Shown here piece after piece: positions 1-56,995 of a stretch of DNA of 56,995 nt (the first letter of the stretch is position 1; each line of letters opens with the position of its first letter). Source of the DNA: Streptosporangiales bacterium (GTDB lineage: Bacteria > Actinomycetota > Actinomycetes > Streptosporangiales > WHST01); contig WHST01000030.1 of assembly GCA_009379955.1 (NCBI GenBank), positions 1 through 56,995 of the forward strand, read 5' to 3'. The position numbers and the translations under genes are program-made. Under the pieces are notes generated by a model, which did not search any database, was not told where the DNA came from, and saw nothing but the letters and a program-made list of their open reading frames with translations.

Positions 1-63
1 AACCACGTGATCGTCGATCAACACGTACAGTGCGGTCAGGAGGGTGTTCAGATCTTTGCTCAC
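1..63 (-). CDS. IS982-like transposase, N-terminal end, cut by the window edge
   Basis: Reading leftwards from a GTG at position 63, the sequence encodes 21 residues beginning MSKDLNTLLTALYVLIDD before the window ends. This resembles the N terminus of actinobacterial IS982-family DDE transposases, which commonly start with a DLNTLLTALYV-like motif. The rest of the element lies outside the window, so intactness cannot be judged. The start region carries a 12-bp inverted repeat. Only 71 bp separate it from the glgP stop codon. Confidence 0.65.
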   Translation of the reverse strand, partial: MSKDLNTLLTALYVLIDDHVV

Positions 64-85
64 ACATCGAACATGAACACCCTCC
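39..85. repeat. 12-bp inverted repeat over the transposase start
   Basis: GGAGGGTGTTCA at 39-50 is perfectly repeated in inverse orientation at 74-85, around a 23-nt loop that holds the transposase start codon. The transcript could fold so as to hide its own initiation region. Such a fold would limit transposase expression, but this is inference from the sequence only. Confidence 0.5.
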
Positions 86-134
86 CCCACATCCACGGCC
101 ACGACGCGCCCAGGCCCTTCAAGGAATCACTCAT

Positions 135-2741
135 CTAGCGGAAGGTGCCGTTGGTCATGCCGGCCGGGGCGTCCGGCAGGACCACCAGGCCGAGCTCGGT
201 CGCGTCGGCGAGCAGCTCGTGGTGCGGCAGCACGCGCACCGTGTAGCCGAAGGCACCGGTGCGGTCGAGCGGCACCCGGCCCTCGTAGCGCAGGCGACCG
301 TCGTCGAGGCGCCCTGCCGCGGCCAGCGAGACCGTCGACGGTGACACGATCTCGTCGGACTCGCCGAGGCGGCCGTACACGACCTGCACGTCGACGTCGC
401 CCGGCTCGAGCTCGCCGAGGCTGACGATCGAGCGGATCGGCACCGCTCCCCCGAGCTCGGTCACGTCGACCGCGCCCGTCGACTCGACGTGCTCGACGAG
501 GACGGACGGCCACGCCTTGCGGACCCTGCCCTTCCACTTCGCCAGGCGCCGGGCGCCGGCGAAGTCGTCGGCCGCGACGTGCGCGGAGCTGAGGGCCGCC
601 GGCGCGTAGAGGCGGGTGACGTACTCGACGAGCATGCGGTTGGCGGACGCGCGCGGGCTCAGCTCGGCCAGCGTGTGCCGCACCATCTCGATCCAGCGAC
701 CGGGCAGGCCCTGCTCGTCGCGGTCGTAGAACCGCGGCGCGACCTGCTCGTCGATCAGGTCGTACAGCGCGCCTGCCTCGAGGTCGTCACGACGCTCCGG
801 GTCGGGGTGCGTGTCGGCGCTCGGGATCGGCCAGCCGTTCTCGCCGTCGAACCACTCGTCCCACCAGCCGTCGCGGATCGAGAGGTTGAGACCGCCGTTG
901 AGCGCGGACTTCATCCCCGACGTGCCACAGGCCTCGAGCGGCCGCAGCGGGTTGTTGAGCCAGACGTCACAGCCCGCCACGAGGAAGCGCGCCAGCTCCA
1001 TGTCGTAGTCGGGCAGGAACACGATCCGGTGCCGCATCTGCGCGTCGTCGGCGAACCGCACGATCTCCTGGATCAGCTTCTTGCCGCCGTCGTCGGCCGG
1101 GTGTGCCTTGCCCGCGATCACGATCTGGATCGGGCGCTCCGGGTGGAACAGCAGCTCCCTGAGCCGTTCCGGTTCGCGCAGCATCAACGTCAGCCGCTTG
1201 TACGAAGGGACGCGGCGGGCGAAGCCGACGGTGAGCACCTCCGGGTCGAGCGCGTCGTCGACCCAGCTCAGCTCGGCCTCGCTCGCGCCGCGCTGGATCG
1301 CGGACAGCCTGATCCGGCGCCGTGCCTCGTGGACGAGCCGCTCGCGCAGCGTCGCGCGCAGCCGCCAGATCGTCGCGTCGTCGATGGCGTCGACGACCGG
1401 ACGCCACGCCTCCGGCTGGAACTCGCGCTGGCTGTCGAGGCCGTCCGGGTGCAGCAGCGCGAGGACGTCGTCGGCGGCCCAGGTGCGCTCGTGCACGCCG
1501 TTGGTCACCGAGGTGATCGGCACCTCGTGGACGTCGAACCCGGGCCAGAGGCCGCCGAACATCGTGCGGCTGACCTCGCCGTGGAGCAGGCTCACGCCGT
1601 TGGCGCGCTGGCCGAGCCGCAGGCCCATGACCGCCATGTTGAAGACGTCGGGATCGCCGCCGGTGTACGTCTCGGCGCCGAGCTCGAGGATCTGCTCGAC
1701 GGGCATGCCCTCGCAGCCGTTGTCGGCGCCGAAGTGCGACTCGACCAGGTCGCGCGGGAACCTGTCGATGCCGGCGGGCACCGGCGTGTGCGTGGTGAAG
1801 ACCGTGCCCGCGCGGACGGCCTCGAGGGCTTCGTCGAACGCCAGCCCGCGGTCGGCGACGAGCTCGCGGATCCGCTCGAGCCCGAGGAACCCCGCGTGAC
1901 CCTCGTTGGTGTGGAAGACCTCAGGGGCGGGGTGGCCGGTGACCGCGCACCAGGCCCTGATGGCCCGGACACCGCCGATGCCGAGCAGCATCTCCTGCAG
2001 CAACCGGTGCTCGGTGCTGCCGCCGTACAGCCGGTCGGTCACCTCGCGCTCGGCCGGCGCGTTGCCCTCGATGTCGGAGTCGAGCAGCAGCAGCGGCACC
2101 CGCCCGACGTGGGCCTGCCAGATCTGCGCCAGCAACGTGCGCCCGCCCGGCAGCTCGACCGCGATCTGCACCGGGGCGCCGTCGCCGGTCCGCACGAGCG
2201 TGAGCGGCAGGCCGTCCGGGTCGACCGCCGGGTAGCGCTCCTGCTGCCAACCCTCGTGCGAGAGCGACTGCCGGAAGTACCCGTGCCGGTAGAGCAGGCC
2301 GAGGCCGATGATCGGCACGCCGAGGTCGCTCGCCGCCTTCAGGTGGTCGCCGGCGAGGATGCCGAGCCCGCCCGAGTACTGCGGCAGGACCTCGGTGAGC
2401 CCGAACTCCGGCGAGAAGTACCCGATCGCGCGGGGCGCGTCGGAGAGCGACTGGAACCAGCGCGCGCCGGAGACGTACTCGCGCAGGTCGCGGTGGGTCT
2501 CGGCGAGCCTGCGGAGGAAGTCCTCGTCGTCCGCGAGGGCGGCGAGCCGTTCCGCCGACACCTCCGCGAGCAGGGCGGACGGGTCGTGCCTGACCTCTTC
2601 CCACGCCGTCGGGTCGACCGAGGCGAACAGCGCGCGCGTGGGGGGGTGCCACGACCAGCGCAGGTTGGTCATCAGCTCGCCGAGGGCACTGAGCCGCTCG
2701 GGCAGCGAGGTTCGGACGTTCATCCGGCGGATAGCTTTCAC
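135..2741 (-). CDS. glgP: alpha-glucan (glycogen) phosphorylase
   Basis: 868 aa. Releases glucose 1-phosphate from the non-reducing ends of alpha-1,4-glucan using pyridoxal phosphate. It has the N-terminal DUF3417-type region of actinobacterial phosphorylases (LRWSWHPPTR near residue 30), the internal VFHTNEGHAGFLGLERIRE motif, and a C-terminal half with NNPLRPLEACGTSGMKSALNG, the PLP-binding end of the family. Length fits the roughly 850-aa bacterial type. The GTG at 2741 (MKAIRR) is preferred because related proteins start this way; an ATG seven codons in is the alternative. No clear ribosome binding site is visible. It diverges from glgE across about 104 bp, so degradation and synthesis of alpha-glucan may share a control region. 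Confidence 0.93.
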   Translation of the reverse strand: MKAIRRMNVRTSLPERLSALGELMTNLRWSWHPPTRALFASVDPTAWEEVRHDPSALLAEVSAERLAALADDEDFLRRLAETHRDLREYVSGARWFQSLSDAPRAIGYFSPEFGLTEVLPQYSGGLGILAGDHLKAASDLGVPIIGLGLLYRHGYFRQSLSHEGWQQERYPAVDPDGLPLTLVRTGDGAPVQIAVELPGGRTLLAQIWQAHVGRVPLLLLDSDIEGNAPAEREVTDRLYGGSTEHRLLQEMLLGIGGVRAIRAWCAVTGHPAPEVFHTNEGHAGFLGLERIRELVADRGLAFDEALEAVRAGTVFTTHTPVPAGIDRFPRDLVESHFGADNGCEGMPVEQILELGAETYTGGDPDVFNMAVMGLRLGQRANGVSLLHGEVSRTMFGGLWPGFDVHEVPITSVTNGVHERTWAADDVLALLHPDGLDSQREFQPEAWRPVVDAIDDATIWRLRATLRERLVHEARRRIRLSAIQRGASEAELSWVDDALDPEVLTVGFARRVPSYKRLTLMLREPERLRELLFHPERPIQIVIAGKAHPADDGGKKLIQEIVRFADDAQMRHRIVFLPDYDMELARFLVAGCDVWLNNPLRPLEACGTSGMKSALNGGLNLSIRDGWWDEWFDGENGWPIPSADTHPDPERRDDLEAGALYDLIDEQVAPRFYDRDEQGLPGRWIEMVRHTLAELSPRASANRMLVEYVTRLYAPAALSSAHVAADDFAGARRLAKWKGRVRKAWPSVLVEHVESTGAVDVTELGGAVPIRSIVSLGELEPGDVDVQVVYGRLGESDEIVSPSTVSLAAAGRLDDGRLRYEGRVPLDRTGAFGYTVRVLPHHELLADATELGLVVLPDAPAGMTNGTFR

Positions 2742-2845
2742 GGGCGGGAAGCCTAGTAGGACGTGCCCCCTACCGGGATCCCCCGCCCCCTCTCCCGGGT
2801 GCGTCCATGTGCATACCGGACAGGTCGCCGCTATCGTCGGGCGCG

Positions 2846-4834
<1,989 letters not shown>

Positions 4835-4850
4835 ACCCGCGAGACGTCGA

Positions 4851-6551
<1,701 letters not shown>

Positions 6552-6652
6552 CCATCTGACCGACGAGCACGAGGATGTGACGCAGCGCGTATGACGCTTC
6601 CAGCGCACGACGCCCGTTTCGCCACCCACTGGTGTGGGAAGGACAGGCGGTC

Positions 6653-8002
6653 ATGACGCTGCGGAAGCGACTGGTCGACTGGCTGCCCACCCAGCGGTGG
6701 TACGCGGGCGGTTCGCGGGCGATCCGGCGCGTGGAGGTCGCGGCGCGTACCGAGCTCGTCACCGGCGACCCGGCGATGAGCCTGCTGCTCCTCACCGTCG
6801 ACCACGACGGGGGCACCGACACGTACCAGCTGCTGCTCGGCGAGCGGTCCGAGCTGCCTGACCGTCTCGAGCACGTCCACATCGGCGACGGCGACGGCGT
6901 GTCGTGGTACGACGCCGCCCACGACTCCGAGGTGACGCACCGGCTCCTCGAGCTCATCGCGGGCAACGCCGACGTGGGCCCGGTCCGGTTCCGGTCCGTC
7001 CCCGGCGCGCCGCCACTCGACGTCACCCTGCACAGCCTCGCCATCCCCCACGAGCAGACCAACACCTCCCTGGTGTTCGGCGAGGAGTCGATCCTCAAGA
7101 CGTTCCGCAGGCTCGTCATCGGCACCAACCCCGACCTCGAGGTGACCCTGGCGCTCGCCCACGCCGGCTCGCAGCACATCGCCGAGCCGCTGGGCTGGGC
7201 CGAGACCGACGTCGACGACACGACCACGACGCTCGCGATGCTGCAGCGGTACCTCCGCTCCGGCACCGACGGCTGGCTGCTCGCGACCGGCAGCGTGCGC
7301 GACCTCTACGCCGAGGGAGACCTGCACCCCGACGAGGTCGGCGGCGACTTCGCCGGCGAGTCCGAACGGCTCGGCGCGGCCACCGCCGCGGTGCACCGTG
7401 ACCTCGCCACGACGCTCGGCGTGGTCCCGGCGGGACCCGCCGAGGTCGAGGCACTCGCGGCGGGCATGCGGCGGCACCTCGTCGAGGCCCAGGGCGAGGT
7501 GCCGAGCCTCGCCGAACAGGTGCCGGCGATCGACGCGGTCTTCGCGGCCCTGCCGCGAGAGGTCGACTCCTTCACCGCACAACGCGTGCACGGCGACTAC
7601 CACCTCGGCCAGGTGATGCGCACCACCGACGGCTGGGCGCTGCTCGACTTCGAGGGCGAGCCGGAGCATCCGCTCGAGGCGCGCCAGGCGATGACGTCGA
7701 CGCTCAAGGACGTCGCCGGCATGCTGCGGTCGTACGACTACGCCGCGCGGCACCTGCTCGTCGAGCACTACGACGACGCGCAGCGCGAGACCCGCGCGCA
7801 GGAGTGGATCGACCACAACCGTGCCGCGTTCTGCGCGGGCTACGCGGCCGAGACCGGCACCGATCCCCGGTCGTCGGCAGCGCTCCTGCACGCGTTCGAG
7901 CTCGACAAGGCCGTCTACGAGGTCGTGTACGAGGCGCGGCACCGGCCGAGCTGGATGAAGATCCCGCTGGGCTATCTGGACCGGATTGCCGAGCGGGCGT
8001 GA
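6653..8002 (+). CDS. mak: maltokinase
   Basis: 449 aa. Phosphorylates maltose to alpha-maltose 1-phosphate, the GlgE donor. ATG 6653 is chosen over GTG 6632 because GGAAGGA at 6637-6643 sits 9 nt before it and [19 protein letters not shown] matches the usual N-terminal cap. The aminoglycoside-phosphotransferase-like fold shows the catalytic HGDYHLGQ near residue 312 and the metal-binding DFEGEP near 331. Length fits the roughly 450-aa mycobacterial enzyme. Its TGA overlaps the glgB ATG by one base (TGATG), so the two are translationally coupled. Confidence 0.93.
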
Positions 8003-10194
8003 TGAACGCGCAGTCGAAGGACACGTACGCGAGCGAGCTGCAACGGCTCGCCGACGGCACGCACCACGACCCGCACAGCCTGCTCGGCGCGCATCCGGGC
8101 GACGACGGCGTGACCGTCCGCACGCTGCGCCCGTCCGCCACCGCCGTGACCGCAGTGCTCGGCGACGGGCGGCGGGTGCCGCTCACCCACGAGCACCACG
8201 GCGTGTTCGCCGGCGTGCTGCCGACGTCAGGGATCGTGGACTACCGCCTCGAGGTGACGTACGACGACGTCACTGTCGTCACCGACGACCCGTACCGCTT
8301 CCTTCCCACCCTCGGCGAGTTCGACCTGCACCTGATCGGCGAGGGTCGGCACGAGGAGCTCTGGCAGGCGCTCGGCGCGCACCCGCGCACGTACGCGACC
8401 GCGTCCGGCGAGGTGTCGGGCACGTCGTTCGCGGTATGGGCACCGAACGCCCGCGGCGTCCGCGTGGTCGGCGACTTCAACCGGTGGGACGGCTACGCAC
8501 ACCCGATGCGGATGATGGGCAGCAGCGGCGTGTGGGAGCTGTTCGTGCCCGGCGTCGGCACGGGCGCGAAGTACAAGTTCGCCGTGCTCGGCGCCGACTG
8601 GGTCTGGCGGCAGAAGGCCGACCCGATGGCGTTCGCCACCGAGCATCCGCCCGCGACCGCATCCGTGGTGTTCGAGTCCGCGTACGAGTGGAACGACGCC
8701 GCCTGGCTCGAGCGCCGCGCCACGACCGACGCCGCCAGGTCGCCGATGGCGGTGTACGAGGTGCACCTCGGCTCCTGGCGCTCCGGTCTCGGCTACCGCG
8801 AGCTGGCCGACCAGCTCGTCGAGTACGTCCGCGACATGGGCTTCACCCACGTCGAGTTCCTGCCGGTGGCGGAGCACCCGTACGGCGGCTCGTGGGGCTA
8901 CCAGGTCACGTCGTACTACGCGCCGACGTCGCGGTTCGGCAGCCCCGACGACTTCCGTCATCTCGTCGACCGCATGCACCAGGCGGGCATCGGGGTGCTC
9001 GTCGACTGGGTGCCCGCACACTTTCCGCGCGACGCGTGGGCGCTCGCGCGCTTCGACGGCACCGCCCTGTACGAGCACGCCGACCCGCGCCTCGGCGAGC
9101 ACCCGGACTGGGGCACGCTCATCTTCGACCTCGGGCGCCACGAGGTGCGCAACTTCCTGGTGGCGAACGCGCTGTACTGGCTCGAGGAGTTCCACGTCGA
9201 CGGCCTGCGCGTCGACGCCGTCGCGTCGATGCTCTACCTCGACTACTCGCGCAAGGAGGGCGAGTGGCTGCCCAACGAGCACGGCGGCCGGGAGAACCTC
9301 GACGCGATCGCGTTCCTGCAGGAGACCAACGCCACGATCGACAAGCGCGTGCCCGGCGTGAGCACGCTGGCCGAGGAGTCGACGTCGTGGCCCGGCGTCT
9401 CGCGGCCCACCTATCTCGGCGGCCTCGGGTTCGGCTTCAAGTGGAACATGGGCTGGATGCACGACACGCTCGGCTACCTCGCCCGCGACCCCATCCACCG
9501 GCAGTACCACCACCACGAGCTCACGTTCTCGATGATGTACGCGTACACCGAGAACTTCGTGCTGCCGCTCTCCCACGACGAGGTGGTGCACGGCAAGGGC
9601 TCGCTCTACCGGAAGATGCCTGGCGACCACTGGCGCAAGCTCGCCGGCCTGCGCACGCTGTACGCGTACATGTGGGCCCACCCGGGCAAGCAGCTGCTGT
9701 TCATGGGCGGCGAGTTCGCGCAGGACACCGAGTGGTCCGAGCAGGACGGCCTGTCCTGGCACCACCTCGACGAGCCCGACCGCCGCGGCATGCACGCACT
9801 GGTCCGCGATCTCAATGGCCTCTACGCGTCACTGCCCGCGCTGTGGCAGCGCGACCACGACCCGGAGGGCTTCGCCTGGATCGACGCCGACGACTCGACC
9901 GGCAACGTGCTGTCGTTCCTGCGCTGGGCGCACGACGGCTCGGTCGTGGCGTGCGTCGTGAACTTCTCGGCGACACCCCACCTCGGCTACCGGCTCGGCC
10001 TGCCCTCCGCCGGCCGCTGGGTCGAGCGCCTCAACACCGACGCCGCGACGTACGGCGGCAGCGGCGTCGGCAACCTCGGCGCCGTCGAGGCGGTCGCGAA
10101 GTCCTGGCACGGCCAGCCCGCGTCGACGACGTTGTCCGTCCCACCGCTGGGCGCCCTCTGGCTGGTCCCGGAGACCGCGGCGGAAGAGAGCTAG
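8002..10194 (+). CDS. glgB: 1,4-alpha-glucan branching enzyme
   Basis: 730 aa from ATG 8002, which overlaps the mak stop. Introduces alpha-1,6 branches. It has an N-terminal GlgB domain, a CBM48 module ([20 protein letters not shown]), then the GH13_9 barrel with [17 protein letters not shown] (nucleophile near residue 403), [14 protein letters not shown] and [14 protein letters not shown]. The C-terminal beta domain ends [16 protein letters not shown]. The stop codon TAG (10192-10194) is also the first three bases of an inverted-repeat element, so the last few residues may have been set by an insertion; this does not touch the catalytic domain. Confidence 0.95.
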
Positions 10195-10357
10195 GGCGCG
10201 TCTCCAAACGGCGTTCGAGGCGAGCGGCGTCCAGGGTGGTCAATGGCGGTGGCGGAGGACGAGCTCGTACTTGGGCGTACTTGCGAGCTCCGACAACGCC
10301 GCCAGTGGCCGTCCTGGGCGTCGCGTAGCCCGGACAGTCATAAGGAGACACGCCCTA
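10192..10357. mobile_element. MITE-like element with 14-bp terminal inverted repeats and a long imperfect palindrome
   Basis: TAGGGCGCGTCTCC at 10192-10205 is matched inversely by GGAGACACGCCCTA at 10344-10357 with one mismatch. Between them the two halves, roughly 10225-10275 and 10277-10325, are also inverted copies of each other at about 65-70 percent identity, centred on GAGCTCG...CGAGCTC. The whole 166 bp can therefore fold into one long hairpin. No ORF of transposase type lies inside. GGCGTGTCTCC-type ends are typical of actinobacterial IS elements, so this is probably a non-autonomous derivative. The left end coincides with the glgB stop codon. TA at each end may be the target duplication. 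Confidence 0.6.
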
Positions 10358-10364
10358 AACTTGT

Positions 10365-11053
10365 AATTAGACCTTTCGCCTGGGTTTGGTGCCTTTGTGG
10401 TGGGCGGGTCGGGTGTATGGCTCGCCTGTGGCGAGGACTCGCCCGACGTCGTGGCGGGTGGCGGGGTGCCGGTTCTTGGAGCCGGTGGGTCGTCCGGGGC
10501 CTGTGCGCGAGCTGGTGATGGGGTTGTGGCGCGGATGTTCCGGAACCCGCGGCGGACCCTTGCGGGGGTGAGTTTATTGGCTGGCAAGGGTTTCTCCCAC
10601 GGGCGGCGCAGGTCGGCGGCCAAGGGCCGGGCCAGGTATGACAGAACGAGCGATCCGGGCAGGTAGCACCGTCTGGCCGCAGCCACGCTGACACATCGAC
10701 AGCGAGGACCAACCGGCCATCAGCGGCGCGGGGCAGCGACAAACCCGCGAGCGCAGTCCGCAGCCGGGCGAAATCGATCCGGCCGCAGTTCACCGCGTCG
10801 TAGAGAGCGCCATGTCCGCGCCGGTGCTCGGGCGCCAGCGACAACCCGACCAGTGACCAGACCGGCCGTCGGTGCACAGCACCGCGTCGGCCAGCTCGAA
10901 CAACGCATCCGCCCGCGCGGTGAGGCAGTGATACAACTCCTGACGAAACGCCGCCAGCTCTCCGAGCGCGCCTTCGCGCCCGCCATCATGCACACTAACC
11001 CCCGCAGCCCTTGGGTCGAACTTCCTTCTGTCGCAAGAGGAAGCATCGACCAA
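10365..11053 (-). pseudogene. decayed transposase with internal deletion and frameshifts
   Basis: Pieces of one actinobacterial transposase can be read in three minus-strand frames. The first (11053 leftwards) has LGELAAFRQELYHCLTARA and ADAVLCTDG. The second (from 10877) has SLVGLSLAPEHRRGHGALYD and the conserved LVLAVDVSAWLRPD. The third (from about 10680) has LTPARVRRGFRNIRATTPSP, a C-terminal motif of the same family. After PDRSFCHT, where roughly 300 residues of catalytic core are expected, the sequence jumps straight to the C-terminal part. The core is therefore deleted and at least two frameshifts have built up. Family recognition rests on motif memory; no named IS is claimed. Confidence 0.65.
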
Positions 11054-11060
11054 GGGCTGC
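11004..11060. repeat. 57-bp hairpin at the 5' side of the decayed transposase
   Basis: GCAGCCCTTGGGTCGA at 11004-11019 pairs with TCGACCAAGGGCTGC at 11046-11060 (one base bulged). Inside, TTCCTTCT pairs with AGAGGAA. Together they form a long, nearly continuous stem. It lies just upstream of the transposase remnant on its coding strand and could be the end structure of that element or a bidirectional terminator. No T-run follows on either side, which weakens the terminator reading. Confidence 0.5.
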
Positions 11061-11295
11061 GCTCATGATCAACTGGGGTCAGCCTTCGCTAGCGACCATT
11101 CCCTCCGCGTGGAGCAGGAATCCCGTTATGCGGTTGATCGCCAATTGACCGGGCGTTCTGTGGCGGCGAGAAGACCAGCGAGCACGGACCGAGCTTTCTG
11201 GAGTGTGGAGATCTTGTTGTCGACGCCACGAAGCTGTTCACGCGGTGTCGGCGCCGCATCCCCGCGCGCGATGCCGGCGGGGCGTCGGCGATGCT

Positions 11296-12141
11296 GTGCG
11301 CGTGGAGTACGTGTCCAGAGTGCCGCGACCGCCGCTGGACGGGCTGATCGACGACCTTTACTACCTGGAGGGTGCGCCGCCGTACGCCCGGCTGACGCTG
11401 CCGCCGGCGCCGTCGGCGTTGCTCATCGTCAACCTCGGGGCGCCGTTCCGCATCCGCGCCGGCACCGACATCGAGACGGCCGAGTACGCCGACGGCTGCG
11501 TGGTCACCATGCCCACCCGCGCGTGGGAGTTCGGCTACCCACTCCGGACCCGGTCCGTCGGCGTGCACTTCAAGCCGTGGGGGCCGGCGCCGTTCCTGCC
11601 GATGCCCGCGGCCGAGCTGTGTGACCGGCCGGTGACGGTAGAGCAGGTTTGGGGCCGGCCCGCCGTTGCTGAGCTGCGAGACCGGCTGGCCACGGCGCCC
11701 GGACCGCACGAGATGCTGACGCTGCTCGAGGAGGAGCTGACGCGACGGCTGTGCGAGACCGCCGGCCTGGGGCTGGTCCGCCATATGAGCAGCGTCATCG
11801 CGGCGGCCAGCGGGGCGGTGGCGATCGGCGACCTGAGCGTGGCAGCCGGTGTCAGCAGCACTCATCTGGCACAGCGGTTCAAGGAGCTCATCGGCGTCAC
11901 GCCGAAGCGGCTGGCCCGCACCTACCGCTTCGCCGCCACCGTGTTCGCGATCAACCCCGCCGGACCGATCGACTGGGGCGACCTCGCCGGTGGCGCAGGC
12001 TACTTCGACCAGGCCCACTTCGGCCACGAGTTCCGGGCGTTCACCGGGCTCACGCCGACCCGGTACGTCGAAGTCCGGCGGCGGTTCCTGCGCGAACATC
12101 CCGGCCACGCGCTGGACGTCGGGCCGCTGCCGGCCGATTGA
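11296..12141 (+). CDS. AraC-family transcriptional regulator
   Basis: About 281 aa if started at GTG 11296; GTG 11302 and an upstream ATG at 11203 are alternatives, and no convincing ribosome binding site decides between them. The N-terminal two thirds resembles the DUF6597-type sensor domain found before AraC HTH modules (PPLDGLIDDLYYLEG, PSALLIVNLGAPFRI). The C terminus carries two helix-turn-helix motifs (IGDLSVAAGVSSTHLAQRFK and the AraC signature with AGYFDQAHFGHEFRAFTGLTP). It is followed at 66 nt by a RibD/DHFR-like reductase on the same strand, its most likely co-transcribed partner or target. The ligand is unknown. Confidence 0.85.
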   Translation: MRVEYVSRVPRPPLDGLIDDLYYLEGAPPYARLTLPPAPSALLIVNLGAPFRIRAGTDIETAEYADGCVVTMPTRAWEFGYPLRTRSVGVHFKPWGPAPFLPMPAAELCDRPVTVEQVWGRPAVAELRDRLATAPGPHEMLTLLEEELTRRLCETAGLGLVRHMSSVIAAASGAVAIGDLSVAAGVSSTHLAQRFKELIGVTPKRLARTYRFAATVFAINPAGPIDWGDLAGGAGYFDQAHFGHEFRAFTGLTPTRYVEVRRRFLREHPGHALDVGPLPAD

Positions 12142-12207
12142 TTTCTTACAAGAGCGACAGCTCACGACACGCTAATTTGGGGGCACCCCAAAGCAGAGGA
12201 GAGCCCC

Positions 12208-12789
12208 GTGGGCAAGGTGGTCATGTACAGCTCGGTGTCGGTGGACGGCTTCGTCGCGGACGAGAATGACCAGCCCGGACCGCTGTTCGACTGGTTGTCC
12301 AACGGTGACGTCCCGTTGGACGAGAGCGGCGAGGTGAAGGTGTCGCAGACGTCCTACGACTACACCCGGCCGTACTGGGACCAGATCGGGGCGACACTCG
12401 TCGGCCGCCACGTCTTCGACATGACGGACGGCTGGGACGGGAAGCCTCCGGGCGGGATCGACCACGTGGTCGTCGTGACGCACCGGCCGGAGCCCGAGGG
12501 CTGGGACCCCGAGGCGCCGTTTCACTTCGTCGACGGCGTCGAGGCAGCCGTGGCCAAGGCGCAGGAGCTTGCGGGTGACCGCATGGTCGAGGTCGCCGCT
12601 GGCGACGTCGGTGGCCAGGTGCTTGCCGCGGGCCTGATCGACGAGGTGCGCATGGACGTCGTACCCGTCGTGTTCGGGTCCGGCAAGCGCTACTTCGGGT
12701 CGGTCCACGCACAGCACCTGTTGGAGGATCCTGACGTGGTGATTCAGGGCAACCGGGTGCTTCACCTGCGCTATCGGGTGCGCCGTTGA
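12208..12789 (+). CDS. dihydrofolate reductase family protein (RibD C-terminal fold)
   Basis: 193 aa from GTG 12208, with GAGGAGAG about 7 nt upstream. MGKVVMYSSVSVDGFVADEN is the N-terminal strand-helix motif of the RibD_C/DHFR-like superfamily, which binds NADPH. TLVGRHVFDMTDGWDG and the C-terminal IDEVRMDVVPVVFGSGKRYF are family hallmarks. Such stand-alone proteins usually act as NADPH-dependent reductases of unknown substrate; neither true DHFR activity nor riboflavin synthesis should be assumed. It follows the AraC regulator and ends before a hairpin terminator. Confidence 0.85.
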   Translation: MGKVVMYSSVSVDGFVADENDQPGPLFDWLSNGDVPLDESGEVKVSQTSYDYTRPYWDQIGATLVGRHVFDMTDGWDGKPPGGIDHVVVVTHRPEPEGWDPEAPFHFVDGVEAAVAKAQELAGDRMVEVAAGDVGGQVLAAGLIDEVRMDVVPVVFGSGKRYFGSVHAQHLLEDPDVVIQGNRVLHLRYRVRR

Positions 12790-12844
12790 CCGATCTGAGC
12801 GGGTACGCGAAGAAGTCTACTGCGGACAGTGACACCAGATCGGA

Positions 12845-12873
12845 CCTCCGGCTGCGTTTGCGCAGGCCGGAGG
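12845..12873 (+). terminator. hairpin terminator after the reductase gene
   Basis: CCTCCGGCTGCG pairs with CGCAGGCCGGAGG across a TTTG loop, giving about 12 pairs with one bulged base. CCGTTTCTC follows on the plus strand, so this is a weak intrinsic terminator for the gene ending at 12789. The same stem lies downstream of the convergent minus-strand gene ending at 12937 and may serve both. Confidence 0.6.
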
Positions 12874-12936
12874 CCGTTTCTCGGTCGGTGTGAAGTCGTG
12901 GCCAGACGGGGGCTCGAAACGAGGTTAAACGCCAAG

Positions 12937-13701
12937 CTAAAACACCTCGTCGGGAAGCTGATGGAAGCCGAGGCGGCGCAGCTCGGCCTCCGTGACCGGG
13001 GCGTCGGGAGTGACGCCACCGGTCTCGAGGAACGCGTACACCTGGCGCAGATGCTGCCCGGCATGGAGCCGGGTCCGTTCGAGGACCTGACCGAGCGTGC
13101 GCGGTCCGACGTCCGCGTCGATGGTTCGCTCGAACGCGTCGGTGTCGACCACCGCGTACCAGGTCTCGAACCTGAGCCGGACCGCCTCGCCGTAGCGGAC
13201 GAGCCGGGATCCGCCGGCCATATGCGGTATGTCGCGCTGATGCAGCCACTTCCTCGCGGGAAACTCGCCCAGCACGTCGGCGTCCACGCTCACGTCGACC
13301 ACGTGGAAGAGGTGACGCACCAGCTCGCGCAACGGACGGTTGCGCCGTGGGTGAGTCATCTCCCAGAGATCATCCGGCACCTGCCGTGCCGCTCGGATCG
13401 CGGCGTCGAGCACGAGCCGAACGGTCCTGACCAGCTCGTCCGGTGGGACGGGCGGCTCCTCGTGCCTGATCCCGACCAGCTCGGCAAGCCTGGTGGGATT
13501 CCAGCCGCTGACGAACTCGTCGCCGACGATGACGGCGGGGACAGTCATGATCCCGCGCGTACGGAGCTCTTCCATGGCCGACGGATCGGCCTCCACGTTG
13601 AAGTCGTCGAACTCGACGCCGCGACGCGAAAGCATTGCCTTCGTCATCGCACAGCTGCTTCAACCAGGCTTGGTGTAGACACGGATACGTGCCGGGTCCA
13701 T
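12937..13701 (-). CDS. probable selenoprotein: glutaredoxin-like domain fused to a DinB-like domain, in-frame TGA at codon 14
   Basis: From ATG 13701, preceded by GGGAG, the frame reads MDPARIRVYTKPG, then TGA (13662-13660), then SSCAMTKAML and on without interruption to 12937: 254 residues if TGA is read through. VYTKPG-x-SSC is the glutaredoxin/NrdH active-site context, so TGA replaces the first Cys of CxxC and C17 is the resolving Cys. The cis-proline motif TVP (P55) and a C-terminal GWNPTRLAELVG complete a thioredoxin fold of about 78 residues. A DinB-like four-helix domain follows (about 85-235) with candidate metal ligands H130, H133 and HAGQH (213-217). A start at ATG 13647 would lose the active site, as in typical misannotation of selenoproteins. 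It sits 14 nt after the dehydrogenase stop, so it is probably in one operon with it. Alternative: a nonsense mutation of a Cys codon. Confidence 0.75.
13621..13650 (-). promoter_or_regulatory. SECIS-like hairpin just downstream of the in-frame TGA
   Basis: Starting nine bases after the TGA, GCGAUGACGAAGGC pairs with GCUUUCGCGUCGC around an AAU loop. There are 13 pairs (two G-U) with a single bulged A. It lies within the coding sequence at the place where bacterial SECIS elements occur, with its loop about 24 nt past the UGA. The triloop lacks the GU of the E. coli loop; opening the top pairs would place G residues at its 5' side. GC-rich DNA forms hairpins easily, so this supports the selenocysteine reading but does not prove it. 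Confidence 0.55.
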
Positions 13702-13715
13702 CACACCCACTCCCT

Positions 13716-14801
13716 TCACTGAGGAACGACGCCGCACGCCTCGGCGATCGCGGCCCCCATCTGGCGGGTTGACGCGTCACCGCCGAGGTCCCTGGTCACT
13801 CGCGTGCGCTGTGCGATGACGCTCTCGACCGCGGCCTGGACTCGTCGTGCCGCGGAGGCCAACCGGTCGTCGCCGTGTCGTGCACCGAGCCAGTCGAGCA
13901 GCATCGTGCCCGACATGATCATCGCATAAGGGTTGGCCAGGCCCTTCCCGCTGATGTCCGGGGCCGAGCCGTGGGTCGCCTGTGCCATCGCCTGGTCGTC
14001 ACCCGCGTTGAGTCCCGGTGCCATCCCCAGTCCGCCGACGAGTCCTGCCGTGAGGTCGGAGAGGATGTCGCCGAACATGTTCGAGCAGAGCACGACGTCG
14101 AAACGCTGCGGACGCATCACCAGGTGCAGGGCGGCGGAGTCGACCTGGTAGTCGTCGAGCGCAACATCGGGGTAGTCCTTCGCGACCTCCTGCACCGTGT
14201 CCATGAACAACCCGTCGGTCAGCTTGAACACGGTGCGCTTGTGGATCGCCGTCACGCGTCGCATGCCGTCGCGTCGCCGCGCGGCCTCGAACGCCTCCCG
14301 TGCGATTCGCCGCGACTGCTGCCGGGAGATCACCCGGATGCTGAACGCGTTGTGCTCGTTCGGCTGGAACTCACCGCAGCCCGCCAGCATGTTCCGGTCG
14401 GGCTGGAAGCCCTCGTTGTTCTCGCGCACGACGAGCAGGTCGACGTCGCGATGAAGTGCTTCCACGGCGGGATAGGACCTCGCCGGGCGCAGGTTGGCGA
14501 ACAGGTCGAAGTGCCGGCGGATGATCGGATGCGGGTTCACGCACTCGGCGCGGTCCTTCGGGTAGGCCGCGTGCCCGATCGGACCGAGGATGAGGCCGTG
14601 CATCCGCTCGAGCCCGTCGAGCGTCTGCCGCGGCAGGGTGTGCCCATGCTCCAGATAGCTCGACCAGCCGACCGGGAACGGGCGGAAGGCCACCTCGAGC
14701 CCGGCCTCGCGTGCGATCGCGGCCTGCAGGACCCGGACGGCCTCCGGCACGATCTCGAGGCCGATGTCGTCGCCGTCCATCACGCCGATCTCGTATCCCA
14801 C
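13716..14801 (-). CDS. isocitrate/isopropylmalate dehydrogenase family protein (tartrate/D-malate dehydrogenase-like)
   Basis: 361 aa from GTG 14801 with GGAGGG about 9 nt upstream. NAD-dependent beta-decarboxylating dehydrogenases of this family oxidise 2-hydroxy acids such as 3-isopropylmalate, D-malate or tartrate. Visible motifs are the N-terminal GDDIGLEIVPEA (usually GDGIG), LVVRENNEGFQ, the catalytic-lysine region AIHKRTVFKLTDGLF, the metal-binding SNMFGDILSDLTAGLVGG, and HGSAPDISGKGLANP for NAD binding. Length equals that of D-malate dehydrogenases. It is followed at 14 nt by the glutaredoxin-DinB gene. An 11-bp inverted repeat about 20 bp upstream of the start is a probable operator. 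Substrate not determinable here. Confidence 0.8.
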   Translation of the reverse strand: MGYEIGVMDGDDIGLEIVPEAVRVLQAAIAREAGLEVAFRPFPVGWSSYLEHGHTLPRQTLDGLERMHGLILGPIGHAAYPKDRAECVNPHPIIRRHFDLFANLRPARSYPAVEALHRDVDLLVVRENNEGFQPDRNMLAGCGEFQPNEHNAFSIRVISRQQSRRIAREAFEAARRRDGMRRVTAIHKRTVFKLTDGLFMDTVQEVAKDYPDVALDDYQVDSAALHLVMRPQRFDVVLCSNMFGDILSDLTAGLVGGLGMAPGLNAGDDQAMAQATHGSAPDISGKGLANPYAMIMSGTMLLDWLGARHGDDRLASAARRVQAAVESVIAQRTRVTRDLGGDASTRQMGAAIAEACGVVPQ

Positions 14802-14821
14802 CGGCGAAACCCTCCGTACTT

Positions 14822-14854
14822 TCCGTATCGCAGAACGACTTCTTGCGATACGGA
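14822..14854. promoter_or_regulatory. palindromic operator upstream of the dehydrogenase gene
   Basis: TCCGTATCGCA (14822-14832) is repeated inversely and without mismatch as TGCGATACGGA (14844-14854), with an 11-nt spacer. It stands between the aminobutyraldehyde dehydrogenase stop (14891) and the dehydrogenase start (14801), about 20 bp before the latter. No T-run follows, so an operator for a dimeric regulator is more likely than a terminator. A similarly spaced, imperfect version lies at 42212-42242. Confidence 0.6.
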
Positions 14855-14890
14855 CACGTTAAGGAGTGCGCCTTCCCTCTGTCAACGGCG

Positions 14891-16330
14891 TCAGTCGCCG
14901 AGGTAGCTCATCACGTGCTTGACCCTGGTGTACTCCTCGAAGGAGTACATCGAGAGGTCCTTGCCGTAGCCGGAGTGCTTGAAGCCGCCGTGCGGCATCT
15001 CGCCGACGATCGGGATGTGTGTGTTGATCCAGACGCAGCCGAAGTCGAGCCGCTTCGCCGCGCGCAGAGCGCGCTTGTGGTCCCTCGTCCAGACGCTCGA
15101 CGCAAGGCCGTAGCGGACGCCGTTGGCCCACGCGATCGCCTCGTCCTCGTCGCCGAAGCGCTGCACGGTGACGACGGGACCGAAGATCTCGTCCTGCACC
15201 ATCTCGTCGTCCTGCCGCAGGTCGGCGACCACGGTGGGCGCGAAGAGGTAGCCGCGCTCCCCCACCTGCGTGCCACCGGTCGTGACCTCGGCGTGGCCGG
15301 GGACGCGGTCGAGGAAGCCCTTGACCCGCGCGAGCTGGTCGGGGTTGTTGAGCGGACCGAAGTCGGCGTCGGCGACGTCGATGCCGCCGACGGTGGTGCC
15401 GCGCGCGGCGTCGGTGATCGCGGCGACGAAGTCGTCGTGGACCGCCGGGGCGACCAGGACCCGGGTCGCCGCGGTGCAGTCCTGGCCGGCATTGAAGTAC
15501 GCGGCCTCGGCGATGCCCTTCGCGGTCTTCTCGATGTCGGCGTCGTCGTACACGATCACCGGCGCCTTGCCGCCGAGCTCGAGGTGCAGGCGCTTGAGGT
15601 CGCCGGACGCGGCCCTGGCGACCTCCATGCCGGCGCGGACGCTGCCGGTGACGGAGATGAGCTGCGGGATCGGGTGGTCGACGAGGGCGCGACCGGTGTC
15701 GCGGTCGCCGGTGACGACGTTGAGCACGCCGGGCGGCAGGAACTCCGCCGCGATCTCGGCGAGCAGCAGCGTGGTCACCGGCGTCGTATCAGACGGTTTG
15801 AGCACCGTCGTGTTGCCCGCCGCGATCCCCGGCGCGAACTTCCACGTCGCCATCGCCATGGGGTAGTTCCACGGCGTCACCTGTCCGACGACGCCGATCG
15901 GCTCGCGCCGGATCCATGACGTGTGGTCAGCGAGGTACTCCGCGCTCGCCCTGCCCTCGAGGATCCGCGCCGCGCTCGCGAAGAAGCGCAGCGCGTCGGT
16001 CACCTGCCAGATCTCCTCGGTACGCGTCGGCGCGAGCGGCTTACCCGTGTTCTGGCTCTCGAACGCGGCGAGCTCGTCGGCCCGCGCCTCGACGGCATCG
16101 GCGATGCGGAACAGCGCGAGGCTCCGCTCGGCGGGCGTGGTGTCGCGCCAGCCCTCGAACGCGTCCGCCGCGGCGCGGAACGCCCGGTCGACATCGGCCT
16201 CGCCCGACACCTGCGCCCGCGTGAACACCTCACCGGTGCTCGGGTCGACGATGTCGGCGAGCCGACCCTCGGTCGCGTCGACGTACCGCCCGCCGACGAA
16301 GTTCTGCAACGTCCCCACTGTGCCGGCCAA
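14891..16330 (-). CDS. gamma-aminobutyraldehyde dehydrogenase-like aldehyde dehydrogenase
   Basis: About 479 aa. TTG 16330 is favoured because GGAGG lies 6 nt before it; GTG 16318 (MGTLQNFVGG) is the other candidate. NAD-dependent oxidation of an amino-aldehyde is the likely reaction. The catalytic Cys context FNAGQDCTAATRVLV and the C-terminal INTHIPIVGEMPHGGFKHS with GYGKDLSMYSFEEYT match the PatD/YdcW subgroup that turns 4-aminobutanal into 4-aminobutyrate in putrescine breakdown. The general Lys (WKFAPGIAAGN region) and Glu (LELGGKAPV) motifs are present. It precedes the hydroxyacid dehydrogenase on the same strand. No putrescine aminotransferase or oxidase is in the window. Confidence 0.85.
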   Translation of the reverse strand: MAGTVGTLQNFVGGRYVDATEGRLADIVDPSTGEVFTRAQVSGEADVDRAFRAAADAFEGWRDTTPAERSLALFRIADAVEARADELAAFESQNTGKPLAPTRTEEIWQVTDALRFFASAARILEGRASAEYLADHTSWIRREPIGVVGQVTPWNYPMAMATWKFAPGIAAGNTTVLKPSDTTPVTTLLLAEIAAEFLPPGVLNVVTGDRDTGRALVDHPIPQLISVTGSVRAGMEVARAASGDLKRLHLELGGKAPVIVYDDADIEKTAKGIAEAAYFNAGQDCTAATRVLVAPAVHDDFVAAITDAARGTTVGGIDVADADFGPLNNPDQLARVKGFLDRVPGHAEVTTGGTQVGERGYLFAPTVVADLRQDDEMVQDEIFGPVVTVQRFGDEDEAIAWANGVRYGLASSVWTRDHKRALRAAKRLDFGCVWINTHIPIVGEMPHGGFKHSGYGKDLSMYSFEEYTRVKHVMSYLGD

Positions 16331-16475
16331 CCCAGACCTCCTCGATCGAATCCTCCACGCATTCAATCGCACCCCCTCCGCGGCCGTCACCTATCCGGGC
16401 ATTGCACGTTAACCAGCCATACCCGGCGACCGGTCGCTTCCACGCAATCCAGACAAAGAAGGGAAACAGGTCTTC

Positions 16476-16844
16476 ATGAGGAAGTACCTGCCCACTGTGT
16501 CCCTCGCCGTGGTGACCGCGGCCCTCGCCCTCGTCGGCTTCGCCAGCGCCGCGGCCGCCGACGACAAGCCAGCCACCCGGACATCCGCGACCGCGACGTC
16601 CACCGACCAGCCGAACAAGGCGGCAGCCGACCTCAACTGCGACGACTTCGACACCCAGGAGGAGGCGCAGGCCGTCTACAACGAGGACACCAGCGACCCG
16701 AACGACCTGGACCGGGACAACGACGGAGTCGCCTGCGAGACGCTGCCCTCCGGCGGCGATGACGATGACAACGGCGACGACGATGACGACGGAGGCGCGC
16801 CGACGCCCACGCCGGTCACCACCGCCCACCCCGTCACCGGATAG
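16476..16844 (+). CDS. secreted Excalibur-domain protein with acidic tail
   Basis: 122 aa. A Sec signal peptide ([20 protein letters not shown], cleavage near AAAA-D) precedes a low-complexity Thr/Ser/Ala linker, then an Excalibur domain: [16 protein letters not shown] followed by [18 protein letters not shown]. The DxDxDGxxCE loop is the predicted calcium site and its two Cys are expected to form a disulfide. A run of Asp/Asn (about residues 93-106) and a Pro/Thr tail end the protein. Excalibur domains occur in extracellular and often nuclease-linked proteins; no enzymatic domain is present here. GAAGGGAA lies about 15 nt before the ATG. Confidence 0.85.
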
Positions 16845-16951
16845 CCGGCGCGGGCCGAGTTGTCAGTCGTCCATCGCCGCTGGTGCGGCGACCCCGGGCG
16901 GGTGACAAGGGTGGACTCGGTCGTGGTGCCGGTCACCTCGCGGCCGCAACA

Positions 16952-17001
16952 CGTGAACGGCACCCTCACCGTGCCGGGGCATGGTGAGGGTGCCGTTCAC
17001 G
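16952..17001. terminator. 19-bp-stem hairpin, copy 1 of a dispersed repeat
   Basis: Positions 16952-16970 pair perfectly with 16983-17001. The loop region adds further G-C pairs, so almost the whole 50 bp folds. It begins about 107 bp after the Excalibur gene. The first 24 bases recur exactly at 24286-24309, where they form part of another hairpin at a gene end. The most likely role is a terminator or a REP-like repeat. Confidence 0.6.
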
Positions 17002-17044
17002 GGTGCGCTCCGAGGGTCATCGGCGGAGCTTCACCTCACCGACA

Positions 17045-17080
17045 TGGACTTCACCTCGTCCCGGCACGAGGTGAAGTCCA
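17045..17080. repeat. 15-bp-stem hairpin
   Basis: TGGACTTCACCTCGT (17045-17059) pairs perfectly with its inverse at 17066-17080 around a 6-nt CCCGGC loop. It belongs to a row of four hairpins in a 336-bp gene-free stretch (16845-17180). No ORF was seen there. Confidence 0.55.
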
Positions 17081-17081
17081 C

Positions 17082-17105
17082 GTTGATCACGTGCACGTGA
17101 TCAAC
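17082..17105. repeat. 24-bp perfect palindrome
   Basis: The arm GTTGATCACGTG (17082-17093) is followed directly by its reverse complement (17094-17105), giving a perfect 24-bp palindrome with no spacer, one base after the preceding hairpin. It could be a protein-binding site for a dimer or part of a compound terminator. Function unknown. Confidence 0.55.
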
Positions 17106-17134
17106 CGGTGCGGGCGGCGAGCCTAATGACGATT

Positions 17135-17170
17135 CAGTGCCAGGCGTGGCTATAACGACGCCTGCCACTG
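17135..17170. terminator. hairpin at the 3' end of the ATP-grasp operon
   Basis: CAGTGCCAGGCGT (17135-17147) pairs with ACGCCTGCCACTG (17158-17170) with one mismatch. It lies 11 bp beyond the stop of the minus-strand ATP-grasp gene and is well placed as its terminator, although a clear T-run is missing. Confidence 0.5.
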
Positions 17171-17180
17171 ACAACTCGCC

Positions 17181-18446
17181 TCAACGGTCAGCGCCCAGCG
17201 CGCGGTTCTCGTCTGTCACCCAGAGGTCGACGAGGCCGCGGAAGTGGGCGAGGAAGCGCTCGTGCTCGTGCGCGGGATACGTGGCGCGCACGGTGTCGAC
17301 CAGCAGCCGGTCGAAGTCGGCACCGGTGACCCACTCCAGCACCAGCTCGTCGACGTGAGCGAGTGCGGACGCGCAGAACTCCGTATAGCGCTCGGTGTCG
17401 AAGTACGCGTCGGCGAGCCTGCGGTACGCCCGCAGCTTCTCCTCGTACGAGAGGTCGGGGTCGTCGCCGACGGCGACGTACGACGCCATGTCCATGCTCA
17501 CCGACCGGCACTCGCGTCCGGTGGCGAGGCAGAAGACCGACCAGCGCAGCAACGCCTTCATCGCCCACGGGAAGTAGTAGTGCAGGCTCGTGACCGCGAC
17601 GTCTGGGCACGCGTTGGCGTAGTCGATCGGGTAGACCTCGGAGCCCTTGACGAGCATCTCCGCGGAGTTGAACTCCCAGCGGAACAACGAGTTGACGAGC
17701 CGGCTCACGGTCACGGCCTCGAAGCCGAGGTCCTCGTCGAGGAAGTCGTGTTCGACCGCGTAGCGCTCGTGCATCGGCAGCTCGGGACGGAACTTCATCA
17801 CCATCGTCTCGGCGCCGATCGACAGTGCGCGGCAGAACACGTCGTACCCCTCGACCGACTCCTGCAGGTGCATCAGCATCTGGCCGGAGTCGTCGTACGC
17901 GGCGTGCAGCTCGCGCTCGTCGCGGATGCGCGACACACCACGCCAGCCGCCGCCGTCGAACGGCTTCATGAAGAGCGGGTAGCCGACGTCGCCCGCGATC
18001 TCGGCGAGGTCGAACGACTGGTTGTACTTCGCGGCGGTGTACGCCCAGCGGACGTTGTCGACGGGGTTCTTGTACGGCACGAGCACCGTCTTCGGGACCT
18101 TGAACCCGAGCCGGATCAGCGCACAGTACGCCGAGTGCTTCTCCATCGACTGGAACGTGAACGGGCTGTTGAGCAGGTACACGTCGTCCATCAGCGCGAC
18201 CTTCTTCAGCCACTCGCGGGGGACGTAGTACCAGTAGGCGAGCCGGTCGATGACGAGGTCGTAGCGCGGCTTCGACCGCAGGTCGAACGGCTCGATCGTG
18301 ATGCGTTCTGTGCGTACGTCGTGCCGGCTGCCGTCCGGCGCGGTGACGGTGCCGAGTCGCGCGGTCAGGGCCTCCAGCGCCCGCGGCCAGTCCTCCTCGG
18401 TGCCGAGCAGCATCCCGAGCAGATGCGATGTCGCCGCTGTCGCCAT
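17181..18446 (-). CDS. uncharacterised ATP-grasp protein
   Basis: 421 aa from ATG 18446. The middle of the protein has ATP-grasp features: the substrate/ATP strand KTVLVPYKN, the lysine and glycine-rich loop PLFMKPFDGGGWRGVSRI, then LMHLQESVEGYDVF, and a late EFNSAEMLVKG...YPIDYANACPD that supplies acidic metal ligands. ATP-grasp enzymes ligate a carboxylate to an amine or thiol through an acyl phosphate. The C-terminal 100 residues are helical and not recognised. It is the last gene of a three-gene operon, 10 nt after an esterase whose start overlaps a second esterase. This points to a pathway that makes and hydrolyses esters or amides. Substrates unknown. Confidence 0.75.
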   Translation of the reverse strand: MATAATSHLLGMLLGTEEDWPRALEALTARLGTVTAPDGSRHDVRTERITIEPFDLRSKPRYDLVIDRLAYWYYVPREWLKKVALMDDVYLLNSPFTFQSMEKHSAYCALIRLGFKVPKTVLVPYKNPVDNVRWAYTAAKYNQSFDLAEIAGDVGYPLFMKPFDGGGWRGVSRIRDERELHAAYDDSGQMLMHLQESVEGYDVFCRALSIGAETMVMKFRPELPMHERYAVEHDFLDEDLGFEAVTVSRLVNSLFRWEFNSAEMLVKGSEVYPIDYANACPDVAVTSLHYYFPWAMKALLRWSVFCLATGRECRSVSMDMASYVAVGDDPDLSYEEKLRAYRRLADAYFDTERYTEFCASALAHVDELVLEWVTGADFDRLLVDTVRATYPAHEHERFLAHFRGLVDLWVTDENRALGADR

Positions 18447-18456
18447 GTGACCCTCC

Positions 18457-19200
18457 TCAGCAGAACCTCGGCAGATGCGCGGCGAGCTGGGCCCGCCACG
18501 ACGGCCAGTCGTGCGGCCACTCCTCGCCCCAGAGGTCGAGCTCGCAGCGGAGCCCCTGCTCCCGCAGCGCCGCGGCCATGGTCAGCGTGCCCGGCAGCGA
18601 CCCGGTCGTGTCCTCCCACCGGCCGCGACCGCAGACGAGGAGGACGGAGACGTGCGAGCGCAGCCAGTCGAGGTGGTCACCGCCGAGGTGCGGCACGTAG
18701 TCGACCGGGTTGTGGAAGTACGCCTGGTCGCCGCGCTGGCCCCATCCGTGCCAGGCCGCCGGATCGTAGCTGCCGGAGAGACACAGCGCGAGCGGGAAGA
18801 CGTCGGCACGCCTGAGAGCGAAGTTCAGGGCGTGGTACGCCCCGAGGCTGCAGCCGAGGGTCGCGATCTCCCGCGGTCCGCCGCAGTCGTCGTGGACGAA
18901 CGGCACCACCTGGTCGAGGATCCAGGACTCGTACGCCGCGTGCCGGCGCGCGCGTTCCTCCAGCGGCTGGGAGCGGTCGGACCAGGTCGCGGCGTCGTGG
19001 CTGTCGACGCAGTAGAGCTTCACCTTGCCGCCGTCGACGAGGTCGGCGACGGCGGCGACCATGCCGTTGTCCTCGAAGTCGGACGCGCTGCCCTGCTCGG
19101 AGGGGAACACGAGGACCGGACGCCCCCAGTGCCCGTGGACCACGACCGTGCCCGAGCCGCCGACCGCGGGCGCCGGCAGCACGACCTGGTCACGCCGCAC
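18457..19200 (-). CDS. esterase-family alpha/beta hydrolase
   Basis: 247 aa from GTG 19200. An alpha/beta-hydrolase of the putative esterase (esterase D/Fes-like) group. The nucleophile elbow is LGCSLGAYHALNFA, VLLVCGRGRWED carries a probable acid strand, and WPHDWPSWRAQL near the C terminus contains the likely catalytic His. LVFPSEQGSASDFEDNG forms the N-terminal oxyanion region. No signal peptide, so it is cytosolic. The start overlaps the end of the preceding esterase gene by 11 nt, and the ATP-grasp gene follows after 10 nt; the three are clearly one operon. Confidence 0.8.
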   Translation of the reverse strand: MRRDQVVLPAPAVGGSGTVVVHGHWGRPVLVFPSEQGSASDFEDNGMVAAVADLVDGGKVKLYCVDSHDAATWSDRSQPLEERARRHAAYESWILDQVVPFVHDDCGGPREIATLGCSLGAYHALNFALRRADVFPLALCLSGSYDPAAWHGWGQRGDQAYFHNPVDYVPHLGGDHLDWLRSHVSVLLVCGRGRWEDTTGSLPGTLTMAAALREQGLRCELDLWGEEWPHDWPSWRAQLAAHLPRFC

Positions 19201-19963
19201 GCCAGGCCTCGGCGAGCAGGTCGGTGAGGTACGGGTCGAAGCAGCTCCGCCAGGAGCTCCAATCGTGGACGCCCGCCGCCTCGACGAGCCGGACGGGATA
19301 CCGCTGGCGGGTGAGCGCCCTGCCCATCAGCCGGTTGTTGCGCAGGTTCTCCTCGAACGTGCCGCAGGTCAGTACGACGGGCACCGTCTCCGCCGCGTGC
19401 GTCGCCCGCCGGGTCGCGGACACCCACCGCACGATGCGCCCGAACCGGTCGAAGCCCGCCTCCATGTGGTCGTAGACGGGCACGAAGTAGCTGCCCGACT
19501 GCAGGAACAGGCCGCCGAACGTCCCGGGGTAACGACGCTGCGCGTGCAGCATCGCGAGCGCGCCGAGGCTCGCGCCCATGCCCGCGGGCCGGCCGCGCAC
19601 CGCGAACTCGGCCGACAGGGCGGGGACCACGGCGAGGCATAGGCCGGCGGCATACGCCGTGTTCGCCGAGTACCACGCGTTGCGGTCACCGGGGGCGAGG
19701 AGCGCGATCCGGTGTCGCGGGAGCCGGCCCGCCGCGACCATCGCAGCCGCGTACGCGGTGAGATCGGCCCGCTCGTCGTACTCGGGTCCGTCGTGGGCGA
19801 GCAGGAGCGGTAGCGGTTCGTCGTCGGACGCGTCGGCCGGCGACCAGACGCGCGCGGACACGGCCGACCCGAGCCCGCGGACGGGCACGCGCACCTCGCG
19901 GACACTGCCGTCGATCCACGGCGCGTCCGCCCACGGTGGCGAGCGATGCTGGGGGAAGCCCAC
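19190..19963 (-). CDS. enterochelin-esterase-like alpha/beta hydrolase
   Basis: 257 aa from GTG 19963. Related in fold to its neighbour but diverged. An N-terminal beta-rich stretch (VREVRVPVRGLGSAVSARVW) is followed by PLPLLLAHDGPEYDERADL and the nucleophile elbow GMGASLGALAMLHA. VVLTCGTFEENL holds the probable acid, and GVHDWSSWRSCFDPYL contains the probable catalytic His. Two similar hydrolases side by side suggest duplication with division of substrates, or a heterodimer. First gene of the operon with the second esterase and the ATP-grasp protein. Confidence 0.75.
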   Translation of the reverse strand: MGFPQHRSPPWADAPWIDGSVREVRVPVRGLGSAVSARVWSPADASDDEPLPLLLAHDGPEYDERADLTAYAAAMVAAGRLPRHRIALLAPGDRNAWYSANTAYAAGLCLAVVPALSAEFAVRGRPAGMGASLGALAMLHAQRRYPGTFGGLFLQSGSYFVPVYDHMEAGFDRFGRIVRWVSATRRATHAAETVPVVLTCGTFEENLRNNRLMGRALTRQRYPVRLVEAAGVHDWSSWRSCFDPYLTDLLAEAWRAA

Positions 19964-20018
19964 GCGCGCAACCTACCGCCACGCAAGGTCTCGCGTCGCC
20001 GCGCGCGACGGAGCGCGA

Positions 20019-20942
20019 TCAGAACAACGCGTTGGCCAGGGCGCGCCTGGCGTTGGCCACCCGCGGGTCCTTCGGGCCGACCGCCGCGAAGAGGTCGAGC
20101 AGGTGCTGGCGCACGGTGTCGCGCTCGTCGCCGGAGACCTTCTTCACGGTCGCCACGAGCCGGTTGAACGCGTCGTCGACGTTGCCCGCGTACACGTCGA
20201 CGTCGGCGGCGCGGAGCTGGGCCGAGACGTCGGTCGGGTCGGCCGCCGCGGCGGCGCGCACCTGCGCGACGTCGAGGTCTTTGGTGCGGCCGAGCAGCTT
20301 CGCCCTGGCCAGGCCGATCGTGGCGGTCTCGTCGGCTGGCTCGGTGGCGAGCACCTTCTCGTACGCGGCCACCGCGGCGTCGACGTCGCCGCGCCCCAGC
20401 GCCTCGTCGGCCGCCGCGAAGCGCGGGTCGACGGCGGGCTCGGGGGCCACCTCCTCCTCGGCAGGCCCGTCGTCGGGCGTGACCGTGCCGGTCACGCCGT
20501 TGGCGGCGGCTACCTTGAGCAGCTCGTCGAGGTAACGCCGCACCTCGTCCTCGGGCAGCCCACCCATGAACAGCGGCACGACCTGGCCCTTCAGCACGCC
20601 CACGACCATCGGGATGCTCTGCACCTGGGCGGCCTGGGCGAGCTGCTGGTTGGCCTCGATGTCGACCTTGGCCAGCACGAAGCGTCCCGCGTACTCCGCG
20701 GTGAGCTGCTCCAGGATGGGGCTGAGTGACTTGCACGGCTGGCACCACTCGGCCCAGAAGTCGATGACGACCGGCACGGACATGGAGCGCTGCAGCACGT
20801 CGGTCTCGAACGCCTCCTCGGAGACGTCGATCACGAGCGCCGAGGTGGGCGCCCCGCCGGCCGGCGGGGCGGGCGCCTGGGAACGGTTGGCCAGCGCGGA
20901 CAGGTCGACGGCGCCGGCGGTCGAGAAGTTCTGCGAGCTCAT
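20019..20942 (-). CDS. ybbN: YbbN/CnoX-like thioredoxin with TPR tail
   Basis: 307 aa from ATG 20942 (MSSQNFSTAGAVDLSALA); an upstream in-frame ATG would add 42 unlikely residues. The thioredoxin domain (about 35-145) holds DFWAEWCQPCKSL with C67 and C70 and the cis-Pro motif SIPMVVG. The C-terminal half is alpha-helical with TPR-like repeats (ADEALGRGDVDAAVAAYEKV, ATIGLARAKLLG). In E. coli the homologue is a stress co-chaperone that hands clients to DnaK and GroEL. Unlike E. coli YbbN, the CxxC motif is intact, so redox activity is plausible. The neighbouring mutase gene starts on the same strand upstream, with a 64-nt gap. Confidence 0.88.
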   Translation of the reverse strand: MSSQNFSTAGAVDLSALANRSQAPAPPAGGAPTSALVIDVSEEAFETDVLQRSMSVPVVIDFWAEWCQPCKSLSPILEQLTAEYAGRFVLAKVDIEANQQLAQAAQVQSIPMVVGVLKGQVVPLFMGGLPEDEVRRYLDELLKVAAANGVTGTVTPDDGPAEEEVAPEPAVDPRFAAADEALGRGDVDAAVAAYEKVLATEPADETATIGLARAKLLGRTKDLDVAQVRAAAAADPTDVSAQLRAADVDVYAGNVDDAFNRLVATVKKVSGDERDTVRQHLLDLFAAVGPKDPRVANARRALANALF

Positions 20943-21006
20943 ACCCCTATCCTGCCGCGTGGACGTCCGAGCGGCCAACGGACCACCCGTCGGACGCCCA
21001 AGTGCC

Positions 21007-22704
21007 CTAGAACCTGGCCTGCTCACGGTACTCGCCCCACTCGATCTTGAGCGCGCCGCAGATCTCACCGAGGGTGGCCTCGGCGCGGGCGGCCTCGAGC
21101 ATCGCCGGGATCACGTTCCCGTCGCCGCGCGCGACCTCGACCATGCGTGCGACCGCCGCGCGGGCCGCGTCGTCGTCGCGCTCGGCGCGCCGCTTCGCCA
21201 GGGCGCGGTTCTGGTCGACCTCGACCTCGTGGCTGATCCTGAGGACCTCCAGCGGCGGCGTGATCGAGTCGGGGTGGCAGTTGACCCCGACGATCCGCTT
21301 GTCGCCCTTCTCGAGCTTCTGCTGGTACTCGAACGCCGAGTCGGCGATCTCGCTCATGAACCAGCCGTCCTCGATGCCGCGCAGGATGCCGGCCGTCATC
21401 TCCCCCACGTTCGCCGCGACCTCGCGGTTGGACGCGCCCATCTCCTTGATCCTGGTGAAGATCGCCTCGGCCTGCCGCTCCATCTCGTCGGTGAGCGCCT
21501 CGACGTACCAGGAGCCGCCGAGCGGGTCGACGACGTTGGTGACCTCGGTCTCCTCCTGGATGACCTGCTGGGTGCGCAGCGCGATCTCGGCGGCCTGTTC
21601 GGTGGGCAGCGCGAGTGTCTCGTCGAGGGCGTTGGTGTGCAGCGAGTTGGTGCCGCCGAGCACCGCGGCCAGCGCCTCGACGGCGGTCCTGACCACGTTG
21701 TTGTACGGCTGCTGCGCCGTGAGCGACACCCCCGCGGTCTGGGTGTGGAACCGCAGCCACTGCGCGCGCTCGGTGGTGGCGCCGTAGACGTCGCGCATCC
21801 AGCGCGCCCAGATCCTGCGGGCGGCGCGGAACTTCGCGATCTCCTCGAAGAAGTCGAGGTGGCTGTCGAAGAAGAACGACAGGCCGGGGGCGAACCGCTC
21901 GATGTCGAGCCCGCGCGACAGGCCGAGCTCGACGTAGCCGAAGCCGTCGGCCAGGGTGAACGCGAGCTCCTGCGCGGCGGTCGAGCCGGCCTCGCGGATG
22001 TGGTAGCCCGACACCGAGAGCGGCTTGTAGCGCGGGATCTCGGTGCCGCAGTACTCCATCAGGTCGCCGATGAGGCGCAGGTGCGGCTCGGGCGGGAAGA
22101 GCCACTCCTTCTGCGCGATGTACTCCTTGAAGATGTCGGTCTGCAGCGTGCCGTCGAGCGCGTGGACGTCGGCCCCCTGCCGCTCGGCCGCGACGACGTA
22201 CATGCAGAAGATCGGCACGGCAGGGCCACTGATGGTCATCGACGTCGTGACGTCGCCGAGCGGGATGCCGTCGAAAAGGATGTCCATGTCGGCCGCGGAG
22301 TCGATCGCCACACCGCAGTGGCCGACCTCGCCGAGCGAGCGCGGGTCGTCGGAGTCGCGGCCCATCAGGGTGGGCATGTCGAACGCGACGGACAGCCCGC
22401 CGCCGCCCGAGCGCAGGATCATCTTGTAGCGCTCGTTGGTCTGGTGCGCGTTGCCGAAGCCGGCGAACTGCCTGATCGTCCACGGCCTGCCCCGGTAGCC
22501 GGACGCGTAGAGGCCGCGGGTGAACGGGAACTCCCCCGGCCAGCCGACCCGCTCGAAGCCGGGGGCGTCGGCGCCCTCCGGCGGCCCGTAGACGGGGTCG
22601 ACCTCGACGCCGGACAGGGTGCCGAAGTCCTGGTCACGAGGGGGTCGAGCGGCATACCGCTTGCGCCAGCGCTCGCGCCCCGCCTCGATCTCGTGTGCGT
22701 CCAT
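21007..22704 (-). CDS. icmA: isobutyryl-CoA mutase large subunit
   Basis: 565 aa. A B12-dependent acyl-CoA mutase large subunit without a cobalamin-binding domain, which explains its length (methylmalonyl-CoA mutase subunits are over 700 aa). Two substrate-specificity positions identify it: F80 in TIRQFAGF and Q198 in YIAQKEW match isobutyryl-CoA mutase, where methylmalonyl-CoA mutase has Tyr and Arg. The reaction is reversible rearrangement of isobutyryl-CoA and n-butyryl-CoA, linking valine and butyrate metabolism. The partner small subunit IcmB (about 140 aa, B12-binding) is not in the window and must be encoded elsewhere. Confidence 0.9.
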   Translation of the reverse strand: MDAHEIEAGRERWRKRYAARPPRDQDFGTLSGVEVDPVYGPPEGADAPGFERVGWPGEFPFTRGLYASGYRGRPWTIRQFAGFGNAHQTNERYKMILRSGGGGLSVAFDMPTLMGRDSDDPRSLGEVGHCGVAIDSAADMDILFDGIPLGDVTTSMTISGPAVPIFCMYVVAAERQGADVHALDGTLQTDIFKEYIAQKEWLFPPEPHLRLIGDLMEYCGTEIPRYKPLSVSGYHIREAGSTAAQELAFTLADGFGYVELGLSRGLDIERFAPGLSFFFDSHLDFFEEIAKFRAARRIWARWMRDVYGATTERAQWLRFHTQTAGVSLTAQQPYNNVVRTAVEALAAVLGGTNSLHTNALDETLALPTEQAAEIALRTQQVIQEETEVTNVVDPLGGSWYVEALTDEMERQAEAIFTRIKEMGASNREVAANVGEMTAGILRGIEDGWFMSEIADSAFEYQQKLEKGDKRIVGVNCHPDSITPPLEVLRISHEVEVDQNRALAKRRAERDDDAARAAVARMVEVARGDGNVIPAMLEAARAEATLGEICGALKIEWGEYREQARF

Positions 22705-22749
22705 ACCCCGATTGTAGGACGTCCAACTAAATTCTGGCGACCCCTCCGC

Positions 22750-24168
22750 TCAGACGAAGTCGTCGTCGTTGTCGAGGTTCTCCGGGTTGAACCGCGCCTC
22801 GGTGTGGAAGACGAACTTGTTCAGCAGGAACGTGATCAGCCACAGGACCAGGCCCACGACCATGAGGATGCCCGCGATCGCGTAGTCGGCCGTGGCGCGG
22901 CCGGACAGCGGGCTCACCAGGTAGGCGCAGAGCACGGCACCGATGATCGGGATGGCGGTCGGCGCCTTGAAGTGCTTGTGCTCGACCGGGCTCCTGCGCA
23001 GCACGAGCACCGCGATGTTGACCACGGTGAAGACGCAGAGCAGCAGCAGCGACGTCGTGCCGCCCAGGGCGGTGAGGTCGGCGAAGCTGATCAGGATGAC
23101 GGCCAGCAGCGTCGTGAACACGATCGCGACCCACGGGGTGCGGCGAGACGGCAGCACCCGGCCGAGCGGCTGCGGCAGGACGCGTTCGCGCGACATGCCG
23201 TAGACGAGCCTGCTCGCCATCAGCATGTTGATCAACGCCGAGTTGGCGACGGCGAACATCGTCACCCACGCGAAGAGCCCCAGCGGGAAGCCGGGCGCGC
23301 CCGCCTCGACCACCTTCAGCAACGGGGTGTCGCCCTCGCTGAGGTCTGCCACGGACACCAGGGAGATCGCCGAGATCGACACCAGCACGTAGATCAGGCC
23401 GGTGACGCACAGTCCGATGAACATGATCTTCGGGAAGATCTTGACCGGGTCCTTCGTCTCCTCGGCCATGTTGACGGAGTCCTCGAACCCGACCATCGCG
23501 AAGAACGCGAGCGCGGTCGCCGATGTCACCGCGAAGAACGGCGACTCCCCCTCGGGGACGTTGAACTCGGTGAGCCGTGAGGTGTCGCCGTCGCCGTTGG
23601 TGATCGCCCACGCGCCGATGGCGATGATGATGAGCAGGCCGGACAGCTCGATGCAGGTCAGGACGACGTTGGCCCAGACGCTCTCGCCCACGCCACGCAG
23701 GTTGACGATCGCGATGATCGTGATGAACGCGAGCGACAGGAAGACCAGGCCCATGCCCTCCTCGACCGTCAGGCCGAGAGCGGCGGCGAAGTTGCCCGCG
23801 AACGCCTTCGACGCGCTCGACGCCGACGTCAGACCCGAGCACATGACGGCGAACGCGACCATGAACGTCACGATGTGGATACCGAACGCCTTGTGCGTGT
23901 AGAGCGCGGCGCCGGCGGCGCGTGGGTACTTCGTCACCAGCTCCAGGTAGCTGAACGCGGTGAGCAGGGCGACGACGAAGGCGAGCAGGAACGGCAGCCA
24001 CACGGCGCCGCCGACCTCGGCGGCGACCTTGCCGGTCAGGGCGTACACGCCGGTGCCCAGGATGTCGCCGACCACGAACAGCAGCAGCAGTCCCGGCCCC
24101 ATGACGCGCTTGAGCTCCGTACGCTCCGGAGGCGCCGTTGCCGCCGGTGGTGGTGTCGTCGTCGCCAT
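22750..24168 (-). CDS. APC-superfamily amino acid permease
   Basis: 472 aa from ATG 24168, with GGGGAGC about 8 nt upstream. About 12 hydrophobic segments. The start of TM1 reads LLLLFVVGDILGTGVYALTG, the APC substrate-binding GxG type of motif, and AFFAMVGFEDSVNMAEETKDP is the conserved TM6-loop signature of cationic and neutral amino acid permeases. The acidic cytosolic tail ends NPENLDNDDDFV. It stands alone between icmA and the ECF-linked catabolic operon. Substrate not determinable. Confidence 0.88.
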   Translation of the reverse strand: MATTTPPPAATAPPERTELKRVMGPGLLLLFVVGDILGTGVYALTGKVAAEVGGAVWLPFLLAFVVALLTAFSYLELVTKYPRAAGAALYTHKAFGIHIVTFMVAFAVMCSGLTSASSASKAFAGNFAAALGLTVEEGMGLVFLSLAFITIIAIVNLRGVGESVWANVVLTCIELSGLLIIIAIGAWAITNGDGDTSRLTEFNVPEGESPFFAVTSATALAFFAMVGFEDSVNMAEETKDPVKIFPKIMFIGLCVTGLIYVLVSISAISLVSVADLSEGDTPLLKVVEAGAPGFPLGLFAWVTMFAVANSALINMLMASRLVYGMSRERVLPQPLGRVLPSRRTPWVAIVFTTLLAVILISFADLTALGGTTSLLLLCVFTVVNIAVLVLRRSPVEHKHFKAPTAIPIIGAVLCAYLVSPLSGRATADYAIAGILMVVGLVLWLITFLLNKFVFHTEARFNPENLDNDDDFV

Positions 24169-24285
24169 CCCACGCTCCCCGAGATCGCAGTGATCGGTCG
24201 GGGAAACTGTGATGTACCCCGGGTGCCGAGTCAAGGACGTCGACCCCGACGCGCACGGAGTGACCGAGAAGCCTGCGCTGAAACC

Positions 24286-24324
24286 CGTGAACGGCACCCT
24301 CACCGTGCCCCCACACGGTGAGGG
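24286..24324 (-). terminator. hairpin terminator of the ECF catabolic operon, copy 2 of the dispersed repeat
   Basis: CCCTCACCGTG (24297-24307) pairs perfectly with CACGGTGAGGG (24314-24324) around a 6-nt loop, one base past the stop codon of the flavin hydroxylase. The 24 bases from 24286 are identical to those from 16952, but the partner arm here is shorter. A terminator family reused in this genome is the simplest reading. Confidence 0.6.
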
Positions 24325-24325
24325 G

Positions 24326-25504
24326 TCAGTCGCCGGGGCCGTGCAGGCCGAAGGCGAGTGACGGGTCGCCCGGATGCCAGGTGTGGAGGAACTGGCTGCG
24401 CTCCCCCATCTCCCGCGTGCGCTCGACGAGGCGGCGGCCGAGGTCGAGCTGCGCGGGCTCCCAGCCACGCAGCGCGGACGGCACGTCGCCGGCATGCTCG
24501 CGCAGCGCGTCCGCGAGGGCCCAGGCGTCCGCGGCGGCCTTCGCCGTGCCCGCGGCGGCGTGCGGCCGCGCGCAGAATGCCGCATCGCCCACCAGACAGA
24601 CCCGGCCGAACGCCATCCGCTCGACAGCCACGTCGAAGATGCCCTGGACGAACGGCTCGGCGGTCGTGCGCACCACGTCGGCGAACACGGGCGGCAGCTC
24701 GTCGGCCGCCTCGCGCAGCTCGCTCACGTACTCCTCGCGGAGCATGCCAGGCGGCACCGACAGCGGCCGGTAGGTGCCCTGCCGGTCCGTCATCAGCGCG
24801 TCGAAGTCGCCGCCCGCGGTCGCGTTGCGGTACCAGACGAAGTTCATCAGCCGCCGGCCCGGCTCGCGCTCCCCGTCGAGACCCGGGATCGGGTACGTGA
24901 GGAGGTGGCCGTCCTTCGTCACGTGGTACGTGATGGTGTCGGCGAGCTCGGCCAGCGTGTCGTCACGGAGCGCGGACTCCTCCGCCGTGCCACGCCAGCC
25001 GGTGTAGCCGGCGTACCGCGCCGCGACGGCCGGCTGCAGGTGCTCCCGTGACGCCGACGCGGCGCCGTCGGCGCACACCAGCAGGTCGACGGTGTCGGCA
25101 CCGCCGTCCTCGAATGCGACCTCGACGCGGTCGGCGCGTTGCTCGAAGCCGGCGACCCCGCGTCCCAGGTGGTACCGCGTGTCGTCGAGGTGGTCGAGCA
25201 TCGCCCGGTACAGCGTGTTCCACGACGTGAAGCGGTGCCGGCACGGCTCGCGGTGCACGACCTCGCCGCTCGCGTCGACGTAGCGCCACCACCGTGCGGG
25301 CACGCTGACGTCGTCGAGGTCGAGCAGGTCGTGCTCGACGAGGTACCTGACCGTCATCTCGTGCAGCACGATGCCGGCACCGCGGCTGCTCAGCTTGGCC
25401 CGCGACCGCTCGTACACGTGGACGTCGCAGCCGGCGTCGCGCAGCAGCAGCGCGACGCTCAGCCCGCCGAGCGAGCCCCCGACGACCCCTACCCGCGGGC
25501 TCAG
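24326..25504 (-). CDS. flavin-dependent aromatic hydroxylase, 2,6-dihydroxypyridine 3-monooxygenase-like
   Basis: About 392 aa. FAD-binding VGVVGGSLGGLSVALLLRD, the DG motif LLVCADGAASASRE and the second FAD motif CLVGDAAFCARPHAAAGTAK place it in the class A flavoprotein hydroxylases. PRPHAAAG, TYPIPG, LMTDRQGTYRPLSVP and the C-terminal PGDPSLAFGL recall 2,6-dihydroxypyridine 3-hydroxylase of nicotine degradation, which suggests a hydroxylated N-heteroaromatic substrate. No ATG or GTG fits the start. The reading frame opens at CTG 25504, which overlaps the upstream stop as CTGA, exactly where ATGA or GTGA couplings occur. Last gene of the ECF operon. Confidence 0.82.
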   Translation of the reverse strand: MSPRVGVVGGSLGGLSVALLLRDAGCDVHVYERSRAKLSSRGAGIVLHEMTVRYLVEHDLLDLDDVSVPARWWRYVDASGEVVHREPCRHRFTSWNTLYRAMLDHLDDTRYHLGRGVAGFEQRADRVEVAFEDGGADTVDLLVCADGAASASREHLQPAVAARYAGYTGWRGTAEESALRDDTLAELADTITYHVTKDGHLLTYPIPGLDGEREPGRRLMNFVWYRNATAGGDFDALMTDRQGTYRPLSVPPGMLREEYVSELREAADELPPVFADVVRTTAEPFVQGIFDVAVERMAFGRVCLVGDAAFCARPHAAAGTAKAAADAWALADALREHAGDVPSALRGWEPAQLDLGRRLVERTREMGERSQFLHTWHPGDPSLAFGLHGPGD

Positions 25505-26505
25505 CTCCCCTCGCCGCCGATCCCGAACAGCCGGGCCGCGTTGCCGCCGGCGACCGCCGCGTGCTCGGCCGTGGGCAGGTCGATGCCGCCGAGCTGGCTG
25601 GGCAGCGAGCCGCCCGCCATGTCGAACGGGTAGTCCGTGCCGTACGCGACGTGCCGCGCGCCGACGAGACCGACGAGGAAGTCGAGCGCGCGCGGGTCGT
25701 GCGTGACGGTGTCGAACGTGAACCTGGTGAGGTAGCTGGACGGCTCCTTCGCGCAGCCCTTCGACTCCGGCCGCACCCGGTAGCCGTGGTCGAGCCGGCC
25801 GATCTGGTACGGCAGGAACCCGCCGCCGTGCATGAGCACGAGGTCGAGCCCGTCCAGCCGGTCGAGCACGCCGCTGAAGATCAGCCTGGCCGCGGACACG
25901 CACGTGTCGAGCGGGTTGCCGATGAGGTTCGTCAGGTAGAAGTCCTCGAGGCCGGGCTTCGCCCCGACGTACGTCGGATGCAGGATGAGCGGCACGCCGA
26001 GCCGCTGCGCCGTCTCGAGCACCGGCACGACCGCGGCGTCGTCGAGAGGCGTGCGCTCGATGACCGGGGCGATCTGGGCTCCGCGCATGCCGAGCGTCTC
26101 GACCGCCCTGACCAGCTCGGTCACCGCCGCGTCCGGGTCCTGCATCGGCAGCGTCGCGACCGGCACGATGCGCCCGTCCGACTCGCGGGCGAGCCGTGCC
26201 AGGGAGTCGTTCGCCATCCGCGCGAAGTCGACCGCGATCGACGCGTCGGCCCAGTAGACGAACATCGGCGGCGCGATGGAGACCACCTGGATGTCGGTGC
26301 CGAGCGCGTCCATCTCGTCCAGCCGCGACTCGAGGTCGTAGAAGCCGGGCGTCAGCGGGTAGCGGAAGCCCTGCGGGTGGACCACCCACTCCATGCCGTC
26401 CGCGAGGTCGACCGTGATGCCGTCGAGCACGGGACCCTTGCGTGCGTCGGCGACGAGCTCCGGCGGGATGAAGTGGTTGTGGACGTCGACGACCTGCGCG
26501 TTCAT
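25501..26505 (-). CDS. ACMSD-like amidohydrolase (metal-dependent decarboxylase/hydrolase)
   Basis: 334 aa from ATG 26505, preceded by GGAGGG. Amidohydrolase_2 family: N-terminal metal motif DVHNHFIPPE, a strand with PLILHPTYVG, MHGGGFLPYQIGRLDH, and the C-terminal metal Asp in YGTDYPFDM. Relatives include 2-amino-3-carboxymuconate-6-semialdehyde decarboxylase and resorcylate decarboxylases, which remove CO2 from ring or ring-cleavage intermediates. In this operon it could act on a product of the flavin hydroxylase or on a ring-opened acid. Its stop overlaps the start of the hydroxylase by 4 nt. Confidence 0.85.
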   Translation of the reverse strand: MNAQVVDVHNHFIPPELVADARKGPVLDGITVDLADGMEWVVHPQGFRYPLTPGFYDLESRLDEMDALGTDIQVVSIAPPMFVYWADASIAVDFARMANDSLARLARESDGRIVPVATLPMQDPDAAVTELVRAVETLGMRGAQIAPVIERTPLDDAAVVPVLETAQRLGVPLILHPTYVGAKPGLEDFYLTNLIGNPLDTCVSAARLIFSGVLDRLDGLDLVLMHGGGFLPYQIGRLDHGYRVRPESKGCAKEPSSYLTRFTFDTVTHDPRALDFLVGLVGARHVAYGTDYPFDMAGGSLPSQLGGIDLPTAEHAAVAGGNAARLFGIGGEGS

Positions 26506-26566
26506 GAAACCCTCCGGAGTCCTGTGGCGGTGTTCTCGTCCCTCGCCGTCATGCGGCTCCCCGCCG

Positions 26567-27004
26567 TCACTCGGCGGGCGCCGCGCCGGTGACCGGCTGC
26601 TCGGCGAGGTGGTCGAGCTCGGGCAGGTTGACGACGATCGGGTTCGGGTCGGACCTGACGACGACCCAGACCGTCGCCTCCTCGGTCGACGCGTTGATCT
26701 CCTGGTGGACGATCTCCGCGGGGATGAGGACGAAGTCCCCCGGTCCGGCCTCGACGACGTGCTCGAGCCGGGGACCCCAGCGGTACCGTGCGGTGCCGGA
26801 GAGCACGTACAGGATCGTCTCCTGGTCGCCGTGGTGGTGCGCGCCCGTCGCGGCACCGGGGTCGACCGTGCTGAGGAAGCCGCTCAGTTTGCGCGCGTCG
26901 GGGTTGCGTCCGTCGAACGCGACCTCGCGCAGCAGCCCTGGGGTCTGCGGGGTGTCCGTCGAACGCTCCCCCGCGGACACGATCCTGACCCGGGGTTCCG
27001 CCAT
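26567..27004 (-). CDS. cupin-domain protein
   Basis: 145 aa from ATG 27004, with GAAGGGAA about 8 nt upstream. A single cupin barrel: motif 1 GAHHHGDQETILYVLSG supplies His ligands and a Glu, and motif 2 is represented by PGDFVLIPAEIVHQEIN with the last His. Single-domain cupins of this kind include small dioxygenases, isomerases and ligand sensors. Its place between an ECF transporter and two ring-metabolising enzymes fits a catabolic step, but sequence alone does not fix the reaction. Confidence 0.8.
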   Translation of the reverse strand: MAEPRVRIVSAGERSTDTPQTPGLLREVAFDGRNPDARKLSGFLSTVDPGAATGAHHHGDQETILYVLSGTARYRWGPRLEHVVEAGPGDFVLIPAEIVHQEINASTEEATVWVVVRSDPNPIVVNLPELDHLAEQPVTGAAPAE

Positions 27005-27042
27005 GGTTCGGTTTCCCTTCCTTCGAGTGCGGGTGACATCCG

Positions 27043-27867
27043 TCAGCCCAGGTCCCACGGCATGGCGCCGGAGAGGCTGGTGAGCTGCAGTGCGAGGTAC
27101 GCGAGCGAGATCGCGAAGAACGTCCAGGCGAAGATCCTGCCGCCGGTGCTCGACGGCATGGGCCGCATGTACGTGCGCGTCTTGTGGGCGCCGTAGCCGC
27201 GGATGTCGAGCGCCATCGCCTGGGTCTGGCCGTTGCGCAGGCCGAGCACGATCATGGCGAACGCCAGGTGCTTCATCCGTCGATAACGGCGCACCACGAA
27301 GTTGACGTCGTGCCCGAGGTCGCGAATGCGTTGGGTCGTGGAGATGTCCTTGCCCAGCTGGAGGAACGCGGGGAAGAGCACGAGCCCGAGCACCGGTGCG
27401 TGCACGAACCGGTAGTTGAGCCCGCGCCTGGAGAAGCTCTGCACGAGGTCGGTGGGGTGCGTGGTGAACGCGAAGATCAGCCCGGACAGCCCGATGGCGA
27501 CGAACCGCAGCGCGAGCAGCGCCCCGAACCCGAGCGCTCCCCACGTCAGGTCCTTGATCGGCGTGTGGATCGCGATCTCGGCCGATCCGGCGCTCACCTG
27601 ACCCGCATGGAAGAACGGGAAGACGAGCGTCAGGATCAGGATGAACGGCAGCAGTACACGGCCGAAGATCCAGTACGTGCGCAGCGAGACTCCGGTGAGG
27701 AACGCCGCGCAGAACAGGCTGAACAGTGCCAGCGTGAGGCCGACGTAGAGGCTCGAGTTGAAGATGGCCACGAACGACACCCCGAGGACGAACAGGGTCT
27801 TCGACACCGGGTCCATCCGGTGGAACACCGAGTCGGCGTGCCTATAGGACAGTTCGAGATCGGTCAC
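27043..27867 (-). CDS. ECF transporter T component
   Basis: 274 aa, GTG start at 27867, overlapping the ATPase gene by 26 nt. Five to six membrane segments with a long cytosolic coupling region containing FVVRRYRRMKHLAFAMIVLGL and the Ala-Arg-Gly-type motif as ALDIRGYGA, which docks on the ATPases. CbiQ/EcfT family (YkoC-like). Together with the double ATPase and the S component just upstream it forms a dedicated group I-type ECF importer. Confidence 0.88.
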   Translation of the reverse strand: MTDLELSYRHADSVFHRMDPVSKTLFVLGVSFVAIFNSSLYVGLTLALFSLFCAAFLTGVSLRTYWIFGRVLLPFILILTLVFPFFHAGQVSAGSAEIAIHTPIKDLTWGALGFGALLALRFVAIGLSGLIFAFTTHPTDLVQSFSRRGLNYRFVHAPVLGLVLFPAFLQLGKDISTTQRIRDLGHDVNFVVRRYRRMKHLAFAMIVLGLRNGQTQAMALDIRGYGAHKTRTYMRPMPSSTGGRIFAWTFFAISLAYLALQLTSLSGAMPWDLG

Positions 27868-29614
27868 CGACAGCCTCCTTCACCGTTGCCAGCAGCGGCG
27901 CGACGTCGAGCAACGGCGTGCCGAGTAGTTGCTGCGAGATGTCGTAGACCGCGGGCCGCTTGAGCCGCGCCCGGTCGAGGACGTCCGGGCGGTCGAACAG
28001 CTCGAACGCAGTGCCCTCGAAGATCGCCTCGCCCTCGCACATCGCGACGCACCGGTCGGCGTACTCGGCGACGAGGCGCATGTCGTGGGTGATGAACGTG
28101 ACGGCGGCACCGCCGTCGGCGAGCGACCGCAGCAGCCGCATCAACCGCTGCGCCTGCTGGTAGTCCTGTCCGAACGTCGGCTCGTCGAGGACGATGACGT
28201 CGGGCTCGGTGATGACCATGCAGGCGACCGACAGGCGGCGCTTCTGGCCGTGGCTGAGGATGTACGGGCTGGCGTCCTCGCGTTCGAGGAGCCGCACGCT
28301 CTCCAGGAACCGTTCGACGCGCTCGTCGATCTCCGCCTTCGGCATCTTCATCGCCTCGAGCCCGTGCGACATCTCGTGCCGCACGGTGTTGCGGACGAAC
28401 TGCTTGTCCGGCAGCTGGAAGATGTACGCCACGCGACGCACGAGGTCGGCGAACTTGTACGCCTTCGCCGGCTTCCCGTCGACGACCACCTCGCCGCGGC
28501 TCGGCTTCAGCAGCCCGTTGAAGTGCGCGGCGAGCGTCGACTTGCCCGACCCGTTCTGCCCGACGATCGCCAGCAGCTCGCCGCGACGCACCTCCAGGTC
28601 GATGCCGCGCAGCACGTCGGGCTTGGACGGGTAGGAGAAATGCACGTCGCGCATCTCCAGCGCGACCGCACCCGCGCGAGGTGCCGGCGTCGTCGTGACC
28701 GCCGCGGGTGCGGGGGTGCGCTCGCGGATGTCCACGGGCAGCAGGTCGCGAACGTCCTCGACGAGCTCGCGGCCGTCGAGGGGCACGCGCGGGAGCGGCA
28801 CGCCGGCACCGCGCAGCTCGAGCCCGACCTCGCTCGCCTGGGGGATCCACAGACCCAGGCGGTCGCGCACGTCGATGCCGTGCTCGGTGAGGAACGCGCG
28901 CGGCTCGGCGGGTCCGTGCACGGTGTTGCCGTCGACGAGGAGGACCTTGTCGACCTGGCTGAAGACGGCGTCGACCTCGTGCTCGACCACCATCAGGGTG
29001 GTGTCGCCCTGCTCCCTGATGCGGTCGACGGCGGTGAGCACCTCGTCGGTGCCGACCGGGTCGAGGTTCGAGGTCGGCTCGTCGAGGATGAGCACGCGTG
29101 GCTGCATCGCGAGCATCGCGGCGAGCGCCACGCGCTGCTTCTCCCCGCCCGAGAGCTTCGTCGTGGAACGGCTCCTGAATCCCTTGAGCCCGACCAGGTC
29201 GAGGGACCGGTCGATCCGCGCGTCGATCTCGGACGTGGGGGTCAGGTAGTTCTCCAGCGCGAAGCCGATCTCCTCCTCGACGGTGAGGGTGACGATCTGG
29301 TCCTCGGGGTTCTGGAAGAGCATGTTGACGCACTGGAAGCGTTCCGCGGCCGTCAACTCCCGCCGGTTGACCAGACCCAAGCCCTGGTGGTCGACGAGGA
29401 CGCGTCCCTTGTTGCGCCCGCCGAAGAAGTCGGGGTAGATGCCGACCAGGTTGAGGGCGAGCGTGCTCTTGCCCGACCCGCTCATCCCGAGGATGAGGAC
29501 GAACTCGCCGCGCTCCACCGCGAACGAGACGTCGTGCAGGTCGGCGGTCGCGTCCGCCTCCGTGGACTGGTACCAGAAGCTGTAGTCCTCGACGAGGATC
29601 GCCGGAGCTGGCAT
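27842..29614 (-). CDS. ECF transporter ATPase, two fused ATP-binding domains
   Basis: 590 aa. Two ABC domains in one chain (YkoD-like). The first has Walker A GMSGSGKST near residue 45, signature LSGGEKQR and Walker B VLILDEPTSNLDP. The second, from about residue 320, has GQNGSGKST, a divergent signature LSHGQKRR and Walker B VIVLDEPTFGQD. The His switch residues are seen in VVEHEVDAV and FITHDMRLV. The linker is rich in Pro and Ala. It energises the neighbouring S and T components. Confidence 0.92.
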   Translation of the reverse strand: MPAPAILVEDYSFWYQSTEADATADLHDVSFAVERGEFVLILGMSGSGKSTLALNLVGIYPDFFGGRNKGRVLVDHQGLGLVNRRELTAAERFQCVNMLFQNPEDQIVTLTVEEEIGFALENYLTPTSEIDARIDRSLDLVGLKGFRSRSTTKLSGGEKQRVALAAMLAMQPRVLILDEPTSNLDPVGTDEVLTAVDRIREQGDTTLMVVEHEVDAVFSQVDKVLLVDGNTVHGPAEPRAFLTEHGIDVRDRLGLWIPQASEVGLELRGAGVPLPRVPLDGRELVEDVRDLLPVDIRERTPAPAAVTTTPAPRAGAVALEMRDVHFSYPSKPDVLRGIDLEVRRGELLAIVGQNGSGKSTLAAHFNGLLKPSRGEVVVDGKPAKAYKFADLVRRVAYIFQLPDKQFVRNTVRHEMSHGLEAMKMPKAEIDERVERFLESVRLLEREDASPYILSHGQKRRLSVACMVITEPDVIVLDEPTFGQDYQQAQRLMRLLRSLADGGAAVTFITHDMRLVAEYADRCVAMCEGEAIFEGTAFELFDRPDVLDRARLKRPAVYDISQQLLGTPLLDVAPLLATVKEAVGDRSRTVL

Positions 29615-29683
29615 CGGTCGGGTCCCTTCCCCTTCGGCCCGGCCGCGGACGGCCGAGCCGAAGGCGTGTCTTCGTGGTCGGGC

Positions 29684-30328
29684 TCAGGCGTGCTCGGAGA
29701 TCTCTCCCTGCCGGGTCGGAGGTTCCTCGACGGTCGGCACACCGGCCTTCTGCAGACCCTTGCCGAGGTAGAGAGCCGCGATGCCCCAGACGAGACCGCC
29801 GATGGCACCGACACCCACGGAGATGAGACCCCACATCACGCCACCGGCGAGGCCGAAGCCACCGAGGATCGTGAACAGCGCGACCTGGTTGAGACCGCTC
29901 GCCGCCGCGCTCGACAGGGCGAACAGCGACTTGCGGCCGCGCCAGCGCAGCAGCGCGAAGACGACGAGGGCGCCGACGGCCGGGAAGATCCCGTAGAAGA
30001 GCAGGATCGGCCCGTCGGGGTCGCCGAAGAACCAGCGGACGATCGCGGTCACGATCGCGGCGAGCAGGATGACCCCGGCACGCTTGCGCAGGTACGCGCC
30101 GGCGAAGTACAGCAGCCAGGTGACGCCGTTGTAGAGGGCGTAGAACGCGAACCCGGCCGAGCCGCCGAGCCAGACCGTGCGCTCGAGGAAACCGAGCGCG
30201 CCGACGATCTCGATGACCGCCTCGATGATGCCCAGCATCACCGCGACGACGATGTCGAGCGTATTGAGCTTCAGGTCCTCCAGGTAGCGGTAGCGCCGCC
30301 GTGTCGGCGTCGCGTCTGCTGCTGTCAT
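29684..30328 (-). CDS. ECF transporter substrate-binding S component, YkoE-like
   Basis: 214 aa with about five or six hydrophobic helices. The stretch YLRKRAGVILLAAIVTAIVR followed by FFGDPDGPILLFYG lines up with the YkoE gene product at 50179-50766 (ILRRPFAGIVAEMIAAFIEV and FLGSPIGPLLLLTG). Both therefore belong to the YkoE group, whose known members bind hydroxymethylpyrimidine or thiamine-like ligands. Its place in an operon with an aromatic hydroxylase suggests a related N-heteroaromatic ligand for uptake and breakdown. No riboswitch is seen upstream; the 196-nt gap to the aldehyde dehydrogenase holds no gene. Confidence 0.8.
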   Translation of the reverse strand: MTAADATPTRRRYRYLEDLKLNTLDIVVAVMLGIIEAVIEIVGALGFLERTVWLGGSAGFAFYALYNGVTWLLYFAGAYLRKRAGVILLAAIVTAIVRWFFGDPDGPILLFYGIFPAVGALVVFALLRWRGRKSLFALSSAAASGLNQVALFTILGGFGLAGGVMWGLISVGVGAIGGLVWGIAALYLGKGLQKAGVPTVEEPPTRQGEISEHA

Positions 30329-30524
30329 GCCACACCTCGATCATGAGACTCGTCCCCCCGGATTCAGTGGTCTCCCCCGATTTGGCGATTCACGGGGAAC
30401 CGGGAGTGCGCCCACTCCTTCCACCGGAGTGACTCGCACGAGTGACGACCCGGGGACGGGTGTGACACCGTCCGGGTGCTCGATCGTGTTCGGTCACCGT
30501 TGACCGCCACCTCTCCTGCCGCCG

Positions 30525-32066
30525 TCAGTTCAGACGTCGTGCTCCGCTGCCGCCGCCGTACCAGTCGACGCTGTCGGACGCGGTACGGATGGTCACCGCC
30601 CGCAGGTGCGTGAAGTCGTGGAACGACTCCCAGCCGCCCTCCCTGCCGACGCCGCTGTCGCGGACGCCGCCCCACGGCGAGGCGGGGTCGAGGCGGTGGT
30701 GGTCGTTGACCCAGACGATGCCGTGGGTGAGGGAGTCGGCCACCCGGTGCGCCCGCGCGACGTCGCGGGTCCAGATCGCCGAGCCGAGACCGTACGGCGA
30801 GTCGTTGGCCTGCGCGATCGCGTCGGCCTCGTCGTCCACCGCGATGACGACGAGCACCGGACCGAAGATCTCCTCGCGGGCGATGCGCATGTCGTTGCGT
30901 GCCTCGGTGAAGACGGTCGGGCTGACGAAGAAGCCGCCCTCGCAGCCGGGTACCGCCGGCCGGTCGCCTCCGGTCGCGAGGTGGGCGCCCTCGTCGATCC
31001 CCAGCCGCACGTAGTCGGCGACGCGGTCGCGCGCCCGCGCGCTGATTACCGGACCCAGCTGGGTCTCGGGCTGGCGCGGGTCGCCGATGCGGATCCGCTC
31101 GGCCTGCTCGACGAGCGCCGCCACGAACTCGTCGTGGACGGTCCGCTCGACGAGCACGCGCGTGCCCGCGATGCAGGTCTGCCCTGCGCCCACGAAACCG
31201 CTGAACGCCACGCCGCGCGCGGCCTCGGCGACCGGGGAGTCGGCGAAGACCAGCACCGGGCTCTTGCCGCCGAGCTCGACCGTGTGCTTGGCGAAGCGGC
31301 GCGCCGCGGCCGTCGCGACGGACCGTCCGGCCTCGGTGCCGCCGGTGAACGTGACCTTGGCGACGTCGGGATGCTCGGCGAGCGCCGCACCGGCGACCGG
31401 ACCCGCGCCCTGGACGACGTTGAGCACGCCCGGCGGGAGACCCGCGCCCGCCGCGATCTCCGCGAGGGCGATGCTCGTCATGGGCGTCTGCTCCGACGGC
31501 TTGAGGACCACGCTGTTGCCCGCCGCGAGCGCCGGGGCCACGCTCTTGGAGCCGATCATCAGCGGGTGGTTGAACGACGAGAGGATGCCGACGACGCCGA
31601 GGGGGAAGCGCCGCGTGTAGGAGTGGTACGGCCCCGGCATGGGGACGACGTCGGTGCGGTCGGCGATCAGCAGCGCCGCGTTGTACCTGTACCACTCGGG
31701 CAGCCGCGCGATCTGCGCACGGGTCTCGGTGACCGGGCGCCCGTTGTACAGCGTCTCCATCTCGTACAGCAGGTCGAGCCGGTCCTCCAGCGCGTCGGCG
31801 AACCGGTGCAGCACGCGTGACCGTTCGGCGATCGGGAGCTCGCTCCAGGCGCCGGAACGGAACGCGGTGAGCGCCGCCCGCACCGCGCGGTCGACGTCGC
31901 CGGGCCCGGCCGCCGCGACCCGCGCGACCTCCTCCCCCGTGGCGGGGTTGACGACCGGCAGGGTCTCGCCGGAGGCGGCGTCGACCTCCGCGCCGTCGAT
32001 GATCAGCCCGCGGGCGCGTGCGGGCACCGCGTCGCCGTACGACCTGACCGGGCTCGTGGAGGACAT
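30525..32066 (-). CDS. aldehyde dehydrogenase of the ECF catabolic operon
   Basis: 513 aa from ATG 32066, 4 nt after the GntR stop. NAD(P)-dependent aldehyde dehydrogenase with FNHPLMIGSKSVAPALAAGN (cofactor Lys), FTGGTEAGRSV, the general base ELGGKSPVLVF and the nucleophile GAGQTCIAGTRVLV, ending in VNDHHRLDPASPWGGVRDSG. The sequence resembles dehydrogenases acting on ring-cleavage semialdehydes, but subfamily assignment is uncertain. Context suggests it oxidises an aldehyde formed during breakdown of the compound brought in by the ECF importer. Confidence 0.88.
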   Translation of the reverse strand: MSSTSPVRSYGDAVPARARGLIIDGAEVDAASGETLPVVNPATGEEVARVAAAGPGDVDRAVRAALTAFRSGAWSELPIAERSRVLHRFADALEDRLDLLYEMETLYNGRPVTETRAQIARLPEWYRYNAALLIADRTDVVPMPGPYHSYTRRFPLGVVGILSSFNHPLMIGSKSVAPALAAGNSVVLKPSEQTPMTSIALAEIAAGAGLPPGVLNVVQGAGPVAGAALAEHPDVAKVTFTGGTEAGRSVATAAARRFAKHTVELGGKSPVLVFADSPVAEAARGVAFSGFVGAGQTCIAGTRVLVERTVHDEFVAALVEQAERIRIGDPRQPETQLGPVISARARDRVADYVRLGIDEGAHLATGGDRPAVPGCEGGFFVSPTVFTEARNDMRIAREEIFGPVLVVIAVDDEADAIAQANDSPYGLGSAIWTRDVARAHRVADSLTHGIVWVNDHHRLDPASPWGGVRDSGVGREGGWESFHDFTHLRAVTIRTASDSVDWYGGGSGARRLN

Positions 32067-32070
32067 GGTG

Positions 32071-32781
32071 CTACCCGGCCGCCTTCTTGGGGCGGGCGAC
32101 CTTCTTGGGGCGGGCGACGGCGCGGCCGTCCGACGCCGGGTCGGCCGCGGCGAACTCCTTCTCGAGCAGCTGCTGGAGGATCATCTCGTGCGAGGTCTCG
32201 AGATGCTTCCGCGTCGCACGCTCCACGCCCTCGGCGTCCTGCCGCTCGGCGGCCGCCAGGATCTCGCCGTGCTCCACCCGGCAGTGCTCCAGTGCGTCGA
32301 GCCGTTCGAGATGGACCCAGACGTACCTGTCGGTCTGCTTGCGCAGGGTCTCGATCAGCGTGATCATGCGCGGTCGGCCCGACTGCCCGTAGACCTGGGC
32401 GTGGAACTCGGCGTTGGCCGCCAGCCAGACCCGCCGCTCGTCGGTCTGCTCCATCCGCCGGAAACACTCGTGCATGCGCATGATCTGCGCGCGCCCGACG
32501 TTGGGCACCGCGAGCCGGCTCGCCAGCGGCTCGACCGAGCCGCGCAGCTCGTACAGCTCCTGCAGGTCGTCGAGCGAGAGGCCGGCGACGACCGCTCCGC
32601 TGCGACCCGACAACACGACGAGACCCTCCGCGGCCAGCTCGGTCAGCGCGTCGCGCACCGGGATGCGGCTGACGCCGAACCTGGTCGCGACCTCGGTCTG
32701 GGTCAGCCGGGTGCCGGGCGCGATCTCGTGCGACAGGATCGCCTCCCGCAACCGCTCGACGACGAGCTCGACCGCACTCAT
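32071..32781 (-). CDS. GntR-family regulator (FCD type) of the ECF catabolic operon
   Basis: 236 aa from ATG 32781. N-terminal winged helix (LREAILSHEIAPGTRLTQ and FGVSRIPVRDALTELAAEG) and a C-terminal helical FCD ligand domain with metal-type His/Asp positions (ANAEFHAQVYGQSGR, RVEHGEILAA). The C terminus is a basic tail with two ARPKK repeats. First gene of the eight-gene unit, so it is probably autoregulated, with TGTATACA just upstream as a candidate operator that overlaps the promoter. Confidence 0.9.
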   Translation of the reverse strand: MSAVELVVERLREAILSHEIAPGTRLTQTEVATRFGVSRIPVRDALTELAAEGLVVLSGRSGAVVAGLSLDDLQELYELRGSVEPLASRLAVPNVGRAQIMRMHECFRRMEQTDERRVWLAANAEFHAQVYGQSGRPRMITLIETLRKQTDRYVWVHLERLDALEHCRVEHGEILAAAERQDAEGVERATRKHLETSHEMILQQLLEKEFAAADPASDGRAVARPKKVARPKKAAG

Positions 32782-32817
32782 GACGCTTGTATACAGAATC
32801 TGCATTTGCACTGTCAA
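32782..32817 (-). promoter_or_regulatory. promoter with overlapping palindromic operator; mRNA probably leaderless
   Basis: On the minus strand TTGACA (32817-32812) and TATACA (32793-32788) are 18 bp apart, a close match to the housekeeping sigma consensus. Only 6 nt separate the -10 element from the GntR ATG, so transcription should begin at or next to the A of ATG. The palindrome TGTATACA (32795-32788) covers the -10 element, as expected for a repressor site. Confidence 0.65.
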
Positions 32818-32863
32818 TAGCGCTTCCGTGTATCCATCAGTGAGGCTCGCTCGGCGGCCGCCC

Positions 32864-32912
32864 GTCAAGGACGCGCTAAGACGGCCCCGGCGGGCGTCAG
32901 GGGTGCGTCAAG
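32864..32912 (+). promoter_or_regulatory. candidate KdpE operator of the kdp operon
   Basis: GTCAAGGACGCGCTAAG (32864-32880) is an 11-bp-spaced direct repeat, GTCAAG then GCTAAG, typical of OmpR/KdpE-type tandem binding. A further GTCAAG stands at 32907. A nearly identical 17-mer, GTCAAGAACGCGTCAAG, lies at 47236-47252 before another gene. It sits about 110 bp upstream of the first small ORF of the kdp operon. Confidence 0.55.
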
Positions 32913-32990
32913 AGCGCTGGGCACTCGCCGGTCCGCGGACTTCACTCGGACGTGAGCACATCCACGCGCACATCCATGGAGGAGGGCCCC

Positions 32991-33074
32991 GTGGCCGACG
33001 TCGTCTGCGTCGCGATCGTCGTGACGTTCTTCGTCGTCCTGACGATCCTCGCTCGCGGGCTGGAGCGCCGATGA
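32991..33074 (+). CDS. 27-residue membrane peptide ahead of kdpF
   Basis: GTG 32991 follows a strong GGAGGAGGG ribosome binding site. The product, MADVVCVAIVVTFFVVLTI followed by LARGLERR, is one hydrophobic helix with a basic C-terminal end. Similar short ORFs are found before kdpF in other actinomycetes, from memory. It ends 49 nt before kdpF in the same orientation. It may be a second small subunit or regulator of the Kdp pump; no function is known to me. Confidence 0.6.
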   Translation: MADVVCVAIVVTFFVVLTILARGLERR

Positions 33075-33123
33075 CGTCGCCTCCCGGACGCACCGGACAC
33101 CCGACAAGAGAGGTGAGGAGCAG

Positions 33124-33213
33124 ATGAGCGTCGCCGACGTCGTCGGTCTCGTCCTCGGCATCGCGCTGGCGGTCTACCTGTTCGTCGCGCTGCTGTTCCC
33201 GGAAAGGTTCTGA
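33124..33213 (+). CDS. kdpF: potassium-transporting ATPase small subunit KdpF
   Basis: 29 aa: a single membrane helix ([20 protein letters not shown]) ending PERF, the standard KdpF pattern. It stabilises the KdpABC complex. GAGGAG precedes the ATG. Its TGA overlaps the kdpA ATG by one base (TGATG), so translation is coupled. Confidence 0.88.
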
Positions 33214-34868
33214 TGTCGACCACCACCGCGGGGGTCCTGCAGATCGCGGCGCTCGTCGCCGCGCTCGCCCTCGTCCACAAGCCCCTCGGCGACTACGTCG
33301 CCAGGGTCTTCACCTCCACCCGCCACCTCGCCGTCGAGCGGGTGGGGTACCGCCTCGGTGGAGTGAACCCCGACACCGAGCAGCCGTGGAGCACGTACGT
33401 CCTCTCGTTGCTCTCCTTCTCTGCGGTCTCGCTGGTCTTCCTCTACCTGCTCCAGCGGTTCCAGCACCTGCTGCCGCTGTCGAACGGCACCGACGAGATC
33501 AGCGCGCACCAGGCCGTCAACACCGCGGTGTCGTTCGTCACCAACGCCAACTGGCAGTCGTACTCCGGCGAGACGATCGGCCACCTCACCCAGATGGCCG
33601 GACTCACGGTGCAGAACTTCCTCTCCGCCGCGGTCGGCATCGCGGTCGTCGTCGCCCTGGTCCGCGGGTTCACCCGCAGGCAGACCGGCGAGATCGGCAA
33701 CTTCTGGGTCGATCTGACCCGCGGCACGATCCGCATCCTGCTCCCGCTCGCGTTCGTCGCGGCGGTCCTCCTCATCGTCGCCGGCGTGGTGCAGAACTTC
33801 TCCGGAGGAACGGACGTCGCCGCGCTCGGCGGCGGCACGCAGACGCTCCCCGGCGGCCCCGTGGCCAGCCAGGAGGCGATCAAGGAGCTGGGCACCAACG
33901 GCGGCGGCTTCTACAACGCCAACTCCGCGCATCCCTTCGAGAATCCTCACGCGCTGAGCAGCCTCTTCGAGGTCTTCCTGCTGCTCCTCATCCCTAGCGT
34001 CATGCCGCGCGCGCTCGGCACGCTGCTCGGCAACCGCAAGCAGGGCCTCGCGATTCTCGCCGTCATGGGCGTTCTCTGGCTCGCCTCGGTCGTGGCGGTG
34101 ACGGCCGCCGAGGTGGCCAACCACGGCACGGCCGCGCAGCTCGCCGGCGCCTCGATGGAGGGCAAGGAGACACGCTTCGGCGTCTGGGCCTCGACGCTCT
34201 TCGCCGCCTCCACCACCGGGACGTCCACGGGCGCAGTGAACTCGTTCCACGACTCGTACACGGCCGCCGGCGGCGTCACGCTCGTCAACATGATGCTGGG
34301 CGAGGCGTCCCCCGGCGGGGTGGGATCGGGTCTCTACTGCCTGCTGATCATCGCCGTGCTCGCCGTCTTCCTCGCCGGCCTGATGGTCGGCCGCACGCCC
34401 GAGTTCCTCGGCAAGAAGATCGGCCGTCGCGAGATCACCCTCGTCGCGCTCTACGTGCTCGCGATGCCGTTCGCGCTGCTCGTCGGCGCGGCCCTCGCCG
34501 TGTCGTTCCCCGAAACCCGTGAGGCGATGGCGAACGCGGGACCGCACGGCCTGTCCGAGGTGCTCTACGCCTTCGCCTCGGCGTCGAACAACAACGGAAG
34601 CGCGTTCGCCGGTCTGACCGTGAACACCTGGTTCTACGACCTGGCGCTCGGACTCGCGATGCTCCTCGGACGCTTCCTGCCCATCGTGTTCGTCCTCCGG
34701 CTGGCCGGTGCCCTCGCCGAGCAGAAGCCGGTGCGGGCGAGCGTCGGCACCCTGCCGACACACGGACCGCTCTTCGCCGGTCTCGTCACCGGCGTCGTCG
34801 TCATCGTCGCGGGCCTGACCTTCTTCCCGGCGCTCGCTCTCGGACCGATCGTGGAGGCACTGCAGTGA
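33213..34868 (+). CDS. kdpA: potassium-transporting ATPase subunit KdpA
   Basis: 551 aa. The potassium channel-like subunit with about ten membrane helices and four pore-loop repeats. Recognisable filter-region motifs include [47 protein letters not shown] and [13 protein letters not shown]. Length matches the family (about 557 aa). Its end overlaps kdpB by 4 nt (GTGA). Confidence 0.95.
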
Positions 34869-37009
34869 GCGCAGGAAGCGGGCGCGTGGATGCACTGAGC
34901 CCGCGTACCGTCGTGGCGCCGGAAGAGCCCACCACACCCGTCACGTCCGTTCCCGAGGGGACGACGGGCGGCCGCGTCGGCGCGGGTCTGTTCGACCCGC
35001 GGCAGCTCGGCCGGTCACTGCCGGACGCGTTCCGCAAGCTCGACCCGCGGCACCTGATGCGCAACCCGGTCATGTTCGTGGTCGAGGTCGGGTCCGCCGT
35101 TACCACGGTCTTCGCCGTGATCGACCCGTCCGTGTTCTCGATCACGGTGACCGCGTGGCTGTGGGCGACCGTCCTCTTCGCCAACCTCGCCGAGGCCGTC
35201 GCCGAGGGCCGCGGACGCGCACAGGCCGCCAGCCTGCGCAAGACACAGCAGGAGACCGTCGCCAGGAGGCTCCGTGACGACGGCAGCGAGGAGCCCGTGG
35301 CGGGCACGCTGCTCGACGTCGACGACCTCGTCGTCGTCGAGGCGGGCCAGGTCATCCCCGGTGACGGTGACGTCGTCGACGGCATCGCCAGCGTCGACGA
35401 GTCGGCGATCACCGGCGAGTCGGCTCCGGTGATCCGCGAGTCCGGCGGAGACCGGTCGGCGGTCACCGGCGGCACGCAGGTGCTGTCCGACCGGATCGTC
35501 GTCAAGATCACCGCGCGTGCGGGCGAGAGCTTCCTGTCCCGGATGATCGCGCTCGTCGAGGGGGCGTCACGGCAGAAGACGCCGAACGAGATCGCCCTCA
35601 ACATCCTGCTCGCCAGCCTGACGATCATCTTCCTGCTCGCGGTCGTCACCCTGCAGCCGTTCGCGGCGTACTCGGGCGGCAAGCAATCGGTCATCGTGCT
35701 GGTTGCCCTGCTCGTGTGCCTGATCCCGACGACCATCGGCGCACTGCTCTCCGCGATCGGCATCGCCGGCATGGACCGGCTCGTCCAGCGCAACGTGCTG
35801 GCGATGTCCGGACGTGCCGTCGAGGCGGCCGGTGACGTGGGCGTCCTGCTGCTCGACAAGACCGGCACGGTCACCCTCGGCGACCGCCAGGCGACCGAGT
35901 TCCGCCCGGTCGCCGGGGTGGACGAGGCCGAGCTCGCCGAGGCGGCACAGCTTGCCAGCCTCGCCGACGAGACTCCCGAGGGTCGGTCGATCGTCGTGCT
36001 CGCCAAGCGGGTGTTCGGCCTGCGGGCGAGGGACGAGGGCGTCATGCCGCACGTCCACTTCGTGCCGTTCACCGCGGAGACGCGGATGAGCGGCGTCGAC
36101 ATGGACGGCGGGCGCCAGGTACGCAAGGGCGCCGCGAGCGCGGTGCTCGACTGGGTACGCCGCAACGACGGCACCCCGACTCCCGGCATCACCGCGGACA
36201 TCGAGGCGGTCAGCTCGTCCGGCGGCACCCCGCTCGTCGTCGCCGAGCGCTCCGAGGACGGTGCGAGCCGCACCCTCGGCGTCGTCCACCTCAAGGACGT
36301 CGTCAAGCACGGCATGCGCGAGCGGTTCGCCGAGCTGCGCAGGATGGGCATCAGGACGGTGATGATCACCGGCGACAACCCGCTCACCGCCAAGGCCATC
36401 GCCGACGAGGCGGGCGTCGACGACTTCCTCGCCGAGGCCAGGCCCGAGGACAAGATGGCGCTCATCAGGAAGGAGCAGGAGGGCGGCAACCTCGTCGCGA
36501 TGACAGGTGACGGCACCAACGACGCCCCGGCGCTCGCCCAGGCGGACGTCGGTGTCGCGATGAACACCGGCACCTCCGCCGCGAAGGAGGCCGGCAACAT
36601 GGTCGACCTCGACTCCAACCCCACGAAGCTCATCGAGATCGTGGAGATCGGCAAGCAGCTGCTCATCACCCGTGGTGCCCTGACGACGTTCTCGATCGCG
36701 AACGACGTCGCCAAGTACTTCGCCATCGTCCCGGCGATGTTCATGGGCGTCTTCCCGCAGCTCGACGCGCTCAACGTCATGCGTCTCGCCACACCGGAGT
36801 CGGCCATCGTCTCGGCCGTCATCTTCAACGCGGCCGTCATCGTGCTGCTCATCCCGCTCGCCCTGCGCGGGGTGCGTTACCGGCCGTCGAACGCGGCTTC
36901 GCTGCTCCGTCGCAACCTGCTCGTGTACGGGCTCGGCGGCATCGTCGCCCCGTTCGTCGGCATCAAGCTGATCGACCTGCTCGTCTCGCTCATCCCTGGA
37001 ATCGGGTGA
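34865..37009 (+). CDS. kdpB: potassium-transporting P-type ATPase subunit KdpB
   Basis: 714 aa from GTG 34865. The catalytic subunit. The actuator motif [12 protein letters not shown] is near residue 180, the phosphorylation motif [14 protein letters not shown] near 331, and the hinge [18 protein letters not shown] near 545. The N-terminal 50 residues are a Pro/Thr/Gly-rich extension compared with E. coli KdpB (682 aa). The stop overlaps the kdpC GTG by 4 nt. Confidence 0.96.
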
Positions 37010-37599
37010 CCTCGTTGAACGCCATCGCGCGCCAGCTCTTCGCGAGCCTGCGCATCCTCCTGCTCTTCACCCTCGTGCTCGGCCTCGCCTATCCCGCGGC
37101 CGTCTGGGGCGTGGGACAGGTCGTCGCACGGGACCAGGCGAACGGCTCGCTCGTCCGCGACGCCAACGGCCGTGTCGTCGGCTCGTCGCTCATCGGCCAG
37201 AAGTTCACCGCGAGCGACTGGTTCCAGGGCAGGCCGTCCGCCGGCGGCGACGACGGCTACGACGCCCAGTCGTCGTCCGCGAGCAACCTCGGCCCGGAGA
37301 ACCCCGACCGGGTCAGGTCCGTGAAGGAGCTGCGCGCCCAGGTCGCGAAGGACAACGGCGTGCCGCCGAAGAGCGTCCCGCCGGACGCCGTCACAGCGTC
37401 GGGCAGCGGCCTCGACCCGCACATCAGCCCGGCGTACGCGGACCTGCAGGTCCACCGGGTCGCCACCGCGCGGGACATGACCGACGCCGAAGTACGCACG
37501 CTCGTCGACGAGCACACCCAGGGCCGGATCCTCGGCTTCCTCGGCGAGTCCCGCGTCAACGTCCTGGAGCTCAACCTCGCCCTGGAGCGAGCATCGTGA
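37006..37599 (+). CDS. kdpC: potassium-transporting ATPase subunit KdpC
   Basis: 197 aa from GTG 37006. One N-terminal membrane helix ([20 protein letters not shown]) followed by an extracytoplasmic domain with [17 protein letters not shown] and [20 protein letters not shown], both family hallmarks. The conserved Gln in GQ is thought to help bind K+. The operon ends here; no kdpD or kdpE follows, and the convergent tctC stop lies 9 nt away. Confidence 0.95.
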
Positions 37600-37608
37600 C
37601 TCGGGAGA

Positions 37609-38622
37609 TCAGCTGCCCTTCAGCAGGTTCGAGTCCTTCAGGGACTTCTTCACCAGGGCGTTCTGCTCGGCGAGATACTTCTCCCACTCCTCACCGACGA
37701 GCAACTGGGTCACGACGCCGTTCTTCTTCGCGTACTGCTTCCAGGAGTCGGTCTCCAGCAGCTTCTTGAACGTGTCCTGGTAGTACGTGAGGGCGTTCTC
37801 TGGCATGCCCGGTGGGGCCATGATTCCCCGCACCTGCGAGACGAGCTCGGTCTTGAACCCTTCGTCCTTCGTGGTGGGCGCATCAGGATAGATGGGCGAG
37901 GTCTTCGGGCTGATGCTGCCGATGATCTTGAGCTTTCCGGCCCTCTCCTGTGCGGCGAAGTCCGACGCGCTGCCGAACATCATGTCCGCGTCGCCGTTGA
38001 GCAGGGACGTGAGGCGCTGTCCCACCTCCTCGAAGGAGAGAAACTTCCAGCTCGTGCCCGCCTCGGTCTGGAGCGCCTTGCCGTTGAGCGCTCCGACCTC
38101 GGTCGTCGACCCTCCGGTCTGCACGAGCTTGCCGGGCTTCTTCTTGGCATCCTCGACGAAGTCGGTCAGCGACTCGTACGGAGAGTCGGCCTTCACGGCC
38201 ATGACCTCCGGCTCGATGATGAGGCCGGCGACCGCCGTGAGGTCATTGGTGGTGACGGTCGCTCCCTCGATCGTCAGCGGAGTCGTCAACCACGTCGTGG
38301 TCATCGCCGAGATGGTGTCGGTGTCGCCCTTCTTGCTCACGAGGTACGACATCGCGCCCGAACCCTCACCGGCCTTCTCGTTGCGAACCGGCCAGTTCGA
38401 CGAGATGAGCTTCTCCTTGCGCATCATCGCGATGACGTCGCGCACGAAGAGGTCGCTCCCGCCACCCGGTCCGGTGTGGACGAGGAACTCGGGGCTCTTG
38501 GGTTCGAAGTCCTCGTCTCCGCTCCCCGAGCCTGACGAACCCGTATTCAGGCCACAGGCGGCGACGACGAGTGTCACGAGCACGCACGACGCCAGGGCGC
38601 GTACCAATCGATTGCCGGACAT
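37609..38622 (-). CDS. tctC: tripartite tricarboxylate transporter substrate-binding lipoprotein
   Basis: 337 aa from ATG 38622, with GGAGGATG upstream. A lipoprotein signal peptide with lipobox VAAC (LVTLVVAACGLN) precedes a Gly/Ser linker and a TctC/Bug-type binding domain (FLVHTGPGGGSDLFVRDV, PEVMAVKADSPYESLTDF, GSASDFAAQERAGKLK). It is the outside binding protein for the TctA/TctB permease encoded upstream in the same operon. The gene order prpD-tctB-tctA-tctC puts the receptor last. Ligand: a carboxylate, identity unknown. Confidence 0.85.
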   Translation of the reverse strand: MSGNRLVRALASCVLVTLVVAACGLNTGSSGSGSGDEDFEPKSPEFLVHTGPGGGSDLFVRDVIAMMRKEKLISSNWPVRNEKAGEGSGAMSYLVSKKGDTDTISAMTTTWLTTPLTIEGATVTTNDLTAVAGLIIEPEVMAVKADSPYESLTDFVEDAKKKPGKLVQTGGSTTEVGALNGKALQTEAGTSWKFLSFEEVGQRLTSLLNGDADMMFGSASDFAAQERAGKLKIIGSISPKTSPIYPDAPTTKDEGFKTELVSQVRGIMAPPGMPENALTYYQDTFKKLLETDSWKQYAKKNGVVTQLLVGEEWEKYLAEQNALVKKSLKDSNLLKGS

Positions 38623-38657
38623 GGCATCCTCCTTTGGATCCCCGTTGACTGTGCCGA

Positions 38658-40268
38658 TCACCGCTCGTTCCGCTCCTCGACGACGGCATCGACGATGTCG
38701 GCCTCTTTCCGCTCCGGCTGCGCCTCCGGCCCCGGGGGGGACTCCGGTGTCGGCACCGGAGCCGAGTCGGCCGCTCCTGGCCTCCTCCGGCGAGAGATCG
38801 CCGGGCCGACGAAGAGCAGCACGGTGAGCACCAGGAAGACGACGGCCCAGGGGCGCGTGACGAAGATCGTCGGGTCCCCCTGAGAGATCACGAGTGACCG
38901 GCGGACGGATTGTTCGAAGAGTGGACCGAGTACGAACGCCAGCACCATCGGCGCGGCCGGGAAATGGGCCTTACGCATAACGTAGCCCAGCAGACCGAAG
39001 ACGGCGAGCATCACGACGTCGAACAACGACCTGTTGATGCTGTACACGCCGACGATCGAGACCACGATGATGCCTGGATAGAGGTAGTGGTACGGGATCC
39101 GCAGAATGCTCGCGAAGACCGGCACGAGGGGAAGGTTCAGCACCACCAGCACCAGGTTGCCGATGTACATGCTGGCGATGATGGGCCATACGACGTCGGA
39201 GTTCTCGGTGAAGAACAGGGGCCCGGGCTGGAGCCCGTAGATGAACAGAGCGCCGAGCATGATGGCCGTGCTCGCCGATCCGGGGATTCCGAGGGTGAGG
39301 AGCGGCACGAACGATCCGGCGGTCGCCGAGTTGTTCCCCGCTTCGGGCGCCGCGACCCCGGCGATGGCTCCCTTGCCGAAGCGTTCGGGGTGCCGGGACA
39401 ACCGCTTGGCGAGCGTGTAGCAGACGAACGAGGCGACGGTCGAGCCCGCTCCGGGCAACACGCCGACGAAGAACCCGACGATCGAGCCCTGACCGATCGC
39501 CCCCGATGACTCCACGAGGTCCTTCCTGGTCGGGAAGAGCTCCCTGAGCTTGCTGGGGACCTTGAAGAGCGAGTGGCCCGACCTGTCCTCGGTGTTGATC
39601 ATCACCTCGGCGATGGCGAACAGGCCGATGCAGAGTGCGACGAACTCGACCCCATTGGCGAGCTGAATCTGTCCCATGGTGAAGCGTGCCGACCCGGAGA
39701 AGAGATCGATGCCGATGGTCGAGAGGAGGAATCCGGCCAGCGCGGAGACGAGTGCCTTGACCTTCGAGCGCCCGGCCAGGAGAAGCACCATGCTGAGCCC
39801 GAGTGCCATGAGCGCGGAGTACTCGGGCGGGCCGAAGATGACGGCGACCTGAGCCACGGCCGGAGCCAGGAAAGTCAACCCGATCAGGCCGACGGTTCCG
39901 GCGATGAACGACCCGATCGCCGCGATGCCGAGTGCCGGACCGGCGCGCCCCTGTCTGGCCATCTGATAGCCGTCGATCGCGGTGACGACCGAGGCGTCCT
40001 CGCCCGGGATGTTGAGCAGGATCGAGGTGGTGGAACCGCCGTACTTCGAGCCGTAGTAGATGCCCGCCATCATGATGAGCCCGGTCGCGGGATCCAGGTT
40101 GACCGAGAGGGGGAGCAGGATCGCGATCGTCGCGGGCGTGCCGAGCCCGGGAAGCACACCGATGAGAGTGCCCGCGGTCACCCCGAAGATCACCCAGAAG
40201 AGGTTCGTCAGGGTGAGCGCGGCGGCGAAGCCGCCCATGAGACCTTGGAGTGCCTCGGTCACAGCCAT
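38658..40268 (-). CDS. tctA: tripartite tricarboxylate transporter large membrane subunit
   Basis: 536 aa from ATG 40268. About 12 membrane helices. Conserved TctA repeats are visible: FGVTAGTLIGVLPGLGTPAT with GIYYGSKYGGSTTSILLNIP in the first half, and GVLPGAGSTVASFVCYTLAK with GVAAPEAGNNSATAGSFVPL and LGIPGSASTAIMLGAL in the second. Forms the sodium- or proton-driven carrier with TctB. Pro-rich C-terminal tail. Confidence 0.93.
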   Translation of the reverse strand: MAVTEALQGLMGGFAAALTLTNLFWVIFGVTAGTLIGVLPGLGTPATIAILLPLSVNLDPATGLIMMAGIYYGSKYGGSTTSILLNIPGEDASVVTAIDGYQMARQGRAGPALGIAAIGSFIAGTVGLIGLTFLAPAVAQVAVIFGPPEYSALMALGLSMVLLLAGRSKVKALVSALAGFLLSTIGIDLFSGSARFTMGQIQLANGVEFVALCIGLFAIAEVMINTEDRSGHSLFKVPSKLRELFPTRKDLVESSGAIGQGSIVGFFVGVLPGAGSTVASFVCYTLAKRLSRHPERFGKGAIAGVAAPEAGNNSATAGSFVPLLTLGIPGSASTAIMLGALFIYGLQPGPLFFTENSDVVWPIIASMYIGNLVLVVLNLPLVPVFASILRIPYHYLYPGIIVVSIVGVYSINRSLFDVVMLAVFGLLGYVMRKAHFPAAPMVLAFVLGPLFEQSVRRSLVISQGDPTIFVTRPWAVVFLVLTVLLFVGPAISRRRRPGAADSAPVPTPESPPGPEAQPERKEADIVDAVVEERNER

Positions 40269-40323
40269 CGCCTCCGTCGTGTTCTGACCGTGCCCGCCAC
40301 TGTCGCCAACTCCAAGAACGCGC

Positions 40324-40800
40324 TCAGGACCCGAACGGTCCGGTGGGAAGGGGAACTTGTAACAGCAACGCGAACAGCATCCAGGTGACCAACGGGATCA
40401 CGATGGTCGCGATCACGGCCCCGACGCTACGGCGCCCCTCGATGACGAAGAGGATCACCGCGACAAGCAGGAGCATCGTCAGGGGAAAGCCCAGGAAACC
40501 CACCGCGAGCGCGGCCACGAAGACCGCGGCCCACAGTCCGAGCGACCGCATCGCCTGCTGTCGGCTCGGCGGCTCGAACTCGCCACCGACGCCCTTCGAA
40601 GTCCTCAGCCGGATCAGGGCGACTGCGACGCCCGAGAGGATCAATGCGATCCCGACAAGACTGGGGAAGAAGCCCGGCCCGGGAACCTCGCCATCGTAGA
40701 AGTCCAGCTGAAGACTCTGGAACAACGCGAAGACGCCGAGAACGACGAGGGCGGCGCCGATGAGGACGTCGACCTGCCGGAGCGCGGACGGCCTGCTCAC
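40324..40800 (-). CDS. tctB: tripartite tricarboxylate transporter small membrane subunit
   Basis: 158 aa from GTG 40800, which overlaps the prpD-like stop as GTGA. Four predicted helices and the PGPGFFPSLVGIALILSG motif typical of TctB. It is the small partner of TctA, encoded 55 nt downstream. Confidence 0.88.
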   Translation of the reverse strand: MSRPSALRQVDVLIGAALVVLGVFALFQSLQLDFYDGEVPGPGFFPSLVGIALILSGVAVALIRLRTSKGVGGEFEPPSRQQAMRSLGLWAAVFVAALAVGFLGFPLTMLLLVAVILFVIEGRRSVGAVIATIVIPLVTWMLFALLLQVPLPTGPFGS

Positions 40801-42182
40801 GGCGAACCATCCAGCGACCTGTGCAACGTCGCGACATCGTCGAGCTCATCGAGGTCCCAGATGATGTCCGCCGCCTGCCGCGCCCGGTCTCGGCCGATCG
40901 CCGGATCAGCGCATTCGAAGAACTTCGCCTCCAACTGCTCGCGCGACATCGGCTTCTCGGGATGGCCGGTCGCGAAGGCCTCGACTCGCTCGAAGACACG
41001 GCCGTCCTTCAGGCGAATGGTGACGCGGGTGTTCATGTGCTGGAATCCCCTTGCGTCCATCTCTTCGTCCACCACGTGGTGGCAGCGTTTCAGCATGTCC
41101 TGCACCTCGGGACTGCGAACGACGTCGTCGTGGAACTCCTCGATCCCGACCTTGCGCCGCAGTATCGCGATCGCCAGGAAGAAGGGGAACGAGAACTTCG
41201 CCTCCAGTGCCGTCGTCGGCGTGCGGTAGATGAGTGCGTTCGGCATCGCCGAGTTCGTGCCGGCGATCGCCTCCTCGACCTCGTCGGGCGCGATGTCGTG
41301 CTCTCGCACGAGATCGAGAACGGCGTCCTGTCCCGGGTGCGACAACGAACCGGACGGATAGGGCTTGATGGAGACGCCGGGGTCCTCGAAGAAGAACGGC
41401 GAGCCGAGCCTGCCCTGGATGCGCGACGGCTCATAGCCGTCGCTCGACGCCGCGTACATCCCTCGCTTGGCCTCGAGGATGTTCGTCGCCGCCGTGAAAC
41501 CGTCACCTGCGAGGCGTGCGGCGAAGACGCCTGCTTCGGCTGCCTTCCCGGCGTGCAGCGGCTTGGTCATGGTCCCGAAGTTCTCCCGGTAGCCACCGGA
41601 CAGTGCCGCCGCGACACCGAACGCGTACAGGAGTTGCTCCTTCGACAGCCCCAGGAGCTTGCCCGCGCCCGCGACCGCTCCGATCGCCCCGAAAGTCCCT
41701 GTCGAGTGGAAGCCCTTCTGGTAGTGGCGCGGGTTCGACGCGTCCGCGGTGCGGCACGCGACCTCCACTCCCGTCACGTAGGCCGTCAGCAGGTCACGCC
41801 CGCTCGCGCCGATGAGCTCCGCCATCGCGGCGGTCGCACCGAGCACGGGAGCGGTGGGATGCGTCAGCAGGCCGTACACGCTCTCCGGGTTGGTGGACAG
41901 CTGAGTGTCGTCGTAGTCCATCGCGTGGATGGCGAGGCCGTTGGTCAGGGCCGCGAGCTCGGCGGAGGTCCGCAGCGACGTGCCGAGCACGGCGACCTCG
42001 TCGGCGCACGCGACCTTCTCGACGTACCGCCGCATGATCCGATGGCTCTCCTCGGCGGCGCCGCTGAGGGCGAGGCCGTACCCGTCGAGGACGTGCTCGA
42101 TCGCGGTCCGGTGTACTGCGTCGGGTATGTCGTCGAACCGCAGGCCGACCGTGAAGTCTGCTACGTCTTCCGTCAGCGACAT
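40797..42182 (-). CDS. MmgE/PrpD family protein
   Basis: 461 aa from ATG 42182 (MSLTEDVADFTVGL); an upstream start would add 27 doubtful residues. MmgE/PrpD enzymes include 2-methylcitrate dehydratase and cis-aconitate decarboxylase-like proteins. Family motifs are AMDYDDTQLSTNPES, HPTAPVLGATAAMAEL, YQKGFHSTGTFGAIGAVAGA, KPLHAGKAAEAGVFAA and IKPYPSGSLSHPGQDA. It is translationally coupled to tctB, so the tricarboxylate-type substrate imported by TctABC is probably also its substrate. No other methylcitrate-cycle gene is nearby, so propionate metabolism should not be assumed. Confidence 0.88.
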   Translation of the reverse strand: MSLTEDVADFTVGLRFDDIPDAVHRTAIEHVLDGYGLALSGAAEESHRIMRRYVEKVACADEVAVLGTSLRTSAELAALTNGLAIHAMDYDDTQLSTNPESVYGLLTHPTAPVLGATAAMAELIGASGRDLLTAYVTGVEVACRTADASNPRHYQKGFHSTGTFGAIGAVAGAGKLLGLSKEQLLYAFGVAAALSGGYRENFGTMTKPLHAGKAAEAGVFAARLAGDGFTAATNILEAKRGMYAASSDGYEPSRIQGRLGSPFFFEDPGVSIKPYPSGSLSHPGQDAVLDLVREHDIAPDEVEEAIAGTNSAMPNALIYRTPTTALEAKFSFPFFLAIAILRRKVGIEEFHDDVVRSPEVQDMLKRCHHVVDEEMDARGFQHMNTRVTIRLKDGRVFERVEAFATGHPEKPMSREQLEAKFFECADPAIGRDRARQAADIIWDLDELDDVATLHRSLDGSP

Positions 42183-42211
42183 CGCGACACTCGTCCGTTC
42201 CTGGAAGCTTC

Positions 42212-42242
42212 CCGCAATACGGGATGGCTTCTCGTTTTGCGG
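42212..42242. promoter_or_regulatory. imperfect palindromic operator of the prpD-tct operon
   Basis: CCGCAATACG (42212-42221) and CGTTTTGCGG (42233-42242) are inverted repeats with one mismatch and an 11-nt spacer, 30 bp before the MmgE/PrpD start. Arm length and spacing equal those of the perfect repeat at 14822-14854, though the arm sequence differs. Confidence 0.5.
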
Positions 42243-42327
42243 ACAAGCTACGAGGGTCGGCACGCACTGTCAAGGGATCGCCGGGAATTGCCGACTCGCC
42301 ACCATCTGTGCGCGCCATGATGGAACC

Positions 42328-44901
42328 GTGAACCGAGGCAAGCTCATCGTCTACCTCGGCGCCGCACCCGGCGTCGGCAAGACGTACGCCATGCTCGGCG
42401 AGGGTCACCGCCGGCTCGACCGGGGCACCGACGTCGTGGTCGCGTTCGCCGAGACGCACGGCAGGGCCAAGACCGCGGCGCTACTCGAAGGCCTCCCCGC
42501 CGTCCCCACTGCGGACGCTCGCCTACCGCGGCGTCGAGTTCGCCGAGATGGACCTCGACGCGGTACTCGCACGCAAACCGGCGTACGCACTCGTCGACGA
42601 GCTCGCCCACACCAACGTGCCTGGCTCGCGCAACGAGAAGCGCTGGCAGGACGTCGACGAGCTGCTCGCCGCCGGCGTCAACGTCATCTCCACCGTCAAC
42701 ATCCAGCATCTCGAGTCACTGCACGACGTCGTCGAGGCGATCACCGGCGTCGACCAGCGCGAGAAGATCCCCGACTCCGTCGTCCGCAGGGCAGACCAGA
42801 TCGAGCTGGTCGACATGTCCCCCGACGCCCTGCGGCGGCGCATGGCGCATGGCGCACGGCAACGTGTATCCACCGGAGAAGGTCGACGCGGCGCTGTCGC
42901 ACTACTTCAGGGTCGGCAACCTCGCCGCGTTACGCGAGCTCGCCCTGCTCTGGCTGGCCGACCGTGTCGACGAGCACCTGGAGGACTACCGGGAGCAGCA
43001 CGGCATCGCGCGGACCTGGCCGGCAAGGGAGCGGATCGTCGTCGCTCTCACCGGCGGGCCGGAGGGCGAGACGCTGATCCGCAGGGCCGCGCGCATCTCG
43101 GCGAGGGGCGCAGGCACCGAGCTGTTGGCGCTCTCCGTCGCGCGCGGCGACGATCTCACCGGCGCGAAACCCACGGCGGCTCGAGGAGCAGCGGCACCTC
43201 GCCGAGAGCCTCGGCGGCACCTTCCACAACGTCGTCGCTGACGACGTCTCCAAGGCGATCCTCGAGTTCGCCCACGGCGTCAACGCGTCCCAGGTGGTCA
43301 TCGGCGAGAGCCGGCGCGGGCGGTTCTCGCGGTTCCTGTCCCGCGGCGTCGGCGCCACGATCATCCGCGATTCGGGCGACATCGACGTGCTCGTCGTCAC
43401 CCACGAGCAGACCGGAGGACACGCACGCAGGCCGTCGCGGCTCCTACTCGGACGCCGCCGGCTCGCCGCGGGATGGGCGCTCGCCGTGCTCGGACCATGG
43501 CTCCTCGCCTGGGGCTTCGCCCACACCCGGGACCTGCACAGCCTGCCCACCGAGCTGATGATGTTCCTCGCGCTGACGGTCGTCGTCGGCCTCGTCGGCG
43601 GGATGCGGCCCGCGATCGTGACGGCCGCATTGGGCAGTCTCATCGTGAACTACTTCTTCACACCGCCCCTGTACACCCTGACCATCGCCGAACCGGAGAA
43701 CGCATTCGCGGTCGTGGTGTTCGTGCTCGTCGGTGTGGCGGTGGCAACCGTCGTCGACCGTGCCGCGCGGCGCGCCAAGCTGGCCGCGGCCGCCCGCCGC
43801 GAGGCCGACACGCTGTTCCTGCTGAGTGGGGCGGTGCTGCGCGGCGAGGACACCGTCGAGGCGATGCTGGCGCGGTTACGCGAGACGTTCGGCGTGACGA
43901 GCGCGGCGTTGCTCGAGCGCGACGACGATCGGTCGCCGTGGCGGCTCGTGGCGGCGTCCGGCGACGACCCGTGCCGCAGGCCGGAGGAGGCCGAGGCCGA
44001 GGTGTCGGTCACGGACCGGCTGGCGATCGCGCTGCGCGGACGTCCGCTGCCCGCCGAGGAGGTCCGCGTCCTCAATGCGTACGCCGCGCAGGTCGCGGTG
44101 CTCGTCGAACGCGCCGGGCTGCGCGCCGAGGCCGCCGAGGCCACCAGGCGCGCCGAGGGCAACGCCATGCGCACGACGCTGCTGGCCGCCGTCAGCCACG
44201 ACCTGCGGACGCCGCTGGCGACGATCAAGGCGAACGTGTCGAGCCTGCTCGCCGGCGACGTGGACTTCTCGGCCGAGGACCGCCACACGTTGTTGTCCAC
44301 CGTCGCCGAGGCCACCGACCGGCTCGACCGCGTGGTGGCCAACCTGCTCGACATGAGCCGCCTGCGCACCGGCGCGGTCACGCCGTTGCACCGCGCCGCA
44401 TCGGTCGAGGAGCTGCTCTCGGCCGTGGTGCCCGCGGAGGTCGGCGCCGTCCGATGGGAGGTCACGCCCGGTCTCCCGCTCCTGCACACCGACCCCGGCC
44501 TGCTCGAACGCGCGCTGGCGAACGTCGTCGAGAACGCGCTGCGTCACTCACCTCCCGACGCGCCGGTGACCGTCGCGGCCAGCACCCACGCCGAGCGCGT
44601 GGAGATCAGGGTCGTCGACCGCGGTCGCGGCGTCCCGGACGACCAGATCGAGGAGATTTTCGAGCCGTTCCAGCGTCTCGGCGACGTGCCGGGAGGCGAC
44701 GGCGTCGGGCTCGGTCTCGCGGTCGCGCGCGGCTTCGCCCGGGCGGTCGGCGGCGACCTGACCGCCGAGCACACCCCCGGCGGCGGGCTGACGATGGTGC
44801 TCACGATCCCCGTCCACGTTCCCGCACGGGACGACGGGGAGCCGCCGGACGAGGACGTCACAGCTCTTCCGACCTCCGGAGCAGCCCTGCTCACGCCGTG
44901 A
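42328..44901 (+). pseudogene. kdpD: sensor kinase kdpD, broken by three frameshifts
   Basis: From GTG 42328 the frame gives the KdpD N terminus with Walker A LGAAPGVGKTYAML. Homology then moves forward one frame near 42511 (resuming RGVEFAEMDLDAVL), again at 42840-42853 where GCATGGC is tandemly duplicated (RRRMAHG then GNVYPPEKVDAAL), and again near 43175 (resuming RLEEQRHLAESLGG). From there to 44901 it is open: DUF4118 membrane helices (about 43440-43780), HisKA AAVSHDLRTPLATIKANV and HATPase motifs VVENALRHSPPDAP and VVDRGRGVPDDQIEEIFEPF. Read straight, translation stops at 43077. The cytosolic sensor part is therefore lost, although an internally started kinase half could still be made. 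kdpFABC and kdpE are intact. Confidence 0.85.
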
Positions 44902-44919
44902 GCGCGAGGGCCGGCTCGT

Positions 44920-46263
44920 TCACAAGCCGACGTCGCGGGTGTTGATGTCGGCGTCTGCTTCGCGGCGGATGAGCAGGCGGGCTCTGCCGTCGCGCACGGC
45001 GATGACGGGTGGTCGGGCGATGGCGTTGTAGTTCGACGCCATCGAGTGGTGGTAGGCGCCTGTGACGGCGACCACGAGGACGTCGCCTGGGTGGAGGTCG
45101 GCCGGTAGTGGGGCGTCCACGGCGATGATGTCACCGGTTTCGCAGAAGCGTCCGACGACCGTGGTCGGTCGGGTCTCGCGGGTCTTGGCTCGTCGGCCGA
45201 CGAGCCGGACGGTGTAACGCGCGCCGTAGAGGCTGCACCGGGGGTTGTCGCCCATACCTCCGTCGACCGCGACGTAGGTGTTTCCGGCGCTGGTGTGCTT
45301 GACGGCGAGGACGTGGTAGGCGGTGATGCCGGCGGTGGCCGCGATGCCGCGGCCGGGTTCGATGGTGAGCTTCGGCGTCGGGTAACGGTGCAGCGCGCAT
45401 GTACGGGCAACCGCGGCTCGCAGCTCGCGGGCGTGGCCGGGTAGGTCGAAGGAGGGCTCGGCGGAGGTGTAGGGAACGGGGAAGCCGCCGCCCAGGTCGA
45501 GCTGACGCAGGGTGATGTCGTGTTCGGTGCGGATCCGCGCGAGTCCGGTCACCAGGCGACGTGCGGCGGTCGCGTGGGCGTCCGGTCGGGTGACCTGTGA
45601 GCCGACGTGGCAGTGCAGTCCGACGAGCTCGAGGTCGGGTTGCCCGAGGATGCGGCGGACGACGTCCTCGGCCGCACCGGAGTCGAGCGACAGGCCGAAC
45701 TTCTGCTCCTCGACACCTGTCGTCAGAGCCTGGTGCGTTCCGGCGTCGACGCCAGGGATGACGCGCAGGAGCACGGGCTGGCGGTGACGACCGCCGGTCG
45801 CGGCGGCGAGCCGTGCCACCTCGGTCGCGGAGTCGACCACGATCCTGCCCACGCCGTAGTCGAGAGCAGCGCGCAGGTCCTGTGGCGACTTTGCGTTGCC
45901 GTGCAGCAGGATCCGTTCCGCGGGGAACCCGACCGATCGGGCGATCGCGAGCTCTCCGGCGGACACGACGTCGAGAGACAGACCTTCGTCAGCGACCCAC
46001 CGTGCCATTGCTCTGCACAGGAACGCCTTGCCGGCGTAGGCGATCTCGGCGTCGGGGAACGCGCGCCTGAACCGGCGGCAGCGCGTGCGCACGTCGTACT
46101 CGTCGATGACGTATGCGGGGGTTCCGTAGCGGGTGACCACGTCGGTGAGCCGGACACCGCCGACGGTGAGGTCGCCGTCCTCGGTGGTCTGGCTGGTCAG
46201 TGGCCACACAGCGTCATCCGGTGGGACCGTGGAGACGGGTCGGGCCGAGAGCTGAGCGGTCAT
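44920..46263 (-). CDS. lysA: diaminopimelate decarboxylase-type PLP enzyme
   Basis: 447 aa from ATG 46263, overlapping the Lrp stop as ATGA. Fold type III decarboxylase: PLP lysine in IAYAGKAFLCRAM, GLHCHVGSQ, LDLGGGFPVPYT, the phosphate-binding IEPGRGIAATAG, and the active-site Cys of GRFCETGDII. These fit decarboxylation of meso-diaminopimelate to lysine. It starts with an unusual 40-residue leader (TAQLSARPVSTVPPDD). Its partners, Lrp and a SAV_915 protein, are not typical for the housekeeping lysA, which in actinomycetes often neighbours argS, hom and thrC. It could be a second copy or act on a related amino acid. Confidence 0.82.
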   Translation of the reverse strand: MTAQLSARPVSTVPPDDAVWPLTSQTTEDGDLTVGGVRLTDVVTRYGTPAYVIDEYDVRTRCRRFRRAFPDAEIAYAGKAFLCRAMARWVADEGLSLDVVSAGELAIARSVGFPAERILLHGNAKSPQDLRAALDYGVGRIVVDSATEVARLAAATGGRHRQPVLLRVIPGVDAGTHQALTTGVEEQKFGLSLDSGAAEDVVRRILGQPDLELVGLHCHVGSQVTRPDAHATAARRLVTGLARIRTEHDITLRQLDLGGGFPVPYTSAEPSFDLPGHARELRAAVARTCALHRYPTPKLTIEPGRGIAATAGITAYHVLAVKHTSAGNTYVAVDGGMGDNPRCSLYGARYTVRLVGRRAKTRETRPTTVVGRFCETGDIIAVDAPLPADLHPGDVLVVAVTGAYHHSMASNYNAIARPPVIAVRDGRARLLIRREADADINTRDVGL

Positions 46264-46796
46264 GGTGCGGGTGCTTCCACCAGGCGCGATCCCGTCAAGC
46301 CGGGGACCTGGTTCAGGACGAGGTTGGTGACCCGGTCCGTGGAGCCGCCGCCGTGGAGCGCGACGAGGGTGGCGTGGAGATTCGGTACGTCGCGGCAGGC
46401 GAGCCAGACCTCGTAGTCGGCGTCGCCGGCGATCTGCCACGCGTTGACGACGGTCGGCAGGGAGCGCAGGAGATCCTCGAACGCGCTCGGCTCGACGCCT
46501 GCGGTCAGGCGCAACCTGACGACCGCTTGGACCGGCCGACCCAGCCGGGTGGGATCGAGCCGAGCGTGATAGCCGACCACCATGCCGTTCGCCTGCAGTC
46601 GGTGGATCCTCGTCGACACGGCGGACTCGCTGAGCCCTGTCGACGACGCGAGCGTGCGTAGTCGGACGCGGCCGTCGTCGGCGAGGTGGCGCAGGATGCA
46701 GCGGTCGATTTCGTCGAGGTATGCGGCACTGTCAGCATCGGTGTGGGTCTTCACGGTCATCGCTTCGCCTCGCCTCGGTCTGGACGTGGTCGTCAT
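46260..46796 (-). CDS. Lrp/AsnC-family regulator
   Basis: 178 aa from ATG 46796, overlapping the SAV_915 stop by 4 nt. N-terminal winged HTH (AYLDEIDRCILRHLADDGRV and TLASSTGLSESAVSTRIHRL) and a C-terminal RAM ligand domain (VQAVVRLRLTAGVEPSAFED, AWQIAGDADYEVWLACRDVP). A later ATG (46760) would remove the first 12 residues. Lrp proteins bind amino acids; lying directly before the decarboxylase gene, it probably controls that enzyme in response to its substrate or product. Confidence 0.9.
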   Translation of the reverse strand: MTTTSRPRRGEAMTVKTHTDADSAAYLDEIDRCILRHLADDGRVRLRTLASSTGLSESAVSTRIHRLQANGMVVGYHARLDPTRLGRPVQAVVRLRLTAGVEPSAFEDLLRSLPTVVNAWQIAGDADYEVWLACRDVPNLHATLVALHGGGSTDRVTNLVLNQVPGLTGSRLVEAPAP

Positions 46797-47041
46797 GCCG
46801 ACTTCTCGTGGAGGCGGGGACGGCTCAGCACCATCGTGGGGTCGACGGAGATACGGCTGATCCCCAGCGCTCGGAGCATCTCCCGCAGCGCCGACTCGTC
46901 CAACGTGATCCAGTGCTGCTCGGCACCCATCGCCAGCTGCAGGCGGTCCTCGGTCGTGAACGCGAGACCCACTCGTTCACCGACGCGGTCGACACCCAGT
47001 CGGACGGCGGGCACCTCGGTGCCACGCACGGGTACATGCAT
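46793..47041 (-). CDS. SAV_915-family small protein
   Basis: 82 aa from ATG 47041; a GTG at 47068 would add nine residues. MHVPVRGTEVPAVRLGV, GLAFTTEDRLQLAMG and QHWITLDESALREML follow the SAV_915 / SseB N-terminal-like pattern seen in small actinobacterial proteins of unknown function. First gene of the coupled operon with Lrp and the decarboxylase. No signal peptide or membrane helix. Confidence 0.7.
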   Translation of the reverse strand: MHVPVRGTEVPAVRLGVDRVGERVGLAFTTEDRLQLAMGAEQHWITLDESALREMLRALGISRISVDPTMVLSRPRLHEKSA

Positions 47042-47070
47042 CCATCTGTGACTCACCGAGTTGTGCACCT

Positions 47071-47135
47071 TGCCCGTTCCCCGCTCTCCGACGAGATACT
47101 CACGACCTCGAACCTACGAGCGCGGGGAACGGGCA
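47071..47135. repeat. 14-bp inverted repeat enclosing the promoter region of the SAV_915 operon
   Basis: TGCCCGTTCCCCGC (47071-47084) is perfectly inverted at 47122-47135, with 37 bp between. It starts 29 bp upstream of the SAV_915 start. Widely spaced perfect arms suggest paired operator sites (possibly for the Lrp protein through looping) more than a terminator. Confidence 0.5.
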
Positions 47136-47214
47136 CGAACCTCCGCTTGCGCCCTTCATACGCGCCCTGACGCAGTCTTGACACCTCGGGAGCGCCGGCT
47201 GTCGTAGAGAAGGC

Positions 47215-47252
47215 GTCAAGACGAACCGGTCCGCTGTCAAGAACGCGTCAAG
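47215..47252 (+). promoter_or_regulatory. candidate KdpE operator before a small membrane protein gene
   Basis: GTCAAG occurs at 47215, 47236 and 47247 on the plus strand and once inverted at 47177-47182. GTCAAGAACGCGTCAAG (47236-47252) has the same 11-bp repeat spacing and nearly the same sequence as the kdp-upstream element at 32864-32880. Confidence 0.55.
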
Positions 47253-47292
47253 ATCCCGCGCGGAGATAGGGCGTTGTGCATGCAATGGCCAC

Positions 47293-47718
47293 ATGATGCT
47301 CGCGCGACCAGCGGATTCTCACTGCGCCCGGCCAGTCGCGTCGCCGTTCGCCCTGCCCATCGGGTTTGCCGCACTGCTGGTTGCCGCGGCCGCGCTCACC
47401 GGACAGACCGAGCACTCCCAGCCGGAGCGAATCGTGGTCATGGTCAGCATCACGACCGGCGTCGCGGCAAACGCCCGCCTCCGCGACGCCATCCCGCTCG
47501 CCGTGCTCGGCTGGCTGTTCACCAACGGGTTCATCATCCACCAGTTCGGCGAGTTGGGCTGGCAGACCACCACCGAACCGACGCGGGTCGGTGTATTCGC
47601 CTGTGCCGCCGTCGTCGGAGCGCTCTGCGGACACCTCCTGCGTATCCGGCCACACAGAACTCGGGATCCACGCCACCTCGATCCAGCCAAGACCCGTCGA
47701 GGACGGCGAGGAACGTGA
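47293..47718 (+). CDS. small membrane protein, possibly in the KdpE regulon
   Basis: 141 aa from ATG 47293 (or the adjacent ATG 47296). About four hydrophobic segments: FALPIGFAALLVAAAALTG, ERIVVMVSITTGVAA, AIPLAVLGWLFTNGFIIHQF and VGVFACAAVVGALCGHLL. The tail is rich in Arg, Pro and Thr. The GWLFTNGF-HxxGELGW pattern recurs in unnamed actinobacterial membrane proteins, from memory. No ribosome binding site is obvious. The upstream GTCAAG repeats link it to the kdp genes; a role in ion or stress response is inference only. Confidence 0.65.
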   Translation: MMLARPADSHCARPVASPFALPIGFAALLVAAAALTGQTEHSQPERIVVMVSITTGVAANARLRDAIPLAVLGWLFTNGFIIHQFGELGWQTTTEPTRVGVFACAAVVGALCGHLLRIRPHRTRDPRHLDPAKTRRGRRGT

Positions 47719-47735
47719 CGGCGAGGGCGCCGCCG

Positions 47736-48536
47736 TCACAGCGCTCCCGGCCCACGGAGCAGCCCGGCCCACGCCGTGACCGCGAACGTGCCCGCCACGA
47801 CCAGGGCGACCGCGACGAGGAACACCACGTCGCCTCCGGTCACCACGACGGGACGCCACACCGTCCGCTCGCCTGCCCCGAGGCCCCTGCTCTCCAGGGC
47901 GACCGCGAGCCGCTCACCGCGCCGCAACGCGAGCACCAGCAACGTGATCGCCGCCCGGGCGAGCGCACGCGGGGTGCGCGGCGCGCGACCGTGCCGCGTG
48001 CGCGGTTGGCGTACGGCGTGCGCGCGGCGGATGGAGCGCCACTCCCCCGGGAGCATGCCGAGCAGCCGGTACCCGGCGAGCATGCCGTAGGCCACCTGTG
48101 GAGGCAGCCGCAGCTGGCGCTGCATGCTGGTGAGGAGGCGCACCGGATCGGTCGTGAGCACGAACCCGACGGAGCACGTGCCGATCACCATGGTCCGCAG
48201 CGCGAGCGACGTCCCGACCGCGAGCCCGTCGTCGGTGATGCTGAACCAGCCCGCGGAGACGATGACGGTGCCGCCGCGGCTCACCGCGTTCACCGCGAGC
48301 AGGCTGACCGCGAACGCGAAGAACGGCAGCTGCGCCGCGGCGAGCACCCGCATCCCGACCCGGCCGAGCACGCCGACGGCGAGGAGCGCGAGCGCGTAGA
48401 GCAGCGCGGGTGTGGCGGGATCGAAGACGCCGAGGAGTGCGGCGGAGACGGCGAACACGGCGACGAACTTCGCGACCGGGTTGCGCCGGTGCAGGAAGCT
48501 GTCGCCGTCGCGCACCCCGGGGACGAGCGTGTTCAC
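47736..48536 (-). CDS. ykoC: ECF transporter T component of the HMP/thiamine importer
   Basis: 266 aa from GTG 48536, overlapping the ATPase stop as GTGA. EcfT/CbiQ family with about five membrane helices and a cytosolic coupling region: LRLPPQVAYGMLAGYRLL and the Ala-Arg-Gly-type motif as ALESRGLGAGERT. Last gene of the riboswitch-controlled ykoFEDC operon. The stop lies 17 nt from the convergent membrane-protein gene. Confidence 0.9.
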   Translation of the reverse strand: MNTLVPGVRDGDSFLHRRNPVAKFVAVFAVSAALLGVFDPATPALLYALALLAVGVLGRVGMRVLAAAQLPFFAFAVSLLAVNAVSRGGTVIVSAGWFSITDDGLAVGTSLALRTMVIGTCSVGFVLTTDPVRLLTSMQRQLRLPPQVAYGMLAGYRLLGMLPGEWRSIRRAHAVRQPRTRHGRAPRTPRALARAAITLLVLALRRGERLAVALESRGLGAGERTVWRPVVVTGGDVVFLVAVALVVAGTFAVTAWAGLLRGPGAL

Positions 48537-50182
48537 GTCAGCGCCTCGCGGAGCCCCTGGAGCAGGGGACGCAGGCCGACGCCGGACTGCTCGGCCCACC
48601 AGTCGAGCAGCGGCGGACGGACGAGTCCCGCGGCGGCGAGCAACCGTGCGTCCGCCAGCATCTCGTGCGTGGGCCCCGCGGCGGTGACCCGTCCGCCGTG
48701 CACGACCACCACCCGGTCGGCCACCAGGCCGACGAGGCGCAGGTCGTGCGTGGCGAACGCGACGGCGCGTCCGGCGTCCGCCGTCGCCCGCAGATGGTCG
48801 GCGAGCGTCAGGGCGTGTGCACGGTCCTGCCCGAAGGTCGGTTCGTCGAGCAGCAGCACCGGGTGGTCGAGCACGGCCATCGCCGCGACGGAGAGGCGGC
48901 GCTTCTCTCCCCCGCTGAGCCGGAACGGGTCGGCGTCGGCGAGGTGCGAGAGGCCGAACTCCGTCAGCGCGGCGTCGACGCGGGCGCGCCGCTGCTGTCC
49001 GTGCACGCCGAAGCCGTCGAGGCCGTAACCGATCTCGGCCACCACGGACCGGCCGAGGAACTGGTGCTCCGGCTGCTGGAAGACCATGCCCGCGGGTCCG
49101 CCCTCGACCGCACCCGACACCCGCCGCGTGAGGCCGGCGAGGCCGAGCAACAGCGTGGTCTTGCCTCTCCCGTTGCACCCGATCACCGCGGTCACCTCGC
49201 CGGCGCGCAGTGCGAGCTCTGCACCCGTCCGCACGGCACAGCCCGCTCGCGTCCCGTCGACCGCGAAGGCGGCGTCGCGAGCATGCAGCGCGACCGTCCC
49301 GCGTACCGCCGGCGGCGGGGGCGTCCGCCTGCCGAGCGTGCGGAGGCTGGAGGCGACCGCCGCATCCGCCAACGCCGTACGTGGCGTCGCGGTCGCGACC
49401 TCGTGACGTCCTGCCGCCACGGCGAGCTCCGTACCCAGCGGCAGCCACACGCCCGCGTCCGCGAGTGCCGTGGCGTGCTCGCGCAGCAACGCGTGCGTCC
49501 CGCCCTGCGCCGTCACGCGGCCCGCTCCGTCGAGCACGAGCAGCCGCTCCGGCAACACGGGCAGTTCGTCCAGGCGGTGCTCGACGAGGACGACCGTGGG
49601 CCGGTACGCGTCCTCGGAGCGGCCGAGCAGGACCTCGCCGAGGCCCGCCGCGGCGGCCGGATCGAGCAGTGCCGTCGGCTCGTCGAGCAGCAGCAGCGGG
49701 GGTTCCGCCGCCAGCGTCGCCGCGAGGGCGACGCGTTGCTGCTCGCCACCGGACAGGGCGAGCGTCGGGCGTTCGCGCAATCCCGTGGCGCCCGAACGCG
49801 CGAGCGCCCGTCCGACACCGGAGCCGATCGCCGCCGGCGGGACCGCCCGGTTCTCCAGCGGGAACGCCACCTCCTCGTCGACCCGCGGCAGGCACAGCTG
49901 GCTCGCCGGGTCCTGCAGCAGCAGGCCGGCGTCGCGGCTCAGCTCGGGCACGGGCACGTCCGCCACATCACGGCCGGCGACCCGTACCGAACCGGTGACG
50001 TCTGCCGTGACCGACTGGGGCACGACTCCGGCGAGCACCCGCAACAGGCTGCTCTTCCCCGAGCCGGACGGTCCGAGGACGAGGACGCGCTCCCCCGGCC
50101 GCAGCTCGAGGTCGAGGTCGCGCAGGGACGCGTCGGCCCGGTGGGGATAGCGGACCGACAGGCCGCGGACGGCGACCGTCAC
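48533..50182 (-). CDS. ykoD: ECF transporter double ATPase of the HMP/thiamine importer
   Basis: 549 aa from ATG 50182, overlapping ykoE by 4 nt. Two ABC domains. The first: Walker A GPSGSGKSS, signature LSGGEQQR, Walker B LLLLDEPTALLDP. The second, from about residue 300: Walker A GCNGRGKTT, signature LSGGEKRR, Walker B VLLLDEPTFGQD. Same architecture as the ATPase at 27842-29614 but clearly diverged. Confidence 0.93.
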   Translation of the reverse strand: MTVAVRGLSVRYPHRADASLRDLDLELRPGERVLVLGPSGSGKSSLLRVLAGVVPQSVTADVTGSVRVAGRDVADVPVPELSRDAGLLLQDPASQLCLPRVDEEVAFPLENRAVPPAAIGSGVGRALARSGATGLRERPTLALSGGEQQRVALAATLAAEPPLLLLDEPTALLDPAAAAGLGEVLLGRSEDAYRPTVVLVEHRLDELPVLPERLLVLDGAGRVTAQGGTHALLREHATALADAGVWLPLGTELAVAAGRHEVATATPRTALADAAVASSLRTLGRRTPPPPAVRGTVALHARDAAFAVDGTRAGCAVRTGAELALRAGEVTAVIGCNGRGKTTLLLGLAGLTRRVSGAVEGGPAGMVFQQPEHQFLGRSVVAEIGYGLDGFGVHGQQRRARVDAALTEFGLSHLADADPFRLSGGEKRRLSVAAMAVLDHPVLLLDEPTFGQDRAHALTLADHLRATADAGRAVAFATHDLRLVGLVADRVVVVHGGRVTAAGPTHEMLADARLLAAAGLVRPPLLDWWAEQSGVGLRPLLQGLREALT

Positions 50183-50766
50183 CCGGCGCCCACGCGCCGC
50201 CTGGCACGGCCGAGCGGGTACTCGTCGAGCACCCCGGTACGGGCGAGCGCGTCACCGATCAGCTTCGCGAGCACGCCGGTGAGGATCAGCCCGCTCGCGA
50301 GGTGCATGCCGAGCCGCACGGCGAACAGGTCCTGACCCCACCAGCCGAACCTGATCGCGGCGTAGCCGAAGCTGAAGGCCGCCGCGAGCAGTCCCGAGCA
50401 GAGGAAGACCGGCCAGCCGTACGAGCGGTACCTCGTGGCGGCGAACGCGAGCTCGGCGCCCACGCCCTGCACGAGGCCCGTCAGCAGCAGGAGCGGACCG
50501 ATCGGCGAGCCGAGGAAGACGACCTCGATGAACGCCGCGATCATCTCGGCCACGATGCCCGCGAACGGGCGCCGCAGGATGTACAGGGCGAGCGGTGCGA
50601 CGACCATCCAGCCGCCGATGAGGACGTTCTGCGCCAGGTCGCCCAGCGGACCCATCGCGATCTGCAGCGGACCCCAGGCGAAGACGAGCAGCCGGTAGAG
50701 GAAGCCGAACACGACCGCGAGCACGGCAAGCAGGACGATGTCGCGCAACCGCCATCCCGTGCTCAT
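50179..50766 (-). CDS. ykoE: ECF transporter S component YkoE
   Basis: 195 aa from ATG 50766, overlapping the ykoF stop by 4 nt. About six membrane helices. LRDIVLLAVLAVVFGFLYRL at the N terminus and FLGSPIGPLLLLTGLVQGVG are typical of YkoE, the hydroxymethylpyrimidine/thiamine-binding S component. The TPP riboswitch before the operon supports this ligand class. Confidence 0.92.
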   Translation of the reverse strand: MSTGWRLRDIVLLAVLAVVFGFLYRLLVFAWGPLQIAMGPLGDLAQNVLIGGWMVVAPLALYILRRPFAGIVAEMIAAFIEVVFLGSPIGPLLLLTGLVQGVGAELAFAATRYRSYGWPVFLCSGLLAAAFSFGYAAIRFGWWGQDLFAVRLGMHLASGLILTGVLAKLIGDALARTGVLDEYPLGRARRRVGAG

Positions 50767-51368
50767 GCCAGTACCTCCCGCACGGTCGGGCTGCCCACCG
50801 AGACGGTCGCGTGAGTGACGACGTGGCGGACGTGCGCGCCCGCCTCGACCCAGCCGGCGCCGATCGTCGTCAACACCTCGGCCAGGTCGCCGTCGAGCCG
50901 GCTCGCGTAGTGCACGCTGCCGGTGAGCGTGTCCGCGGAGGTGACGGCGGCAGCGATCGTGTCCATGTGCCCGGTCACGCCGAGGGGATACAGCGACCAG
51001 TGCGCAGCGGCCCGTACGCCGGTCGGCGGCAGCGCGGGGAGAGCGGATGCCGGTGGTGGCGCGTCGTCGTCACCGAGCTCGCAGGTCACCTCGCCGGGGC
51101 AGCCGCGCGACAGCAGGAGGTGCGCGACGACGTGGCCGGTGCGCCTCGACGCGGCGGCGACGACGTCGCACACGTACCGGAGGATCGCCCGCTCGTCGCC
51201 GCCGACGTACGTGCTGACGTCGTCGGTCTCGACCTCCAGGCCGGTACCGTCGGCCTCGCGTAACGCACCAAGGATCACGCCGGTGAAGTCGTCGCACATC
51301 GGGTAGAGCGAGAATCTGCAGCCGACGCCCCACTCATGCGGTGAAGGGATAGAGCTCTCCTGGGCCAT
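50763..51368 (-). CDS. ykoF: YkoF-type thiamine/HMP-binding protein
   Basis: 201 aa from ATG 51368. Two tandem ACT-like halves: CRFSLYPMCDDFTGVILGAL with VETDDVSTYVGGDERAI in the first, and HWSLYPLGVTGHMDTIAAAV with GSVHYASRLDGDLAEVL in the second. This is the duplicated SLYP pattern of B. subtilis YkoF, which binds thiamine and hydroxymethylpyrimidine in the cytosol. First gene after the TPP riboswitch. Confidence 0.92.
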   Translation of the reverse strand: MAQESSIPSPHEWGVGCRFSLYPMCDDFTGVILGALREADGTGLEVETDDVSTYVGGDERAILRYVCDVVAAASRRTGHVVAHLLLSRGCPGEVTCELGDDDAPPPASALPALPPTGVRAAAHWSLYPLGVTGHMDTIAAAVTSADTLTGSVHYASRLDGDLAEVLTTIGAGWVEAGAHVRHVVTHATVSVGSPTVREVLA

Positions 51369-51423
51369 GGCGTTCCTCTCGACGCTGGCGCACCCGGAGA
51401 GCGAAGATGCCGCGTTCGCCCTG

Positions 51424-51513
51424 CTCCCTACGCCGGTGTCAACCGGGTCAGGTTCCACGGGTCCGTGGTTCGTACACCACGTTCTCAGCGCTCGTGCGCT
51501 CCCCGGGGGCTTC
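51424..51513 (-). promoter_or_regulatory. TPP riboswitch (THI element)
   Basis: On the minus strand the conserved aptamer segments appear in order: GGGGAGCGC, then GCGCTGAGAACG, a variable stem with GGTGTACGAACC, then GGAACCTGACCCGGTTGACA and CCGGCGTAGGGAG. CUGAGA, ACCUGA and CGUAGGGA are the invariant TPP contacts. It ends about 55 nt before the ykoF start, so it most likely controls the ykoFEDC operon by blocking initiation or by termination when TPP is high. Confidence 0.93.
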
Positions 51514-51577
51514 TGTCCGCAGCAGTCTAGGCTGATGGGTGCACCGGAGCGTAGGAAACGTGAGGAGCCTGACAAGA

Positions 51578-52321
51578 GTGAACGCACTGGGGGACACGGC
51601 GCCGTCGGCACCCGCCGGCGAGCGCACGGCGGGTGGGGTCGCGACGAGGGTCCTGGTCGTGGACGACGAGCCAGGTCTCCTGGTGAGCATGCGGATCAAC
51701 CTCCGCGCCCGCGGCTACGACGTCGTGACCGCACGCGACGGTAGGAGCGCCCTCGACGTCGCCGCGCGCAGCCACCCCGACGTCGTGCTCCTCGACCTCG
51801 GCCTACCCGATCTCGACGGCGTCACCGTCATCAAGGGCCTGCGCGGCTGGACCGCCGTGCCCATCATCGTGCTGTCGGCGCGTCACGCGTCCACGGACAA
51901 GGTACACGCGCTCGACGCGGGGGCCGACGACTACGTCACCAAGCCGTTCGGCATGGACGAGCTGCTCGCCAGGCTCCGCGCCACGGTGCGGCGGTCGGCC
52001 GCGAGCGCGCGGGACGAGGAGCCCGTCGTACGGACGGCGTCGTTCACCGTCGACCTCGCCGCGGGCAAGGTCGACCGCGACGGGCGCGCGGTGCGCCTCA
52101 CCCCGACGGAGTGGCGGCTGATCGAGGCGCTGGCGCGCAACGCGGGTCGCCTCGTCGAACAGAAGCGACTGCTGACCGAGGTGTGGGGTCCCGGCTACGA
52201 GAAGGAGACGCAGTACCTGCGCGTCTACCTGGCCCAGCTTCGCCGCAAGCTCGAGCCCGACCCCTCCCGCCCGCGGCACCTGATCACCGAACCGGGCATC
52301 GGCTATCGCCTCGTGCCCTGA
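51578..52321 (+). CDS. kdpE: response regulator KdpE
   Basis: 247 aa from GTG 51578, with GAGGAG 10 nt upstream; other GTGs lie further upstream. The receiver domain starts at TRVLVVDDEPGLL, the phospho-acceptor Asp is in DVVLLDLGLPDLDGV, and SARHASTDKVHALDAGADDY is followed by VTKPFGMDELLARL, the KdpE version of the switch region. The C-terminal winged helix ends YLAQLRRKLEPDPSRP and HLITEPGIGYRLVP. Over 9 kb from the broken kdpD start and 14 kb from kdpC, with no kinase next to it. It diverges from the TPP riboswitch operon. Its predicted targets are the GTCAAG repeats at 32864 and 47236. Confidence 0.88.
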   Translation: MNALGDTAPSAPAGERTAGGVATRVLVVDDEPGLLVSMRINLRARGYDVVTARDGRSALDVAARSHPDVVLLDLGLPDLDGVTVIKGLRGWTAVPIIVLSARHASTDKVHALDAGADDYVTKPFGMDELLARLRATVRRSAASARDEEPVVRTASFTVDLAAGKVDRDGRAVRLTPTEWRLIEALARNAGRLVEQKRLLTEVWGPGYEKETQYLRVYLAQLRRKLEPDPSRPRHLITEPGIGYRLVP

Positions 52322-52419
52322 CCGCACCCGCGGTCCACAATCTGCTCCTCGAGGGTCGAGAAGCGGGCTCGTCGTGCCGACATCCAGGTCGTACCGAACG
52401 ATCCGACCTCGGAGGCAGC

Positions 52420-52968
52420 ATGACCACACTCGCCCGCCGTTCCCTCGTCACCGTCGCGGTGGCCCTCGCGGTGCTCGCCGCGACCGGCCACGCCGTCCAC
52501 AGCTCCCACCAGGCCCGGGCCGCGGTTGATCGCGGGCCGACCATGGTTCCCGCCCTCGGCGCCGCCGCGCCCACCGTCGACGGCTTCCGCCTCACCCACC
52601 TGCCGCCGGGGCTCGGCCCGCAGGTGTCCGACTTCTCCTACGAGTGGGGCGGGGTCGGCTTGCGCAGCAAGGTCTGGGAGTCCGCGAACCCGTCCGGCGG
52701 CTACCGCGTCGACCTCACGGCCCACGTCCTGCGCGGTGACACCCTCACCAGTGCCCCCGCGATGCGTCGCTTCCTCACCACGTATCTCGAGCGTGCCGAC
52801 TGGCCGCTCGATCCGGTCCGGGTCGGGGGTCATGCGGGCTACCTGGGCGATGGCGACGTGTTCTGGCTCGTCCGTCCCGGCGTGGGCGTCTGGGTGAGCG
52901 CCGATCCCGACCGCTTCGGCCCCGGCGACCTGCGGGCGACGGCGACGGGGGTGCGGCCGGTACGCTGA
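52420..52968 (+). CDS. secreted or membrane-anchored protein of unknown function
   Basis: 182 aa from ATG 52420, with GGAGGCAGC directly upstream. The N terminus is a signal sequence or anchor (ARRSLVTVAVALAVLAATG). The rest is a soluble domain with GFRLTHLPPGLGPQVSDFSY, GYRVDLTAHVLRGDTLTS and GGHAGYLGDGDVFWLVRPGV, the last resembling small beta-rich lipoprotein-like domains often found beside anti-sigma factors. No sigma factor is present here. It follows kdpE after 98 nt on the same strand and may be transcribed with it. Confidence 0.7.
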   Translation: MTTLARRSLVTVAVALAVLAATGHAVHSSHQARAAVDRGPTMVPALGAAAPTVDGFRLTHLPPGLGPQVSDFSYEWGGVGLRSKVWESANPSGGYRVDLTAHVLRGDTLTSAPAMRRFLTTYLERADWPLDPVRVGGHAGYLGDGDVFWLVRPGVGVWVSADPDRFGPGDLRATATGVRPVR

Positions 52969-52991
52969 CGACCTCCCTCCACGACAGTCGA

Positions 52992-53013
52992 GTTAGCGGC
53001 GGGTTAGCGGCCG
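52992..53013 (+). promoter_or_regulatory. 11-bp tandem direct repeat upstream of the HTH gene
   Basis: GTTAGCGGCGG (52992-53002) is followed directly by GTTAGCGGCCG (53003-53013). One-turn tandem repeats like this are typical sites for head-to-tail bound regulators. It lies about 86 bp before the LuxR-type HTH gene and could be an autoregulatory site. Confidence 0.4.
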
Positions 53014-53098
53014 ACTCGTAACGTGCTGACCGGTGGGTGGGCCACCTCGGACGAGGCCCTCCCACCGGACGGCACCACGGTTTCGTGAGGAGAGCATC

Positions 53099-53389
53099 GT
53101 GACCATCACCGCGTCGAGCGTCGCCACCACGGCACCCGCACTCGAACGCCCGCACGCCGCCTGGTCGAGGCCCGTCTCGGGACCCACGCCAGGCCGCCCC
53201 GACGCCGCCGCCTGCCGCATGCTCGAGCTGCTCGGCGCCGGCCTCAAGGACGATGCGATCGCGCGGACGCTCGGCGTGAGCTCGCGCACGGTGCGCAGGC
53301 GCGTCGCGGAGCTCGAGGACCGGTTCGGCGCCGCCAACAGGATCCAGCTCGTCGCGCGCGCCGCCGTGCACGGCTGGATCCGGGTGTGA
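53099..53389 (+). CDS. small LuxR/helix-turn-helix DNA-binding protein
   Basis: 96 aa from GTG 53099, with GAGGAG about 7 nt upstream. An Ala/Pro/Thr-rich N terminus of about 40 residues is followed by one HTH domain: CRMLELLGAGLKDDAIARTL, GVSSRTVRRRVAELEDRFGA and ANRIQLVARAAVHGWI. This is the LuxR/GerE-type HTH (sigma-70 region 4-like). There is no sensor or receiver domain, so it is a stand-alone DNA-binding protein. A convergent methyltransferase gene ends 16 nt away. Confidence 0.8.
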   Translation: MTITASSVATTAPALERPHAAWSRPVSGPTPGRPDAAACRMLELLGAGLKDDAIARTLGVSSRTVRRRVAELEDRFGAANRIQLVARAAVHGWIRV

Positions 53390-53405
53390 CCAGGTCCCTG
53401 ACCAC

Positions 53406-54212
53406 TCAGCCGCGGCAGAGCACCTCGCCGTGCAGGACGCCGAACCAGCCGTCCGGCTCCGCACCCCAGACACGCCAGCCCGCCGCGATCCGGTCGAGGT
53501 CCGCCGCGGTCGCGTACCCGTAACCGACGGCCTGCTCCGCGAACGCGGAACGGGTGACGCGCTCCGCCCAGGTGCCGCTCCACCGTGCCCGGTCGTCTGG
53601 GCTCGCGTAGCACCATGCCGACGCCGTGCAGGCGACGTCGGTGAAGCCCGCCGCGCGCGCCCACACCTGGAGACGGCGGCCGGCGTCGGGCTCGCCGCGA
53701 TTGTGCGTGGCGACCCGGTGGTACAGGGCGAGCCACTCGTCCAGCTCGGGCACGTCCGGGTGCCAGGTCATCGCCGCGTAGTCGGCGTCGCGCGCCGCGA
53801 CGACGCCGTCCGCCGCGACCACGCGGCGCATCTCGCGCAGGGCGGCCACCGGGTCGGCGAGGTGCTGCAGCACCTGGTGGGCGTGGACGACGGCGAAGGC
53901 GTCGTCGGCGTACGGGAGGGCGTGGACGTCGGCGACCTCGAAGCGCAGGTTCGTGAGACCGCGCCCGGCCGCCACCCGCTCGGCCGCCTCGAGGATGTCT
54001 GCGGACGCGTCGATCGCCGTCACCGTGCCCGGTGCGACGAGTGCCGCGAGGTCCGCGGTGATCGTGCCCGAGCCGCAGCCCACGTCGAGTAGCGACGCCC
54101 CCGGCCGGAGCCGGTCGGTCAGGTAGGCGGCCGAGTTGGCCGCGGTACGCCACTCGTGCGACCGACGCACCGACTCGTGATGACCGTGTGTGTAGACCTG
54201 ATGCTGCGGCAT
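53406..54212 (-). CDS. class I SAM-dependent methyltransferase
   Basis: 268 aa from ATG 54212. Motif I LLDVGCGSGTITADLAALV, motif II acidic AIDASADILEAAERVA, then VADVHALPYADDAFAVVHAH (motif III-IV) and LREMRRVVAADGVVAARD. The N terminus, HHESVRRSHEWRTAANSAAY, is shared with small-molecule methyltransferases. Substrate unknown. The MarR gene lies 47 nt upstream on the same strand and may control it. Confidence 0.88.
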   Translation of the reverse strand: MPQHQVYTHGHHESVRRSHEWRTAANSAAYLTDRLRPGASLLDVGCGSGTITADLAALVAPGTVTAIDASADILEAAERVAAGRGLTNLRFEVADVHALPYADDAFAVVHAHQVLQHLADPVAALREMRRVVAADGVVAARDADYAAMTWHPDVPELDEWLALYHRVATHNRGEPDAGRRLQVWARAAGFTDVACTASAWCYASPDDRARWSGTWAERVTRSAFAEQAVGYGYATAADLDRIAAGWRVWGAEPDGWFGVLHGEVLCRG

Positions 54213-54259
54213 GCCCGGAGTCTACGACAACGTCTCAGAGTTCGGGAGAGATCGTCTCG

Positions 54260-54787
54260 TTATTCGGACGCCGCCGCGGGAGGCTGGAAGTCACCGGCGT
54301 CGACCCGGAGCACACGCAGGGCGTCGAAGACCTCGGTGCGGTGGGTGTCGTCGAGTGCGCCGAGGCCGAAGTCGATGCCCATCAGCTCCTTGGTGGCGTG
54401 CCTGACGACGTCGCGCCCCTCGGACGTCACCGACGCGAGCACGCCGCGACCGTCCGCGGGGTTGGGGCGGCGCGAGACGTAGCCCTGCTTCGCCAGCCGG
54501 TCGATGATATTGGTCGCGCTCGTCGGGTGCACCATCAGCCGCTCACCGATCACGCGCATCGGCAGCTCGCCGGTGCGGCTGAACACCAGCAGCACGAGTG
54601 CCTCGTAGCGGGCGAACGTCAGGCTGTACGGCCGCAGCAGCTCGTCGTACCTGGTCAGCAGCAGCTGCTGTGCCCGCATGATGGACGTCGCGACGCGCAT
54701 CGCGCTCGACTGTCCGAAGTGGTGCCGCCAGTGCTCGCCGGCGACGGCGATCGGGTCGAAGGGAAGCCCGAGCTCCTTGCGCGCCAT
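54260..54787 (-). CDS. MarR-family regulator
   Basis: 175 aa from ATG 54787. A winged-helix domain with YSLTFARYEALVLLVFSRTG, LPMRVIGERLMVHPTSATNI, IDRLAKQGYVSRRPNPADGR (the DxR wing) and LASVTSEGRDVV. N- and C-terminal helices for dimer formation are present. It starts 4 nt after the ilvD stop, so read-through from ilvD is likely, and precedes the methyltransferase by 47 nt. Confidence 0.9.
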   Translation of the reverse strand: MARKELGLPFDPIAVAGEHWRHHFGQSSAMRVATSIMRAQQLLLTRYDELLRPYSLTFARYEALVLLVFSRTGELPMRVIGERLMVHPTSATNIIDRLAKQGYVSRRPNPADGRGVLASVTSEGRDVVRHATKELMGIDFGLGALDDTHRTEVFDALRVLRVDAGDFQPPAAASE

Positions 54788-54791
54788 CGCG

Positions 54792-56648
54792 TCAGCTCTC
54801 CACCTGGGCGACGTCGCGGACCGCCCCCGTCGACGCGGACGTGGTCAACGCAGCGTAGGCGCGCAGCGCCGCCGTCACCGGGCGATCACGGTCACGCGGG
54901 CGGTAGCCGCCGAGCTCGGCGAGCAGCCGCTCGCGCCTGCGGTCGAGCTCCGCGGCGTCGACGTCGAGAGCGACCCGGCGTCGCGGGATGTCGAACGTGA
55001 TCAGGTCCCCGTCGTGGACGAGCGCGATGACGCCGCCCGCCGCGGCCTCGGGCGACACGTGTCCGAACGACAGGCCCGAGGTACCGCCGGAGAAGCGGCC
55101 GTCGGTGACGAGGGCGCACGTCTTGCCGAGCCCACGGCCCTTGAGGAACGCCGTCGGGTAGAGCATCTCCTGCATCCCTGGCCCGCCACGCGGCCCCTCG
55201 TACCTGATGACCACCACGTCGCCAGGCTCGATCCGGCCACCGAGGATGCCCTCGACCGCGGCGTCCTGGCTCTCGAACACCTTCGCCGGCCCGGTGAACG
55301 TGAGCAGCGACTCGTCGACGCCCGCGGTCTTCACGACGCAGCCGTCCTCGGCGAAGTCGCCCCACAGCACCGCGAGACCGCCGTCGGCGGAGTACGCGTG
55401 CGCGACGTCGCGGATGCACCCGTTCTCGGCATCGAGGTCGAGCGACCCCCACCTGACGTCCTGGCTCATGCCCTCCGTCGTCCGCACACCGGCCGGCGCG
55501 GCGTGGAACAGCTCGACGGCCTCGGGCGCCGGCTCCTCGGCCCGGACGTCCCAGCGGTCGAGGTACTCCCCCAGCGACGCGCCGTGCACGGTGTGCACCT
55601 TGTCGTGCAGCACGCCTGCGCGACGCAGCTCACCCAGGATCGCCGGGATGCCACCCGCCCGATGGACGTCCTCGATGTGGTACTTCTGCGAGTTGGGCGC
55701 GACCTTGCACACGCACGGCACGCGACGCGACACCTCGTCGATGTCGGGCAACGCGTAGTGGACGCCCGCCTCGTGCGCGGCGGCGAGCAGGTGCAGCACC
55801 GTGTTCGTCGACCCGCCCATGGCGACGTCGAGGGCCATCGCATTGTCGAACGCCTCACGCGTGGCGATCGCCCGCGGAAGCACGGTCGCGTCGTCGTCCT
55901 CGTAGTAGCGCCGCGCCAGCGACACGACGGTACGCCCGGCGTCCTCGTACAGCGCGCGTCGCGCGACATGGGTGGCGAGCGTCGTGCCGTTGCCCGGCAG
56001 CGCCAGCCCGAGCGCCTCGGTGAGGCAGTTCATCGAGTTCGCGGTGAACATTCCGGAGCACGACCCGCACGTCGGACACGCCGACTCCTCGATACGCCGC
56101 AGGTCGGAGTCGCTGACCTCGGCATCGGCCGACGCCGACATCGCGTCGACCAGGTCGAGCTTGTGCGTGGCACGACCGTTCACGGTGACGGTCTTGCCCG
56201 CCTCCATCGGCCCGCCGGACACGAACACGGTCGGGACGTCGAGCCGCATGGCCGCGATGAGCATGCCCGGCGTGATCTTGTCGCAGTTCGAGATACACAC
56301 CAGGGCGTCCGCGCAATGCGCATTGACCATGTACTCGACCGCGTCGGCGATCACCTCCCGACTGGGCAGGGAGTACAGCATGCCGCCGTGCCCCATGGCG
56401 ATCCCGTCGTCGACCGCGATCGTATGGAACTCCCGCGGCACGCCGCCCGCCTCACGCACCGCACCGGCGACGACCTCGCCGACCGCCTGCAGGTGCACGT
56501 GACCGGGCACGAACTGTGTGTAGCTGTTGGCGATCGCGACGATCGGACGGTCGAAGTCGTCGTCCGTCATGCCGGTCGCGCGCCACAGCGCACGCGCGCC
56601 TGCCATGTTGCGTCCATGCGTCACCGTGCGGGAGCGGAGCGGGGGCAA
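54792..56648 (-). CDS. ilvD: dihydroxy-acid dehydratase
   Basis: 618 aa, third step of valine and isoleucine synthesis. TTG 56648, preceded by AAGGGA, gives [20 protein letters not shown], which matches the N terminus of the 616-aa E. coli enzyme. Fe-S and substrate motifs: [30 protein letters not shown] and [26 protein letters not shown], and the C-terminal [20 protein letters not shown]. The Cys spacing and length point to the [4Fe-4S] type. Confidence 0.95.
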
Positions 56649-56784
56649 GGTCGTTCCCTTCTGACGTTGACCGGACCCTGAGACGCCATTCTCGCACTCC
56701 GGATGATCGGGAGCCGTTGACGATCCCCGCAAGACCGGCAGCCCGACGTACGCGGACTCCGACAACACGAGCGGTGGCACCGCG

Positions 56785-56907
56785 TCAGGTGTCGCCATAG
56801 TCGTGGGGATGTTGGGTGTACTCGCGGCCCGCGGGTGAGGTCCAGGTGACCGATCCGTCGGGGTGGGCCTTCAGGGACCAGCCGGTGTTCTCGTCTTTGA
56901 GCCGGTG
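56785..56907 (-). pseudogene. 3' exon of an HNH endonuclease (13E12/DUF222 type) gene split by a group II intron
   Basis: The last 40 codons read [20 protein letters not shown] and [29 protein letters not shown] is a C-terminal pattern of actinobacterial HNH proteins with DUF222. The sequence just upstream on the coding strand is intron DNA, so this is a 3' exon and its remainder lies right of the window. Splicing could restore the gene. Confidence 0.6.
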
Positions 56908-56995
56908 GTGAGTCGGCGGCGGGAGTTGCACCCGCCGCCGCTCGTAGAACCGTGCGTGACACTCTCGCGTCACACGGCTCCCGTCGTCGAGCCGC
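56908..56995 (-). mobile_element. 3' end of a group II intron (domains V and VI)
   Basis: On the minus strand, positions 56980-56947 are a 34-nt domain V. It begins GAGCCGTGTGACGC with the AGC triad, has a GAGA tetraloop, a two-base CG bulge, and ends CACGGTTC paired to the 5' strand. Domain VI follows: GAGCGGCGGCGGG pairs with CCCGCCGCCG and CUC around a bulged A at 56913, the expected branch point. An intron end in AC follows about 5 nt later. The intron-encoded reverse transcriptase should lie right of the window. Confidence 0.85.

Follow-up and report, generated by a model that had tools for sequence, protein, structure and literature searches.

Both Sec-containing glutaredoxins and DinB thiol transferases have been described before. 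The former keep the glutaredoxin (Grx) fold of PF00462, place selenocysteine (Sec) at the first active-site position of a UxxC motif and carry a bSECIS within the gene, for which the published model is a stem-loop 16-37 nt after the UGA, with a stem of 4-16 bp and a G in the first two apical-loop positions, mostly G[G/U] (PMC13188914). The latter belong to the DinB/YfiT S-transferase-like superfamily, a four-helix fold with a three-ligand metal-site pattern that includes mycothiol S-transferase, mycothiol-dependent maleylpyruvate isomerase and the metal-dependent bacillithiol transferases BstA-H, in which three histidines are the only fully conserved residues (PMC5815605). Grx-like selenoprotein domains also occur in the UXX-star and HUGP/GUXX-star fusion selenoproteins of NCBIfam, and Cys-type Grx–DinB fusions are found on Pseudomonadota plasmids (WP_162571355.1, WP_244817409.1, WP_207446294.1).

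The window analyzed here, positions 1 to 56,995 of contig WHST01000030.1 of a Streptosporangiales bacterium, holds a Grx–DinB fusion gene that almost certainly encodes a selenoprotein, with the UGA at codon 14 decoded as Sec by SelB and tRNA-Sec via a downstream stem-loop. Its product shares features with each of these systems and differs from each. The Sec glutaredoxin of the inventory is a plain Grx, whereas the window protein is fused to DinB and lies nearer NrdH/YruB than GSH-type Grx. It shares the four-helix fold, the metal-site pattern and an above-cut-off DinB_2 match with the DinB/YfiT superfamily but adds an N-terminal selenol redoxin domain, and its transferase or isomerase activity is a prediction. 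The Pseudomonadota fusions have the same architecture and invariant residues at 26-34% identity, but read CSSC instead of USSC and lack a SECIS stem. The UXX-star and HUGP/GUXX-star proteins have no DinB part, and all their models, among them the UXX-star models NF041212, NF041211, NF041114 and NF047338, score the window protein below their curated cut-offs.

The sequence-only reading had suspected that a Sec Grx–DinB fusion was undescribed, and the sources consulted agree. No model in NCBIfam 20.0 reaches its cut-off on the window protein and no fusion model is among the matches of other family members, a 2026 inventory that covers 119 families and subfamilies of prokaryotic selenoproteins has no DinB fusion entry, and no description of a DinB selenoprotein was found in the open-access full-text literature. 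Within that literature, neither the Sec fusion family nor the division of Sec and Cys forms between phyla appears to have been described; the parts are familiar, and their combination makes an apparently new family of fusion selenoproteins. It would add to the selenoproteins of Dehalococcoidia and of two actinobacterial lineages a family that standard ORF calling cuts before the active site, and would tie Sec chemistry to the DinB thiol-transferase superfamily.

An intact frame across an in-frame TGA

The gene and its coding features, all on the minus strand, are as follows.

12937..13701 (-): gene for the predicted Sec-bearing Grx–DinB fusion (254 aa, from ATG to TAG), supported by homologues
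13660..13662 (-): in-frame TGA, the predicted Sec14 codon; the same codon is TGA in 17 other genes
13474..13686 (-): glutaredoxin/NrdH-like domain, residues 6-76; PF00462 E=4.9e-17; fold match to NrdH
13651..13653 (-): Cys17, the invariant resolving Cys in the UxxC motif
13039..13407 (-): four-helix domain of DinB_2 type, residues 99-221; PF12867 29.9 bits against a cut-off of 24.8; folds like DinB/YfiT and mycothiol S-transferase
13312..13314 (-), 13063..13065 (-) and 13051..13053 (-): His130, His213 and His217, in that order; all three are invariant and predicted to bind the metal

From ATG 13701-13699 to TAG 12939-12937 the frame spans 254 codons with a single TGA, at codon 14, so the intact frame claimed by the sequence-only reading stands. 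Read with Sec, the N-terminus is MDPARIRVYTKPG-U-SSC..., and the motif around codon 14 is VYTKPG-U-SSC. The start chosen by standard ORF calling is ATG 13647, which gives 236 aa without the active site, just as had been foreseen for gene callers. The whole frame, including the 13 codons 5' of the TGA, can be aligned with an orthologue from a congener (G346, Acidothermales bin_12; L026/L059) that is 79% identical and keeps the TGA, with 16 further TGA-bearing fusions and with Cys versions. Differences from the congener orthologue fall 35/29/100 by codon position, which indicates that the Grx–DinB frame is under purifying selection.

Besides the orthologue, a phylum sample gave one further TGA-bearing fusion in another actinobacterial class (L076, genome G743). 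A search across the class of a Dehalococcoidia bacterium, 393 genomes in all, gave 15 fusions from 11 of them; every one has a single in-frame TGA, and none is of Cys type. All 15 TGAs stand at the same codon, in the contexts PGUSSC, GUATC, GUFTC and PGUHSC. One of these genes, L170:2741-3355, is no longer homologous at its C-terminal end, for which an assembly frameshift is the probable cause. A search for homologues with Cys or TGA at codon 14 thus finds both, Cys in Pseudomonadota and TGA in Actinomycetota and Dehalococcoidia; the expectation that every relative would have Cys there holds for the Pseudomonadota members read but fails for the actinobacterial and Dehalococcoidia fusions found, all of which have TGA. 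With 17 other genes carrying TGA at this codon, a sequencing error that resequencing would correct to TGC or TGT is very unlikely. An apparent paralogue with a TGA in the same genome (C52:18382) was rejected, being a mycoredoxin-like protein of the ordinary kind (CGYC) with a match that overruns the gene's own stop.

Probable recoding signal and machinery

A candidate bSECIS follows the TGA.

13627..13643 (-): upper stem-loop of the putative bSECIS, spanning +17 to +33 from the TGA, with 7 uninterrupted pairs and an AAU loop

All 18 Sec fusion genes have 6-8 contiguous pairs in one register after the TGA. Against a null in which the protein is held fixed and codons are resampled synonymously, such pairing has p=0.003-0.017 per gene, values that are not independent since the genes are related. 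The window gene has 7 pairs (p=0.007); by the same measure, 2-4 pairs are present in the six Cys fusion genes and in one gene for a Cys redoxin (p>=0.2). Compensatory changes occur at three stem pairs among the Sec genes and at none in the Cys gene set. Between the two congeners, the excess of conserved codons downstream of the TGA is only slight (Fisher p=0.067), and synonymous resampling is the stronger evidence. Standalone Sec redoxins from Dehalococcoidia (L060:7983-8231) and Actinomycetota (L078 from 1501, and L077), with the motifs GUGPC, PGUASC and TUPYC, also have a stem after the TGA, in the same register as the fusion genes or shifted by one base.

Stem length and spacing agree with the published bSECIS model (PMC13188914). 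The apical loop of the window copy is less typical: its triloop is AAU (C-AAU-G), where L026 has GUG, the Dehalococcoidia genes AGUUU or close to it, and relatives GU. The loops of the relatives fit the model; the window loop lacks G[G/U] and has a leading G only if two upper pairs are opened or counted as loop. A covariance model trained on Dehalococcoidia scores L076 at 24.1 bits and L026, L078 and L060 more weakly. It fails to find the window copy, and some Cys genes score as well, the latter because coding conservation overlaps the stem, and for both reasons it is not counted as proof. Decoding of the window copy could therefore be inefficient, given its atypical AAU loop and its absence from the covariance matches, and this is the chief reservation about the gene. 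Even so, a bSECIS is the likeliest means by which Sec14 is decoded: SelB and tRNA-Sec would be directed to the UGA at codon 14 by an in-CDS stem-loop starting about 16 nt downstream.

All four genes whose absence would have undermined the selenoprotein claim, selA, selB, selC and selD, are present in the genome. Contig C87 of the same assembly carries selB with an adjoining tRNA-Sec, selD and selA (440.7 bits), and ARAGORN identifies a tRNA-SeC with a UCA anticodon there. A second match to the tRNA-Sec model, at C4:74189-74276 (L018), exceeds the gathering score and is a false positive, a tRNA-Ser (anticodon TGA). The sel contig also bears a second selenoprotein gene, of the UGSC family (L027, 7255-7837; PF24696 157.4 bits), with an in-frame TGA at 7564 and a stem-loop after it. 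selA is above cut-off in 7/7 other genomes tested, including the fusion carriers G346, G743 and G1059 and the carriers of TGA-bearing standalone redoxins G859 and G1004, and every TGA-bearing genome tested has it. Another congener, G345, has selA and tRNA-Sec and no fusion orthologue at E<=1e-8, so the fusion gene is not the sole reason for Sec use in the genus.

Could the TGA be a real stop after all, created by sequencing error or marking a pseudogene, with a working protein that starts at ATG 13647 and has no active site? Standard calling of the 236-aa ORF and the atypical apical loop of the window copy would fit, but codons 1-13 and the TGA are kept in the congener, 16 other genes share the TGA, the Sec-specific stem is present, the full Sec machinery is encoded and purifying selection acts across the whole frame. 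Given the conserved TGA and conserved stem, pseudogene or sequencing error is rejected, and a real stop is highly improbable. Still more remote is a genome-wide reassignment of UGA to a residue other than Sec, for which the in-frame TGA is the one favorable observation: TGA terminates neighboring genes, for example the upstream dehydrogenase at 13716-13718, TGA is the stop codon of the congener orthologue and of two Dehalococcoidia fusions, and tRNA-SeC and SelB are present. Since TGA also serves as a stop, an alternative genetic code is rejected. Very probably, then, the fusion gene reads through its 'stop' to yield a selenium-containing redox protein, one that occurs with TGA at this codon in two bacterial phyla.

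Two domains and a predicted metal site

The redoxin half matches PF00462 at residues 7-64 with 62.3 bits against a gathering cut-off of 22.9. It scores 61.4 bits with the NrdH redoxin model TIGR02194, below the curated cut-off of 85.75, and is likewise below cut-off with the YruB models. Its fold matches NrdH (1h75, Z 13.2). The DinB half matches 6iz2 (Z 13.6) and 8f5v, the zinc-bearing mycothiol S-transferase of Mycobacterium tuberculosis (Z 13.3), and with lower scores the mycothiol-dependent maleylpyruvate isomerase structures 2nsf/2nsg (Z 10.1-10.8), for which no specific sequence model matched. A short linker joins the two domains. The structure model, built from 3 sequences, has a pLDDT of 72.8 and does not fix the domain arrangement or the Sec-to-metal distance. 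Whole-model Foldseek matches to GSTs and SspA were rejected as homology, with rmsd of about 10-17 Å.

Besides the start Met, the residues invariant in a 22-row alignment are G13, U/C14, C17, K21, P55, H130, H213, H217 and Q220. The ligands proposed earlier for the DinB part were H130, H133 and the HAGQH motif; H130 is indeed invariant, H133 is replaced in most relatives, and the conserved triad is H130, H213 and H217. By homology of fold and ligands, the domain should bind one divalent metal through His130/His213/His217.

Genomic setting

Genes and signals flanking the fusion gene are on the same strand.

13716..14801 (-): isocitrate/isopropylmalate-type dehydrogenase, upstream; PF00180 E=2.4e-85
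14891..16390 (-): aldehyde dehydrogenase, aminobutyraldehyde dehydrogenase subfamily; NF010000 692.6 bits, cut-off 615
12845..12873 (-): terminator-like hairpin downstream of the fusion gene, an inverted repeat; -35.7 kcal/mol, z -5.2

The upstream dehydrogenase, which reaches no specific NCBIfam model, ends 14 bp before the fusion ATG, a gap that makes one operon probable; the aldehyde dehydrogenase probably belongs to it too. In other lineages the neighbors include MmgE/PrpD, CoA transferase III, HpcH/HpaI aldolase, amidase, an isochorismatase-type hydrolase and Opp-type ABC transporters. Neighborhoods vary from one fusion gene to the next, with a catabolic setting in several lineages and no regulatory gene consistently adjoining. 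A DDE_5 transposase fragment (window 10338-10877, minus strand) lies between a glgB-like gene and the fusion locus.

What the fusion might do

Taken as a whole, the locus is probably best explained as a Sec-decoded NrdH/Grx-like redoxin joined to a DinB domain that performs metal/thiol chemistry on electrophiles. The likely function is that of a metal/thiol-dependent transferase or isomerase whose substrates are electrophilic intermediates of catabolism and whose reductant is the tethered selenol redoxin; as the sequence-only reading supposed, a selenol redox centre may be coupled to a metal-dependent thiol-transfer domain. The product would join a redoxin of NrdH/Grx type, with Sec-Ser-Ser-Cys as its active site, to a DinB-type four-helix domain. 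In a working scheme whose chances we judge to be even, the DinB domain would carry out metal-activated thiol chemistry, by addition, transfer or cis-trans isomerization, on electrophilic carbonyl/enoyl intermediates of small-acid catabolism, and the tethered selenol redoxin would resolve a mixed (seleno)disulfide or supply the nucleophile, so replacing or regenerating a low-molecular-weight thiol. Re-reduction would pass through Cys17, probably by thioredoxin reductase, a partner suggested by the NrdH-like match. A bolder version, which we consider rather doubtful, is that a GST-like enzyme has been arrived at a second time, with a tethered selenol redoxin replacing the diffusible thiol cofactor (glutathione, mycothiol or bacillithiol); if true, one polypeptide holds both the nucleophile and the electrophile-activating metal.

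Two other roles for a genuine selenoprotein are unlikely, to about the same degree. The redoxin could control the DinB metalloenzyme, as a redox switch or a sensor of peroxide, instead of sharing in its catalysis. Selenols react fast with peroxides, and the linker between the two domains is short; yet Cys17 and Pro55 never vary, which is also the pattern of catalytic dithiol redoxins, and no regulatory gene is a consistent neighbor. Alternatively, the protein could be a pure disulfide reductase for which DinB is only a docking or dimerization module, a proposal that gains from the standalone Sec redoxins of the same type (L060, L078) but meets the invariance of the three histidines and Gln220 over very divergent members, which suggests catalysis in the DinB half.

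Sec and Cys forms

The Grx–DinB architecture appears in 13 records from Pseudomonadota plasmids, and CSSC is found in 6/6 different members read, from Variovorax, Caballeronia (3), Roseomonas and Rhizobium. In one class-wide genome search nearly all matches were confined to the redoxin part, and in viral and phage collections the matches were to the redoxin domain, none covering the DinB part. In the fusion phylogeny, the Cys forms sit among the Sec forms and adjoin one Dehalococcoidia group; the tree is rooted at the midpoint only and has some long branches, and so does not fix the direction of Sec/Cys change. The two versions form a natural pair with which to test the reason for Sec use and the idea that a tethered selenol may replace a low-molecular-weight thiol. 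Four Dehalococcoidia genomes have two fusion selenoprotein genes each (G1332, L158/L160; G1344, L159/L161; G1406, L163/L165; G1444, L166/L168), and in G1406 and G1444 the two copies fall in different subgroups of the tree.
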